In this document: in pieces, positions 1-64,000 of the stretch
Layout of the letters: each line of letters opens with the position of its first letter
How positions within the stretch are numbered: position 1 is the first letter of the stretch
Assembly (NCBI GenBank): GCA_013180625.2
Contig: SNVD02003180.1
Coordinates: 109,264 to 173,263, forward strand
Direction of reading: 5' to 3'
DNA length: 64,000 bases
From: Boswellia sacra
Lineage: Eukaryota > Streptophyta > Magnoliopsida > Sapindales > Burseraceae
Notes under the pieces: model-generated
Database searches by the model: none
What the model saw: the letters and a program-made list of their open reading frames with translations, nothing else
Told to the model about the DNA's origin: nothing
Program-made: the position numbers and the translations under genes

Positions 1-1284
1 GAATTTTGTTGGCCTTGGTAGCTTAGATGAATATGGAACTAGTTCAACTTGATGTAAAAACTGCATTTTTACATGGTGACTTGGAAGAGGAAATCTATAT
101 GACTCAGCCAAAGGGATTCAAAGTTGCTAGTAAGGAAAATTTGTGTGCAAACTAAAAAGATCGCTTTATGGTTTGAAGCAATCTCCAAGGCAGTGGTACA
201 AGCGATTTGATCGGTTTATGTGGGTCAGAGGTACACAAGAAGCAAATTTGATAATTGTGTGTATTTTCAGAGGCTACGTGATGGTTCTTTCATTTATCTA
301 CTCTTGTATGTTGATGATATGTTGATAGCTTCGACGAATGTTGAAGAAATTGCAAAGTTGAAGACTCAGTTGAATCGAGAGTTTGAGATGAAAGATTTGG
401 GTGAAGCTAAGAAGATACTAGATATGTAGATTAGCAGAGATAAACGGAGAGGCAAGATTCGTTTGACTCAGAAGCAGTACCTGAAGAAGGTATTACAACG
501 GTTTGGCATTATAGAGCAGTCAAAACCCGTAAGTACCCCACTTGCTCCTCATATGAAGCTTAGTGCATCTTTATCTCCTAGTACAGATGAGGAACGAGAG
601 TATATGTCTCGAGTTCCATATGCTAATGCAGTTGGTAGCCTGATGTATGCTATAGTGTGTACAAGACCCGACATTTCACATGCAGTTGGAGTTATGAGCA
701 GGTACATGCATGATCCTAGTAAAGGACATTGGCAAGCAGTGAAATGGATTCTACGGTATTTGCTGAAAACCATAGATGTTGGCTTAGTCTTTGAGAGAGA
801 TGATACGTGTGATCAGTATGCTATTGGTTATGTTGATTCAGATTATGCTGGTGATTTGGATAAACGTCAGTCGACAACCGGTTATGTGTTTACTCTTGTA
901 AGAGCACCAGTGAGTTGGAAGTCTACTTTATAGTCTACAGTGGCTTTGTCTACTACAGAGGCAGAGTATATGGCAATGACAGAGGCTGTGAAGGAAGCTA
1001 TTTGGTTACAAGGATTGCTGGATGAATTGGGAATAGGGTAGAAGAAGATCACTCTTTATTTTGACAGTCAGAGTGCTATCCACTTAGCGAAGAATCCAGT
1101 GTTTCATGTTCGTACGAAGCATATTGATGTTCAGTATCATTTTGTGCGGAAGATTATTGATAAAGGGAGAATCTTACTTCAGAAGATTGGGACTGTCGAG
1201 AATCCCGCAGATATGTTGACTAAGGTTGTGACAGCGATCAAGTTCAGTCATTGTTTGGACTTGATCAACATTGTGCGAGTTTGA
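1..1284 (+). pseudogene. Ty1/copia polyprotein 3' part (RT-RNase H), decayed
   Basis: This is the reverse transcriptase to RNase H end of a copia polyprotein, entered part-way by the window edge. Visible landmarks are an N-terminal RT block ([19 protein letters not shown], about 48-104), SLYGLKQSPRQWYKRF, the catalytic YVDDML near 309-326, a DLGEAKKILDM block, and the RNase H part with GYVDSDYAGD and the terminal ADMLTK block near 1207-1224. It is broken: frame changes around 140-300, a stop after the ILDM block near 427, a stop near 931, and another near 1039. It therefore cannot make a full polyprotein. The intact 3' LTR follows after about 100 bases, so this is the element's own 3' coding end. 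Family identification is firm; the element is inactive. Confidence 0.93.
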
Positions 1285-1372
1285 CCGCGCCATTGGGTGC
1301 ATTTGGAGGCGTTGCAGCTGTGATAGAGAATATAGGACAAAGAAGAGTTTTGTGGTGGATTGGCTAAATCGC

Positions 1373-1385
1373 CAAGGTGGAGAAT
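1373..1385 (+). promoter_or_regulatory. Polypurine tract of the copia element
   Basis: The purine-rich run AAGGTGGAGAAT lies directly before the LTR starting TGTTGG. This position and composition are standard for the plus-strand primer of Ty1/copia elements. Confidence 0.75.
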
Positions 1386-1942
1386 TGTTGGAGTTTTGAC
1401 TTTTTAGCCATTTGTGTGTATGTGTGCAAGAATCCCACATGGAGTGGGAGTCATTGTGTTGGAGAGACTTGGGCTTATAAGTTAAAGCCAAGTCTTCTCA
1501 CTTAGGTATCCCAATTGAAACTTTCCTTCACCCCTCCATATTGTGTAAGATCTCGTATAAGACCTCATAGTTTAGGGCCTTAAAGTTTGTAATATTTGCT
1601 TTTTTTCTCTTTTGATTTTGGGTATTTTAGTATTACCCAATTGTTTGGGTAATTACAGTTTGGCCCAACTGTTCGGGTAATTACAGTTTGACCCAATAGT
1701 TGTGGTATTTGTATTGTGGCTCAAAAGTTTGTAATTCTCTTTGAAGATAGTGAAAGGTTTCTTCAGCGGCGCCCAAAGACGTAGATAACAATACCAAACC
1801 TCGTTAAATCTTGGTGTTCTTTCTATTTCTGCATTGTTGATTGATTGGCTGCTCTTTAGTTGCTATTATATTCAATTATTTGGCATAGTTTGTGGTTGTG
1901 CATTTGGTTGTTTTGTTGGTATCGCTTCCGCTTTGCGCAACA
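1386..1942 (+). mobile_element. 3' LTR of Ty1/copia element, 557 bp
   Basis: The segment begins TGTTG and ends CAACA, a perfect 5-bp terminal inverted repeat, and directly follows the polypurine tract. Homology to the segmental-duplication partner near 12210 starts at the next base, 1943, so the LTR edge is placed with good confidence. The base run after the LTR is TGACT, the predicted target-site duplication. The 5' LTR is outside the window, so this cannot be tested here. The element interrupts copy A of the duplicated RNF170-like locus. Confidence 0.85.
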
Positions 1943-2335
1943 TGACTTGTCAATAATTGGCTTTCCAAGAACATGACGGCCTCCAAAAGTATTTCGTCAG
2001 TTGTTTGGATTTACCTTCTACCCCGTCATCTCCATGAATTCCTCGCACTTTTACATAATTCTTTTTACTTATTTTTTCTTCAAAATTGGATTCTTTTTAT
2101 GGCAGCTGTTGTGGTATTTGTCATTCATGTTTCATCTCTTCAAACTCCTCTTTAGGTTTTTTTTTTTTAATTATAAATTCTACTTATTCTTTAACTGTTG
2201 AAAGCTACTTAATATATACCATTATATTTGTGAAGCTTCATTTTTATTCATTTGTGATAAGTTTTCACATTTAAGCAGCTAGCATCTTTAACTCTTATTA
2301 TTTGAAATTTTTGAGATTGTTTCTCTTGTTGTCAG

Positions 2336-4212
2336 AGAGTGCGAGACCTACCTCTTCTACTGGGGAGACTGCTTCCAGAATTGTTGGACCCTCAGGGATC
2401 ACTTCCTTCTGTCACAAGAGCACGTATTTATGCAAAAAGTAAAGTCACTCTAAAACCATGGAAGCTTTTGTATTAGTATTTAACGTTACACTTAATATCC
2501 CTCTCCATAAACGGCATGCATTCTTTAAATATGTAATATTTGTGTGTGCTTTTTGTTTTTTTTTTTTTGACTAGCTGTATTCATATTTTTCTATGCCAAA
2601 TGTGCTTTGATTTTCTTCTATTAGAGGTTATTTGACATGCATTGGAACTCAAACGATAACAGTGAGTTAAAAATTTATGATATGGATTTGGTTTGACCCA
2701 CTAAATAAATTTTACTGGTAATTATAGCATAAAGTTTTTCACTGACAATAAGGAATTTTGTATGGTAATCTGAGGACTTGGGTTGACATATGCAATTAAG
2801 TAGAAAAAATTGGTACTGGTATTTTTAGTTTGTGAAAGTTATTACTAGATGGGCATGCGACTGTGGCAACCCGCTAAAAAATATATATGAGATTAAAGAA
2901 TAGAAAAATGCTGGATTGGTAAATTTTTATTGAATATCCTTTTCAAGGATTTTATGCCCTTGCATTTTTCATATGCAGTTCCCTTTTTCATTTTTTGATT
3001 TGATGTCTTTCATTAAGTATGCAACATAAACTCACTTGTCTGCTAGAGTTGTGCCATTTTGTGCCCTATTTAACTCATTTTAGCTGACAAAAAATAGATC
3101 AAGTAAACAAATAAATTAATTAAGATGGCAAATATATCTTGACGTTTCACATTTGTTGTTCCATTATCTAAAAGCCTTGTTCCGTTTATATTATTTGTCT
3201 AGGTTCATTTTAATTGTTTCCATCTCATTTCCATCCTGTGAACCATTTCTTCAGCACTTTTGTATTGTTGGTTTCAACTGTGAAAAAAAAGGGACTTTGT
3301 CAAATAATGGCTAATTGAGATTACGTCAAGAAATTGTGGATCTGATGATGCAGCAGAAAATCTATGTATTTATATGTAATAGGAGAAGTATCAGTGAGCC
3401 ATTTGCTGAAAATGGTGAAAAAGTCGGGAGAATTTGTCATGTGGTGCAAAGCTCTTTGGTCCATTATCCAAGAGCTTGAAATTTGGGTTTTGAGCCATTG
3501 AGGGCTCTGAGACAATGTTGTGAAATTGCTAGAAGTGTTTTTCCATTCTGAATTGATTGAATAAATTTATAACAGCTTGATAGGGATTATAAAAAAGATT
3601 AGGAAAGATAAAATTCTCCCGTGAGCTTGGGAATCACTAATTACAGGGAAAAAAATTAGCTAACTGTACAAATAATAAAATACACTAATCTAAAATGTTT
3701 TACCTTTTTTTTCTTTTTTTCCAATATAATCAAATATACCTATGTAGTTTGTTAAGACAGATTCTTCAACAAGAAGGTCTGTTCTATTCAAGCAGCAGCT
3801 GTTAATGGTAATAAAAGACTCCAAAGTCTTTGTGCAATAAGATAACTATTTTTGCTTGTTATTTTTCTTTGCTTAAATCTGCATCCTTAAGGTCCATGTT
3901 AAGAGGATTAATTTTTATCAGTTTTTCATGGAAGGGTTCTTATTCTTTCTTTTAATTACACACGATCGATATGGCTTGCTATCTACATACTGATTCCCTA
4001 CGACATTATTGCAGAAGGTATCTTTGCGGCCCTATATTTTAAATAAAGTTTTATTACAGTAATGAAAACATGACATTATAATCTACTATTGGTTTAATTC
4101 GTCGGGAGTTTTGGGCATCATTGGCTTCGGGGATGATCTCATTCTTCTACTTATATCATTATTGCTGCATGCCCTTTATCGATCAGTTCTGTATCGCCGT
4201 CATACTCGTTGA
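2336..4212 (+). pseudogene. RNF170-like pseudogene, last three exons only
   Basis: Three segments match exons 3-5 of the intact gene at 9107-14402: 2336-2438, about 3963-4017, and 4106-4212 (stop TGA at 4210-4212). The deduced peptides keep family sequence (DLPLLLGRLLPELLDPQGSL, then a DUF1232-like YDII-AEG and GDDLILL block). Damage is visible. One extra A sits before the exon 3 donor, shifting phase. The AG acceptor of exon 4 has become AC with nearby inserted bases. The acceptor of exon 5 reads CGG instead of CAG. No RING exons lie upstream; a copia LTR occupies that position. A normal ligase cannot be made from this copy. Confidence 0.88.
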
Positions 4213-5510
4213 CGTGCATGAACTCTCGTCAAGGTAGCATGTTTACAATGGACAGAAAGTGCAACAATATTTTAGACAATTGATTGACAGTGTAAGATTA
4301 TTTTTCATCGTTGCAATTTCGGGATGTTTGTAATTGATGTTGATTATTGGTCAGGTGGCCTGCACGGGAATTTGGATCTTTACAAACTGGGGAAACAAAG
4401 ATAGTGAAAATTGAATTGGGCATATACTTTGAATTACTTCAATTCACTTTGAAATTTTATTGGAATTTTATTATACGTTTGTTTGCTACGAAGCCCCTAA
4501 TTCGATGAAAAGGTGGACTAACCTATCCGGAAAATTTGCTTTTTTAAGTTGTTTTGTGAGTGCCAGATGTAAGTGGCTGAATTTTTTTCGCCTTGGCGAA
4601 GTGTGAAGTTGTATGTTTGTTTCATGACAACATGACATCTTATTCATGCTTGTCAAAGATTGCTTGACACTAATATAAGTATCTGGGAGTAGTTTCTCTT
4701 TTTTGACCAAAGCTTGAGGTGAATGTGGTCAAAGGGTATGTTATTTGATTCAGAAGTGGCAGTTTAATCTTGAAAATGATTAGGCACCCTCCCACGTAAG
4801 GGTTTGTTATTTATTTATTTTCATGAATATTAGTAAATTTCATGGCTATACTTTCGTCTTAAAAGGTTGAAAGGAGTGGGGGTCTTCCTCGAGGAGTGGA
4901 GTAGAAACTTTTCTATTTCGGTTTCATTCAATTTTATGTAATGAAGAAGTTAATTATTAAATGTTTCATTTAAATTATTTTGAGTGTATATGATCTGCGA
5001 AAAATATTTTAATAGAAACAAATAGTTATAGGAAATATTATGAACTTTACTCATCGAGATATGTAAACATAAACTGTTAAATACGTTAAAACTTTTATTT
5101 GTTATTTATTTTAATATTTTAAAATATCTTCCTTCACAAAGTAATTCAAACCAACACCAATTATTCAAGAAAAAAAATATTAAAAACATATATAACAAAA
5201 TAACACAACTCAATTCGGTTTATAATTTTTATTAAGGTTTCAAAATGGCAATATGTGTGTGTGTTTGTGTGCCATCCTTGATCTTGGCATAGCAAAAAAT
5301 AAATTTTTTGTTCCTTTAATGTGACGACCTTTTCTGTATGACATTGATGTCCAGGCCCGTGACCCGTGGTTTTCATCAGTCAACATAACTTTAACTACCA
5401 TGTGACATGTTAAAAGCAGAATAATATATTTCCAAAGCCTAGCAGGAAACATAAACACTAAATTTCAGAGTCATTTAAAAATCTAAATAATTTTTTTTAT
5501 TACCAAAATG

Positions 5511-5933
5511 TTAAAATTCGATATAATTTTGCATTGAAAGTAAGGAAGAGATTAAAAAAAAAAACACTTGCAAATTCTTTAATGCAACATAAGTCACAAA
5601 TCTTTGTGGATGAAATTTGTTCCTATAACCCCACAAAATGGGAACAAAAATTATGGCCCAACTGTTTTTTAATTTTCTGTCATATATTTCTAAAACGCAA
5701 TAATTATTTGAAATTAAAACTAACATCAATATGTTGTCTATAGATGTAACAACGTTAAAAAAATTCAAAATTATAATTGAAGAATAACAAAGTTCACATC
5801 CATCAAAGATTATATAAAACCATATTTTCAGATAATTATTAGAACAAAAAAATAAAAAAAGAAGGAATCCACAAAATAGAGGCTTAGGAATAAGAGTGAA
5901 AAAACGGGGGAATGGCCGCATTAGAGGAAACAT
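5511..5933 (-). other. Unassigned 140-codon ORF retained in both duplicate copies (copy A)
   Basis: A minus-strand ORF of 140 codons has a near-identical partner at 15785-16183 in copy B. The deduced peptide is hydrophobic and aromatic-rich, with no family I recognise. Surrounding DNA identity is about 98% by eye over some 370 bases, higher than in the introns. ORF retention could therefore simply reflect local DNA conservation. Listed as possible coding sequence only; no splice or promoter context supports it. Confidence 0.2.
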
Positions 5934-6693
5934 AAGAGAATAGCTTGTTCCGAGGTAAATGAGAGCTTAAAAAAAAAAATAAATAAATAAAAATAAAAAT
6001 TGCAATTGATTTTAGTTTAATGCTGATATTGTAAATAGGATGATGGCAATTTTGTAAGTTTATGATTGTGGTAGTTTAGTAATTAGCGTTCAAAAAATAA
6101 GGCATTAACGTTTTAATAAATTGTTATAATATGGGTTAGATATTTTCACCCAACCCAATCTCCACCGTACATTTGTTAACTGCTTATTGGATGAAGGGCG
6201 GTGGAGAGGCTGTGAAGCTAAGTATATAAAACCCTCCCCGTCATTTGTAAAATGCACCAATCAATGAAAAGGTCTTTTACTTCAACTACTATTGTCTCCA
6301 TCTCCTCACCACGTTCGTCTTGTCTCTTTTCCTAATTTATTCTTTGGCCTTTTATCCGCGGCCCCACATCCTTCATTTCTCCCGTCAGCTTTGCAAGACA
6401 ATAAAATCATTAATTCTTTCTTATTTATTAGATTAACATTATCACTCATTCCACTATTTTCCTAAAATTAAGCAAATATAATTATTTATTGTTATTATTA
6501 TTATTATTTTCAAAAAGTTAACCTGGGAGACAAGCTCATAATAAGATGTACATCTAACATATTTATATTTAAGAGGACACATTTTTATAAGTGCATTAAT
6601 TAATGGCTCAACTGATCGAGTGACAATAATATTATTATTTTTTTAATATCATTATAGCTTGAAAATGCACAACTCACACAATGAGGATATTCA

Positions 6694-6900
6694 TGATATT
6701 AGAGATGTGCGTAATTATCCGACTTGATCCGATCCAATCGAGTTTGTTAGGTTGGTTAAGTCCTAATCGATTTTTGTTAAGTTGTAATCCGAAATCATGT
6801 GTGTAACTTCGGGTTTTTAGTGATCGGATCATATTCGGGTTTTAATTCTTTAACCCAACAGAAACTAGCCCTGACAACTCTTTAAAAAAAAATTGACAGT
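6694..6900. mobile_element. hAT-like MITE fragment shared by both copies
   Basis: Sequence starting TAGAGATGTGC and rich in ATCCGA and TCGGGTTTT motifs resembles the inverted end of the insertion at about 16534-17311 (TAGGGATGCA and similar). The homologous copy sits at about 18534-18720, so this fragment was present before the duplication. Ends are not clear. Confidence 0.4.
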
Positions 6901-6940
6901 GCCATGTGTCATCATATTATTGGAAAGCATAATTTTTTTT

Positions 6941-8171
6941 GTTTATAAATTTTGTAATTTTTTGTCTTAAATCTGAATATATCTAAATTAAACTGAAATC
7001 CAAATAAGTGTAAATATAAAAATCTAACTGATATGATTATTTTTTTATTTTAACATCTGAATTGAATGTCTGTAAACTAATATTTTTACAAATATATCCC
7101 TATTTATATATACTATTTTCACTTGTGATTTTATTTTACATAACAAAAATATTTGTATACCAAAATTTGTTATAAATTTAATTTACTTAAATGCATATAA
7201 TTGATAGAGAAGTTATTTTTTTAAAGAATTTTTTATATAAAAAGCTAAATGATCATAAAATAATTTTAAAAATATATGGAGAATCATAGTATAAATTATA
7301 AATAAATACTAATGTTTCAAAGTTAAAATGTTAGGCTATATACAAATTGATCATAAATAAATTTTTATAAGGGCATTTAAAAGAATTAAAGGAGTAATAA
7401 ATAATCTAATCATTTGCATTGAGATAAAAGTTATAATTTTTAGATTTTTTTCATTCTGAAAATGTCTTATATTAAGTCTTAAGTAAAAAAACACCATAAT
7501 AAGATTTGAAGTCTGAGAATAAGTTAAATTTAGACTTCAGATTGAAAAACAATAAGCCCCTTTATTACTTTTGTTTTAGATAAGTTTAACATTTTTTTTG
7601 TTTTAGATAAGTTTAAGTATTGCTTATGGTAGATATGAATTTTCTATTTTTTACTTAATTATAATAATATTTATTTAATTTTATAACAAATTTATTCCAT
7701 TTAAAAGTTTTTTTTTTTAATTGTTAGATCCAATAGTTATTTTTATCCCTTGTTAGTTATTTATTCCATTTAAAACCTTGGGGGTGTGTCTGTTTGCTGG
7801 CATTTATGACGCTGTTCCGAAAATTATTCTTCAAACCTGGATTGTTTTATGCTAGCCGTAGTGGTATTTATCAATTCATATTTCATATTTCATAATTCAT
7901 CTTCGCCAACTCCTTAAAATCTCTTAATATCATTGACCAAATTAAGAATAATTTGAACGCCTCAATTCGTCATTATACTAATTTAATTAACCGAAAATTT
8001 ATGATTCTTTTAACTAATATCTTATTACAAATATGTTTTATTATAAAATTTCAAAAATATAATACAAAAAATATGTTTAACTATATAAACTAGCTACCAA
8101 TAATTATTATCCTATTATATGATAAAAATATTCTAATTAAATTACCAAAAATTTAAATGTATTAATTTTAC

Positions 8172-8209
<38 letters not shown>

Positions 8210-8235
8210 ATTATTAAAAAAAACTTGATTGTATT
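6941..8235. other. AT-rich spacer without recognisable gene
   Basis: Very AT-rich sequence with no ORF of interest and no recognised repeat end. It carries an (AT)n microsatellite at about 8176-8207. Confidence 0.6.
8176..8207. repeat. (AT)n microsatellite
   Basis: Uninterrupted alternating A and T for about 32 bases, followed by a short ATT run. Confidence 0.9.
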
Positions 8236-8737
8236 AAGGGGTGGGATTCGTGTCGTGTCGTGTCGACTCATTTAATTATCGTGTCAAAACATGAAATACA
8301 AATCCACCCGATTATTAAACGTATTACCCACGTGTCGTAATCGTATCATATTTAATTCGCATAATTTACTTAATTGTTTAACTTAGTTATACATAATATA
8401 TTATATTCTCCATATTTAAATCAATTAAAATTATTTTTAAAATATAAACCATTGTTAGTATAAAATATTATTAAAATCATCATAATTTATTATTTTACAA
8501 ATTAATTTATTTTATAGTATAAAAATTTCAGTTTTATAATATATATATTGTACGTAGGTAATAATTTATATCATTGAATGAATTTACATATTAAGGATAT
8601 ATAAAATATATTTAACTATTCGTATCATTAAACATGTTGGCGTGTTGAATACCTTCAACACTAACCCGACCTATTTATTAATCGTATAACGTGTTCGTGT
8701 CGTGTTCGCGGATTTGTGTCAAAAATTCCGGCCTCTA
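8236..8737. mobile_element. Non-autonomous hAT-type element with 8-bp target duplication
   Basis: The element starts AAGGGGTGGGATTCGTG and ends GTCAAAAATTCCGGCCTCTA. The ends are imperfect inverted repeats (AGGGGTGGGA against AGAGGCCGGA). It is flanked by the perfect 8-bp direct repeat ATTGTATT at 8228-8235 and 8738-8745, the length expected for hAT insertion. It is about 502 bp, has many GTGTCGTGTC repeats near both ends, and no transposase ORF. It ends about 370 bp before the start codon of the RNF170-like gene and may affect its promoter. Confidence 0.8.
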
Positions 8738-9106
8738 ATTGTATTTTAGTATTTTAATTTCTATAGGACAATAGCGTTAGTTTACAAAATATCTGGATTG
8801 TGACGTGACTGGACGAAATCCAAAAAGGTAAGAACCCATGATCATGCACAAACTGAATTTAACTGCAGATAGACTCTTCATGACAAGAAATATTACAGAA
8901 ATTATTGCATCATCACATCCTCCGTCAGCTGAGTGACGACAGCCACTCCCAGTCAGAACGCGTTTGAAAGTTGGAGTGTGGAAGGAGAAAGCTCGTTAAC
9001 CCCAGCCGCCCCATTGTCATTCCCACACCTACTTTAACATAGATTATATGGGTTACTATTATTGTCACCGGAAAAGAATGAAGAAAAAAGACAAAGACAG
9101 AGACAA

Positions 9107-9197
9107 ATGGAGGGCCCGCCGGAGAACGATTTCTGCTCCGTCTGCCATGAAAATTTCAATGTTCCTTGCCAGGCCAATTGCTCTCACTGGTTCTGTG
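9107..9197 (+). CDS. RNF170: RNF170-like exon 1
   Basis: Encodes the start and first half of the RING, from the NDFCSVC block to SHWFC. Ends phase 1 before donor GTGGGT. Confidence 0.88.
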
Positions 9198-12100
9198 GTG
9201 GGTTTCCTTTTCATCACATTTGCATTGCATTTTATTGTATTAAATAAACTAATTTGTCGGAACGGAGCTCCAATATTTTTGGGTTGTTCGTTTGTTTGTC
9301 AGGTGTTTGCATTATGAGCGTTTGGGAACATGCTTCGACATCTCGACCTTGTATATGCCCTTTATGCCGTCGTCAGATAACTTTTTTGATTCCAACTGAG
9401 GCCAACCATAACTCTAATGTTGCTCGGATTCTGCAGTACAATCGCCGTTTTGGTCAGCAGGGCAATGGTCTTCGCGAGGTATCGCATAAATATAGTTATT
9501 TCTTTCGAAATCATCTGTCTTTCTTTGCTTGCAAGTTCATTTCTTTACCATATATTGCTTTCTGTTTGTGACATCATTCATCCATTTGTGCATTAACTGG
9601 AACTTTTGACCCTTGGCATGCCATCATATTCAACTCTTCCATGCCTGTATGGGAATCGATGACATTAGATTTCTTTGGAACTTACTGTGTAATATGACAT
9701 GATTGGGTTAGACTTGTGTGTTTTGTATCCTTATTTTACACCTACGGCTAATGATATGCGGGCATTGGAGTTTTAGTACAAGTTGCACATTGATGCTTGT
9801 GCCAATGGAGTACTCGGTTGAGTTGTTGGGGCATGAAGGAGAGCCTTCCCACAGTCCTAATCAATTTTTTTTCCCTCCAATTTTCTAAATCTGCTCCAGC
9901 TGTTTGATTACCATCTCAGGTGCAGACATATATAGATATCTATCTTTTTATTCATTTACAATTGATCGGTCTTTATTAGCTACTCCATCTTAATTTGCAA
10001 GTGCTTACCCAAAACCTTCTAAATGACTGTTTTAGTTTTTGAGTTAGTTTTCCCTGTTTTCCCATGACATTTGTGGCCATCCATTTGTTTACATGTATTA
10101 TCTCGTTCCGTGACCCCGATTCTTTCTCAGAGTCCAAAAGGTATGAGGACGTAGCATTTATGAATTCTGAGCGTAAAAGGATTGGACAGATGTAGACAAT
10201 TCAGATCCATTTTTATCCAAATCTATAGCTGAACAGTGTTTTAAATGGCTAGGTGGTACTTAGATGTAGAAGTACTGGTTATATAGGTAAGAAATTATAG
10301 TAGAACAAATGTTCGTCTTGCATTTGTTGCTCTAGCTATAGTGGAATCTTGGCATGAATAATTAATTAATGTTACTGGTGCTTCATTTTACAGGGAAAAT
10401 GTTTATATTAGAAATGCATTAGTCAGTCTTTGCTTGCATGATGAGAAAGTCCTCTGGGACTGAGTAAAATTCCTACTCTTAACAGTTGAGATGACTAGAT
10501 AATGCCTTGTTCATATAGTTTGACTGTTTTCATGTGTCTACAATGACTACTCAATTTTTATTCTTAACGGTTGGGATGACTAGATAATGCCTTGTCGATA
10601 TAGTTTCAACTCTGCTCATGTGTGTACTACAGTCTTACGTTTTCAGTAAAAAACTTTTCTTGCTTTCTGTTTGTGAGATCATCCATTTTTGCATTTACTG
10701 AAAGATAAATTAATTACTGTACATCTATTGCTGGAACTCTTTACTTACTAATTAGCATGCTTATCATATTCAACTCTTCCGTGGCTGTATGCATTGGAAA
10801 CATTTATCGAATCTTTATTCTACAGCTGGAGCTAATATTTATGTATGCATTTGGGTATGCATTGTAGCACACATTACACATTGATACTTGTGCCATAAAA
10901 TTATGCGGTTGAGTTGTTGGGGCATAATTGAGAACCCACATGCAGTCCTAATTATTTTATTTTATTTTATTTCTGACTAACCTAATCAATCGCCAATTTT
11001 CAGAATTGGTCTTTCTGTTTAATTACCATCTCAGCTGTAATATATATTAAATATTAATTCATTGGTTAAATTTTATTCTCCACTATGTTGGCCTATACGC
11101 CTTATTGATTTTACTCTCCCCGCTTATATTTCTGCCAAGCAGCATCTTCTCTAAACATGTGACCCCCAACATGAACAGCCGCTGTAATTAAATGCACATG
11201 AGCATACTAATTTGGCTGGAATTTACTTCCTTATCTGCTGTAGGAACTGACACCACTGTCTTCACTATTCTACTTGTGTTTTGAAGGACCTTACATTACA
11301 TCACTCGGTTTTGAACTGGGATACGATACTCTAGAAATGTTCTTGATATAATAAAAATACCTTAGAAACAGATCTGATTGCTGCAACTTTTATAGTAATA
11401 TTAGAAAGCTTAAGAGCAGAGACAAAGACGGGAATAGATGGACCTACGGGACACTCAAGAATAGATATCTCACATATGCTAGGAGGCATAACATCACACC
11501 AGATGCAGACTAGAAAAGATTCTACTTTCTTCATAACTTTTTATGGCCAATTAAAGCAAACATAAGGACTTGAGGCTGATGTGGTATACAGGACACTAAC
11601 TAAACAATTAAACTACCAGCCAAATACTTTATGAAAGATTAGTCTTATTAGCTATTCCATCTTAACTTGCAAGTTCTTATTTGAAACCTGCCAAATGACT
11701 TTTTCAGTTTTTGAGTTGGTTAGTTTATAATAGAGTTCGAACTTTAGCTTCTCTTTGGGCCTTAGTGCCAAGAGTTTTGTGACACCTCTTTTTTTTTCTC
11801 TTTTTTTTTAAAATTATTATTATTATTTTCTAATTGGGAGGGAGTTTGGGGTGTTACAAGCTAACCTGGGGTGTCTTTGGTTTGTTTTCCCTTTTTCAAC
11901 TATTGACTGTTGTGGCCATTCATTTGTTTACATGTCTGGTTCTTTGACCACTGCTTGTTTCCAAGAGTCCAAAAGGGATGGGGAATTTAAAGAATAAAAA
12001 TTTGTACAGATTTAGAGTAATCAGATCCATTTTTCTGTTCCAAATCTATTGCTGAACTATGCCTTAAATGGCTAGATGGTACTTAGATGCAGAAGTAGTG

Positions 12101-14402
12101 GTTTTATAGGTGAGAAATTATAGTTTCCCTGAAACTTATGGTCATCTTGCATTTGTTGCTTTAGTGATCTTTGATACTAATGCAGGGGCCTATAAAAAGT
12201 TTGACCTGTTAATCTTTGGCTTTCTAAGAGCATGATGACTTCCGAAAGTATTTCGTCAGTTGTTTGGATTTAATTGCTACCATTCCGTCATCTCCATGAA
12301 TACATTGCACTTTTACATAATTCTTTTTAGTTATTTTTTTCTTCAAAATTGGATTCTTTTTATGGCAGCTGTAGTGGTATTTGTCATTCATATTTTATCT
12401 CATCAAACTCCTTTAAAGTACCCCCTTTTTATTTCTTTTTTTTTTTTTTCCCTCAATTCTACTTATTCTTTAACTGCTGAAAGCTAGTGAATATTTACCA
12501 TCATATTAGTGAAGCTTCATTTTTATTCATTTATGATAAGTTTCACATTTAAGCAGCATCATTAACTATTATTATTTGAAATTTTTAAGATGTTTTCTCT
12601 TGTTATCAGACAGTGCGAGAACTACGTTTACTATTGCGGAGATTGTTTCCAGAATTGTTGGATCCTCAGGGATCGCTTCCTTCTATAACAAGAGCACGTA
12701 TATATGCAAAAGTAAGGTCACTCAGAAACCATGGAAGCTTTTGTATTATTATTTATCATTGCACTTAATATCCATCTCCGAAAACTGCGTGCATTCTTTA
12801 AATATGTAATATTTGTGCGTGTGCATTTTTTTCCAAGCTGTATTCATTTTTTTTTAATCTAAATGTGCTTTGATTTTCTTCTATTAGAGTTTATTTGGCA
12901 TGCATTGTGTACTCAGACAATAAAAGTGAGTTAGGATTTTATTATACGGATTTGGTTTAACCCACTAAATAAATTTAACTGGGAATTATAGGGTAACGTT
13001 TTTCTCTTAAAATAAGGAATTTGTATGGTAATCTGAGCACTGGGTTGACATGTTGCAATTAAGTAGAAAAATTGGTACTGGTAGTTTTAGTTTGTGAAAG
13101 TCAATAATAGATGGACATGCGACTGTGGCAACCCCCTAAAAATTATATTGAGTTTAAAGAAGAGAAAAATGCTGGATTGGTAAGTTTCTATTCGATATCC
13201 TTTTCAAGGGTTTTCTGCCTTTGTATTTTTCATATGTAGTTACCCTTTTTTTTTAATTTTGTTTCTTTTCATTAAGTATGCAACATAAAATCACTTGTCT
13301 ACTAGAGTTGTGCCATTTTGTGCTTTATTCAACTCATTTTTGTTGACAAAAAATAGATTAAGTAAACAAATAAATTAATTAAAATGGAAAAAATATCTTG
13401 ACATTTCACATTTGTTTTTCCTTTATCCTTGTTCACTTTATATCAGTTGTCTAGGTTTATTTCAATTGTTTCTATCTCAGTTCCATTCTATGAACCCTTT
13501 CTTCCGCACTTCTGTATTTTTGGTTTCAACTGTGAAAAAAACGACTTTAAATAATGGCTAATTGAGATTGCATCAAGAAATTATGGATCTGATGATGCAG
13601 CAGAAATTTATATATTTACATGTAATAGGAGAAGTGCCAATGGACCATTTTCTATAAATAGTGAAAAAGTTGGGAGAATTTGTCATGTGGTCTAAAGCTC
13701 TTTGTTCTGTTACCCAAGCGCTTGAAATTTGGCTTTTTGAGGCACTGAGGGCTCTGATACAATATTGTGAAATTGCTAGAAGCGTTTTTCCATTCTGAAT
13801 AGATTGAATATATTTATATCAGCTAGATAGGGATTATAAAGGAGATTAGGAAAGATAAAATTCTCCTGTGACCTTAAGAATCACTAATTACAGGGGGGGA
13901 AAATAGCCAACTGTAAAAATAAGAAAATTCACTAATCTATAATGTTTTACATTTTTATTTTTTTATTTTTATTTTTTTACAATCAAATATGCCAATGCAG
14001 GTTGTTGAGACAGATTCTTCAACAAATTCTTTGTGCGATAAGATGACTATTGTTGCTTATTATTTTTCTATTCTTAAATCTGAATCCTTAGGGTCCATGT
14101 TAAGAGGATTTTTATCATTTTTTCATGGAAGGGTTCTTATTCTTTCTTTTAATTGCAGACGATATGTCTTGCTATCTACATACTGCTTCCCTACGACATC
14201 ATTCCAGAAGGTATTTTTGCTGCCTTATATTTTAAATAAAGTTTTATCACAGCAATGAAAACTTGACATTATCTATTATTGGTTTAATTCCTCAGGAGTT
14301 TTGGGGATAATTGGCTTTGTGGATGATCTCATTTTTTTAGTATTCTACTTGATCACAATTGCTGCCCTTTATCGATCGGTTCTATATCGCCGTCATACTT
14401 GA
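9107..14402 (+). CDS. RNF170: RNF170-like RING-type E3 ubiquitin ligase with DUF1232, five exons
   Basis: Coding exons 9107-9197, 9303-9478, 12610-12711, 14159-14210 and 14296-14402 join in phase to 528 nt, 175 aa plus TGA. All introns have GT-AG ends. An N-terminal C3HC4 RING spans residues 10-52 (Cys10, Cys13, Cys25, His27, Cys30, Cys33, Cys49, Cys52). A leucine-rich LLRRL-LLDPQGSLP linker follows, then a DUF1232-type hydrophobic region about residues 120-170 with YDIIPEG and DDL motifs, predicted to sit in a membrane. Animal RNF170 is an ER-membrane ubiquitin ligase; the same role is inferred here. The start at 9107 is the first ATG in frame. Two out-of-frame ATGs lie shortly upstream (9048, 9078). 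Intron 2 is 3.1 kb and holds internal duplications. Confidence 0.9.
9303..9478 (+). CDS. RNF170: RNF170-like exon 2
   Basis: Acceptor TTTGTCAG. Encodes the second half of the RING, including CICPLCRRQ, and the linker with ILQYNRRFG. Ends phase 0 at donor GTATCG. Confidence 0.88.
9540..12150 (+). repeat. Tandem duplication inside intron 2 of the RNF170-like gene
   Basis: Several ordered blocks occur twice. About 9550-9660 matches 10660-10795. About 9780-9870 matches 10865-10955. About 9971-10107 matches 11640-11960 with an insert. About 10130-10300 matches 11965-12125. The second unit is longer because of inserted sequence, including a LINE-tail-like stretch near 11733-11880. A smaller direct repeat of about 75 bases occurs at 10489-10630. 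Confidence 0.75.
12610..12711 (+). CDS. RNF170: RNF170-like exon 3
   Basis: Acceptor TTATCAG, donor GTAAGG; 34 codons, phase 0 both sides. Encodes the leucine-rich LLLRRLFPELLDPQGSLP segment. Confidence 0.88.
14159..14210 (+). CDS. RNF170: RNF170-like exon 4
   Basis: Acceptor AATTGCAG, donor GTATTT. Encodes the hydrophobic AIYILLPYDIIPE segment at the start of DUF1232. Ends phase 1. Confidence 0.88.
14296..14402 (+). CDS. RNF170: RNF170-like exon 5 and stop
   Basis: Acceptor CCTCAG. Encodes GVLGIIGFVDDLIFL and the conserved ALYRSVLYRRH tail, then TGA at 14400-14402. Confidence 0.88.
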
Positions 14403-15784
14403 TGAGTGCATTAACTCTCCTCGAGGTAGCATGTTTACAATGGATACAAAGTACAACAATATTTTAGACAATTGATTGATAGTTTCAGATTATTTTTCAC
14501 CGTTGCAATTTTGAGATTTTTGTAATTGATGTTGATTATTGGTCAGGTGGCCAACATGGAATTCGGATCTTTACAAACTGGGGAAACAAAGATAGTGAAA
14601 ATTGAAGTGGGCATATACTTTGAAATACTTCAATTCAGTCTGAAATTTTAGAAGGAATTTGATTATACTTTGTTTGCTACAAAGACCCTAACCATGAAAA
14701 GGTAGTCTAACTTATCCGGAAAATTTGCTATTTTAAGTTGTTTTGTGAGTACCAGATGTAAGTGGCTGAAATTTATTTTCCTTGGCCAAGTGTGAAGTTG
14801 TATGTTTGTTTGACAACATGATATCTTATTCATGCTTGTCAATTGGTTGACACTAATAGAATTTTCTTGGAGTAGATTCTCTTTCTTGACCAAAGCTTGA
14901 GATGAATGAGGCCAAAGCATATGTTTTTTTTTTTTTTTTTTTTTGATTCAGAAGTGGTAGTTTAATCTTGAAAACGATTAGGCACCCTCCCACATAAGGG
15001 TTTATTATTTATTTATTTTCATAAATATTGTCATTTGGTGCTAGTAAATTTCATGGCTCTACTATTGTCTTAAAAGGTTTAAAGGAGTGGGGGTCTTCGT
15101 CCCGGAGTGGAGTAGAAACTTTTATAGTCGGGTTTCATTCGAATTTCTGTAATGAACAAGTTAATTATTAAATGTTTCATTTAAATTATTTTGAGTGCAT
15201 ATTATCTGAGAAAAATATTTTACTAGAAAAAATAGTTATAGGAAATATTATGAACTTTACTCATCAAGATATGTAAACAATAGACTGTTAAATATGTTAA
15301 ACTTTTATTTGTTATTTATTTTTAACAAATCAATATGCGTCTAATATTAATATTTTAAAATTTCTTACTTTACAAAGTAATTAAAACCAACGCCAATTAT
15401 TCAAGAAACAAAAATATTAAAAAACACATATAACAAAATAACACAACTCAATTCAGTTTAAAATTCTTATTAAGGTTTCAAAATGGCAATATATATATAT
15501 ATAATATGCCATCCTAGATCTTGGTATAGCAAAAAATAAATATATGTTCCTTTATGTGACCCCCTTTTTTGTATGACAATGAAGTTGAGGCCCATGACTC
15601 CTGGTTTCCATCAGTCAACATAACTTTAACTACCGTGTGACAGGTTGAAAGCAGAATAACATATTTCCAAAGCCTAGCGGGAAAAAATAAAATTTTCTTG
15701 TTTTCAAAATCATGGCACAAACTCTAAATCATCAGGTTCATTTAAACATCTAAAAATAATTTTTTGTCACCAAAATGTTAGAAT

Positions 15785-16183
15785 TCAATATAATTTTACA
15801 TTGAAAATAAGGAAGAGATTAAAAAAAAAAACTTGCAAATTCTTTAATGCAACATAAGTCACAAATCTTTGTTGATGAAATTTGTTCCTATAACCCCACA
15901 AAATGGGAACAAAAATTATGTCCCAACTGTTTTTTAATTTTCTGTCATATATTTCTAAAACGCAATAATTATTTGAAATTAAAACTAACATCAATATGTT
16001 GTCTATAGATGTAACAACGTTAAAAAAATTCAAAATTAGAATTGAAGAATAACAAAGTTCACATCCATCAAAGATTATATAAAACCATATTTTCATATAA
16101 TTATTAGAAAAAAAATAAAAAAGAAGGAATCCAAAAAATAGAGGCTTAGGAATAAGAGTGAAAAAATGGGGGAATGGCCGCAT
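15785..16183 (-). other. Unassigned 132-codon ORF retained in both duplicate copies (copy B)
   Basis: Partner of the ORF at 5511-5933. The middle about 100 residues are nearly identical, but both ends drift. Hydrophobic and aromatic composition; no recognised domain. Confidence 0.2.
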
Positions 16184-16533
16184 TAGAGGAAAGATAAGAG
16201 AATAGACTTACCCCGAGGTAAATGAGAGCTTAAAAAAATGACTTGCAATTGATTTTAGTTTAATGCTGATATTGTCAATAGGATGATGGCAATTTTGTAA
16301 GTTTATGATTGTGGTAGTTTAGTAAATAGTGTTCAAAAAATAAGGTATTAACGTTTTAATAAATTATTATAATATGGGTTAGATATTTTCACCCAACCCA
16401 ATCTCCACCATACATTTGTAATTACTTGTTCGATGAAGGGCGTTGGAGAGGCTGTGAAGCTAAGTATATACCCCCTCCCAGTCATTTGTAAAATGCACCA
16501 ATCAATGAAAAGCTCTTTTACTTTAACTACTCT

Positions 16534-17311
16534 TGTGTTCTCGGTTCGGATTAGATCGGGTCGGGTTTTGATAAATCCGATTCAATTTGACTCGACTCCT
16601 CATCAAGTTTGTATTTTTTGCTCCGAGATCGACTTTTTTTGTAAGCATAACCCATTGGCAACTCGCCACCCTCGGATCAAATCGGGTTAATCGAGTTAAC
16701 TATTGATTTAATCTCAATTTATAAATACATTTATAAAAATAAAAAATAGAATGCAGTGCAAAATGGTTGCTGTCCATCATTCATCCATAAGAGATGTCTA
16801 GTGCGTGCAATCAAATTATTCCATGAATCAGAATTTTGATGGAGGATGGTGGAGTGGAGGGGTAGGAGGTCAAAGGTAGCAACGGTTTTTTACAAAGAAC
16901 GGCGGAATGGAGGGCCTGGAGGTTGACATAGGATGATGGAGATGTGGAGTGAAGGACTTGGAGGTGAGAGTGGAGAGAAGGCTAGTATCAACTTTCAATT
17001 AGAATTTAGGGTTTTGAATTTTGGGAACCTCTGAAACTTGTTTATAGAAGGGATTCGGTGTGGCAAATGTATAATAAGCATAGTGTACTAAACTAATTAC
17101 CAAGTGACATGTGGCTTGTTTTAAATTTTTTTTAAAACATAGTATTCAAGTTGGGTTTTATCGGGCTATATCAAAAAAAATCCGAATGCAACCCGATCTC
17201 CATCAAACAAGATATTTTAATCCATTTCTTTATGAAGACCCGAGCACAATACAATCAACCCGATAAAACTCGATCGGATTTGATCAGGTTGGATTATTTT
17301 ATGCATCCCTA
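16534..17311. mobile_element. Insertion of about 780 bp in duplicate B
   Basis: Copy A reads ACTACTATTGTCTCC without interruption. Copy B is split here, with CTTG on both sides. The inserted DNA begins TGTTCTCGGTTCGGATTAG and ends TTTATGCATCCCTA. The inverse of that end (TAGGGATGCATAAAATAATC) resembles the shared fragments near 6694 and 18534. It looks like a non-autonomous DNA element, probably hAT-like. Exact ends are uncertain by a few bases. Confidence 0.65.
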
Positions 17312-17456
17312 CTTGTCTCCATCTCCTTACCACGTTCGTCTCGTCTCTTTTCCTAATTTATTCTTTGGCCTTTTACTCCGCTACCCTACATCATTCATTT
17401 CTCCAGCAGCTTTTCAAGACAATAAAATCATTAATTCCTTCTTATATTATTAGATT

Positions 17457-18255
17457 GAGGTGGTGTTTGTTTAAATCACTTAACACTTTTTAGATCTAAA
17501 CATTTTTTAGGACTTAATTTACACCACTTAATAAGATGTTTGTTTGCTCTTTTTTATACCACTTAAAAAAAGTAGTAAGAGAATATTTTAACTTTAATGT
17601 GACTTTTTTACCCTTGTTGAAATGTAAAATGTTTATGCTATATTTATTACAATCCTATAAAAATTAAATAGTTAATAAAATTAAATCAGAATTTTTTCCA
17701 TTTAAATAATTAATATTATTTTTGTTACAAACCTTTAAAAAAAATATTTACTAAAATTAAATAAAAATTATTTTTTATTTAAATATTTAATATTATATTT
17801 GTTACAATCCTTTATAAATCTTAGTATACATGTTTACCCTTAGTATTAATATTTAATATAATGTATACCTTAAGAATTAAATATTTAAAAAAATTAAATT
17901 AAGATATAAATAAAAATAATAATAATTAATTAAAATAAAATTACCTTAAGAATTAAATATTTAAAAAAATTAAATTAAGACATAAATAACAATAATAATA
18001 ATTAATTAAAATAAAATCACCTATTATATTTTTAAATATTGTATTAATTTGTATTATAAGAAGTATAAGGTTAGTTTGGTAATAACATCTAATTCAGACA
18101 ATTGTGAGTGAAAAAAGTGATGAATTTTCACTTTTTTAATTAAGTGATTTATCACTGAAAAAAAGTGTTGAATTTATAAACAAAAAAAAAATTGATGACT
18201 AAAATCTTAACACTTAAAAGTATTAAGTGATAAGTGATGATAAACAAACAGGCTC
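17457..18255. mobile_element. AT-rich inverted-repeat element of 799 bp in duplicate B
   Basis: It starts GAGGTGGTGTTTGTTTAAAT, and its end read in reverse is GAGCCTGTTTGTTTATCATC, giving terminal inverted repeats with ATCACTTA repeats. The interior is extremely AT-rich, with a repeated TTAAATTAAGA block. Copy A has the empty site AGATTAACATT. The end sequence resembles Tourist/Harbinger MITEs, but the target duplication is not clean. No ORF. Confidence 0.75.
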
Positions 18256-18764
18256 TAACATTATCACTCGTTCCACTATTTTCCTAAAATTCAACAAAAT
18301 TTAATTATTTTTCATTATTATTATTATTATTTTCAAAAAGTTAACCTGGGAGACAAGCTCGTAAGATGGTACATCTAACATATTCAAGAGTCCACATATT
18401 TTACAAATGCATTAATTAATGGCTCAACTAACTGAGTGAAAATTCCTCTTCTGTAGACAATAATATTATTATTTTTTTAATATCATTATAACTAGAAAAT
18501 GTACAGCTCACACAATGAGGATATTGATGATATTAGAGATGTGCAAAATTATCCGACCCAATTAGATTTGTTGGGTTGGTCGGGTCCCAATCGATTTTTG
18601 TTAAGTTGCAATCCGAAATCAAGTGTATATCTTCGGGTTTTTAATGATCGGGTTATATTCAGGTTTTAATTCTTTAGCCCAATAGAAACCCCACCCGATA
18701 ACTATTTAAAAAAAAAAATCGATAGTGCCACGTGTCATCATATTATTGGAGAGCATAATTTTAT

Positions 18765-21310
18765 CGTGCATCTTCCCATACCGAATTACTTATATAAATT
18801 CTACATTTTAGAAGCCTTACTTCAAAGAATCCCTAATTCCTAAATCATCTCCAATCTCTCTGTTCTTTTATGAATCCAAACCCTGTTTCCTGTGTTACAC
18901 ATTTTTCAATGTAATTTATATTCAATCTCAACCACATATCCTTTTTAAAATTCAAAATAATTCAAAATCAACCACATATTTCTAAATTCAATTGAAAACA
19001 AAAACAAACCAAGCTTCTAGCTCCTCCTCCGAGTCCACTGTGTTACGCCATAGCTCCCCTTCACCATTGTCCATCGGCACCTTTGCCTCACATCTCCTCG
19101 AGATCTTAGCCTTCTGTTGTGGTGACGTTCACTCGTTTCAGCACTATCTCTGGCCTCTCCTCTCACAACCATCTCTACTGCTACCGATCCTCATCTCTGT
19201 CATTCACTGTAAATGGGATGTTTTTCTGTCCTTTGTTGCTCCTATATGTTTGTCAAAGTCTCTAATAATGTTTGGTTCATGGGCCCTAAATTAGTGTTTG
19301 GTTTGTTTTGATTTGAAGTGGTGTTGATTGGTTCCTATGATGCTCTGATTTGTAGTTGTTTACTGTGAATTTGAGCTTGACTATAACTTCTTGGATTCTC
19401 AATACATTGTTAAGAGATGAGTGTGAAAGTTGCATTTTTTAAGATGAGTTGGAGGGAGATTTTGTAGTTATTTCCTAATGCTAGCAATTCATTGTTTACT
19501 TTGAATATTTTATTATTATTGGCTTGTTTTGTGGTTGAGTTGGTTTCTAGTGAATCCATGAAGAATTTCACATACCTCTTCTTTCTATTAAGAATCCTTA
19601 AAAATTCTGTTAAAAGATATAAAATTTTCAAATTACCTATAGTTGACTATTAAAAAAATTAAAAATTTTTAAATAAAACTAAAACTTAAAACTTGGTAAT
19701 AGTTTTCTATAAACCGCTTCCTCAAAAATCTTAATAAAAATTACTATCAAAATAGAAATGACACATAAATGTTAAAAAAATATCATTTACATAAAATCTT
19801 GAAATGATAAAAAATTTGTCATATTTGCATGAAAAAAATTGTCTTATAGAGTTTAAGTCTTTCAAGGTTATTTTTTTAATTTTAAATTTTTGAATAGTCA
19901 ACAATAGGCAATTTGGGAAACCTAATGTTTTTTTAACAAAATTTTTAACTGTGTTTAATAGAGAGGGGAAGTATGAAATCGAGAAACCTAAGATCAAATT
20001 TATCCCTTTCATGTACTCAGAATGATAATTTTATTAACAAAAAAGGCAAACATGTTAAAAATTTAAGTTAAATTATTTGTACGGTATGCAGATGGCCAGG
20101 CCGTATCACAAGACCCCAAATCTAAAATGTTGATTCCACCACTGCCTGGCCATTGGGTTTTCAAACTCAGAAAATGCTCTGTTTTGCTTATCAGAGAAGG
20201 TGCGATATCTGCTCTAGAATAAATTACCCTTTTTATGCTAAATGCTATGCAATGGTACATTCGTGTAATGCAAAGTGAACAGGCTCAACAAACCTACTTA
20301 TTGTTGTCAATTCTGAGCTCTGCTTAATGAAAGCAAGTGGATTGGATTATTGATTTATTGTGTAAAAGAACGTAAAGACTAAGAAATGAAGTGAATTGAA
20401 ATTGCATGAAAGTTAAAGTCAAATTCATATAACTTGCTTGCTCATACTTTCCAGGGACGAATTAGTTAGAATTTCCAAATGCTTACCGATGGCATTAATT
20501 AGACTGATAAGGAGAAGAATTTAGGGAAATTCATTAAATGGGGCCTTTGAAATTAAAAAAAAAAAATGGTTCTCTTTCATTGTTGGTCTCAGGCATGTTT
20601 GCAACTTTAGATCGAGGAGAGCTTATATAATATCTCTGAAATGGAGATGGCAAGTAAGCTGATGGATTGAGAACTGACTAGCGACAATGCATGCATTGGA
20701 GCTCAAGTGATATCAAGGAGTTTGAGAGGAATAAGGTCTGAAAATGACAGATGACCTTATTGAAACAATTTGGAGGCAAACTTCTAGCAATCTTTGATGA
20801 TGACGGAAAAGGCTTCTGATGATCAATGAGCGATAGCTGGATAGTCTCCTTTTTGTAGCTGAAGAGTAGTGGGCTTCACAGTCCTTTAGTGATGATTGCT
20901 ATAGAACAAAAGGATGGTGATTTAAATGGATGGAATCTTTTTTTAGCAGCTATAGAACAAAAGGATGGTTAGGAGATGTTGAGGTTTTCACTAGCGTTAA
21001 CCCTCTCACATTCAATTCAATTTAGAAGTTAAGCTTTATGGTGCGGAACATGTAAAAAGTGTATGTAACAAGTGTTTGCACGAAGAAACAGCGAAGAAAG
21101 AACAACAGTAGAAATTGGTGGAGAAAATGGATAAATCTAATGAATATGTTGTTTTGAATCTTCTTATGGATTGCCACAAAGAGATCTGTCCTGTCTTTTG
21201 TGCTATAAAGTGGTTTATATGGAGGATTTCAACATGTGACGTAGATATAATCTATTCGTAGGTGTGAGATTTCACAATGTTAAGGACCACATAATCTTCT
21301 AAAAGATTCC
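18765..21310. other. Spacer with no recognised gene
   Basis: A 100-codon plus-strand ORF at 18992-19294 has low-complexity serine and leucine content, and no domain or splice context I recognise. The rest is AT-rich sequence without convincing coding or repeat structure. Confidence 0.5.
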
Positions 21311-21313
21311 TTA

Positions 21314-22475
21314 AGAGCCGTTTGGTATGGGGTTTTCTGAGTATCGGAATGTAAATCTGAAGCCTAACCCTTGTTTGATTGGCTTATTTAACGTTTTAAG
21401 CTTTGGAATTGAGCCCATGGGTTTCAAATGCCTCTCTATTGATGTGAAACCCTTTCAACACTTGAGTTTTATATTCCCAGAAATCCTAAACCTATTTATT
21501 TAACATGTATGTTTATGGCAAATTTAAAAAACACTACTAAATTATATATAAATTTGTATAAAGTTATATACATAAAATAAATAAACTTATATAAATTTAT
21601 ATAAATAAAAATATTATTTATTAAATTATTAAATAATATAATCTAATATAATATAAATAAGATAAATATATTTATATATAATATATAATATATAAATTAA
21701 TAAATATGTAAATAAAATTAAATTCAAAAAATAAAAGATAATATGTAAAAAAATAATGCATATGTAAATTAAATTTAAATTAAATTATATAAATAATAGA
21801 ATATAAATATTTAAGATAGATATATTTATATAAATATAGTATATATAATATAAATTAATAATATTTATATAAATTAATATATTTATTTATAAATAAATTT
21901 AAATTTAAAAAATATATAAAAAATTAAATTTATATGTAAATTAAATATAATTAAATTATATAAATTATATATTTTATTTATTTATAAATAAATAAATGTA
22001 AATAAATAATATGATATATAAAAACTAAATTTATATGTAAACTAAATTTAAATTAAATTAATTTAAATTATTTTTATTTTTATAATATAGTATAATATAA
22101 TATCATGAAAAATAATATATTTCTTCTATTAAGATAATATATATATATAAATTTAAAAATCTTCAAAATTATTAATTTCATATATTTTTAATATTTTTTA
22201 TTGTACACTAGAGGATGAAAAATAACATAAGTATTTTTTACATATTGGAAAAAAAATTTCATTACATAATATTACGCACCTATTAAATAAAATTAACATA
22301 TTTCTCTGTACAACCAAACATAGTAATCTGATTCTCATAGGAATGAATAACAAGATTTCTGTAGGTAACTAAATATAGTAATGTTTCTTTTTCAGGAATT
22401 AGATTCTTATATTCTACTTTTCCAAGAATGTGAACCCCATTCCCATAAAACTAAACCCCCATACTGAACGGCCCT
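21314..22475. mobile_element. PIF/Harbinger-like non-autonomous element, TTA target duplication
   Basis: Terminal inverted repeats AGAGCCGTTTGGTATGGGG and, read in reverse from the far end, AGGGCCGTTCAGTATGGGG. Flanked by TTA at 21311-21313 and 22476-22478, the target size and sequence typical of PIF/Harbinger. The interior is almost pure A and T with no transposase. A related element lies at 39311-40107 inside MLH1 intron 7. Confidence 0.85.
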
Positions 22476-22478
22476 TTA

Positions 22479-23543
22479 GTGATTTTAGAACATTAATTTT
22501 CAGTTATTAAAGCACCACATGGCCCCGTGTTGAGAGATGGTGACATTAAAGCCTAAATGAGTCGGTAATCAATATTGTGGAAGTCAATTCATTGTGACTT
22601 GGTCACCACAGAACTGAGACCCAATTCGGCAGCCTTTAGAATTTCATGGTAGAAATATTGTGTGGATTCTTGTTGCCTGATGGAGCGCAAGTCGTCTGAT
22701 GGGCTCGCTTCGGCTCCCATCAGTTTGAAGTCCAGTTTGGTGGCTTTCTATTTTATGCGTCACCTAGTAAGCCTACAATGTTAGTGGTTCTCGTATTGCC
22801 ATGTGAGCTCATTGTAGTCTCACCGAAGTATTCCTCAATTCCGTAAGGCCCAGTTTGATGATACATTATCTAGTTCGCAGGCAATCCTCCTCCTTCATAT
22901 TTGATGCTACTAACTAAGCTTCTAGTAGACTTGTTCACAGCAGTTTTTAAGTATTCACCTCCAAGAAAAGTTGCTTGGATGATATTTGAACTTGCCGTTG
23001 TTAGTGAGTTGAATTGGAGAGGACGGTTTGGTCTTCTCAGAGAGCGTTGACGAAATACTATCTGCAATTCTGAACCGAAACATTTATACTTGATAATTCA
23101 TTACAGTTTCATACTAAAATCCTCTTTTTAACGGAGTTGACAAAACCTGATCATGATTGCCACACAACCTTTAATCACAGAGTTTAGCTTAGCTTAAACG
23201 TTTGAATTGGGGTAATTTTACTGAACCTACTTAAATAGGTGATTTTAAGTTCAGAAAGAACGTAGAAAATAACCTAAGCGGAGGGGACTCTTCCAATTCT
23301 AACCAATTTCTTTTCTCAAATTTGAATATTAGTGAAAGACTGCGCAAACAGTTTTTTGCCCATGCTTCAAAATTCTCGAATGAAAACCAATGCCTCAACC
23401 TAATTTAAACCATAGTTGCCTTCAAACTTAAAAAACGGGGGAAAAGGAAGCAAAAGTATGATGGGGGAACCGGCGAATCAATCTCATCAACTAGAATCAG
23501 TACGACTTGAGAGGGAGAGGTTTCTCAACAATATTATACTGTC
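22479..23543. other. Spacer with no recognised gene
   Basis: Base composition is more balanced than in neighbouring DNA, but I see no convincing exon or repeat boundary. The short ORFs have no recognisable similarity. Confidence 0.45.
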
Positions 23544-23754
23544 AATAGTGTTAGCCCTAAGGCTACATGATAATTTTGATGATAACAGTACACATTGATT
23601 AATTGAGATTTACTAACATGTTTATTTATGTGCAAGACTAAGATCATTGAAATAATTATAAAATCAAGAAGAGGCTTATTAAAATGAAGTGTTGAAGCTA
23701 GGGAGAAGACTACATGTTAAAGGCACTAAAGTTTAAGAACAAGGTTTGATTCAA

Positions 23755-24480
23755 GGAATGTGACACATGAGTAATGTTCAATCAATTGGTCATATATTTC
23801 TCTAGAAATGTCCAAATGATGTGATTCTTGAGCCTTTGGAAAGCTTACTCAATTTATAACATTTTATATGTTTTAAAGAAATTCAAATTTCAAGTGTAAG
23901 GTCGTCCAAATCATCATGCAAGTTGAAAGACAAAAAGAAGCAGCGGACATGAGCACTGAATACTCTTTTGGACATATCTTGAGATACAAATATCCAAATC
24001 ACTTGATTCTTATGGCATTGGAAAGCTGACTTAATGAGGCACATTTCATATGTTTTGAATAAATTCAAATTTCAAATGGAAGGCGACATAATTGATATGC
24101 AAGTCGGTGGACTGACACAAGGAAGAAAAATCAACTCACATGAGCACCGAATGGTGTTTTGGCCATATCTTAAGATAGAGATATCCAAATTCTTTGATTC
24201 TTAATGTTTTGGAAAGCTTATTCAAATATGCATATCTTTTATGTTTTGAAGAAATTCAAATTTCAAACGAAATGCTGACAGAATTATCATTCAATTCGGT
24301 GGACTGACACAAGGAAGAAAAATCAAGTCACATGAGCACCGAATGGTGTTTTGGCCATATCTTGAGCTACAGATATCCAAATGACTTTATTCTTGATGCG
24401 TTGGAAAGCTTATTCAAATGTGCAGTCTTTTATGTTTTGAAGATTTTCAAATTTCAAACGGAACATTGACAAAAATGGCA
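23755..24480 (+). repeat. About 190-bp tandem repeats inside the solo LTR (nearly 4 units)
   Basis: The phrase GG(C/A)CATATCTT followed by ATCCAAAT...GGAAAGCTT...TTCAAATTTCAA recurs at about 23788, 23970, 24161 and 24353, with spacings near 182, 191 and 192. Units 3 and 4 share long identical stretches around GAGCACCGAATGGTG. Confidence 0.85.
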
Positions 24481-24767
24481 GACAAGATTACAGTTTTTAT
24501 GGTAGGCAAAAAATTTGGAGTTGGTGTCTTCACTTGATGAAGTTCATCCCATTTGCCTATAAAAGGAGCCCTTCTCCCATGCATTCAGCAAGAAGAGCAA
24601 GAAAAGCATCTATCAAGCAAAAAATAAGAGAAATATCAAGTCTAGAGAACTTTTATATTCTTTATCTACTCTTTGAAGAGAGTTGTACTTTTATTGTAAA
24701 AATTATCCTTGTTCTTGTATTGTGGTGAGAGTGAGATATTCTTGTAAAGGATAATAGTTATCCTTGA

Positions 24768-25092
24768 GAAGAACTCTTGGTGTGGTGTTATCAAAAGTTG
24801 AAGGAAGTTGCCTTGGTAAGGTTGTTCATCAAGAAGAACTCTTGGTGTGGTGTTATCAAGAGTTGAAGTAAGTTGCCTTGTTGAGGTTGTTCATCAAGAA
24901 GAACTCTTGGTGTGGTGTTATCAAGGTTTGAAGAAAGTTGCCTTGGTGAGTTTGTTCATCAAGAAGAACTCTTGGTGTGGTGTTATCAAGAGTTGAAGGA
25001 GTTTGCCTTGGTGAGGTTGTTCATCAAGAAGAACTCTTGGTGTGGTGTTATCAAGGGTTGGAAGAAAAAGTCTTGGTGAGGTTGTTCATCAA
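24768..25092 (+). repeat. 65-bp tandem repeat, five units, inside the solo LTR
   Basis: GAAGAACTCTTGGTGTGGTG starts at 24768, 24833, 24898, 24963 and 25028, an exact 65-base period. Each unit ends GTTGTTCATCAA or close to it. The array lies downstream of the TATA-like box, so it would be in the LTR transcript. Confidence 0.95.
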
Positions 25093-25535
25093 ACAAGTTG
25101 TAAAGATTTCTACAACTTAGTGGAAAGCTTAGCTCGTGGAGCTAGGAGCCCGTGGACGTAGGCAAGGTTTGCCGAACCACGTAAATTGAGTTTGCACTCT
25201 CTTTATCCCTTTCCTCTTTACATTTACTTGCACTTGTGATTGTTCATCATTATTATTCTTTTGATTGCATCTTTGATAAATTCTAATTTCATCTTCTTCA
25301 CCTTTATTCTCAAAGAAAGAGTGAACTAATTTTGATCTTTCAATAAAAGTTTTCTAAATCCATTTTGATAAATAAAAACCCAATTCACCCCCCGTCTTGG
25401 GTTGCCATACTTGGGTCAACAAATAGCTTTTCGCATACAAAATGCACATAGAAATTCAACAACTGATCCAAAAGATGTGAAAAACGTAAGGTTCTCTCCG
25501 AATATTGAAACATTATGCAAAAACAAGCCTGGAGA

Positions 25536-25815
25536 ATAGGTACAACACTAATAGTTCTAGGAAGCTTAATGCCAATTTTGCAATCTTGCCTATCGCTATA
25601 TTACCCGAATATATACAAAATCAGCAAAAGCACTAATAAAGATGGGTACATGCCTAATAGTTTTACAAGTCAATAACGCCCGATGTTGCAATCCTGCCTA
25701 TCCTTATAGTATCCTAATATGTACACAGTCAGCAAAAACACTAGCAAAGATGGGCACATTCTTAATAGTTTTACAAATCGTAATAAAAATTTTGGCAATC
25801 CTGCCTACAGTACAG
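25536..25815 (-). repeat. About 108-bp tandem repeats 3' of MLH1
   Basis: TGCAATC(T/C)TGCCTAT-type phrases recur at 25579, 25687 and 25794 (spacing 108 and 107), each preceded by CTAATAGTT-like text. The array sits 120-400 bases beyond the MLH1 stop, so it probably lies in or near its 3' UTR. Confidence 0.8.
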
Positions 25816-25935
25816 TAACACAACAATTAATGTCAGAGGAAGACAACTCAATTAGATTAAACAACTTGGAGGTCCTCCAATAATACCCACCATTATCAAC
25901 TCGTCCATCTTGAAGTTTCAATGGAATTATTTGGG

Positions 25936-25980
25936 TTAGCATCTCTCGAAGATCTTGTAGAGCTTCTCCAGTGAAGCTAC
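25936..25980 (-). CDS. MLH1: MLH1 exon 16 and stop
   Basis: Encodes [14 protein letters not shown] then TAA (stop at 25936-25938). Acceptor TTCCTCTAG. The invariant C-terminal cysteine is present. Confidence 0.95.
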   Translation of the reverse strand, partial: VASLEKLYKIFERC

Positions 25981-28900
25981 CTAGAGGAAGCAAAGATCAT
26001 GAATCAGTCTTCAGTGAAAAATGAGGCTGAAGTTCAGTTACATCTGTCACCCCTCCACAGCTAAAATAAAAATTGAAAGCTGAAAGAGGAAGAGAGAACA
26101 TAATACGAGCCAGAAAAACAAAATTTAGCTCTGCAAAATGGACCAAAAGAGAATCCCATGAGGAAATATTTGCAGGTGTTTATAGTGAGTACTAGCGAAT
26201 AAAATAAAATTAAGAGTGCTGAAGTCAATTGATTTGAATAGTGTGGAAACCTAAGGCGGATTGGAGGAACTCTCCAGATGGTGGCCCCATCCGCCCGCCA
26301 TATACATTTAAATGCAACTCATTGAAACCCCGAAATCTAACAACAAAATTTGAAAAAAAAACAACAATAAAAATTTAAAAACTATTTCCATGAAAGCACC
26401 AGAAATCAGAATAAGCAGCAGTAATCATTCAGCATCCTACCTGAACAAATGTTCCATTTGTAGCCAATGACTTTGGTGGCTTGAGAAAGAGTCTCATAGC
26501 TGGAAACAAGACATGCTGAATTGACCATTCACGCTGAGCCCATGCAGTCTTTGCCTCTGAAAGTAGATCATGGTCAATTTCATTTTCCATTTCAACATTT
26601 TCTCCTGTGACCACCAACGAGCAAGAAGGTTGGAACTCCAGAGAGAGATTATAAATACATTATCAATCAACTGTCTTTGTAGCATTCCATATACCAACAG
26701 AGACAAACAAATCAGTGATCAATCACGTACAAATATAATAGACATAACATATTTGCAGACAGTCCGCCAAAAAGTGAAGGAATCGAAACAAGGTTAGCAT
26801 GTGTTAACATGAAGTGAAAGAGGGATCATTATCCGAAACTACCACATAGAAAAGATTTATAGTGGACAACTTGAATACCTACTAAATTAAGGATTCAGAA
26901 GATAGAAGAGTACAACAACTTAATAAGCACACTGGCGATTGTTCTCAACAAATACAAGCACATGGTAGGACAAAAGAACTTATAATAAAGCCTTTATAAC
27001 ATTGTAAAAATAATAAATAACCTCATGGTTTTCTCTCTCTTTCTGGTTAGCATAGAATTCACAAAGAGCAAAAGATACTTGATAACTGTGAAATTAATTA
27101 CTCCAAAGCTCCTATCACAGCTCCAGTAAAAAATGTTAGGATGTCAAAGCACTAAAAATCTTATGCCTCAAAAGTCAGTAGTATGCCAAGCAAAAGTGGT
27201 TGGTACTCCTTAACCTTTATGTCATTTAATAGACTTAATATCAACAGAGCAATACATAGAGCTCCAGGCGCAAAAATCCATACCTTCATTATTAGGGGGC
27301 TTCTCTTTATCTACAGGATTTGTAAAATGGTTTCTCTTTTTGTAAAATTGCAGACCTTCACCTGATGGGTTGGGCAGCAGAGGAGGATGCATGGCATAGA
27401 AGTTACCAAGGGCAGCTGCTACTGTTTGGAAGCAATTTTTTTCATCCTCCCAGTTAACCTACAATAATGACAAGAAATTACACTTTGCACATATTCAGGT
27501 TTACACTTCATGGCTTTCTCATAGTGCTTAAATATTCAAATTGGCATACAAGACATAAAAGCAATCTCTATTTTTCATGAAATCTGCATTAACGGATGGA
27601 AAAAATGCAAAGAAAAATCTTTCTTGTATTAAAAAAATAATAAATAAAAAAAATTAAAGAAATATATACAACTCTATAGAGAAGCTAAAACAGGAAAATC
27701 TATGACTGTTCTAGGAAAAAATGAGTACATATTTAAATAATGCACTAAGTGAAAGAAAATCATAGACATGATAGCAAATCCTAATAGCATTGACTAAATA
27801 AATAAAATATGCCATATTCTAAAAACAGTCCAGCCACGAATATCTCAACACTGTAGATGAAAGCACATGAAGCTATGATTCATAGGGAAAAATCCCCATA
27901 CCACACATTAATCATCTAGGACACTTGAAAACACCAAAACCACGTCCAAAACTAGCCTATAGAGAATAAGAAAATTGCCATCATTTTACCTATAAATGTA
28001 TAGGAATTAAGATGGGGCAGTCCACCACTGGGAATCAACTTAAGTGGCTTTTGATGCCCATATCCATAATTGTAAAATCAGCAAACAAACAATCAAAGGT
28101 AAATGAAATTAAAGAGTGTACAAAGTATAAGCTGCCTCCCTCACCATTAGAGAGTTTCCATGTCAGACAATTAATTTTCAGGCTAAAACAAATACCAACT
28201 TCGCTTCACCCTATATGCATTGTGATGATCTTTTCCACTCTTAATTAAAAACCCAAACAAAAAATTAATTCAACTAACTTTCAAAATTCTATAAATGATG
28301 TCGAGCATAAAGTTTCATGGTTAGTGAAAACACCCAGCTTGAGCAAACTAAGATGAAAAAACTGAACTGAGGGCCATTTGTGCGCTCATGCATGTGCAAG
28401 TCTATGACATAACTTGATCATTCAGTGAAATTTGTAAAATATCATATTTTAACTCAAACATCACCACTTTCACAAATAATTTACTGAAATGGAAGATTCA
28501 TTGGAAATATATCATATTTGAACTTTCGAACTTACATCATTGCCCAAACAGAGAACAAATTCTGGAATGCCGTCCATGTCAGGGGTATACTGGTCTAATA
28601 TGACAGGAAGCCTGCACAAGTTGCCATTTGTGTCAATTTTAATGCAGAAATACTCCTCCAGCAGTTCAGCTTTCTGTTTCAGCAGTTCTGTATTCATCTA
28701 TACAAGCACCAACAGAGATACAAGTCAATATGTGTTCGTAAATCTGCACCAGTCAGAAAATTATTTTCTTCCCACATTTATAGCACTAATTGAGAACAAA
28801 ATGAATGAAAAGATTTGACGCAGATAGGATAAGATGAAACTTAAGGGATATTATGCTTAATGATGCCAAAAAAAGGGCTTCATTCTCGCCACCTTTTTAT

Positions 28901-31900
28901 TATAGAAAAAAATCTATAATTTGTTTTATCCCACAAAGAATGCATTACTAAAAAAAAAAAAAAAAAAGGGAAACCATGAGAAATAAATTTCCATTAATTC
29001 TACAAGAACTCTTCACTATAATAAAACGCCAACCAGTTTCTCATGAATTCTACAAGAACCCCTCAATACCATACCAAAATCCAACCCATTTGCCTTGATG
29101 GCAAAAAGAATGTAAATAAATCAGAGTCAACCTCCTCCAGAGTAATAAAGATCCCTTCTGCCTATGTAATCTTCTCTCCACTTACTCGAAAACTTAATGA
29201 ACTTAGATTATCACCAGGCAAATCAAAAGATCTTGGAAGCAATTAATGCACTGACAACTCAATAAATCTTGGAAGTATCCTCATTTGAACTTATCCCCAT
29301 CAAGGTGTTTTGTGCCAAAACAATAAGGTAACAATATAAACGAGTCCTTTATTTACTGCCCAATTACTGCCAGATTGTGGAACAGTTTATGCATGTAGCT
29401 AAAATTTCAGGGGTTAGATTAGACATATGTGGTGATCTTCTGAAGGATAATTCATTTGCCTTTGGGGAAGGGAAGAAAGCTAAAATTCTGTGGACGTGTG
29501 CAATGTTAGCTCTTCTTTGGGTTTTGGTAAGAACGAGAAGAGAAGATTTTTGAAGAAAAATGTGAGGATCAACTTGGTCGTTTGCGGGACAAAATTAAGC
29601 TTTTAGCTTCCCCTTGGGCCTCAGTCATAAAGGAATTTCAAGATCCTCTTTCTTTTTTGGTCATCTTAATTGGGAGGGGTTTTGAGTTGTCTTGAGAGTC
29701 CTCTTGGGCACAGGGGTCTTTTTGCATGCAGATACTTAAAAGATTCTTTCTTGTACAGTTTTAGATGCCAGAGTCAGGCATGTTTGCTCTTATTGAGTGA
29801 ACACCTGTCCACATTATGTATTTGTTCTCTATATATATATTTTTTCATAGTTTCTCATAATTTTGGTTAAAAAAAAAAAGTAATATATTAGTTGTAAAAT
29901 ATTTACAGTAGAGGCAGCCTAGACATCCAATGCAGAGACAGAATTGTCGCAAAGGAGAGCAAAAAAACACTACAAAAGCCTAAACAAAAGCCAGTATAAT
30001 CTGCATAGATCAAAAGCAGTGTGAAAAGGCAACTCATAACCCAGCCCCAAAATAATAGGATCAGAATCATACTAAGCCCCCTCCCCAGTATGCTGGATTG
30101 AGAAGAACCAAGAATCTATTTATTTTAGGCATCTAGATATTTTATTAGTTATTCTAGTTTGATTTTATTTTCCTAAAGCTAATTTCTTCTTGAAGATTTT
30201 ATGGCTTAGATATTTTATTTCCTTGTTTAATTAGGTATTAGCTACTATAAAATGGGGCCTTAGTTTATTCTATTGTCAAACTTTGATAGATTCTTAATAA
30301 AGAACATAGGTTTCCCTTCCCATTCTCTCTGGTTCGTCTCCCCTTTTTTCTAAGTTATACCACAATTCTTTTCTTCTAATTTATCCATCATTTTCTTTCC
30401 CCTTTTCTCTTAATTTCTTAATCTACTTCACTTTCTACCTATCATATCCAACATCAGTTAAGCATCTTGAAAAGCTTTTGTAGCAGGAGCAAAGGAGAAG
30501 CCAATGATTGAGCTTTGTCCCACAAAATGCTGACTTCTTTTTTATCCTAAAAGATCATACTGTTTCTTAGTTTTCAAATCACCTATAACAAGGCTGATAC
30601 TGCAAACTTCCACAGGACTTTAGCCTTCTTCCGTTCCCAAATGCGGACATCTTTTCCATTATCAAAGCTGAACATGTTTTCGGATTGACCCACTGAATTT
30701 TTGCTTCTATAAATAATCTGTTCCACAGAATGTATGCCACAGGGCAATTAAGAAAAAGATGAACCACTGACTCCTCATTCTGTTTACACATAAAACACCA
30801 AAAAGGGGATAGCTTGAGTTTGCAAGATATCTTTTGAATAATCTCTGCAGTGCTGATTTTTCCAAGCGTCATAATCCAAAAAACAAAAAAAAGAGGACTT
30901 TCTGCTGCAAATTTTGCATTCCAAATCATATTAAATTGTTTGAAATCTTCATTAGAAATTTCCTTCCAAAGCCTCTCAAAATAGAAGCTGAGAGAATAAG
31001 ATCGGCTTGAGTTTAGCTTCCAGATTCTCACATCCTATCTGAATTCATTAATGATGACATTATTGATCTTACCCATGAAATCTGAGAACTCTTGAAAATC
31101 TCATTCAGGCTTCTTCTAGAATTCAAGTTCCAGCTCTAGCTCACATTTGAGTCAGGAGTGATGTGGTAAAAAAATAGTAGCATTAGCAGTACACAACCTG
31201 AACTAGTGAGGAAGGCTTTCACATAGACAAATTTCTTCCCACATCCGAAAAGAAAAACTTTTTACCATGTCAGAAAACTAGAGCAGTATGTTCCTATAGA
31301 AAAGATATTTCTTCAAAATTGCTCCATGATTTCTACTGGACCAAAAATTACCAACAGTAGAAGCCCATTAATTTGTGTAGGCTCTTGATGACAGCATGCA
31401 AAGAGATCCATTTTCTAAAGGGAACCTTCAGAGCCACTTAGCCAACAAAGCTCTATTCTTCTTTCTTAAACTCCCTATTCACAATAAAGTGAGGAAAGCT
31501 TTAACATGACCGAATCTTGGAAACACACCTAAATCTTTTTAGATCTAACTTGACATGAAAGATTAAATTAACCAAAACTAAATCAGAAGTAATTTCAGAA
31601 GATTCAAGAAACTTGAAAAATAAACAGTAAGAATCAGAGAAGATGGTAAATGGTTCTACAAGCCAATCAATTTAAAGAGAGAATGTTACTTCGGCAATCT
31701 TCTCTTTCAGGTCATCATTCTCACTGCTTTCTGGATCCAAGTCTTCTTCTTTGAGAGCCAACACAATCAACTCGACCAAAGGTGCTGGTTCACTTAGTTG
31801 TATAGCATTGAAATGGGAAAACCTTCGCAGAACTTGCTGATATATGAGTTCTTTACTGTAAAACAAAAGTGAATATTTCAAACAAGTCATAGAACTACTC

Positions 31901-34900
31901 ATACTGAAAAAGAGCAGAAGCTGGTGCTTTGAAAGCCACCTTGAAATGGCTTGGGAAGAAAAAGAGTTACTTTTTTGTTCCACACTTATTCCAGTGATTT
32001 GTTTTAAATAAAGAGAACATAATACAAAAGCCATTAGTATAAGCAGTGACTTGCAGAGGATAAGAAACAGATATATAAAAAGTAGATATGTCAAGAGTGA
32101 TAAGTAGAACGAAGGGAAAAAAAAAAAAAAAAACTGCCAGTAAAAGCTAGCAAATCAAAAAGGGTGACTATTCTCAATTTCTAACTTATAATTTCATTTC
32201 CTGATAAGATGAAACAGGTGGAATACACAAAAGATAAATAAACAACAAATTCTAAATTCTGCCAGGAACTTTATCAGCTCCTATAATCACAGAATTTAGG
32301 AGTAAATGGAATTTCAAATAATAGAGTAGGCAGAGCTACTACCTTAGGTTCACCACATTTGCAAGATATAGATTAGTGTTATGCTGAAGCAATGCAAAAT
32401 CATTATCTGCCATTCCAATATATGTGCAGTGTCTTACAATATCCAGCAGATCTGCAGAGGGATAATTGAAAAATGTAAAATTCATCCAACTAAGAAAGGG
32501 TTTTACTCTCAACACCAGAACAAATTCGATCAGGTTGTTACCCGAGTGACATTTGCAATCTATATCATCAATGAGTTCCTGAATACTGGTTAGATCTGCA
32601 GTTTCAATGGGGTTCCTTCTTTGCCTAACAGCAGACCTACACTTTGATCAGTTTATAAAAATCAAAGCAACCAAAAAGCATATAAAACACATTTATATTC
32701 ATAAAGTAAAACTGATATTGATGATATTGTAGGTAACCCAAAATCGTACCTTCTATTTATTTATTTTTCTTAAAGTCAATAAGAAAGATAATTAAAGTTT
32801 ATTGATGAAAGAAAGTAGAATCAAGATCAAGTGGAGGTCCACAAAAAGCAAAAAGAAACAGAAAAACCAAACAAACAGATTCAAGCAAGAAAAATCAAAG
32901 TACAGAAGCTGCTCAATCCTTTTTCTCAGTCCTTTTAAATAAAGAAGGAAGAAGTCCCTGGAAACAATTTTGAAAGTATAGCCTACAAAGAAGCAAGCAC
33001 ATAAATCTTCTCCCATAAGCTATTAACATTCTCTTTTAAAGAATATTAAAAAGTTCTCTTGTTCTTTCCACACCATAAGATCTAAAAAGCACCCAAATGA
33101 GATTTTAGAAGGGGGAAAAAAAAGAAAAAGAAAATGCTGATTAGAGCCAGAGGTCACACAACTTTATCTCTTCCTCAAGTGAACTAGACAGATAGTATGA
33201 TAAGTATCTAGGTTATTATTCCATGCCATATATTATACTGAATTCTTGTAAGGTTTTTTTGTGGAGATTTGTCCCCTCTTTTAGAGAGGTGAATAGACAT
33301 CTAGGTGATGAGGAATAGGGTTCCTCAGGTTAAAAGAAAGGGAGGGAGATGTAGATAGAGGAAAGAAGAGAAAAATACTAGAAAAAATAATCTTTTTACT
33401 AAAAGATTAAAAAAACAATAACAACCAAGTCTCAAAATAACATAATTAAAGGCTCCTATTTATAGGACCTTAAAATGTAGTTCTAATAGGAAATAAAATC
33501 CCATTAGGAAATAGAATCACAGTCCTAATTTAACTAGAAAATATCAAAAATAAATACTATGAAATATAGGAAACTATTGATTAGGAAAGCAACCCAATTA
33601 GAAGATCTCCCAATTTAGGAAGTCAAAATCCCTAATAATAGTCAAAATCCTTAATTTATTAAAATCCCTAAAATCAAATTGAAATCTCTAACTTTATTCC
33701 TAATTATAATCTAATGGGTCCTACACCATTGGGTCTAGGTAAATAAATAAATAAAATCAGAAGGATGTAAATCCATTGCTTTTAGGAGCTATAGCTAAGA
33801 AATAGACAATAAACATAGTGTACAGGTAATCTAATCATCAAATAATTCACCAGTATCATCATGAGTAATGACTCTTGAGTTACAACAGTCAATATTTATG
33901 TTTCTTATATCTACTAATCTAGTCTTGCTAGAAAGGGACTATTAGAACTCAAATATTATTTAAACTAATAATAATAACAATAACAATAATTTGATACCCA
34001 AAAACCTATTAACCTTTCTTCCATATTCACCACCATTCTAAATTGAGGGCTACTTCCAAACCTTACAACATTGGTAACCACAAAACTAGTGAGATACAAC
34101 ATCTAAATAGATGGCCCTAAGAGAATTTAAAAACTTGGCCCCTGATGAAACTAGGGGCTTTTACCACTCAATCTACCCTTGGGGTTGAACTTAAATATTA
34201 ATACTAGGCCCTCAACCAACAAATTAAGTTTTTAACTGTCTAAACACTTATTGAGAACCAAATAGATGAAACACTCTTAATAGTTACTAATTGAGGGCAA
34301 AACTAGAAGATAGCAGGGAACGACAAAATACAATTGTAAAGTAATTGCAATCACAACACTATCATCATACTATCAAAAAGGAAATTGTCAACGACCCCTT
34401 TTATATAATGATGCATGTCTTGACACCCTGGGATCAATGTACTTATTATACTACTAAAATCAATATTTTAATAGAAAAGATAAATTCATAAAAAGTAACA
34501 AGCAATCCTTCAGACAAATTTTCGAAAGCACACCAGAGCAACTTCCACTGCATACAACATGATTATTTGTATTTTAAGTATCGACAATACCTGATAGCAC
34601 TTAAACTGGAATGCCTTTCAAAATCATTAATTGGTTTGTTTTGCAGATAGGCATGCAACCTTCCTGCTGGATCCGATGAATCTGTTCTCACCATCTTATT
34701 AACCGGAACCTTTTGCGATTTTGACCCTATTTAAAAATGAAAGAGATAAAACAGCATTGAAGAGACTCAAGATAATGCAGAATTATATCAATTAGAGTTA
34801 CTTAACTTCAAACAAATATGGGGGTGAAAGCTTTGCACTTTAAGGGAAGTGCAAACACAATTAATATGCTTCTTAATTTATAAATATAAATAGAGGTCAG

Positions 34901-37900
34901 CCGTCCTTTAGAACCTAACTGAAAAGCCAACCCCTCATTATCAGCTTGATCTACAACATCGTATCAAACCCAAAGGTTCTATCCCGTCGGTTCTATAGTG
35001 GGCAAGCATATTGTTCCGTCTAGCACCTGTTTTTTGGCATTTTGTTCTTTTTTAATTTGACCGTAAAACCTAGACTATTCCATTGTTATTGACAAAGGGC
35101 ATATGACATCAAGTTGGCAAAGAGCTACATGAATCAAAATATCTTACTAACTTTTTCAGCTAGCTTGAATGATGTGAAAAGAAAAGTCCCTTAGGTGGCT
35201 CCATAGGTGGCTTTTTAAATTCACATTCCCAGGCCTCAACCTGGACAGGCAGTAACTACGAAGCTGGATTATAGTAGGGGCAAAGGGCATTTCTGAGGAA
35301 CAATAACACGCCTAGAGATTGGAGAGAAAAATGGTGAAAGCACCTTGCGAGGTTGACACTGACCCTACAAGATGAAAACCAGGGTGGTGAATAGCATTTG
35401 ATATCCCAGTAGTCCTACCATAGATGACAAATACCAGGCACTATATTATGGTTCAATTTTCTGCTTGGTCCATGACTCAAGAAAGAAAAAATATTAGTCA
35501 AATTGTAACAAATCTAGACTCTATATGTGTTTTCAAGTGCACATGGAACTTTGGAAAATCATTTGTTGTTGCATTCGTAATACTCTTGCAAGATTGTGAT
35601 ATAAAGGGTAAATTTCAGGATCCTTGAGAAAATACAAAAAAAGTAGTAAACTTGTTAGGTGCAGATGTAGCTCTGGGTTTCACAGTCAATGAACAAGGGG
35701 AATGTTGATGAATTTCTAGGTGTTAAAAAAAATAATAACAAAAAAACAAAAAATTTAGAACTAAAAAAATTTTTAAAAAAAATTATAAGCTTTAAAGCAG
35801 ATTTTCAATAAAACTTAAAACAAGAAGAACCATTTTATGATGAAATTAATAATTTTATAATACACAAGTAGTTTATCATTCCAACCACCTAGCGAATAAT
35901 AAGGTGATATTCTCACTAACCAAACACTGTATTCAGCTTTGTTGTTTCAAGTTGGGCACTTTTCATCTTCATGTTCAAGTTTCAGTGGGAGTGTGGGAAC
36001 TAACCCAATTTAAATAAATTTGACAGTGAATGTTGTATTTGAAGGACTTGAAAAACTCTTAATATCCTTGTTAACTAACATAAAATGAAGTGACCACTAC
36101 CCAAATCAAGTTCTCCCGAGGTAAATTTATTGAACTGAAGGTCAGCTTGTAAGCTAAAATATAAGTCTAACATCCCCTTCTCTTTTTCCATTGTTTCTCC
36201 TTCATCTCACCTACTCTGTCCCTAATCTTTGGCTTGAGCTTAACATCATTGAATGAATATCTTTGGAGGAGTTTGGAAATCAAGGGCATCCAACAAAACT
36301 AGAAAGAAAAAGTTGTCCATACCAGAGGGAGATATATTAAGTTCCAAATCCTTGCTTATAGACAATGGGCTAGATGGAAGGGATTCCACAGTCTGTCACA
36401 AGAATGAGGCAATAGAAGCACAAGAAAAGCAATAAATCAAATGACAAGATAGATAAAAAGATACTAAGAATTTATTTCTTGTCACAAAATTTAGAGATGG
36501 AAGACAGAAATTCAAAAGTCAATGATGGAGAATAAAGAATATATTTTTTTATGAACTATTTTATTTTAGCCTTTAAGATATTTTATTACTTGTTCAAGTT
36601 TGATTTTATTTTCCCCAACTTAATTTCTTGTTTAGGTAGGATTTTATGAGTAGAGATTTTGTCCTAGTTTAAATAGGTATTGGCTACTAATAGAAGGGGC
36701 TTAGCTTGTTCTATTGCAAACTTTGAAGGATTTTGTTACATAACAATATAAATTTTTACTACCCCAAGAAGTTTAGGAGTTATAGGAGTATGTCTTCCAT
36801 CTAGCCCATGATGACACTTCCCTTTCTGATAATCTATCATCTGAACAAATTATGGACAAAAGATTTATTTTTTATGGAATTGTTACCCCTTCCTTTAATT
36901 TTTGGGACTTTATAGATACATCTAATCCTCTATTGTAACCCTTTTCTTTTTATTCAATATAATTTTGTAGTTTCTTCTTTTCTTTAAAAAAAAAAAAAAA
37001 AAAAAAAAAGAATGTCCGAACAATAATAATAATAAAAAAGAATTCTGGAAAAAGAAAGACATTTGGTAAATATGCTCAAATTATACTTTACATTGACATG
37101 AAATGAAGAATTAAAAAAAAAAAAAAGGACTTCCAGGACACCAATGAAATATATAAGAAATCCCAAAGGTTATCAGCGCAAATGGCAAATATCAGAAACA
37201 GAATGAGTTATTTATCGTAAAGCAAACAATCACCTGTTGCCCAGTTTTTATTTGTATCATAATTAGCATGTAATGTGAGGTAAAAATGACCAAAAGCTTA
37301 GGCATATATTAAGGTTGTTTCAGTCTTCGGAAACACATCTGAATGGATAGGTTGTGCGATACAATCCTTTTTTTTTTTAAACCTAGAGGTCATATGTCCA
37401 AATCCAACTGTAGCCACCTACCTGGAATATTATATCCCACATATTTTTAGACCACCAAGGTTATAAATTCTAATAGTATTCTGACAGGTTTCAAGCACAG
37501 AACAAACACCAAGGATTTTTTGGGGAATAACAAATAAGTAATAATAAATTTAACAAGGCTACAATATCCCAGGCTACTGTGGAATATAGAGTTTCAATTT
37601 TGCAGGACAGAGTTTAGATTTTAGCATCTCATGGCTTTGAATTTAGAAGGCATACAGCAAAAAAATTTTCACCACTTTACCCACACAAATTAGGAAGATA
37701 TTTTCCATTAAAATTTTAACTTTGTGATGCCTAATTAGACTTCTAAGGTGCTTCCATTAAAATGGATTTATTGTTTGCCTCTACTAGCTTCCAATTTAAC
37801 TTTTCTTTCTTGTTTTTCTTTAATGGAAACTAATTTCAATTTTTTATCAAAAGGAAAGTAAAACAATTTAGTCTACATTTTTCCTTTTCTGGGACAGTGC

Positions 37901-40900
37901 AAACACGTAACAAGTTATACTCATAATCATTAATAAAATAAATAGATAAAATTTTGGTAACACTGAAACCAAGCATACATCACTAATGACCAAACCTTTA
38001 CAACTGAAAGAAACTAAGATAGGTGGTAATTTAACATGGTGTTATTCTGTTTATATTTAAATCCCTCCATTGAGCTAATTGAACAATAAGAAGAAGTTGC
38101 TTTTGCAGTTGTGTCTAGTCCATATTTAACTGCATATGAGAGGGTAAGCTAGAGTTTAAATACTAATTTTGAACTTTTTACATATAAGCTTAAGCTTTTA
38201 AGTAAATGGTAATTTAACATATTAAGAATTTGAGCAATTCAAAGAGTTCCTAAAAGTTCAATCCCATGAATAAATTGCATAACCACTTCACTCATAAGTA
38301 GGCCCAAACAATGAACATGATATTCAGTGATAAAGAATCTATAATTAACTTTTAGTAATTATATAAGGAAATAATCTAGTTGAGCATTTAAAAATTTCTA
38401 TTTCATTTATTTTCGTAAAGTTCAATGCCGATAGGAAGCATAATAGATTTACTTCCCCTTTTGCTTAGGTCTTGGCCACCGCATAACTAGAGACTTACTG
38501 TTAGTTTGTAGCCAGCTTGAAGATTATTGAACAATAAAATGTTCTCCTTCCCCTCCCCCAACCCCAACACCCACCCCCACCAGCACCACCACCCCCACCA
38601 CCCCACCAACAACACCACCCCCCAACCCCCCACCGCCCCCCCTCCTTTTCAAAAAAAAAAAAAAAACCCAGCCGAAATACAACAGTTTATTGATTTCTCT
38701 GCACAATTCCTTTAATTCTCCCATTAATCATTCTTCTAGATTATCTAACTTTTATTTGTTCCAATTTCTTTCTCTATCTTATATTTCGTCTACCAGTCCT
38801 GCATCCAGGTATCAGTGCCAACTCTTTTATGCTTGATTTTGCATGTTTCCAAAATATCTGAGTCAATCCAAGCACTTTTTCAAGCAGGTAAAAACCTCTA
38901 CTAACCCTTGTCTTCAATCAATCCACTACACAGTAGTTTGCACACCACTCCCAAACTTGAAATCCATTGAGCTATGACTTTGTCTAAAGAACCATCTTCT
39001 AAACGCCACTGCAAAAAAGTTAACCCAAACACAGCAAAATTGGAGCGTCCCAACAGCCACCAATAGGCAGTTAGTGAGGGGCTACCATCAGCACAATCTA
39101 CCCTTCTGTGGGATCTTGGTCATCCTTTAGCAACTACAAGTCTGCCTTCACTCCAATCATCATAATCACCACCCTCCATAGCATTGACTCCACAATGATG
39201 ATACATTTGTGCAAAACAAACTTCAGGTTGATGAAAAACATCATTTCATTTCATCACATTGCCTTGGGTTGCAACAAATTCATGTGTTTCCTTATTAGTT
39301 GAGAATCATAGGAGCCGTTTGATGCGGGGGTTTCTAAACATGGGAATGGAAATCTAAAGCCAAACCCTTATTTGGTTGGCTTATTTGGCATTTTAAACCC
39401 TAGAATTCGGTTTGATGTACATGGAGTAGTATCAAACCCTCTTAACATTTGAGTTTTAGATTCCCAAGAAACCTAAACCCATTCTTAAATATAAATATTT
39501 ATAATAAATTTAAAAATACTACTAAATTATAAAAAAATTTATATAGATAATAAATAAATAAATGTATATAAATATAATATATATTAATAAACACATGAAT
39601 TATAAATTTATAAATAAATTTAAATTTGTATATATTTATTTATTTTGTTAAATTTATTTATTCTTTGGTTAATAAATTTATATATTTATTAAGATTTATA
39701 TAATATATATCTATTATATATATTTGGGTTATCATGCAGTATATTGTCATCTATTAAGATAATATTATAAATTATATTTATAATAAATTTAAAAATCTTC
39801 AAAATTATTAACCTCATATATTTTTAATACTTTTTTGTTGCATATTAGAACATGAAAATTAACATAAGTATTTATGACATACTGGAAAAAATTTAATTAT
39901 AAAGAATTACTCACATATTGAACAAAATTAGCACATTCATATATTTAACCAAACATAATAATCTAATTCCCACAGAAGTCAATGACAAGTATCTTGTGAA
40001 CAACTAAACACAGTAATGTTGGCAAAGGGTTCAAATTTCCATTTTCAGTTTTCCACGATTTTGAAATCTTCTCTGAGTTAAAGTAAACCTCCGTACCAAA
40101 TGGCCCCATAGTGCCTTTGGGGGAGGGAAGAAAGTTCCTTATTACATCGAACCATGCAAGGATGGTTGATTTTAGGCCTTTTATAGCTATTTGGCAGATA
40201 ACATTTCTTTCTTATGGGACAAAGTTCAATTCGTGACATCTCTTTGGGCTTTACTGTCTTATGAATTAACATATATTTCTTATGGGACAAAGTTCAATTC
40301 TCGACATCTCTTTGGGCTTTAATGTCTTATGAATTCCGGGAATTCCTCCTTTCTTCTCTTATCATAATTGAGAAGCGATTATCTGATAAGGTTTACTACT
40401 TTTTCTTTTTATTGTAGGGGATTGTGGATGCTTTGGGTTTTGTCTTGGTTGTGCAAGGCTCTTTTTGAATGTCGTAATTGGGTTTTTGGTAGTTGTGAGA
40501 TGTCTTTTTTTACTGTTTTTGCTATTGTTAAATAGACAGCTTGTTCTTTATTCTATAAATCTTTTCCTTTGCACTTGATACAATTTATGTTTTCTTTTCC
40601 CAAAAAGAAGAATAAATAAATAATGGAATTGCCTTGGAAGACAGGAATCAGCACACATGCTAGTGATTACATGTCGACCTTTAAAAACTACCTAGGTCAA
40701 CATTTTACCATCACCATACATAGATTTTAGCCTTTAGAGGAAAGGCTATTCCTAGGAAACCACCCTAAGTGAAAAATTTATCTTTTGCGTAAGCACTTAA
40801 AACTGAGAGTCAACCCACGAGTGAAATTATGATAAAACAAAGGATTATCTTAAGAATGAATTTGAAATTCAAGAGTGATAACAATTCCAATAAGCCTAAG

Positions 40901-43900
40901 AGTGAAACTAATTTTCTTGAGACCACAAAACCAACTCTCAACCTGTTAATAAAACTTCAAATCTAAAAGTTGATATAGTAATTTTATAGGTTTTGACTCT
41001 TTTCTAAAGTCTATAAATAAAATTATAGTCTAGTGATTAATGTGCCAGACATGTCCGCTAGTCAAGGCATTTTCAAGCCTCCCATGGATTATTCCATCTT
41101 TTTACAAATTCTTCAACACAGTTTGAGCCAACTTAGCAATAATCAAGACTTCGTCCTCCTCTACCTAACTAACAGATTACTTTGCGAACATTTGAGTTGA
41201 CAACCTGCTATGTTCTCTCTAGATCAAGTTTCATGTTTTCTCAACTATTGGCGACATTCACCTAATACAACGTATTGCATTTTTAACCAACTCACCAGGA
41301 GTCAAGTTTTAATGAGCAAGGAGAAGGATGAAGAATCTATAATTAAGTTTTAGTCATCATTTTAGAAATTTACCTATTACTTTTTTCAACTAGATTTATT
41401 TCCCAAGATTTGAATTTCTTAGTTAAGTAGTTTTGATATTATTTAATGAAAGCAGATTTCTATTTCATATAGTTTAGGTCTTGGTCACAATATAATTACA
41501 GCATTATTCTTAGTTTCGTAGCAAATTTGATGATTGTAGCACAACAAAATATGTTTTCCCTCTATTCTATTGGTTTTCTAAATAATTCCATTTGTTTTCT
41601 CCCTACTTTTCACTGTTTCATTATCTATCTAAATTACTGGCTATCAGTGTCGTCATTTAGAGTTAAAAAACAAAGATTTTGGAGTCTAACATAACTGATA
41701 AACTAGGAACGTAAGAAAAAAATACTTATATTCATACAAAGGAATATGCTCTTTCCATGTGCGGATGTGATTGGATTGGTTGTTTTGATGGTTTGTGGTG
41801 CACGGGCATGGGTTAGTGATAATCACTTCTGGTGATTTGGGTTGGTATTTTTGTTGGCGAGTGCAACAGTGGTTGTAGTTGTGGTTGCGCATTTGCAGTG
41901 GATGTGGTATGTGTCAGTGCAACGCTTGTAGTGTGTATTATGGATTTGAGAAGGTGGTGCAAATTTACTATGGCAGTGTGTGGGCTGGTGTCATGCAATG
42001 GTAGTGTGTTGGTGCAGGCTAGTGGTGCACGATAGTTGGCGGAACAGTGGTTTCCATAAGGACTAGGTTGTTTAATTTGTATTGTGGCTGATCTTGCTCG
42101 ATGATTTCAATTCGGGTTAGGTTTTTCATGATTTGGATTGTGGCAAAATTGATGATGTGGTTACGGATAAGTGGGAATTTGTACAATCTTCTTCTTTCGG
42201 AGTCAAGTAAATGAGGAGAGATCTACTAAATGTACATATTTGAAGAAGCAAATATCATCCTAATAGACAGCAAAGCATCAGATTCCATGCTCCACCAGGT
42301 CATTGAAAGTACCTGTTCTTGATATGCCCTTATGTCATTTGACTGTCTCAATTTCAACTCAACAGCCGACTGTATCTTCTCAATAATGACTTCCTGGTTC
42401 AAAAGACTCACCTGCATATCAATACACAGTTCTTCTTAGAGAAAAGGACTTTAAATTTTATTTATATAATACCCTTCAGGTATTTTAATTATATACCATT
42501 CCTATTATTAGCAGAACATCAACATATACTATTGCAATATCAAGGTATTTTCATTACAAGTCCAGGCATCCATGAACTACCTAGCCACTAAAGTATCACT
42601 ACCTAGGCCATGCATGCGTTAGACAACGAGTAATCATAACTAAATTCCTTGATAGGTCATTCTGTGATACTAGGAAGGTATCACATAGGAGAGAGGTCGG
42701 AACCATTGATAAGGATTTATCACTCTTATCTAAAACTTCTCATCCTCATTCTAGGGTTTATAATAAAATAATATTTAGACAGGATAGAAGGACGGGTTCA
42801 AGAGCCCTCAAAGTTTACACAGTTTTGATACAATCTTTGGACTATTGAATACAAGCATCTGCATAATTAATAACCTCCAAAGTGCTCCAAAGTGCTTGGA
42901 TATAATAAGAAATTGTGTTAAAAAAGCAGTGCTGTGGATCCTTCCTCATATATATATATATATATATAAAGAACAGTGCTAGACGGAAGTGCAGCAGTGT
43001 AGCTCATTGACTGAGAAAGAAAAGAGTAAAATAAATAATTTTTGAACAAGTGCATTATGAAATAAAAAATTTAGATCATTAAAGGAATATGAAAATCAAC
43101 TGGGCAAATTTAGATCATTATTTCTGGATTAAATACACAAAAGTACAATTGAAATTTCTTCACATATTGTTAGTAGGCATCCATCCCTGCTTGTGATTAA
43201 CCAATCAAACTATTATGATGTTCTCTTCATCATTTATCAACCGCAAATGGTTATCATTATACAAAATCAACATTTGGATTACTTTGCTCCTGTATTGTAA
43301 TGTTAATTGTAAAGAAAGAAAAAAAGAATTGGAAAGAAACAGGAGCTCTTGTGCAACATGAGTTACCGTTTCTATAAAAATTCTGTATTGCACAAATTCC
43401 ATTTTTCAATTCATATTCGAATTCTCCTCTACTTTGGTATGTTGTTATAAAAAGCATACATGGTCTTCATCAAAACAGAAGGAGGGATGGCAAAGTGGTG
43501 CACTCAGCTAAAGTCCTTGGAAATCTATCTCTAAGGAGCTTCCTTTTTTAACAATTTTTGACTTAAAGATTGGACATAGTATGAACATTTGCTTTTGGAA
43601 AGATAAATTGTTGGGGGATGATTATCCGTGTGATAGATACCCACGTCTCTGCATACTTCACATCAACAATATCCTACTATCAAAGATTATCCAAATTGAG
43701 TCGGAATATTAGTTATAGATGGACTTTGAATGAAAGGGAGATCGTAGAATACTTTTCCTGGGAAATTATAGTATACTTTTCCTATCCCATTCCGAGATCT
43801 TGTTCTTTATCCTAACTGAGCAGACTTTTTTTTTTCCATAAGAAGCTTTAAAAATATATTGGTAAAGATACAGAGAGATTACTTTAGTGGATTATATATC

Positions 43901-46900
43901 AACCGAAGATGTTAAAAAGATCAAGGAAGGGGTAACAATTCAAATCCAATCTTGTATCTCCCTTTTCACTACATTAATACAGTTCAAGTTTCATTTTCCG
44001 TAAAAATATAGAAACAAAAATAATCATTTAAAGAATGTGAGGTAATGGTTGTTGATGCCAGTTTTGGCAGGATCATTGGCTTGGAGATGTACCTTTCTCT
44101 TCATTATTCCAAATCTTTTATCTAGAGCTCACAATGGTTCAATTCATAATAGACAGTTTTTCCTAATGCACTTATGAGGGGAATCTTGATCTTTTTATTA
44201 AATTAAAAGGTATCTTCTCTTATTTCCTTAATTGAGAATGTTAAATTGGATATTTGAAAGATTCTTTAAATCTTTAGTTGGTTTTCTCGCAAATCTTTCT
44301 TTAATTGGCTGATTACTGAAACTCCTTTGGAGCATTTTAAACCTGCAGAAATGATATGGAAAGCAAAATTTACTCCCAAGGTTCAGTTTCTATCTTCGTT
44401 GGTTGCTCATGGAAAGGTCAATATTTATGATGTCACTGAGAGAAGATACCAGGTATTTGTTTTGTCTCCTAACCAGTATGCTAAGTGTACAAGGGAAAGT
44501 GAGAAGTATAGATCATTTATTACTTCATTGTCCAGTTGCTTTAAAAATAGACTCGTAATGAAGCTAAAAATGTTTAGCCAATTCTGAACTTCAGACTTCC
44601 TTTTATTTGTTGAATATCATAATGCTTTTGGAGGAGAAAAACGTAGGGTTTTAAGGAGATATTGTCTCTTTGCTACATTTTGGGTCATATCGTGTAAAAT
44701 GAACAAGAGAATTTTTCAACACTTGTCAGAAAAGGATGTCAATACATTATAGGAGAATTATTCATGTTCTTGCTCCCTTGCGGGTTTTAATTATAAAAGA
44801 ATTTCAAGGGATTTGTTCTCCTTTTTCAATAGGATTGGGAAGTATATGGTGACCTTTTTCATTCAGATAACTTTGTTGCTTCTTCTGCTCCTCATAAAGC
44901 AAAAAATTGAGTTGACTAGATAAAAAGACAAAAACTGAAGAATAAACTAAGAAATATAAATTGTAGATGCGACAACCTGATTTCTAAGACACAATTAATC
45001 AGACAACTATATAATGAATATTTTTAAATTTCCTTGAACAAAACAGATTTGGTTAAAAATAAAAAATAAAAAGTGTACCTCTTTCTTAGTTGGGTGCACA
45101 TTTACATCAACATGCTCAAACGGTACCACAATCGACATATAGATGAAGGGTTTTGACGCCTTAGGTAGTGTTGCAGCATATACAATTTCAACAGCTCGCT
45201 TCAAAGCAGTACACTCAACCAGTCTATCTGGAGCATATAAAAAGAATATAGGAGGAATCATAAATTAAATGACTATCGAGTAACCAAAAACAATTTGCAA
45301 TTTAAACAATTTGCATAAATTAGTTCGACATCCTAAGGTAATAGATAGTTTTAAACACTATATATATATATATATATATATATCTAATCAATTTGCTTAC
45401 ATTAACATGGAATTTTTTTTCTTTATGTCCTGTGAAAGCACCTTGAATGGGCTAAAATTAAATTGTCTAAAACAAGAAAAGAAATACTCGAAAGGAAACA
45501 AATATTAGAGAAGTTCAAACATTGACCAAACCTTGTTTAACATGTAAGGATGAAAAGTTAACCAGGCCAGAAGGAGAAAGGCTTTTTTTTTTTTTTTGGG
45601 TTTAAGAAACAGAAAATATATGAATGCAAGAAGAATCAATATAAGCCAAAACACAAATCATCTAATCACAGCTTCCTAATTATTCTGAATCAAAAGAGAA
45701 CAGAATATCCTCAAATTCATTGAGAACAAACACCCAAAGAGAAGCAAGAATATGGATCCTATCTCATCAAATATCAGCACCTTCCTCCGTGGTGTTATCA
45801 AAATTTATTGTATCTGTTCTAACCAAATGACACAAAAGACTGCCACCTACAACAATTCCAGAAGACCTTTGTCCTCCTCCAAATTCACAAAATTCCTCCA
45901 TCAGTAATGAAACCCAAGACTTATGAATCAATCAAACTAAGTCTGCAGCAACACACGATTATTGCCCCTATTATAAAGCAATAGGACAATGAAGAAATAA
46001 ATTATGAACATATTATGAATCTCTATTACTTTCACAGACCAATGTAGAAGAAGAAAAACTTTTGGTCTTCTTTGCTGAACCAAATCACAAGTATTAAGCT
46101 TATCTTTTGCAATTATTCATACCAAAATTTGAACTTCCCCTGACAACTTCGTCTTCCAAATCTGTCCAGCTAGTTCAAATCACTGAAGTTTAGAGTCAAA
46201 CTTCAATTTGTAGAAAAATTAAGCTAAAAAATTTTTTTTCCATTCATAATCTGTTTATTTTATCATCAAGAAGAAACCAACGCATACAATCAATCAACAT
46301 CATTAAGATAAGGCGAGCCTTCAATTTCCCCACCATTCATGTTTCTGAAAGAATTAAAGTTCCAACCTCTTTATGCCCCAAGCAGTGATCTTTAATAGTC
46401 GCACAAAAAAGAGAAGAAGTTCTATATAACCAGACAATAAGAAGCTAAAGAATCCAAACTGGCCCAAATATCCTTCCAAAAAGTAGACTTTCCACTGTAC
46501 CAGTCATCAATCTGGTCTCAGTAAGAAATTCTTGATATCCTAGAGCAATCTTGTAACAGAGTTTCTATATCCACTTTAGCATCTGAAACTCATATTTGCT
46601 TTATGCATGCCAAAGGGTGTTGCTTTTCATTGGAAATCTCTATAGCAATTTACCTAAAAGAGCCAGAGTTCCTCTTCTCAATATCACCAAGCTCCAATCC
46701 AGAATAATTCCTGGGTCTAGAAACTATCTCCCACCTTACAATATGATCTTTCTTCCCTTCTTCATAACACATAATGATTGAACTAATAAGCTGGAAAACC
46801 TGTAACTTTAAAGAATCATATCTCTTGAAAAAAATTCTAAAGAATCATATCTCTTGAAAAAATTCAGCAAAAGACAACCATCAAACCTTCTTTCAAGGGT

Positions 46901-48971
46901 CTTTTTGTATAAAGGGATTGTGTTATCGTTTCTCATTTACAGTTTCTGGGCGATGCCATTTCTTTCCTACCGTGGAGGAAAAGATAGCAAATTTGCTATT
47001 TAAAATTCCAAAAAGGTAGCTAGCAGGTTGAGAAGCTGCTAGTGGCATTATTCAAAATTCATTAGTAATATTATACATGTGTAACAAATGGGAGTTACAA
47101 GCTTTTCTTTTTTCCTTTTTTCTTTTTTTTCAATGCCCTTTACTTTTCCATTTGCATTCTGTTGTTACAAGTAGCGATAGTTAGTAAAAAAAAAAAAAAA
47201 AAAAAAATTCACCCTTCCCAATAGATATGAGAACAATAAATCAATACATAGGGATGTTCAATCCTGATACTCCATTAAAATATTTTCCTATTTTCAAGCA
47301 CAGGATAGATCTTGCTTACCATTAATAAAAAGCACCATTGTTGTTTTCTTTGCCACATAATTTGAATTTGAGATGAAGCCATCCATCTTGAAGACCAAAC
47401 CTGAAGGTTCATTATCTGAAGCTTCTATATTCATCAAATTACGAGCAACCGACACCCCATAAACAGTTCTAATAGAATCAAGTCTTGATGATGTGGAAAC
47501 TGAGTGAACATCTGCTCTTGCAGCTCCATGCTGATTATGAAAGCAAATTAAAATCACTTTACCAAGCCTACAACAGGAGTTCTAAACAAAATATAGTGCC
47601 ATTTAAATGATAACAATGATTTTCATATTACAAAGACCAACCTTTCTGCAAGAGAAGCTCACGTTTGTGTGATGAATGGCTAACCGACTTAGCAAATCAA
47701 CAATTTTTGTGTAATCATCAGCAGAATTTTGAAGTGTCTTCCTCCGAGCAATCATGTTGTAGAACAAATTCTCCACCTAACACATATAAATAAGATTAAA
47801 AGAAAATGAAGAAAAGGATGGAAAGTTTATTAGAATTGCCAGTAACAAAGCAAGGCTCACAAATGAAATTTCTTAAATTTCTTAATTGATTATATCTCCC
47901 ATAAGGTGAATAAAACTCATCATATCTTATAAAAACCAGAACCAACTGGAACTGAACAGAGTCATAGGTAATTGTAACAACATATTATAACCACGAAAAA
48001 CTCAAATCCATTCCATATAATTCCTAACACGAAAACACCGTGACTCCGATTCAAAATCTCTCTACTTCCAAATCATTAGTGAATTCCAAACTTGTCACTA
48101 CCATAGACAAAATAGATTGACAGGAAGCCAAAATGTCTCATTCATACCATTATCTGTGTCCCTTTCACAGCAGCACATGCCTTTGGCTCATTCTCCATCA
48201 CACCATCTCTATATGATACCCTGAACAACAATAACTTCCCAATATCACATTAAAAAAAAAAAAACAATCCTCCAATCGAATACAAAAAAATAAAATGATT
48301 CAATTAAACTAGCATTTAAAACATCATAATTTGCTCATTACTCAATAAAATAATCAATTTTTACTTCTGATTTCACTCTCCTGAATTTTCAACAGTAGTA
48401 ATTGCAGAGTAAATTAGTCGAAGCACGCGCACCTATATCCATGCAACTGGCCTCTCGTAATGGTTGTGACGGTCACGTGACCAACATATGTCATGCTCGC
48501 CAAAGCCTCGCCTCGAAATCCCATCGATTTGATCGAATGTAAGTCCTCGTACTCGCGCAACTTCGATGTTGTGTGCCTCTCACAAAGTATCGGTAAGTCC
48601 TCATACTAAAACAGTAAAACAAAAACAAATTAAATTTCCAATGCTTTCCGTTCGTTCCACGAGAAAACTAACGAGAAAATAGAATAGTCGTTATATATGC
48701 GTACACGAATGCCGTGGCCGTCGTCAGAGACTTGAATGAGCTTGAGTCCACCATCCTTTACGACGACGTTTACGGAAGTGGAACCGGCATCGAGAGAATT
48801 CTCAACCAGCTCTTTAACAGCGGAGACTGGCCGTTGGATAACTTCACCAGCTGCGATTCTGTTGACGACCGATTCATCTAGGCGGTGGATTTTGGGTGGA
48901 TCCTTGGGTGGTGAGTCTACTGTCACTGTCACTTCTTCTGTCTCCATCACATCCATTACATGCAATTGCAA
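25936..48971 (-). CDS. MLH1: DNA mismatch repair protein MLH1, 16 coding exons, 742 aa
   Basis: Coding exons, 5' to 3': 48705-48971, 48433-48605, 48148-48220, 47642-47776, 47320-47530, 45079-45227, 42313-42411, 36323-36392, 34591-34726, 32542-32636, 32343-32451, 31690-31855, 28536-28697, 27284-27458, 26441-26604, 25936-25980. All have GT-AG introns and join in phase to 2,229 nt, matching the roughly 740-aa plant family. MLH1 is the shared subunit of MutL heterodimers that act after MutS mismatch recognition in the nucleus, and in meiotic crossover. The GHKL ATPase motifs are intact: [10 protein letters not shown] (54-63), DDGHGI (83-88), GFRGEAL (118-124). The C-terminal PMS1-binding domain ends in the conserved FERC (739-742). 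Start choice is open: residues 1, 6 or 9 are methionines. The gene spans 23 kb because introns 6, 7 and 12 hold transposon debris. Confidence 0.97.
26441..26604 (-). CDS. MLH1: MLH1 exon 15
   Basis: Encodes the acidic [17 protein letters not shown] and then [18 protein letters not shown]. Acceptor GGTCACAG, donor GTAGGA. Confidence 0.95.
27284..27458 (-). CDS. MLH1: MLH1 exon 14
   Basis: Begins [13 protein letters not shown], includes [20 protein letters not shown], and ends phase 1 at donor GTATGG. An internal GTGAAG after NPSG is read through, not spliced, because the frame continues as family-like sequence. Confidence 0.9.
28536..28697 (-). CDS. MLH1: MLH1 exon 13
   Basis: 54 codons from [17 protein letters not shown] to VLCLGND, including [13 protein letters not shown]. 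Acceptor TTGTATAG, donor GTAAGT. Confidence 0.95.
29460..29880 (+). mobile_element. LINE 3' fragment with A tail in MLH1 intron 12
   Basis: Plus-strand remnants of the LINE ORF2 end ([11 protein letters not shown], then a [12 protein letters not shown] block) are followed by 3' sequence ending in a run of A at about 29869-29879. Inserted antisense to MLH1. Decayed. Confidence 0.6.
30100..30320 (+). repeat. LTR-like fragment in MLH1 intron 12
   Basis: TTTGATTTTATTTTCCTAA, TTAGGTATTAGCTACTATAA and a following AATAAAG are shared in order with 36530-36735 in intron 7. Both are direct copies of an old LTR-type repeat at moderate divergence. No clean ends. Confidence 0.5.
30579..31040 (-). pseudogene. 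LINE reverse-transcriptase zinc-binding (zf-RVT) domain remnant
   Basis: A minus-strand ORF of 150 codons has the plant LINE zf-RVT pattern: [37 protein letters not shown], then [21 protein letters not shown], with the Cys-x2-Cys and His...Cys pattern kept. RT-like sequence upstream (31040-31560) is too decayed to translate. It lies in MLH1 intron 12 in the sense orientation. Confidence 0.8.
31690..31855 (-). CDS. MLH1: MLH1 exon 12
   Basis: Encodes [20 protein letters not shown] to DDLKEKIAE. Acceptor TTTTACAG, donor GTAACA. Confidence 0.95.
32343..32451 (-). CDS. MLH1: MLH1 exon 11
   Basis: Encodes [20 protein letters not shown] and [12 protein letters not shown]. Acceptor CTCTGCAG, donor GTAGTA. 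Confidence 0.95.
32542..32636 (-). CDS. MLH1: MLH1 exon 10
   Basis: Encodes [20 protein letters not shown]. Acceptor AGTGTAG, donor GTAACA, phases 2 to 1. Confidence 0.93.
33260..33725 (-). mobile_element. LTR-like element in MLH1 intron 9, minus orientation
   Basis: Read on the minus strand it begins TGTAGGACCCATT and ends CTCTAAAAGAGG...CTCCACA, with a TATA-like CCTATAAATAGG inside. The 466-bp TGT...ACA unit has no adjoining coding sequence and no matching 5-bp flank, so it is an LTR or solo LTR with eroded target duplication. Confidence 0.6.
34591..34726 (-). CDS. MLH1: MLH1 exon 9
   Basis: Encodes [20 protein letters not shown], then RLHAYLQNK and a serine-rich linker between the ATPase and C-terminal domains. 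Acceptor TAAATAG, donor GTATTG. Confidence 0.93.
36323..36392 (-). CDS. MLH1: MLH1 exon 8
   Basis: Short linker exon, [19 protein letters not shown] and onward. Acceptor TGTGACAG, donor GTATGG. It is poorly conserved in sequence, but phase and position fit. Confidence 0.85.
36530..36735 (+). repeat. LTR-like fragment in MLH1 intron 7
   Basis: Direct-orientation relative of 30100-30320, sharing TTTGATTTTATTTTCC, AATAGGTATTGGCTACTA and GGGGCTTAG-type phrases. Unclear ends. Confidence 0.5.
38320..38830 (+). mobile_element. Copia-type LTR remnant with PBS-like end in MLH1 intron 7
   Basis: Shares AAAGAATCTATAATTAA, AGGTCTTGG, a TAGTTTGTAGC-like block and ACAATAAAATGTT in order with 41310-41660. 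It is followed near 38808 by AGGTATCAGTGCC, resembling the tRNA-Met primer-binding site of copia elements. Interrupted by the C-rich tract at 38544-38650. Confidence 0.5.
38544..38666. repeat. C-rich low-complexity tract (G-rich on the MLH1 transcript)
   Basis: About 105 bases of C with A interruptions, followed by about 14 A. Read on the minus strand, the sense strand of MLH1, it has many runs of 3-6 G separated by short spacers, so several G-quadruplexes could form in pre-mRNA or DNA. The ORFs here are composition artefacts. Confidence 0.9.
39311..40107. mobile_element. Harbinger-like non-autonomous element in MLH1 intron 7
   Basis: Left end GGAGCCGTTTGATGCGGGGG and, reversed, right end GGGGCCATTTGGTACGGAGG form the inverted repeats. 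ATA flanks both sides (39308-39310, 40108-40110). AT-rich interior. Same family as 21314-22475. Confidence 0.8.
40110..40620 (+). mobile_element. LINE 3' tail remnant with internal 66-bp duplication
   Basis: Repeated phrases TTTCTTATGGGACAAAGTTC...CATCTCTTTGGGCTTTA...TGTCTTATGAATT at about 40208 and 40276 translate to the LWDKVxFxxSLWA-type end of LINE ORF2. The region ends A-rich near 40600-40620. Decayed, in MLH1 intron 7. Confidence 0.55.
41310..41660 (+). mobile_element. Second copia-type LTR remnant in MLH1 intron 7
   Basis: Direct-orientation relative of 38320-38830 about 3 kb away. Near 41637 it is followed by TGGCTATCAGTGTCG, again resembling a primer-binding site. Divergence is high. 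Confidence 0.45.
42313..42411 (-). CDS. MLH1: MLH1 exon 7
   Basis: 33 codons, [20 protein letters not shown] to YQEQ. Acceptor TATGCAG, donor GTACTT. Introns on both sides are long (5.9 kb and 2.7 kb). Confidence 0.95.
43470..44880 (+). pseudogene. LINE ORF2 3' remnant in MLH1 intron 6
   Basis: Plus-strand fragments in order: [19 protein letters not shown] (RT thumb), then zf-RVT text ([37 protein letters not shown]), then a decayed C-terminal tail near 44620-44830. Many stops and shifts. Inserted antisense to MLH1. Confidence 0.7.
45079..45227 (-). CDS. MLH1: MLH1 exon 6
   Basis: Encodes [32 protein letters not shown] and [10 protein letters not shown]. Acceptor TGCTCCAG, donor GTACAC. Confidence 0.95.
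45359..45383. repeat. (TA)n microsatellite in MLH1 intron 5
   Basis: Alternating T and A for about 25 bases. Confidence 0.85.
45575..46870 (-). mobile_element. LINE remnant with A tail in MLH1 intron 5, minus orientation
   Basis: A T run of about 15 at 45582-45597 is the A tail on the minus strand. Upstream, in element sense, are zf-RVT-like scraps near 45960-46140, including a reading similar to [10 protein letters not shown]. Also noted: a 34-base direct repeat near 46800-46860. Heavily decayed. Confidence 0.5.
47320..47530 (-). CDS. MLH1: MLH1 exon 5
   Basis: Encodes [29 protein letters not shown] and [16 protein letters not shown]. Acceptor ATAATCAG, donor GTAAGC, ends phase 1. Confidence 0.95.
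47642..47776 (-). CDS. MLH1: MLH1 exon 4
   Basis: 45 codons, [20 protein letters not shown] to NVSFSCRK. Acceptor GTGTTAG, donor GTTGGT. Confidence 0.95.
48148..48220 (-). CDS. MLH1: MLH1 exon 3
   Basis: Encodes [20 protein letters not shown] then TQIM. Acceptor TTGTTCAG, donor GTATGA. Confidence 0.95.
48433..48605 (-). CDS. MLH1: MLH1 exon 2
   Basis: Encodes [36 protein letters not shown] and onward; holds ATP-binding motif III. Acceptor TGTTTTAG, donor GTGCGC, ends phase 2. Confidence 0.95.
48705..48971 (-). CDS. MLH1: MLH1 exon 1 with start
   Basis: 89 codons ending at GHGIR before donor GTACGC. Contains [19 protein letters not shown] and motifs I and II. Methionines at residues 1, 6 and 9 could each start translation; ATG 48969-48971 gives the longest product. 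Confidence 0.93.
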
Positions 48972-49479
48972 AAAGCTGAAAGTAACAAAATATTTGGTAC
49001 TAAAATTGGACTAAATTTTTTCTTTCGACCCTTTGTCCACCCAAGTATTTTGCAAATTAACACTAACACCCTTTCATTTAACTAAACATATTATTAAAAA
49101 TTTGGTCGCCACCTGAGTGTTGCTAAAATCTCACGTGACTGTCTCTAATCTTAAATTTTATTATTCATTATTCGTTTACAATCATTAAAAATTATATAAA
49201 AAATATAAAATTTATCGTATTTAGGCCTATAAAAATTACTTTATAAACTTTAAGTCTTTAAAGGTAATTTTTGTTATTCTAATTTAAAATTTTTGGATTT
49301 TTAGGATTTTAAATATTTTTAATAGTATATTTTTGATAAAAAATTTTAATAATTCTTAACTAAAAGAAAAGGTATGTGTGTGGGATGTTCAAAATTATAG
49401 ATGATCATATAAAACTTTAATAAATCATGCAGAAGGTTAGTGAATTACCCTAAAAATTTTAAATACTGAAATAGCATTA

Positions 49480-49527
<48 letters not shown>

Positions 49528-50061
49528 TTATCTCTTCGTTTTTATCCAAATCAACTTTCAACCTTGACAATTCACACAGTCCCAACAGTAGAAGAGCATC
49601 GAAGAGAAAAGGTACTACCATGCTCTATGCTTTTGAGATAATTCTCAAAGGTGGGGGACATCATAAATAATTGTAATCTATTTCCCTATCTCTTAAAAGC
49701 TTTCAAATTGACCCACCAGTAAATAGTTTTTTTCTTATGACAAGTTGGCCCACGAACCAAACAACAAGGGAAGCTCCAATCCCTTCACCAATTGATTTGA
49801 CTTCTCTTCCTCATCACTAGCATTGGAGGACATGCTGAATCAACAAAGAAAAAAGGGGGGAAGAAAACCAAAAAAACAAAAATAAAAAAGGCTACTTATG
49901 CTGATTAATGGTGTTGGTATATGTAGAAGAAAAAATTTAGGAAATTGAAAAAAAAAAAAAACTGTAGAAGTTAAAAACATTCTTGCAAATGTCATTAATT
50001 TCTTGGTCAAGGATGAGAAAGAATCATTCAGAAAAAACCATGGTATTTATAATCATGTTAG
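48972..50061. other. MLH1 upstream region
   Basis: Holds the MLH1 promoter by position, but no convincing TATA box is visible. Contains an (ATT)n microsatellite at 49481-49527 (about 15 units). No gene seen. Confidence 0.5.
49481..49527. repeat. (ATT)n microsatellite
   Basis: About 15.7 uninterrupted TTA units, 510 bases upstream of the MLH1 start codon. Confidence 0.92.
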
Positions 50062-50070
50062 TGGTTGTCT

Positions 50071-51244
50071 GCTGAGGCGGATCCAATGGAGGGCTAGCTT
50101 GGTCTATAGCCCGGCCTGGAATTTTGAAATTTTACAAAAATACCCCTTCAAGATAATTAATATAATATGCATTAACAAAACATTTACTTATCTTCAAGCT
50201 TCAACGGACCACTTTATTTCACTTTTCTCTCCGCTTTTTATCTATGAAATTTGTATCTTTTGGCTATCAAACTAAAGAATCTGAACATTCAAATGTTACC
50301 TCTTGGCTCTTACCTTTTAAAGTAATTGGTTTATTTGAAATAATTAATTTGAGATTAATCTATAAGTTTTAAAACTTAGTTTTTAACATGATATCTAATG
50401 GATTTTGATAAATCAAGTCATGTTGAGAATTTTTTTTAAAGTATTTAATTTTAAGTATAATTTTACTGTAGATTTGATTTGTGTTTTGTTGGTTTTATGA
50501 ATTAATATTAATGTTTTGTTTCAGTAATTGGTTATTTCTGTAGTATATTATGTAAGAAATATATATTACAAGTTCAATTAGATGATCAATAAAAAAAAAT
50601 TTAGATAGATATTGTGAAATACACAGGAATATTAATAATTTATTTACTTCTTAATGATTTTTTGGCAATTAGTCAATGATAATTAAAAATGTTATGAGTT
50701 ACGTACAAATTATTAAATAATAAAGTAAAACAATATTGAATAATCATTGAAAAACAATTTATTCATGGTATTGATTAGACAATGATTGATCAATTTTATG
50801 TTATAAAACAAGTAGTGCTATTTTTACAAACTATCCATACAAGCCTATTCATACAAATAGCAGATTATTGAATGATTATCACATTAATTAATGTAATTAA
50901 AATATGAAATTCACTCCTCCAATCAAGTCATGATGTTTCAATTTGTATGAGTGAAATCGTATGAATAGTTTGTAAAAATAATATTACTTATAAAATATTG
51001 TAGGGTATAACTTTAGTAGTTTTATTATCATCATCATCATTGGATATTTGTTTGGTATGGTGTTGGCATTTTAATTTTGTCTTTACCTATGTATAAAATA
51101 TGCATTTTGAGAGGTAAGGTTCCTTACATCTCCCTTTATGTCTTAGTATAAAATTTTAATTTTTTATTAATAAAATTCTTCCTACCATTAATATTCTCTT
51201 AATTAAATTCAGCCCAGCTTAAGAAAAATTCAAGGATCCGCCAA
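50071..51244. mobile_element. Non-autonomous Mutator-like element with 9-bp target duplication
   Basis: Flanked by the perfect 9-bp direct repeat TGGTTGTCT at 50062-50070 and 51245-51253, the size typical of Mutator-like elements. Short inverted ends share GGCGGATCC. No transposase. A smaller hAT-type MITE is nested inside at 50809-50987. Confidence 0.8.
50809..50987. mobile_element. 179-bp hAT-type MITE nested in the Mutator-like element
   Basis: Perfect 8-bp TTATAAAA lies at 50801-50808 and 50988-50995. The ends form an imperfect inverted repeat: GTAGTGCTATTTTTACAAAC and, reversed, GTAATATTATTTTTACAAAC, extending to about 30 bases. Confidence 0.85.
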
Positions 51245-51253
51245 TGGTTGTCT

Positions 51254-53240
51254 CCTATATTTTTTATGAATATTTGAATATAATATTGAAATCTTCGTGC
51301 GCTTGTTGTGTAAGCGTATGTGTGTTCATGGATTTATATTGTTTTAGAAAAAGTAAATGTAGCAAAATATAAAAACACTCACTTGTTTCTTTTATGTTTG
51401 TGCATATTTCTCAATTAAAAATATATATATTATTAAAAGATCGGCATTTGGTTCAATTTGTTTTTTATGTATTTGTATTTTTGAATATATAGTAAAGATA
51501 AAACATATATGTAGACTATTCATTATGGATTGAATGACATAATATGTAATTGTTGTATTATTTTATAGCAATGAAATATAGTAATGTTGGTAGCTAGTTA
51601 ATTAATCAAGTGATGCTTGTCTTTGGAGTCAAATTCACATAATTTTGCTTTAGCATAAAACAAATTTATCTCTTATTTAATGTCTCTTAAGGTGTCTACA
51701 AGTTATAGCTTTTAAATATATGTCAAGTTGCTTAATGTAGTACCCTGCACTTGCTCATATCGGAGAACAGAGAGATGAATAATATATGTTTAGAGTTCAA
51801 AGCACCATAAAAGGCATTAGTGTTGTCTAATGTGATTTGGTTTCTTTTCTTCATGACATGCTTTAATTGTATCATCCTTATCCGAATTTACAAATTCAAA
51901 AACCAATTTTGATGAACGTTTGGGTTCTTATTCTCCATGGTTTTTTTTTTTTTTAATGTTAATTGAGTCATTATTCAGATTTTAGGATTGTTTTTTCAAA
52001 TTTACTGAATTCGAAAACTATATAATTTGAAAATGTCTTAGATGTTAAAATGTTAAAAGAAAATTTTATAATATCATATACATGTTTGTAACGCTCTTGC
52101 AAATTTTTGAAGTCTTTTGAATTATGGTTTATCACCTAAAATTCCTATAACAAAGTTCTTCAAATTTCGGGATGGATTTTCTTTATATAAATTTTAGTAT
52201 CAACTTGTTATGTTCTTTTTATCTTTTGGATCTTGGAGATAGACTCCTAAAGGAACTGTTTCTTAATTGAATTTGGGAATTAAATTTGTGGTATTTCTTA
52301 TCTTTTGATTAGTTATTATTAGGCTAGATTAGTGATAACCAAATTGCATAAAAGACAATTTAAATACAATTAGCTTAACAAAGAATGAGTAGCATAAAAA
52401 AAAATTGAGACAACGAGGTTTAACTTGGTTTCGTTCTCAATAACCTACATCCACAGAGGCAATTTCAAGTTTGAGAATTTCACTATTTGTTAAAAAGATT
52501 ACGCCATGACTTACAGTTTGTAGACTCCCTCTATTCTAATGCCTAGTCTAGATCTTACACTATAGACTTTCTCGATGATAGGCTTCCACTGTTATAAAAC
52601 AGATTCTCTCTTTTTCTACTACCTAGTAACAGTAATCTTGTTCCTCTTGAACTATACCCTCGTGAACATTCTCCTTTCTTGAAAAACAAATTGGAACAAA
52701 ATACAATAACAAAAACAAATTGAAAAAAAAAGATAAATTAGAACATGTACATTAAGAAATGATGATTCATTTATCAATTTCAATGCTCTGAGAATGAACT
52801 CTCTCTAAATTGACAAATTGTCTCTGACTATTTGAAGCTTTTCTCTCACACTAGGATCTTATTTTGGATGCCTTCAACATGCTATTGTCTCCCTTTGTAT
52901 AGGTAGTCAAATTGATCAAGAGATTAGGAAATATTGCTCACGATTTCGAGTTTCGAAATTCACTTATGGAAATCATAATCATCATTAAGATCGAAGTTTG
53001 AGAACATCAAGGAGTGTGAATTCAAACTTGGTTATTCATTGTCCAAGAGCAGAGTTGAATGTGTATTCACTAGATTCACTAATGAATACGAAAAACTACA
53101 TATTAAATAAGTGATAAATTTATCATTTTACACTTAAAGTATGATTAACCATCTCAAAGTAAGCACATTCTATATTTTATCTTTGATAATAGTTTTGTTT
53201 TCAATTAATGATTAAATAACCTTTTCTTCATTCAAGTTTG
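51254..53240. other. Spacer with no recognised gene
   Basis: AT-rich, no credible ORF, no repeat ends recognised. Confidence 0.5.
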
Positions 53241-53250
53241 ATAAAATGGG

Positions 53251-53438
53251 GGCTTTTGTTACAGTACATCAGATGTACGATACATCAATTTAAATTGTAT
53301 AAAAGTTATAAATGAGTGTATAAAAATTGCAAAATTATAAAAAATATATAAAAGTTGTATTTTATATAATTATTTACAACTTTTATACTATATTAGAAAT
53401 TGATGTATTGATACATTCAATGTACAGTAGTATGACAC
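53251..53438. mobile_element. 188-bp MITE with 10-bp flanking repeat
   Basis: The direct repeat ATAAAATGGG occurs at 53241-53250 and 53439-53448. About 40 bases at each end are imperfect inverted repeats, with ACAGTACATCAGATGTACG opposed to ACTGTACATTGAATGTATC read in reverse, and ATACATCAATTT shared. Target size of 9-10 bp suggests a Mutator-type MITE. Confidence 0.82.
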
Positions 53439-53792
53439 ATAAAATGGGCATAACTTTTTATCTATAACTCCTATTGATACGATTCTTGTGTCTGCAAAAA
53501 CCTTATTCAATTTTCTACAAAAATGTATCAAGAAAGATTTCAGTATCTGGATGTTTGGTGGGGCAAAAATTGGGCCGAATACAACTATCTGCAGTTGCTA
53601 CTTAGCCCACATATGCTTCAGTAACTTTTTGAATACATATGAGCTAGTACTTTCTAGAAAGCTGAGACAATTATCTACAACTTTTATGAAGATATTTGGA
53701 AGAAATTCTGAATATTTAAGTGCTAAATTCAATGGTCAAATTCGATGCAAGATGAGAAGTCCATGATTGTCAATAATTCACCAATTACTTTT

Positions 53793-54345
53793 ACAATTTG
53801 ATGACCCACAATCGTTGACAATTACCCCTCCAAATATAACTATAAATAAAGAGATGTTGTAAGCCCATGGAGAGCCTTTTCTTCCCTTTTTTGGGTTTAG
53901 TTGCAGATTCTAAGTTGATAGAATACCTTCCTTTCTTTAGAGAAATAGTTGAATACCTTTCTTTCTTTAGACAAATAGTTTGTATCCTTATTTTCTTCAA
54001 TTAATATTATCATGCCTATTTATCTTTAATTTTTTTTCTCATTTATATTATGCATAACTAGTTTTCATATGCTAAGGTGAGGAAATAATGATTTACCAGA
54101 CTCTTAAACAAGGACTTAAAGATTATATATGTAAGTGGTTTATGTTGAATGTTTTATATTTATCTTCCTCTTTCTTTCATGTTATTTGTTTATGGTTGGC
54201 TTTGCCACCTATTCTTTTTATGTTATCTGTTAATGGTTGGCTTTGTCACTTTTTATGTTATTTGTTGATGGTTGGCTTTGCCACCTATTCTTTTTTATGT
54301 CAAATAGTCTCATTTCTTCTTTATTTCATTTTTTTAAGTGGGTCT
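53793..54345 (+). repeat. Left arm of large inverted repeat (LTR-like)
   Basis: Opposed to 54955-55405. Shared landmarks are ACAATTACCCCT, AACTATAAATA with AGATGTTGTAAGCCCATGGA, TGATTTACCAGACTCTTAAA, and repeated GGTTGGCTTTGCCACCTATT. A TATA-like box at about 53838 suggests an LTR. Within the arm a block of about 60 bases is itself repeated near 54190-54300. Confidence 0.8.
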
Positions 54346-54819
54346 TGATCCATTATAAATAATCCTTGGCATAATAAATGCTTGATTCCTTTCTAGACGT
54401 CGTTTGGTTCTACTATCACCTAGTAAGGAATATTGATTTGTTGTAGACATATGTTGATTGACACAATGGTTACTTAAACCCATTTACAATAATGTTTTAA
54501 TTCTTGGTAATAAAAGAAAGTAAATATAATTCATATATCTAAAATGGGCTTCATTGTTATAATTTTTTATTAAAATCTCTTTAATGTGTGGATTCCAACT
54601 GATTTATACAAGAGTCAAATTTATCATTAATTAATACACCAAGAGTGGATCCCCTAACCTTAGCATGCATTTTCATTGTTGAACACATTTTAATTCACAA
54701 ATTCTAATTTATTGTTCAATTAATTTTAGTTTCACAAAGCAACAATTTTTGGGAACTAGGTTATAATTATTTTAGAACTAAATAATATCGTCCTTTCATT
54801 TGGCAATCCTATTGGGATC

Positions 54820-54905
54820 GACCTCGTATACTCCTGGATCTATATTCCAGTTGATTCATGCACTTGCAAGTTTAATTAAAACAAATTTTTGGTGACGTTG
54901 CTAGG
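54820..54905 (+). mobile_element. Degenerate gypsy-type LTR end and primer-binding site
   Basis: TCATGCACTTGCAAG and then TTTTTGGTGACGTTGCTAGG closely resemble the LTR-to-leader junction of Athila/TAT-like gypsy elements, where the primer-binding site matches tRNA-Asp. Several bases differ from the intact type at the right edge of the window. Confidence 0.6.
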
Positions 54906-54954
54906 GATTGCGATAGAAACACCATTTGGATCGGTAATTCTTCCACTAGTTCTA

Positions 54955-55405
54955 AATTTTGCACAAAAAGAACAGGTGGCAAGGCCAACCATCAACAAAT
55001 AAAATAAATAGAATAGGTGGCAATCAATGGATAACATAAAAAGAAATAGGAAGATAAATTTAAAAAACATCTAATGTAAATAACTTAGGGATATAATCTT
55101 TAAGTCCTTGTTTAAGAGTCTAGTAAATCATTATTTGCTCACCAAGAGTTTTATCCTATCAGTTAGCATATGAAGATTAGTGATGCTTAATATAAATGAG
55201 AAGGCAAATATAAGTATAAAGCGGCATGATAATATTAATGGAATAAAATAAGGATACAAAATATCTATCAACTTAGAATCCCAACAAAACAAAAATAAAG
55301 AGAAAAGGAAGAAAAGACTCTTCATGGGCTTGCAACATCATTCTATTTATAGTTACATTTTGTAGGGGTAATTGACAACAATTTTAGGTGATCAAATTAA
55401 GGGAA
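54955..55405 (-). repeat. Right arm of large inverted repeat (LTR-like)
   Basis: Reverse-complement partner of 53793-54345. The loop between arms is about 600 bases and holds the degenerate primer-binding site. Arms are diverged, at roughly 85% by eye. Confidence 0.8.
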
Positions 55406-55839
55406 AATTAATTGTCAAAGGGAAAATTAAAAAAATAGACAGAATTAGGGGACTTCGACACATTCTGAAAAATTTTCATACCATAGACACTTTGTGAAAA
55501 AAATGACTAAAATACCCTTATGTAATTCAATTTAGAAAACAAAGAAAGAAGTGAACAAAACAAAGAAACCAGTCACTCCTTCCTTTCCTTCGTGCACTGT
55601 CCGAAACAATCTTCAACAGCTGAAGTTGAGCAACAAGGTAAGAAAAGTTTTCCTTAATCTCTCTCTAAATGGCATGAAAATTTCAGTAGGTTGTAATGTT
55701 TTCGTTATTTATTATTTTGGTAACTGTCAACCATATTATGTAGCTTAAAATAAGGATATATATGTGAACTAAGATTAGAGATAGTGCGGTTTTTGTCAAA
55801 ATTTGCTGGAAATTGTCAATCGTTTTAAGAAAATCTGGT

Positions 55840-56125
55840 ATCGTAGTCGACGGGGAAGAAGACGAGTTTGTCGAGCCTCATCGCTCGATGCGTCAGATAG
55901 TCTCTCGACATGTCGAATGGTCATGTCAAATGTCAAGGGGTTGTGTCAAGTTTGTGCGTCGAGTGGAGTGTCGAACGTGTCGGTTGTCAGATGTAAATTT
56001 CGTCGAGTTCGTGTGTCAAGTATATGTGTCGCGTTAGTCGAGCGTCGATCGTCATGCATCACGTGTCGAGTTTATGGTCGTGTCGAGTGTCGAGTGTTTA
56101 ACATTGAGTTTCGTCCAGCTGTTTA
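55840..56125. repeat. CpG-rich GTCGA/TCGTGT-rich tract
   Basis: The motif GTCGAG or close variants recurs many times, with many CpG dinucleotides, in an otherwise CpG-poor, AT-rich neighbourhood. Short ORFs in several frames are composition effects. Function unknown; it adjoins the left end of the gypsy LTR at 56215. Confidence 0.7.
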
Positions 56126-56214
56126 GGTAGAAATGTCGTTTTTGTGACTTTTGTAAGCAATTTCGTAATAATTTTTTGTCCACGGACCTTATATCATATG
56201 TCTCTATCATGTAG

Positions 56215-57628
56215 TGATGCGTTCGAAACTAGCAAGTATACTAGTCGCACAAGTAATAAAGTGATGAGTAAGATATCGTTCCCACGAGGATTGATTCTAA
56301 TTGAATTTGTTATTTCCAGCAACAATTAACTAAATAGGTGGTTTTGTTGGTTGATTAACTAGATGAAAAACTGAATACTACGGTAATTAATGAATAACAC
56401 AATACAAACTTAATTGAAATGGGAATTAATCAATGATAGAAATCTGGTTAAGGGATCATTATCCACCATAAGATATGGATTTGCGAATTAATTGTAGAAT
56501 TATCATCCAATTGCACCATTGAAATTATCAACTGTAGATAACAATAAGCTCTGTTATCCCAATCTTTCCTTACTTTGTTGTTAAATAAAACAAGCTCTTT
56601 ATTTAATCTCTATCCATTAAACAACCTAGAACAAGCTCTCTAAATTTAATTCAATGGATGCATTACGCAAAGAAAGACAGGTTGATCTAAGCAATAAATA
56701 CACAAGCTCGGATTATTTAACTTAGGTTATATTCTCCAATTGCAATCTCTGATCACAATTTTGCTACAAATGATTAGAAATTCAAGACAATTACGGATCA
56801 AGATTTCTAATCTAGCAATAGAAAATATCCAGATTATAATCAGTTGGCCACCCAAATATAATCCAGCAAGCAATCATAAGCATTAAACATGGGAAAATAC
56901 AAGCAACTTCAATTAGAGAATTGTATAACAATTCCTTGCACAATCAATTCACAAAAACCATATCAAGGGCTTTGAAATCACCCTCAACCAATTCAGATTT
57001 AGTTATACATATTCAGATAGAATACAAATACAATACAATATGGAGACATTCCATAAAATGAGAGGGAAAGGGAAACTTAGCAAATTTGATGAAATCTATT
57101 AGGATTTGTAGTTCTTCCTCTTTCCAAGCCTTCAATCTCCTTCAAGAACTCCAAGAGATGAGAGAAATCCAAAAATGCAGCCTCCTCCCACGTTTTTCCT
57201 CTTCAAGTTGTCAAAATAAAACCCTAAAATGTGTTTAAATACTCTGCTACAGTAACTTGCTACAGTGCCCGTATTATACATGCTACAGTGCTTGTGGAAT
57301 TATATTTCTATACATCTCACACTGTTTTGATTACAACTTTTGGTACACTGAATGGATTATAAACCGTAAATTTCTCCAGAAAATAGACTTCGAGAGCTTT
57401 CCAACGGTATATAACATGTCATCGGGTTCATTGTATATCAATACAATTAAATCCGAGAAGATCACTGCTAGCAGAGGTGAAAATGAAGGGTTTTACTCCA
57501 TTTTTGTGCAAGTTGCTCCAAAACTCCTACAAACATCAAAACACACAAAAACATAAAAATACCACGGACTATAGCAAAGAAACATGGACGAATTGATATA
57601 AAAGTAATACATAAATAGACACCTATCA
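56215..57628 (-). mobile_element. 3' LTR of the non-autonomous gypsy-like element, 1,414 bp
   Basis: On the minus strand it begins TGATAGGTGTC directly after the polypurine tract and ends TTCGAACGCATCA. It contains a repeated GCTACAGT phrase near 57246-57285 and the ACTTGTGCGACTAGTATACT and CTCGTGGGAACGATA phrases common in Athila/TAT-like LTRs. The predicted 5-bp target duplication is TGTAG at 56210-56214. The 5' LTR lies just beyond the right edge, so LTR identity and the second target copy cannot be checked here. Confidence 0.8.
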
Positions 57629-57645
57629 AATTCCCCCGCACTTAG
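57629..57645 (-). promoter_or_regulatory. Polypurine tract of the gypsy-like element
   Basis: On the minus strand, AAGTGCGGGGGAATT directly precedes the LTR start TGATAGG. Position and composition are typical of the family. Confidence 0.8.
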
Positions 57646-58319
57646 ACTTTGCTAGTCCTCGAGCAACTAAAATGATATGAAACAAAACTAAACCGAAACA
57701 GAATCAAAGAAAAATTAAAACACACACAAATGCTTCAACTTGCAAATAGGCCTCAATGATTGTACTTAATTATAACCCAAGGAAAACTTCAAAATAATGC
57801 ACTTGATCAACAATTTTATCTCAACTATTAGTTTCGCTTCACTTCAATTCCTCAAGTGTGTGTGTGTAGAGCCATTCTCACCTAATCACTTGTAACCCGG
57901 ATGAGTTTATGCTTAAAAATGAATCATATTTAATAGTGAAGATGTGTGTATAAATGAACTCCATAGGCTGCTTTTCAAGTCACTCTCCACTAATGTAGAC
58001 ATGTACAACACCAAGGATCAAGTAGGACTTTATTAAGCTTGTAACGTTTGGCTTGGGTGAAGGTATGATCAAGGATAATAATTTGGCTTAAATCACCCAC
58101 AAACACATAAATCATTCAAGATTATGTAGAGCTCAACCCTATAACACACTTTATTTTAATTCACCAGGTTACTCCCCCAAACTTATTTAGAACACTCAAT
58201 CTTTTTTTTTTTTCTCTTCTCTTCTTCTTCTTTTTTTTGTAGAAAACAAAAGAAACTACACCCCCACACTTTGTTGTTTCATTCTTTTTAAGAACAGCCA
58301 AGGGTATAAAACTCTTTTT

Positions 58320-58400
58320 CTTTTCTTTTTTTTTTTAACTGCAATTCCACTCCCCCACACTTAAACAATACATTGTCCTCAATGTTTAAGTACGTGGAAG
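58320..58400 (-). other. Gypsy-family 3' internal signature
   Basis: On the minus strand, ACATTGAGGACAATGTATTG is followed by TTTAAGTGTGGGGGAGTG. This phrase is typical of the region between pol and 3' LTR in Athila/TAT-like elements. It bounds the foreign block on its downstream side. Confidence 0.7.
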
Positions 58401-59621
58401 ATAAGTACAGATTTTTCTCTCTCTCTTTTTTTTTTACAAACTTTATAAAACTCACTTGCATTGCTCATGGCACAATCCAACCTCCTCTAACTTCCCAAAA
58501 CCCCAGAAAACAAAATAAAAAAAGTTTTTTTTTTTTCCCCCCCAAAATGTAATTGCGAATGATTTATATGCTCATAGGTAAGGGATAAACTGTTTGGAAC
58601 AAATTCAATTGAGATTAGGAAATCTTTTAGTGAGGTAACAAAGAAAAAGGTTTACAGAGACTCAAAGGGGTAACTAGGGATCAATTTTAGTCAAGGTTGG
58701 CTCTTAGGCTCAAACGATCCAAAGAGGCCTAAATCATTTCCCTAATGTTGCAGCAGTCTAGGATTTTTCCCTCGAGTGACCATCAAACAAGTTCTATAAT
58801 CTATATTAAAATCTTGAAAAAAAAAAAACACTTAAATTACATAAACTTTCTCTAAGTAAACAATACTCATGATATGGCTCGGTGCTCATTTGGTGCAAGG
58901 AATCAAAGGTAAGCAAAGCTAATGATTTTAAGCACAAAGATCCATGCATCGTTTATCATTTTCCAAGAGTTATTCTTAATTCAATCATTATCTTATCATC
59001 GACCCACAAAATGCAAGAAAAGAGGTACGTGGCTTTGTTTCACCTGAGTCAAGATTGTATATTTCAACAATCCTTAGGACCAGTAGCCCGCAGACTTAAG
59101 GTTTCCAGCCTATATACCTTGATTATGAAGGAAAAAACAAGAAACAAGACAATTCAAACAACATGAAATAAACAAACTACAGATTTATTGAGAGAGAATG
59201 CGTTTCAAGAGTTAAGAAAACCTCATATTCTGCCATTCTCAGGTTTTTCCACAATGTTTTTTTTTTCGAATCGAACTGATAAAGACAAAAACACACAACA
59301 ACTCGAAATTACATAAAACTAAACTTACTCAGAAAATAATAAAGTCCAACAAATCAGCAAACGCAAACAAGTCAGTTAGAATGGATCTAAAAAGTTTAGA
59401 ATTTAGCCTCCTTATTCAGCCATTATGGATTAAAGAAATCCAGAATGCGTTTCAAGAGAACTTGAACTTTTTAAGCCACCACTCTAAAAAACGAGATTAG
59501 AAAATATTACCTGGGACGAAAGAAATAACCTGAAAAAGCTCAAAAGAAATAACATGAAAACTCTCAAATAAACACAATAAAAAGAAAGTAAACAAAAACG
59601 AAGCAAACCAATAGATAGAGA

Positions 59622-60272
59622 TTACAGATAGAGCGTTAAATCCAGTCTACGCCTTTTATTGCCTTCTCCAAACCAATCTATCCGAGCCGTTGTTGGATCA
59701 GGCGAATAGACGAATTCTTGGAGTTTATCAATTAACTCCCCTGCAGTTGAAGCTGTAACCAGGATTTGCCTCGCCGACGGTGAGATGAAGTTTTTTTCTA
59801 CAGCTTGATCAAGAAAGGACAACAAACCATCAAAAAAATTATTGACATTTAACAAACCAATGGGTTTTTTATGGATGTTTAGCTGTGCCCAAGAGGTGAT
59901 TTGAAATATCTCCTCTAATGTGCCATAACCACCAGGTAAAGCTATAAATGCATCGGACTTAACAATCATATGTGCAATACGCTCATGCATGCTAGAGACT
60001 TGTAACTCTTCCCCGATTGTGTTTCCTACGATATCTCGCACAGCTAATGGTTTAGGGATAATGCCGAGAACTTTACTTCCTCCCAAGGATACAGCTGTCG
60101 ACACACACCCCATTAACCCAAGACTACCCTCTCCATAAATCAAATGAATACCCCTCGCAGCTAATGTCCTACCAAGATCAAGAGCTGCTGTTGTTAACTC
60201 TCCATCTTTTCCAAATTGCGATCCACAAAATACGCATATATTTTGGAATCGCCGAATTGGTGTTTTCTCCAT
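59622..60272 (-). CDS. LOG: LOG-type cytokinin riboside 5'-monophosphate phosphoribohydrolase, intronless, inside a retroelement
   Basis: A single uninterrupted ORF of 216 aa. LOG enzymes release active cytokinin base from the nucleotide in one step, usually in cytosol and nucleus. Family features: NICVFCGS (11-18), LGLMG (51-55), MHER with the key arginine at 98, and the signature PGGYGTLEE (113-121); length matches typical plant LOGs. Differences: usual YGGGS reads YGEGS (Glu48); the lysine normally after Arg98 is Ile99; the usual VITWAQLG reads ITSWAQLN. A basic KRRR (206-209) precedes the C-terminus. Plant LOG genes normally have several introns; none remain, which suggests origin through an RNA copy. 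It lies between two gypsy-family signatures, so it is inferred to be captured cargo. Activity is uncertain because of Glu48 and Ile99. Confidence 0.92.
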   Translation of the reverse strand: MEKTPIRRFQNICVFCGSQFGKDGELTTAALDLGRTLAARGIHLIYGEGSLGLMGCVSTAVSLGGSKVLGIIPKPLAVRDIVGNTIGEELQVSSMHERIAHMIVKSDAFIALPGGYGTLEEIFQITSWAQLNIHKKPIGLLNVNNFFDGLLSFLDQAVEKNFISPSARQILVTASTAGELIDKLQEFVYSPDPTTARIDWFGEGNKRRRLDLTLYL

Positions 60273-60377
60273 TTCTACAAGTGCTCTAACCTTGTGTAAG
60301 ACAATGATGCACGTTAGGTAATATGCTTTTCAAGTGCAAGACAGGTTCTAATAATGACATTTGAAAATATGGAGAAT

Positions 60378-60390
60378 GGATATATACACA
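60378..60390 (-). promoter_or_regulatory. TATA-like box upstream of LOG
   Basis: On the minus strand, GTGTATATATCC, about 110 bases before the LOG start codon and downstream of the G-box array; a plausible core promoter. Confidence 0.5.
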
Positions 60391-60425
60391 CGTAAAACTC
60401 TCAAATTTGACACATGGGGACATAA

Positions 60426-60735
60426 TTTCGGTGGGGGTTGCTCGATGCAGATTTATCGCCCCGAGATTTGAAAAAATAGATATGCTTTCAGTTGGGTTTG
60501 ACAAAACCTCCACACTTGTCGCCCACGTGTGCATGAAAAATGGAGATAAACTTTCGGTGGGGTTTGAAAAAAACAGCCACACTTGTCTCCCACGTGAAGC
60601 ATGACAATTAGAGATATACTTTCGGTGGGGTTTGACAAAACTGCCACACTTGTCTCCCACGTGAAGCATGAAAAGTAGAGATATACTTTCGGTGGAGGTT
60701 GACAAAACCTCCACACTTGTCTCCCACGTGTACTT
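60426..60735 (-). repeat. 67-bp tandem repeats with phased G-boxes upstream of LOG
   Basis: CACGTG occurs at 60524-60529, 60591-60596, 60658-60663 and 60725-60730, an exact 67-base spacing. Each is set in GCCCACGTG or CTCCCACGTG with CCACACTTGTC and TTTCGGTGGGG alongside. A degenerate fifth unit without the G-box adjoins near 60426-60463. CACGTG is the core site for bHLH and bZIP transcription factors. Placement just upstream of a TATA-like box and LOG suggests a promoter array; this is inference. Confidence 0.9.
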
Positions 60736-60955
60736 ATGCCATAGGGTAGTCATATGGTTTGTCAAAAAGAAAACTTGAAATTAAAACAAACAAAATCAAC
60801 AAACAACAACAACACAAAAACAACCTTGATAATCAGATCAAACGAAACAAGAAAAAAAATTCTACAACAACAACACACATTCAAATATACAAGTAGTTGT
60901 GATTGTGGCTCACATCTTCCTCTTGTTTTACGTCCAGTAACTGCTGAAACGCCTT

Positions 60956-61153
60956 CTATGAGTCGGGGATTTGCTTCCCATCCAGTTTTCTTATAAACTG
61001 GCAAACAGGGTCGTTTTTAGTCAGATTCCCTAGACTATAGCACTGCAATTCATCACGAAATTGTGTCCATAGATTAAGCAATTCACGCTGAACAAGTCCA
61101 CAAGAATGTGACTCGAGAGTTAACAAAACATTATCCAGAGACTCATTAATCAA
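60956..61153 (-). pseudogene. Continuation of the captured unknown coding sequence
   Basis: Minus-strand reading INESLDNVLLTLESHSCGLV, then QRELLNLWTQFRDE. It follows the ORF at 61205-61747 in the same direction after one stop and about 17 codons without stops. It looks like more of the same host-derived protein, cut by a stop. I do not recognise the family. Confidence 0.4.
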
Positions 61154-61204
61154 ACCATTCTTAATAAATGAAAGTTTATCTTCTCTATTCCTGGACGCAA
61201 AACC

Positions 61205-61747
61205 TCATGAACGACAAGTCTGTTTACAATTCCATCTAGCACATTTATAACATACTTGTAACCTTTTCGCTCTTCGCCTCTTGGCGTAGTAGCTCTTTCC
61301 TAGACCAAGCATGTATTTTGCGAGATTAATGTCCGGTTCACCGGACAATCTTACCTTGGCTTCGATAAGCCATCGGATATCAGCAGGCACATTTAGGAGC
61401 ATCAACGCCCAAAGTCTAGTCATCCGTACTTTATAAATTTTAAACACAGCATTTTGAGGAAGTGAAGAAAAATATTTACGAAGGTTTGACAAAAAGATAT
61501 CGGCATCCATTGAAGAGGAGAAAAGAAGAGATATTACCAATAATGCGATCGAGTTTGTTTTTCTCCAAGATATGCACGTTTCAAACCTTTGGCGAATGAC
61601 TTCAACTTCCATTTGGATGTTTCCACAAGCTACTGCACAAATGAGCTCAAAGCACAGAGTAATCAAATTAAACAAAAGAAAGGAAAAGAAAAGAGCAAAA
61701 ACGAAACTAAAGACACATAAAAGAGATAACAACACAATAGCAAACAA
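61205..61747 (-). CDS. Unrecognised ORF with cysteine-rich tail in the captured block
   Basis: 180 codons, of which the first about 45 are hydrophobic and look like translated intron: a pyrimidine-rich stretch ends TTTGTGCAG just before GTGGAAACATCC. The credible coding part starts near MEVEVIRQRFETCISWR, continues as NLRKYFSSLPQNAVFKIYKV and WALMLLNVPADIRWLIEAKV, and ends in a basic, cysteine-rich tail (RLQVCYKCARWNCKQTCRS). It does not look like gag, pol or an env-type retroelement ORF. Joining it across the apparent intron to sequence upstream gives a stop in the frames I tried. Treated as a captured, perhaps partial, host gene of unknown function. Confidence 0.5.
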   Translation of the reverse strand: MFAIVLLSLLCVFSFVFALFFSFLLFNLITLCFELICAVACGNIQMEVEVIRQRFETCISWRKTNSIALLVISLLFSSSMDADIFLSNLRKYFSSLPQNAVFKIYKVRMTRLWALMLLNVPADIRWLIEAKVRLSGEPDINLAKYMLGLGKSYYAKRRRAKRLQVCYKCARWNCKQTCRS

Positions 61748-61914
61748 AAGTCAAAAACAAGTAAAAAATATAAAAACAAATAAGACAGATGGCAAAGAGA
61801 GATAAACCTGATCAATTTGATGGCCTATGAAAGGAATCTCCTCGAGACACAAAAATCGATCATTATTACCTCATTTTTTTTTCTTTTCTTCTTTTTTTTT
61901 ATTTTTCAAAACAT

Positions 61915-61950
61915 TGGGTTGCCTCCCAATAAGCGCTTGGTTTAACGTCC
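61915..61950 (-). other. Gypsy-family post-pol signature
   Basis: On the minus strand, GACGTTAAACCAAGCGCTTA then TTGGGAGGCAACCCAATG. This phrase follows integrase in Athila/TAT-like elements. Here it comes immediately after the truncated pre-RT ORF, marking the internal deletion of pol. Confidence 0.75.
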
Positions 61951-62373
61951 TCAGCCCGACGTTGGTTCCATCATGGGAGGATCCAATCTCCGCTGTGCTT
62001 CACTAATGGGCTTGGATCCTTCTTCCAACAAGATAGGGTCCATGCATATGGTTGGGCGTTGGATGTTAGCAATCGTCCACCCAATAGCTATTTTGTGATC
62101 TGTAAGTATTCGGACGAGTTTCTCTTCTTGTATTCGTGCAAGGCCCATTTCTATTATAATTGGCAAATGATCATTCTCACTCAAGAATCCATGCCTCAAA
62201 TGATCTGGAAGAAGCTTAAGCTCCAAGGCAAGGGCTGTCATCACAGAAGGAAGAATTTTCTCATTAGATAAAGGAAATTGAATGTATGAAACATCATACC
62301 TATTTGTGGTTATTGCGATGGTCTCATCTAAGCTTGTCACAACTTCCTCCATTTCTTTGGACACTTGTATCAA
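61951..62373 (-). pseudogene. Pre-RT linker of gypsy pol, truncated at the RT start
   Basis: 140 codons with the linker pattern between protease and RT: LALELKLLPDHLRHGFL, VRILTDHKIAIGWTIANIQ, ILLEEGSKPISEAQRRLDPP, MME. In full elements the RT domain starts right after this. Here the reading ends in PTSG and a stop, followed by the post-pol signature. RT, RNase H and integrase are missing. Confidence 0.85.
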
Positions 62374-63935
62374 AATTTCTGACTCTTAGAATTTTCTGTC
62401 CCTATGTGCTCATTAATAGCTATATCCAATCCATTCTTGCGAGTTAACTCAAAACAATGTTGTGGCAGAGAATCAACAACGTCAACTGCAAAAACAGAAT
62501 GTAAGTCACTAGAGTACCTCATTGCCTCAAAGATATTGAAACATATCACCTTGCCATCAAACTCTATGATGAGAGTGTCATCACGAACATCAATCTTGGT
62601 TTTAATAGTTTTCGAGAATGGTCTCCCCATAAGAATCGGTGTTGGATTAGGAGATGTCTCATCCTCTATTTCAAGAACATAAAAGTCTACTGGGAAAAGC
62701 AATTGATTCATCTGCACAAGCACATCTTCCACAACTCTTTTGGTATATGCATTAAAACTATCAGCAATTTGAATGGTAATACCAATTTCCGCAAAAGGTC
62801 TAAGATTTAAAGAAGCATAATAGATATGGCATGTGAACGTACCTGGATCTTTGCACTTTGGAGGAATTTTCCTTTGCAATACAGCTGAAACATCTTCCCC
62901 CACACTTACTTTCTCATTTCTTTTTAACTTTCTTTTGCTGGTGCATAACTCCTTGAGACATTTTGTATAATGAGGTACTTGTTCGATAGCATCCAGAAGT
63001 GGTATATTTACCTCGATTTTGTGAGAAGTTTCCAGGATTTCTTGTTCTTGTTCCTCCTTTTTCGATTTTGCAAATCTACTAGGAAAAAGTGGAGGAGAAA
63101 CATATGAAGGAATGGGAGTTATAGGATTTACCTGAGAAGTCATTGTTTTGTTCATGGTGGAAGTGGTGTCATCTCCTTCATCAGTTTGTGATTTCTTTGG
63201 CAGGACATCTAATTGCTCTTCATTTTGCAAAGTTATCGCACAAGAATTCTCTCTTTGATTGATCATCGTTTGACAAGATAATTCTTCTGAGCCTTGGCCC
63301 TCGAATTTGCTCATGCTAGGGGCCAATTGTCCCATTTGATTTGCCAGGTTTTGGATACTTGCCCCAGTTTCCTGCTGGAATTGCAGTGTGTTAGTGGCAA
63401 GTGCATTAACAATGTCCTGGAGAGACATACCTGAGTTTTGTGAAGCTGGTTGCGGTGCTGGATGTGGCATTGGTGGTGGTTGCATTTGAAATGGTTGCTG
63501 CAGTCTAGGTTGATTGAAACCTTGTGGCCGATTTGGTATGGCATTTGGGGCGATTGGTTGATGATTCCAGCAATTAAAATTAGGGTGATCTCCCCATCCG
63601 GCATTGTAAGTATTAGAGAAGGAATCATACCATTGCCTTGGTTGTCCTGGAAATCCACCCATGGCATTGGCTCGTTCCATATATTCTTCTTGTAAAGTTG
63701 GATACATGTCGATTGGATGCTCCATCGTAGAATATACCCCACCTTCATAAGATTTTTGCATATCTCCTACAGCCATGTTTTCCACAAGAGAGGTTAGCTC
63801 ATAAAGTTGTTGTTCAATGTTCGGAGTGCTTACCTCATTTACTCTCCATGGTACTTGTGGCTCAAATCCGCAACTGAATTGATAGAAGTTTACTGCCATG
63901 TTATCTAAACACAAACAATCAGAAGAGAAAAACAA
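62370..63935 (-). CDS. Gag/protease-like ORF of non-autonomous gypsy element
   Basis: 521 codons; the better start is the methionine at 63897-63899 (MAVNFYQF). It keeps the gag C-terminal region (QQLYELTSLVENMAVGD; FPGQPRQWYDSFSNTYNAGW; a Pro/Gln-rich stretch). The positions that normally carry knuckle cysteines are Gly or Tyr (about 65-78). The core capsid domain before it is absent. A protease-like region follows (IPPKCKDPGTFTCHIYYASL...LRPF; VDFYVLEIEDET; PILMGRPF), but the usual DLGA catalytic stretch is not there. It overlaps the next ORF by 4 bases in another frame. Long and open, yet lacking key sites: either recent decay or a retained non-catalytic role. Confidence 0.85.
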   Translation of the reverse strand: MFFSSDCLCLDNMAVNFYQFSCGFEPQVPWRVNEVSTPNIEQQLYELTSLVENMAVGDMQKSYEGGVYSTMEHPIDMYPTLQEEYMERANAMGGFPGQPRQWYDSFSNTYNAGWGDHPNFNCWNHQPIAPNAIPNRPQGFNQPRLQQPFQMQPPPMPHPAPQPASQNSGMSLQDIVNALATNTLQFQQETGASIQNLANQMGQLAPSMSKFEGQGSEELSCQTMINQRENSCAITLQNEEQLDVLPKKSQTDEGDDTTSTMNKTMTSQVNPITPIPSYVSPPLFPSRFAKSKKEEQEQEILETSHKIEVNIPLLDAIEQVPHYTKCLKELCTSKRKLKRNEKVSVGEDVSAVLQRKIPPKCKDPGTFTCHIYYASLNLRPFAEIGITIQIADSFNAYTKRVVEDVLVQMNQLLFPVDFYVLEIEDETSPNPTPILMGRPFSKTIKTKIDVRDDTLIIEFDGKVICFNIFEAMRYSSDLHSVFAVDVVDSLPQHCFELTRKNGLDIAINEHIGTENSKSQKF

Positions 63936-63979
63936 AGAAAATATGAATCAACAATGAAAACAAAATAACAAATCGATTA

Positions 63980-64000
63980 GAAAATCAATCCCCGGCAACG
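63980..64000 (-). promoter_or_regulatory. Primer-binding site, tRNA-Asp type, at window edge
   Basis: The last bases, ATCCCCGGCAACG, match the 3' end of plant tRNA-Asp without its final six bases. On the minus strand this reads CGTTGCCGGGGAT. The 5' LTR of the element should therefore begin within about 10 bases beyond the window. Confidence 0.75.

Follow-up and report, generated by a model that had tools for sequence, protein, structure and literature searches.

Extra open reading frames (ORFs) are frequent in plant retrotransposons and mostly have no known function; the two described here have recognisable relatives and, in copies that no longer have their replication genes, are under strong selection. 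Athila-like elements with a LOG/YgdH gene were reportedly described by Steinbauerova et al. in 2011. Ty3/gypsy elements with a YgdH/LOG domain are known from Citrus and Populus (PMC9289625), so the LOG cargo itself is not new, contrary to what the initial annotation of our locus had supposed. These Athila-like elements resemble the Boswellia sacra element in being Ty3/gypsy elements with a LOG-family ORF besides gag-pol, whereas a paired zinc-finger gene, selection on both genes, and forms lacking reverse transcriptase (RT) and integrase are not mentioned in the accessible part of that paper (PMC9289625). Pol-less Athila elements of Arabidopsis are, according to the part of the study available, likewise non-autonomous, with purifying selection on their remaining ORFs and recombination between families, but they keep gag and an env-like gene (PMC2410132), whereas the Boswellia element keeps LOG and a virus-like zinc-finger gene, its gag/protease remnant evolving almost neutrally. 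An accessory enzyme, with a 2-ODD (AlkB-type) domain, is also carried by orchid gypsy elements, although, as far as the available text describes them, the enzyme and the lineage (Ogre-like, with a tRNA-Arg primer) are different (PMC9289625). AlkB occurs in flexiviruses too. Within the Athila clade, Calypso has an env-like gene. Diaspora of soybean, in the available part of its description, has none; Diaspora and Calypso share with our element a tRNA-Asp primer site a few bases past the LTR and, to judge from a relative with broken frames, probably an Athila-clade gag-pol, but a LOG/zinc-finger cassette is not mentioned there (PMC1142308).

The window, i.e. the whole 64,000-nucleotide stretch of B. 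sacra DNA that was analyzed, contains at positions 56215-64000 most of one Athila-type Ty3/gypsy element, with all of its parts on the minus strand. The LTR-retrotransposon features present are the 3' LTR (1414 bp, 56215..57628), the polypurine tract AGTGCGGGGGAATT (element sense, 57629..57642), and 12 nt of a tRNA-Asp-type primer-binding site (PBS; 63989..64000). Because the contig stops inside the PBS, exactly at window base 64000, the element lacks its own 5' LTR, and the partner of TGTAG (56210..56214), a candidate target-site duplication adjoining the 3' LTR, lies past the contig end. Internally, the element comprises the C-terminal part of gag with a protease-like remnant (509 codons, 62370..63899) and a truncated pre-RT linker (61951..62373) with a pol deletion junction at about 61964-61966. 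The LTR, polypurine tract, PBS, gag/protease-like ORF, and truncated linker had been named in the initial annotation, and the sequence bears them out. The roughly 3.5 kb of foreign sequence that it placed around LOG does hold the LOG ORF (59622..60272), but also a second ORF that it had not named, accessory ORF 1, coding for a basic zinc-finger protein (60956..61510). The zinc-finger ORF sits upstream of LOG, and the two genes form a cassette that follows the former pol and precedes the 3' LTR; they are separated by a 67-bp tandem repeat of about 3.9 units (60469..60730). Off-diagonal matches of repeat type also occur in several other element copies.

Of 3976 unscored candidate LOG DNA matches in the genome, the 40 best were scored; all 40, among them that of the window, were full length with at least 96% identity, which rules out chance. 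From these 40, the source of every element copy read at full length, we fetched 20 around LOG, choosing by similarity and not at random; LOG is therefore present in them by construction, whereas the choice did not dictate that LTRs would flank it at matching distances. Two LTRs longer than 1.2 kb (1.41-kb LTRs) were found in 13 of the 20, and an exact 5-bp target duplication could be read from the flanks in 10 of these 13. Thus the 5' LTR and the duplication of TGTAG, unreadable at the window itself, have their counterparts elsewhere. The PBS TGGCGCCGTTGCCGGG, which corresponds to the tRNA-Asp end and lies about 6 nt past the LTR, occurs in 11 of the 13 two-LTR copies and differs by one base in L030 and L036; tRNA-Asp primer usage is given as a trait of the Athila clade in the available part of PMC1142308. 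The LTR pairs of the 13 copies diverge by a K2P distance of 0.006-0.073, and it is by this LTR divergence that the copies were dated. In copies from many different contigs the parts keep one order and spacing, and the LTRs and target duplications lie outside LOG. These data support the earlier proposal that a gypsy-type element moved an intronless LOG and multiplied it in the genome.

The window LOG is intronless, belongs to the cytokinin riboside 5'-monophosphate phosphoribohydrolase family (Pfam Lysine_decarbox, 6.5e-39), and has both the Lysine_decarbox fold family and the PGGxGTxxE motif. It had been called intact; its 216-codon frame is indeed open, but residue 48, a conserved glycine in the GGG motif, is Glu. 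Glycine occupies this position in 44 of 47 element-type rows and Glu in the window copy and P0072, while P0117 does not cover the site. The element LOGs form one clade, separate from cellular LOGs, that generally retains the GGGxxGLMG, MxxR, and PGGxGTLEE signature motifs, and its consensus differs at 49 of the 147 columns with 95% or higher conservation among 21 cellular LOG rows. Two or more additional LOG lineages of this clade, separated by deep divergence, are present in the genome as well. The separate clade, its deep lineages, and the conserved partner gene do not support reading this LOG as a recently captured host transcript.

Five of the 20 fetched copies keep the partner gene's 184-codon frame unbroken, while the window copy has an in-frame stop at codon 102. 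Among its genomic matches, 87 of the 150 scored (the best 150 of 13,990 candidates) were identical across all 184 residues. With the Pfam gathering cut-offs of 23 bits for Viral_NABP and 20.9 bits for Carla_C4, the unbroken ORF of L024 passed both (41.7 and 24.3 bits, respectively); the shorter frame of the window passed Carla_C4 (24.3 bits) and stayed below the cut-off for Viral_NABP (22.2 bits). Judged from these sequence matches, the zinc-finger ORF is related to flexivirus nucleic-acid-binding proteins. Like those of Carlavirus/Betaflexiviridae, its product carries a zinc-finger-like cysteine cluster after a basic stretch, but the gene resides in a retroelement and not in a viral genome. 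An endogenous flexivirus fragment was considered and rejected, as no other viral gene was found beside the ORF, and one scan with the zinc-finger alignment confirmed no relatives on viral contigs. The structural model of the protein was poor (mean pLDDT 54.7) and gave no viral fold match at E 0.001; 12 of its 14 best-ranked viral matches, none of them significant, are flexivirus proteins, the other two being unnamed, and because of the model quality we take this ranking as a hint only.

The same RT/RNase H/integrase deletion junction was found in the window and in 17 of the 20 fetched copies, one of which has a stop at the next codon. The capsid part of gag gave no match in the window's gag/protease remnant, and in the longer ORF of L024 the Asp_protease_2 match was weak (0.0009, under the Pfam cut-off). 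Only L031 (L043/L031, contig C1363) retains pol sequence at the junction site, being the sole pol-bearing relative among the 20 copies. Its pieces, in broken frames, suggest the order gag-protease-RT-RNase H-integrase, which the window copy lacks. Pfam matches were obtained for gag (PF03732, 5e-18) and RNase H (4.7e-10, above cut-off), with an integrase core just under cut-off (3.4e-7) and a protease match also under it; no RT model matched the L031 pol pieces, so that the RT segment and the remaining part of integrase, which also had no Pfam match, were named by eye. No working helper element was identified, the single pol-bearing relative found having broken frames.

Both cassette genes are under strong purifying selection and the gag/protease remnant is hardly so. 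Among copies, pN/pS is 0.162 for LOG (codon bootstrap 0.116-0.254) and 0.199 for the zinc-finger ORF (0.131-0.309), versus 0.622 for the gag/protease remnant of the same copies. The latter is near neutral: the spacer gives 0.70, the LTR read as codons 0.70-0.78, and the neutral expectation from the LTR substitution spectrum is 0.74-0.78. Among the 18 copies that share the deletion, the values for LOG and the zinc finger are 0.159 and 0.184, and among the 16 that also lack the gag capsid they are 0.163 and 0.182. For variants present in at least two copies, pN/pS is 0.10 for LOG (28 synonymous, 9 non-synonymous) and 0.05 for the zinc finger (23 and 4), versus 0.63 and 0.64, respectively, for singletons. 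Between deeply diverged LOG lineages of the genome (dS 1.2-1.5), dN/dS is 0.14-0.16, and one lineage pair with a dS of 0.62 gives 0.31.

The cassette genes have thus been kept while the element's copying genes decayed or were lost, suggesting that the element uses the pair for its own spread. We give about even weight to the explanation that this is a high-copy, non-autonomous Athila-type element that is copied by proteins of its relatives and keeps a zinc-finger and LOG cassette raising its own transmission; the anatomy, the common deletion, the separate LOG clade, and the purifying selection on both genes are the demonstrated part. The element has lost RT, RNase H, and integrase, and the window's subfamily also the capsid part of gag; helper relatives would supply the missing replication proteins. 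LOG could release active cytokinin inside the cell that expresses it and thereby favour lineages of cells that divide or are meristematic, and the zinc-finger protein could bind RNA and either blunt RNA silencing or handle the element's own RNA; in this way the cassette would boost transmission. The altered glycine in the window's own LOG and the stop in its zinc-finger ORF count against this explanation. More tentatively, a retrotransposon clade may long have carried a pathogen-like kit, a virus-type suppressor of RNA silencing and a cytokinin-activating enzyme, steering the hormone state and silencing of the host so that active cells divide and transmit new copies, the kit outweighing replication genes that can be borrowed; defective transforming retroviruses, which carry a growth gene and depend on helpers, offer a parallel. 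If LOG makes cytokinin and the zinc-finger protein suppresses silencing, this would show a retrotransposon manipulating a plant hormone.

Selection could instead act in pol-bearing relatives that need the cassette, the deleted copies seeming constrained because their 3' halves are exchanged by template switching, and we regard this as quite possible, if short of even. Distances between copies correlate only weakly among segments (Mantel r -0.07 to 0.42), and in LOG (0.0353 vs 0.0346) and the 3' LTR (0.0591 vs 0.0669) L031 differs from the deleted copies about as much as these differ among themselves; the cassette may therefore be refreshed by recombination, with selection acting in intact relatives. 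Recombination between autonomous and non-autonomous Athila elements is reported for Arabidopsis in the available part of PMC2410132. L031 is, however, further from the deleted copies in the zinc finger (0.050 vs 0.031) and the spacer (0.090 vs 0.060), and such a relative is only one among 20 fetched copies. Recombination with intact relatives could account for part of the cassette constraint in deleted copies.

The 49 divergent columns would also fit a LOG-like enzyme repurposed for other N6-modified nucleotides, e.g. from degraded methylated RNA, or for nucleotide pools in reverse transcription, as would the RNA-demethylase domain described for orchid gypsy elements in the accessible text of PMC9289625; with the signature motifs retained, we consider this rather unlikely. 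A transduced host LOG hitch-hiking passively in a recent burst would suit the young age of some copies (L028, LTR K2P of 0.006), but is improbable given pN/pS values far under the neutral controls from the same copies, the conservation of LOG between lineages with dS above 1.2, and signs of the cassette in further plant species. We attach next to no weight to the idea that a retroelement inserted independently beside a host LOG locus: the constant arrangement on many contigs speaks against it, and the LTRs and target duplications that enclose LOG in scattered copies rule out a neighbouring insertion.

We found no report of a LOG gene paired with an upstream zinc-finger ORF in the literature searched. 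Outside B. sacra, the pair was looked for in protein records only. In Rhamnella, P0193 joins an integrase end to a zinc finger and P0194 a zinc finger to LOG, and in Gossypium P0235 joins a zinc finger to a LOG end. Some 'LOG genes' in plant catalogues (clusters of up to 327 members) may be element genes. For four LOG and zinc-finger proteins each, the two partners come from contigs of matching length (8723, 4511, 2425, and 2128 bases), which hints that these too are paired.

The copy in the window (56215-64000, minus strand) bears out the initial annotation of a gypsy-type element carrying a LOG gene: its order can be read there, and the same arrangement recurs in other copies. All on the minus strand and in element order, the sequence gives the last 12 nt of the primer-binding site (PBS), a gag/protease-like ORF of 509 codons (62370-63899), a truncated linker, the zinc-finger ORF (60956-61510), a 67-bp tandem repeat of about 3.9 units (60469-60730) between the zinc-finger and LOG genes, the 216-codon LOG ORF (59622-60272), a polypurine tract, and finally an LTR of 1414 bp. 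Repeat-type matches to the tandem repeat occur in several other element copies. In the 639-Mb assembly, the window closes a 173-kb contig (G000:C1581:109264-173263), both ending at the same base; the absence of a 5' LTR is an end-of-contig effect.

The LOG cargo was thought to be new, but it is already known, so our finding is less novel than first held. In an abstract of 2011, Steinbauerova et al. reportedly describe two Athila-like elements with similarity to LOGL4. PMC9289625, which also cites Steinbauerova et al. 2011, describes the YgdH domain of LOG proteins from Ty3/gypsy consensus sequences in Citrus sinensis and C. clementina and, when the authors' filter is left off, in Populus trichocarpa; extra ORFs are reviewed in PMC7264820. 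What goes beyond the initial annotation is the partner gene and the selection on the pair; our literature search, covering open-access papers mostly by listing, found no retroelement described as pairing a LOG and a NABP-like gene.

Further copies are numerous. With a 586-bp LTR probe, all 40 scored genome matches (the best 40 from a first look that gave 2379 unscored candidates) showed at least 97% identity, and with the LOG DNA all 40 (the best 40 of 3976) were full length at 96% identity or more, the window's own being among them in both cases. A Reevesia LOG protein query matched over at least 213 residues in 150/150 scored places (the best 150 of 14,098 candidates, a count that is unscored), of which 14 hold internal stops. 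The genome thus contains at least 150 places for LOG, in line with the multiplication suggested initially, and at least 150 for the zinc finger.

We took 9.6 kb for each of 20 of the 40 LOG DNA matches. Two LTRs of more than 1.2 kb, diverging by K2P 0.006 to 0.073, are present in 13 of the 20, and exact 5-bp target duplications, read from flanking sequence, in 10 of these 13, so that both hallmarks anticipated for the window's element were found in copies elsewhere; no exact duplication flanks the other three (L029, L037, and L042). The PBS of the two-LTR copies is TGGCGCCGTTGCCGGG, with a single-base change in each of L030 and L036; a tRNA-Asp primer site is described for Diaspora and Calypso (PMC1142308, excerpt). 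The zinc-finger ORF lies upstream of LOG, whole or in pieces, in the window and 18 of the 20 copies, and was not found there in L026 and L039. The 216-codon LOG frame is kept in 11/20 (one of these, L026, has altered last residues) and ends at codon 211 in two more; the full 184-codon zinc-finger frame is kept in 5/20. One copy, L032, is flanked on both sides by LOG pieces in opposite orientation (1-192 and 8939-9045) and appears to sit inside another LOG-bearing copy.

A relative on contig C1363 (fetched as L043 and L031) is bounded by an LTR on either side and has gag/pol matches spread over several frames, followed by zinc finger and LOG. Pfam matched the gag capsid region (PF03732, 5e-18; located in L043), RNase H (PF17917, 4.7e-10), and, just under the cut-off, the integrase core (3.4e-7); it gave no match for the reverse transcriptase (RT) piece and the rest of the integrase, both named by eye. 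A Rhamnella protein runs from the same integrase end on into the zinc finger. The window and 17 of the other fetched copies lack RT, RNase H, and integrase at an identical junction; no such stretch turned up in L026 or L039. Within the sequence fetched, the gag capsid part survives in just two of the 20, L033 and L034. Given the common junction and the capsid loss, the window's subfamily is a non-autonomous one that goes back to a single deletion, with a loss in gag besides. For non-autonomous Athila elements, ORFs under purifying selection and recombination have been described (PMC2410132, in part).

The 20 fetched copies and the window were aligned to L024 for pN/pS. The purifying selection that the initial annotation proposed looking for is evident in LOG (0.162; 0.116-0.254; 21 copies) and extends to the zinc finger (0.199; 0.131-0.309; 19 copies), against 0.622 (0.539-0.725; 18 copies) for the gag/protease remnant, 0.697 (0.508-0.979; 21 copies) for the spacer read as codons, and 0.70-0.78 for three reading frames of the 3' LTR (20 copies); the LTR substitution spectrum placed at random gives 0.74-0.78. 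The 18 copies with the common junction give 0.159 (LOG), 0.184 (zinc finger), 0.622 (remnant), and 0.711 (LTR), and the 16 that also lack the gag capsid 0.163, 0.182, 0.643, and 0.682. In these 16, single-copy variants are near neutral, as expected after insertion (0.63 for LOG, 0.64 for the zinc finger). Variants in at least two copies give 0.10 for LOG (28 synonymous, 9 non-synonymous) and 0.05 for the zinc finger (23 and 4), compared with 0.60 for the remnant and 0.83 for the LTR. Copies were picked by LOG DNA similarity, which should lower synonymous and non-synonymous differences equally, and the zinc finger played no part in the picking. Both proteins were therefore needed by the lineage that went on copying. 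The remnant's 0.60-0.64 is slightly below the neutral values, and some past constraint on it is conceivable.

Recombination has probably mixed the copies, and some of the constraint may have arisen in pol-bearing relatives: pairwise distances of five segments in 18 copies correlate weakly (Mantel r -0.07 to 0.42; for the highest, zinc finger with LTR, 14 of 999 permutations were as high), and L031 lies as close to the deleted copies as these lie to each other in LOG (0.0353 vs 0.0346) and 3' LTR (0.0591 vs 0.0669). It is, however, more distant in the zinc finger (0.050 vs 0.031) and spacer (0.090 vs 0.060), these four segments being the ones compared, as the gag/protease part lacks coverage. 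With or without such recombination, the cassette of zinc finger and LOG appears functional for the element family.

The unbroken 184-residue zinc-finger ORF of L024 matches Pfam Viral_NABP (1.7e-10, 41.7 bits; cut-off 23) and Carla_C4 (3.1e-5, 24.3 bits; cut-off 20.9). A database search gave 151 relatives at E ≤0.01, and among the 120 listed, every one whose source is named comes from a plant (Populus, Xanthoceras, Rhamnella, Gossypium, and Citrus). Protein models fuse this ORF to an integrase end (Rhamnella, 6e-37), to LOG (a second Rhamnella model, 1e-32), or to a LOG end (Gossypium, 3e-7). Nineteen columns, two of them cysteines, are invariant in an alignment of 37 family members, and 87 of the 150 best scored genome matches are identical to the query across all 184 residues. 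The AlphaFold model is poor (pLDDT 54.7) and found no match among viral structures at E 0.001; among its 14 best-ranked, non-significant viral structures, two are unnamed and 12 are proteins of what we take to be flexiviruses, mostly named nucleic-acid-binding protein or RNA silencing suppressor. The zinc-finger protein is likely related to flexivirus nucleic-acid-binding proteins, a relationship that may run in either direction.

In a tree of 68 proteins, one branch (support 100/100) separates 47 element-type LOGs (7 from this genome and 40 hand-picked among 120 listed matches) from 21 cellular LOGs (20 hand-picked among 120 listed matches and the LOG8 chain); for database proteins, "element-type" denotes the search that found them rather than observed LTRs. 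Named members come from Xanthoceras, Melia, Populus, Reevesia, Diplodiscus, Pterospermum, Rhamnella, and Rehmannia; the clade thus covers several rosid orders and one asterid or more. Cellular rows have 147 columns with 95% conservation, of which the element clade keeps 54 at that level, including GGG, GLMG, the MxxR arginine, and PGGxGTLEE, and has a different consensus at 49. Glycine 48 is Gly in 44/47 element-type rows and Glu in the window copy and Rehmannia protein P0072, while P0117 has no coverage there. Two sequences, L044 and L045, represent at least two further LOG lineages in this genome (dS >1.2 from the window's).

Enzymes of the LOG family liberate active cytokinin bases, and these promote cell division. 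Judging by its family, the element's LOG could free cytokinin in the cell where the element is active, and a cell thereby pushed to division or meristem fate would leave more new element copies in its descendants. Several flexivirus proteins of the zinc-finger kind are named RNA silencing suppressors in structure records, and the element's protein, as a likely relative, could shield its RNA. Gag capsid, RT, and integrase would have to come from a helper; the single relative of this type that was seen has broken frames.

Just beyond the 3' LTR, the sequence hosting the insertion (55840-56130) contains many short repeats resembling GTCGAG/GTGTCAAG. Elsewhere in the window, outside the element, the region 23806-25092 holds tandem arrays of 191-bp units (23806-24463) and of 65-bp units (24767-25092, 91% matches), and the minus strand carries two similar open frames, one of 140 codons (5514-5933) and one of 132 (15788-16183), perhaps copies of another repeat.
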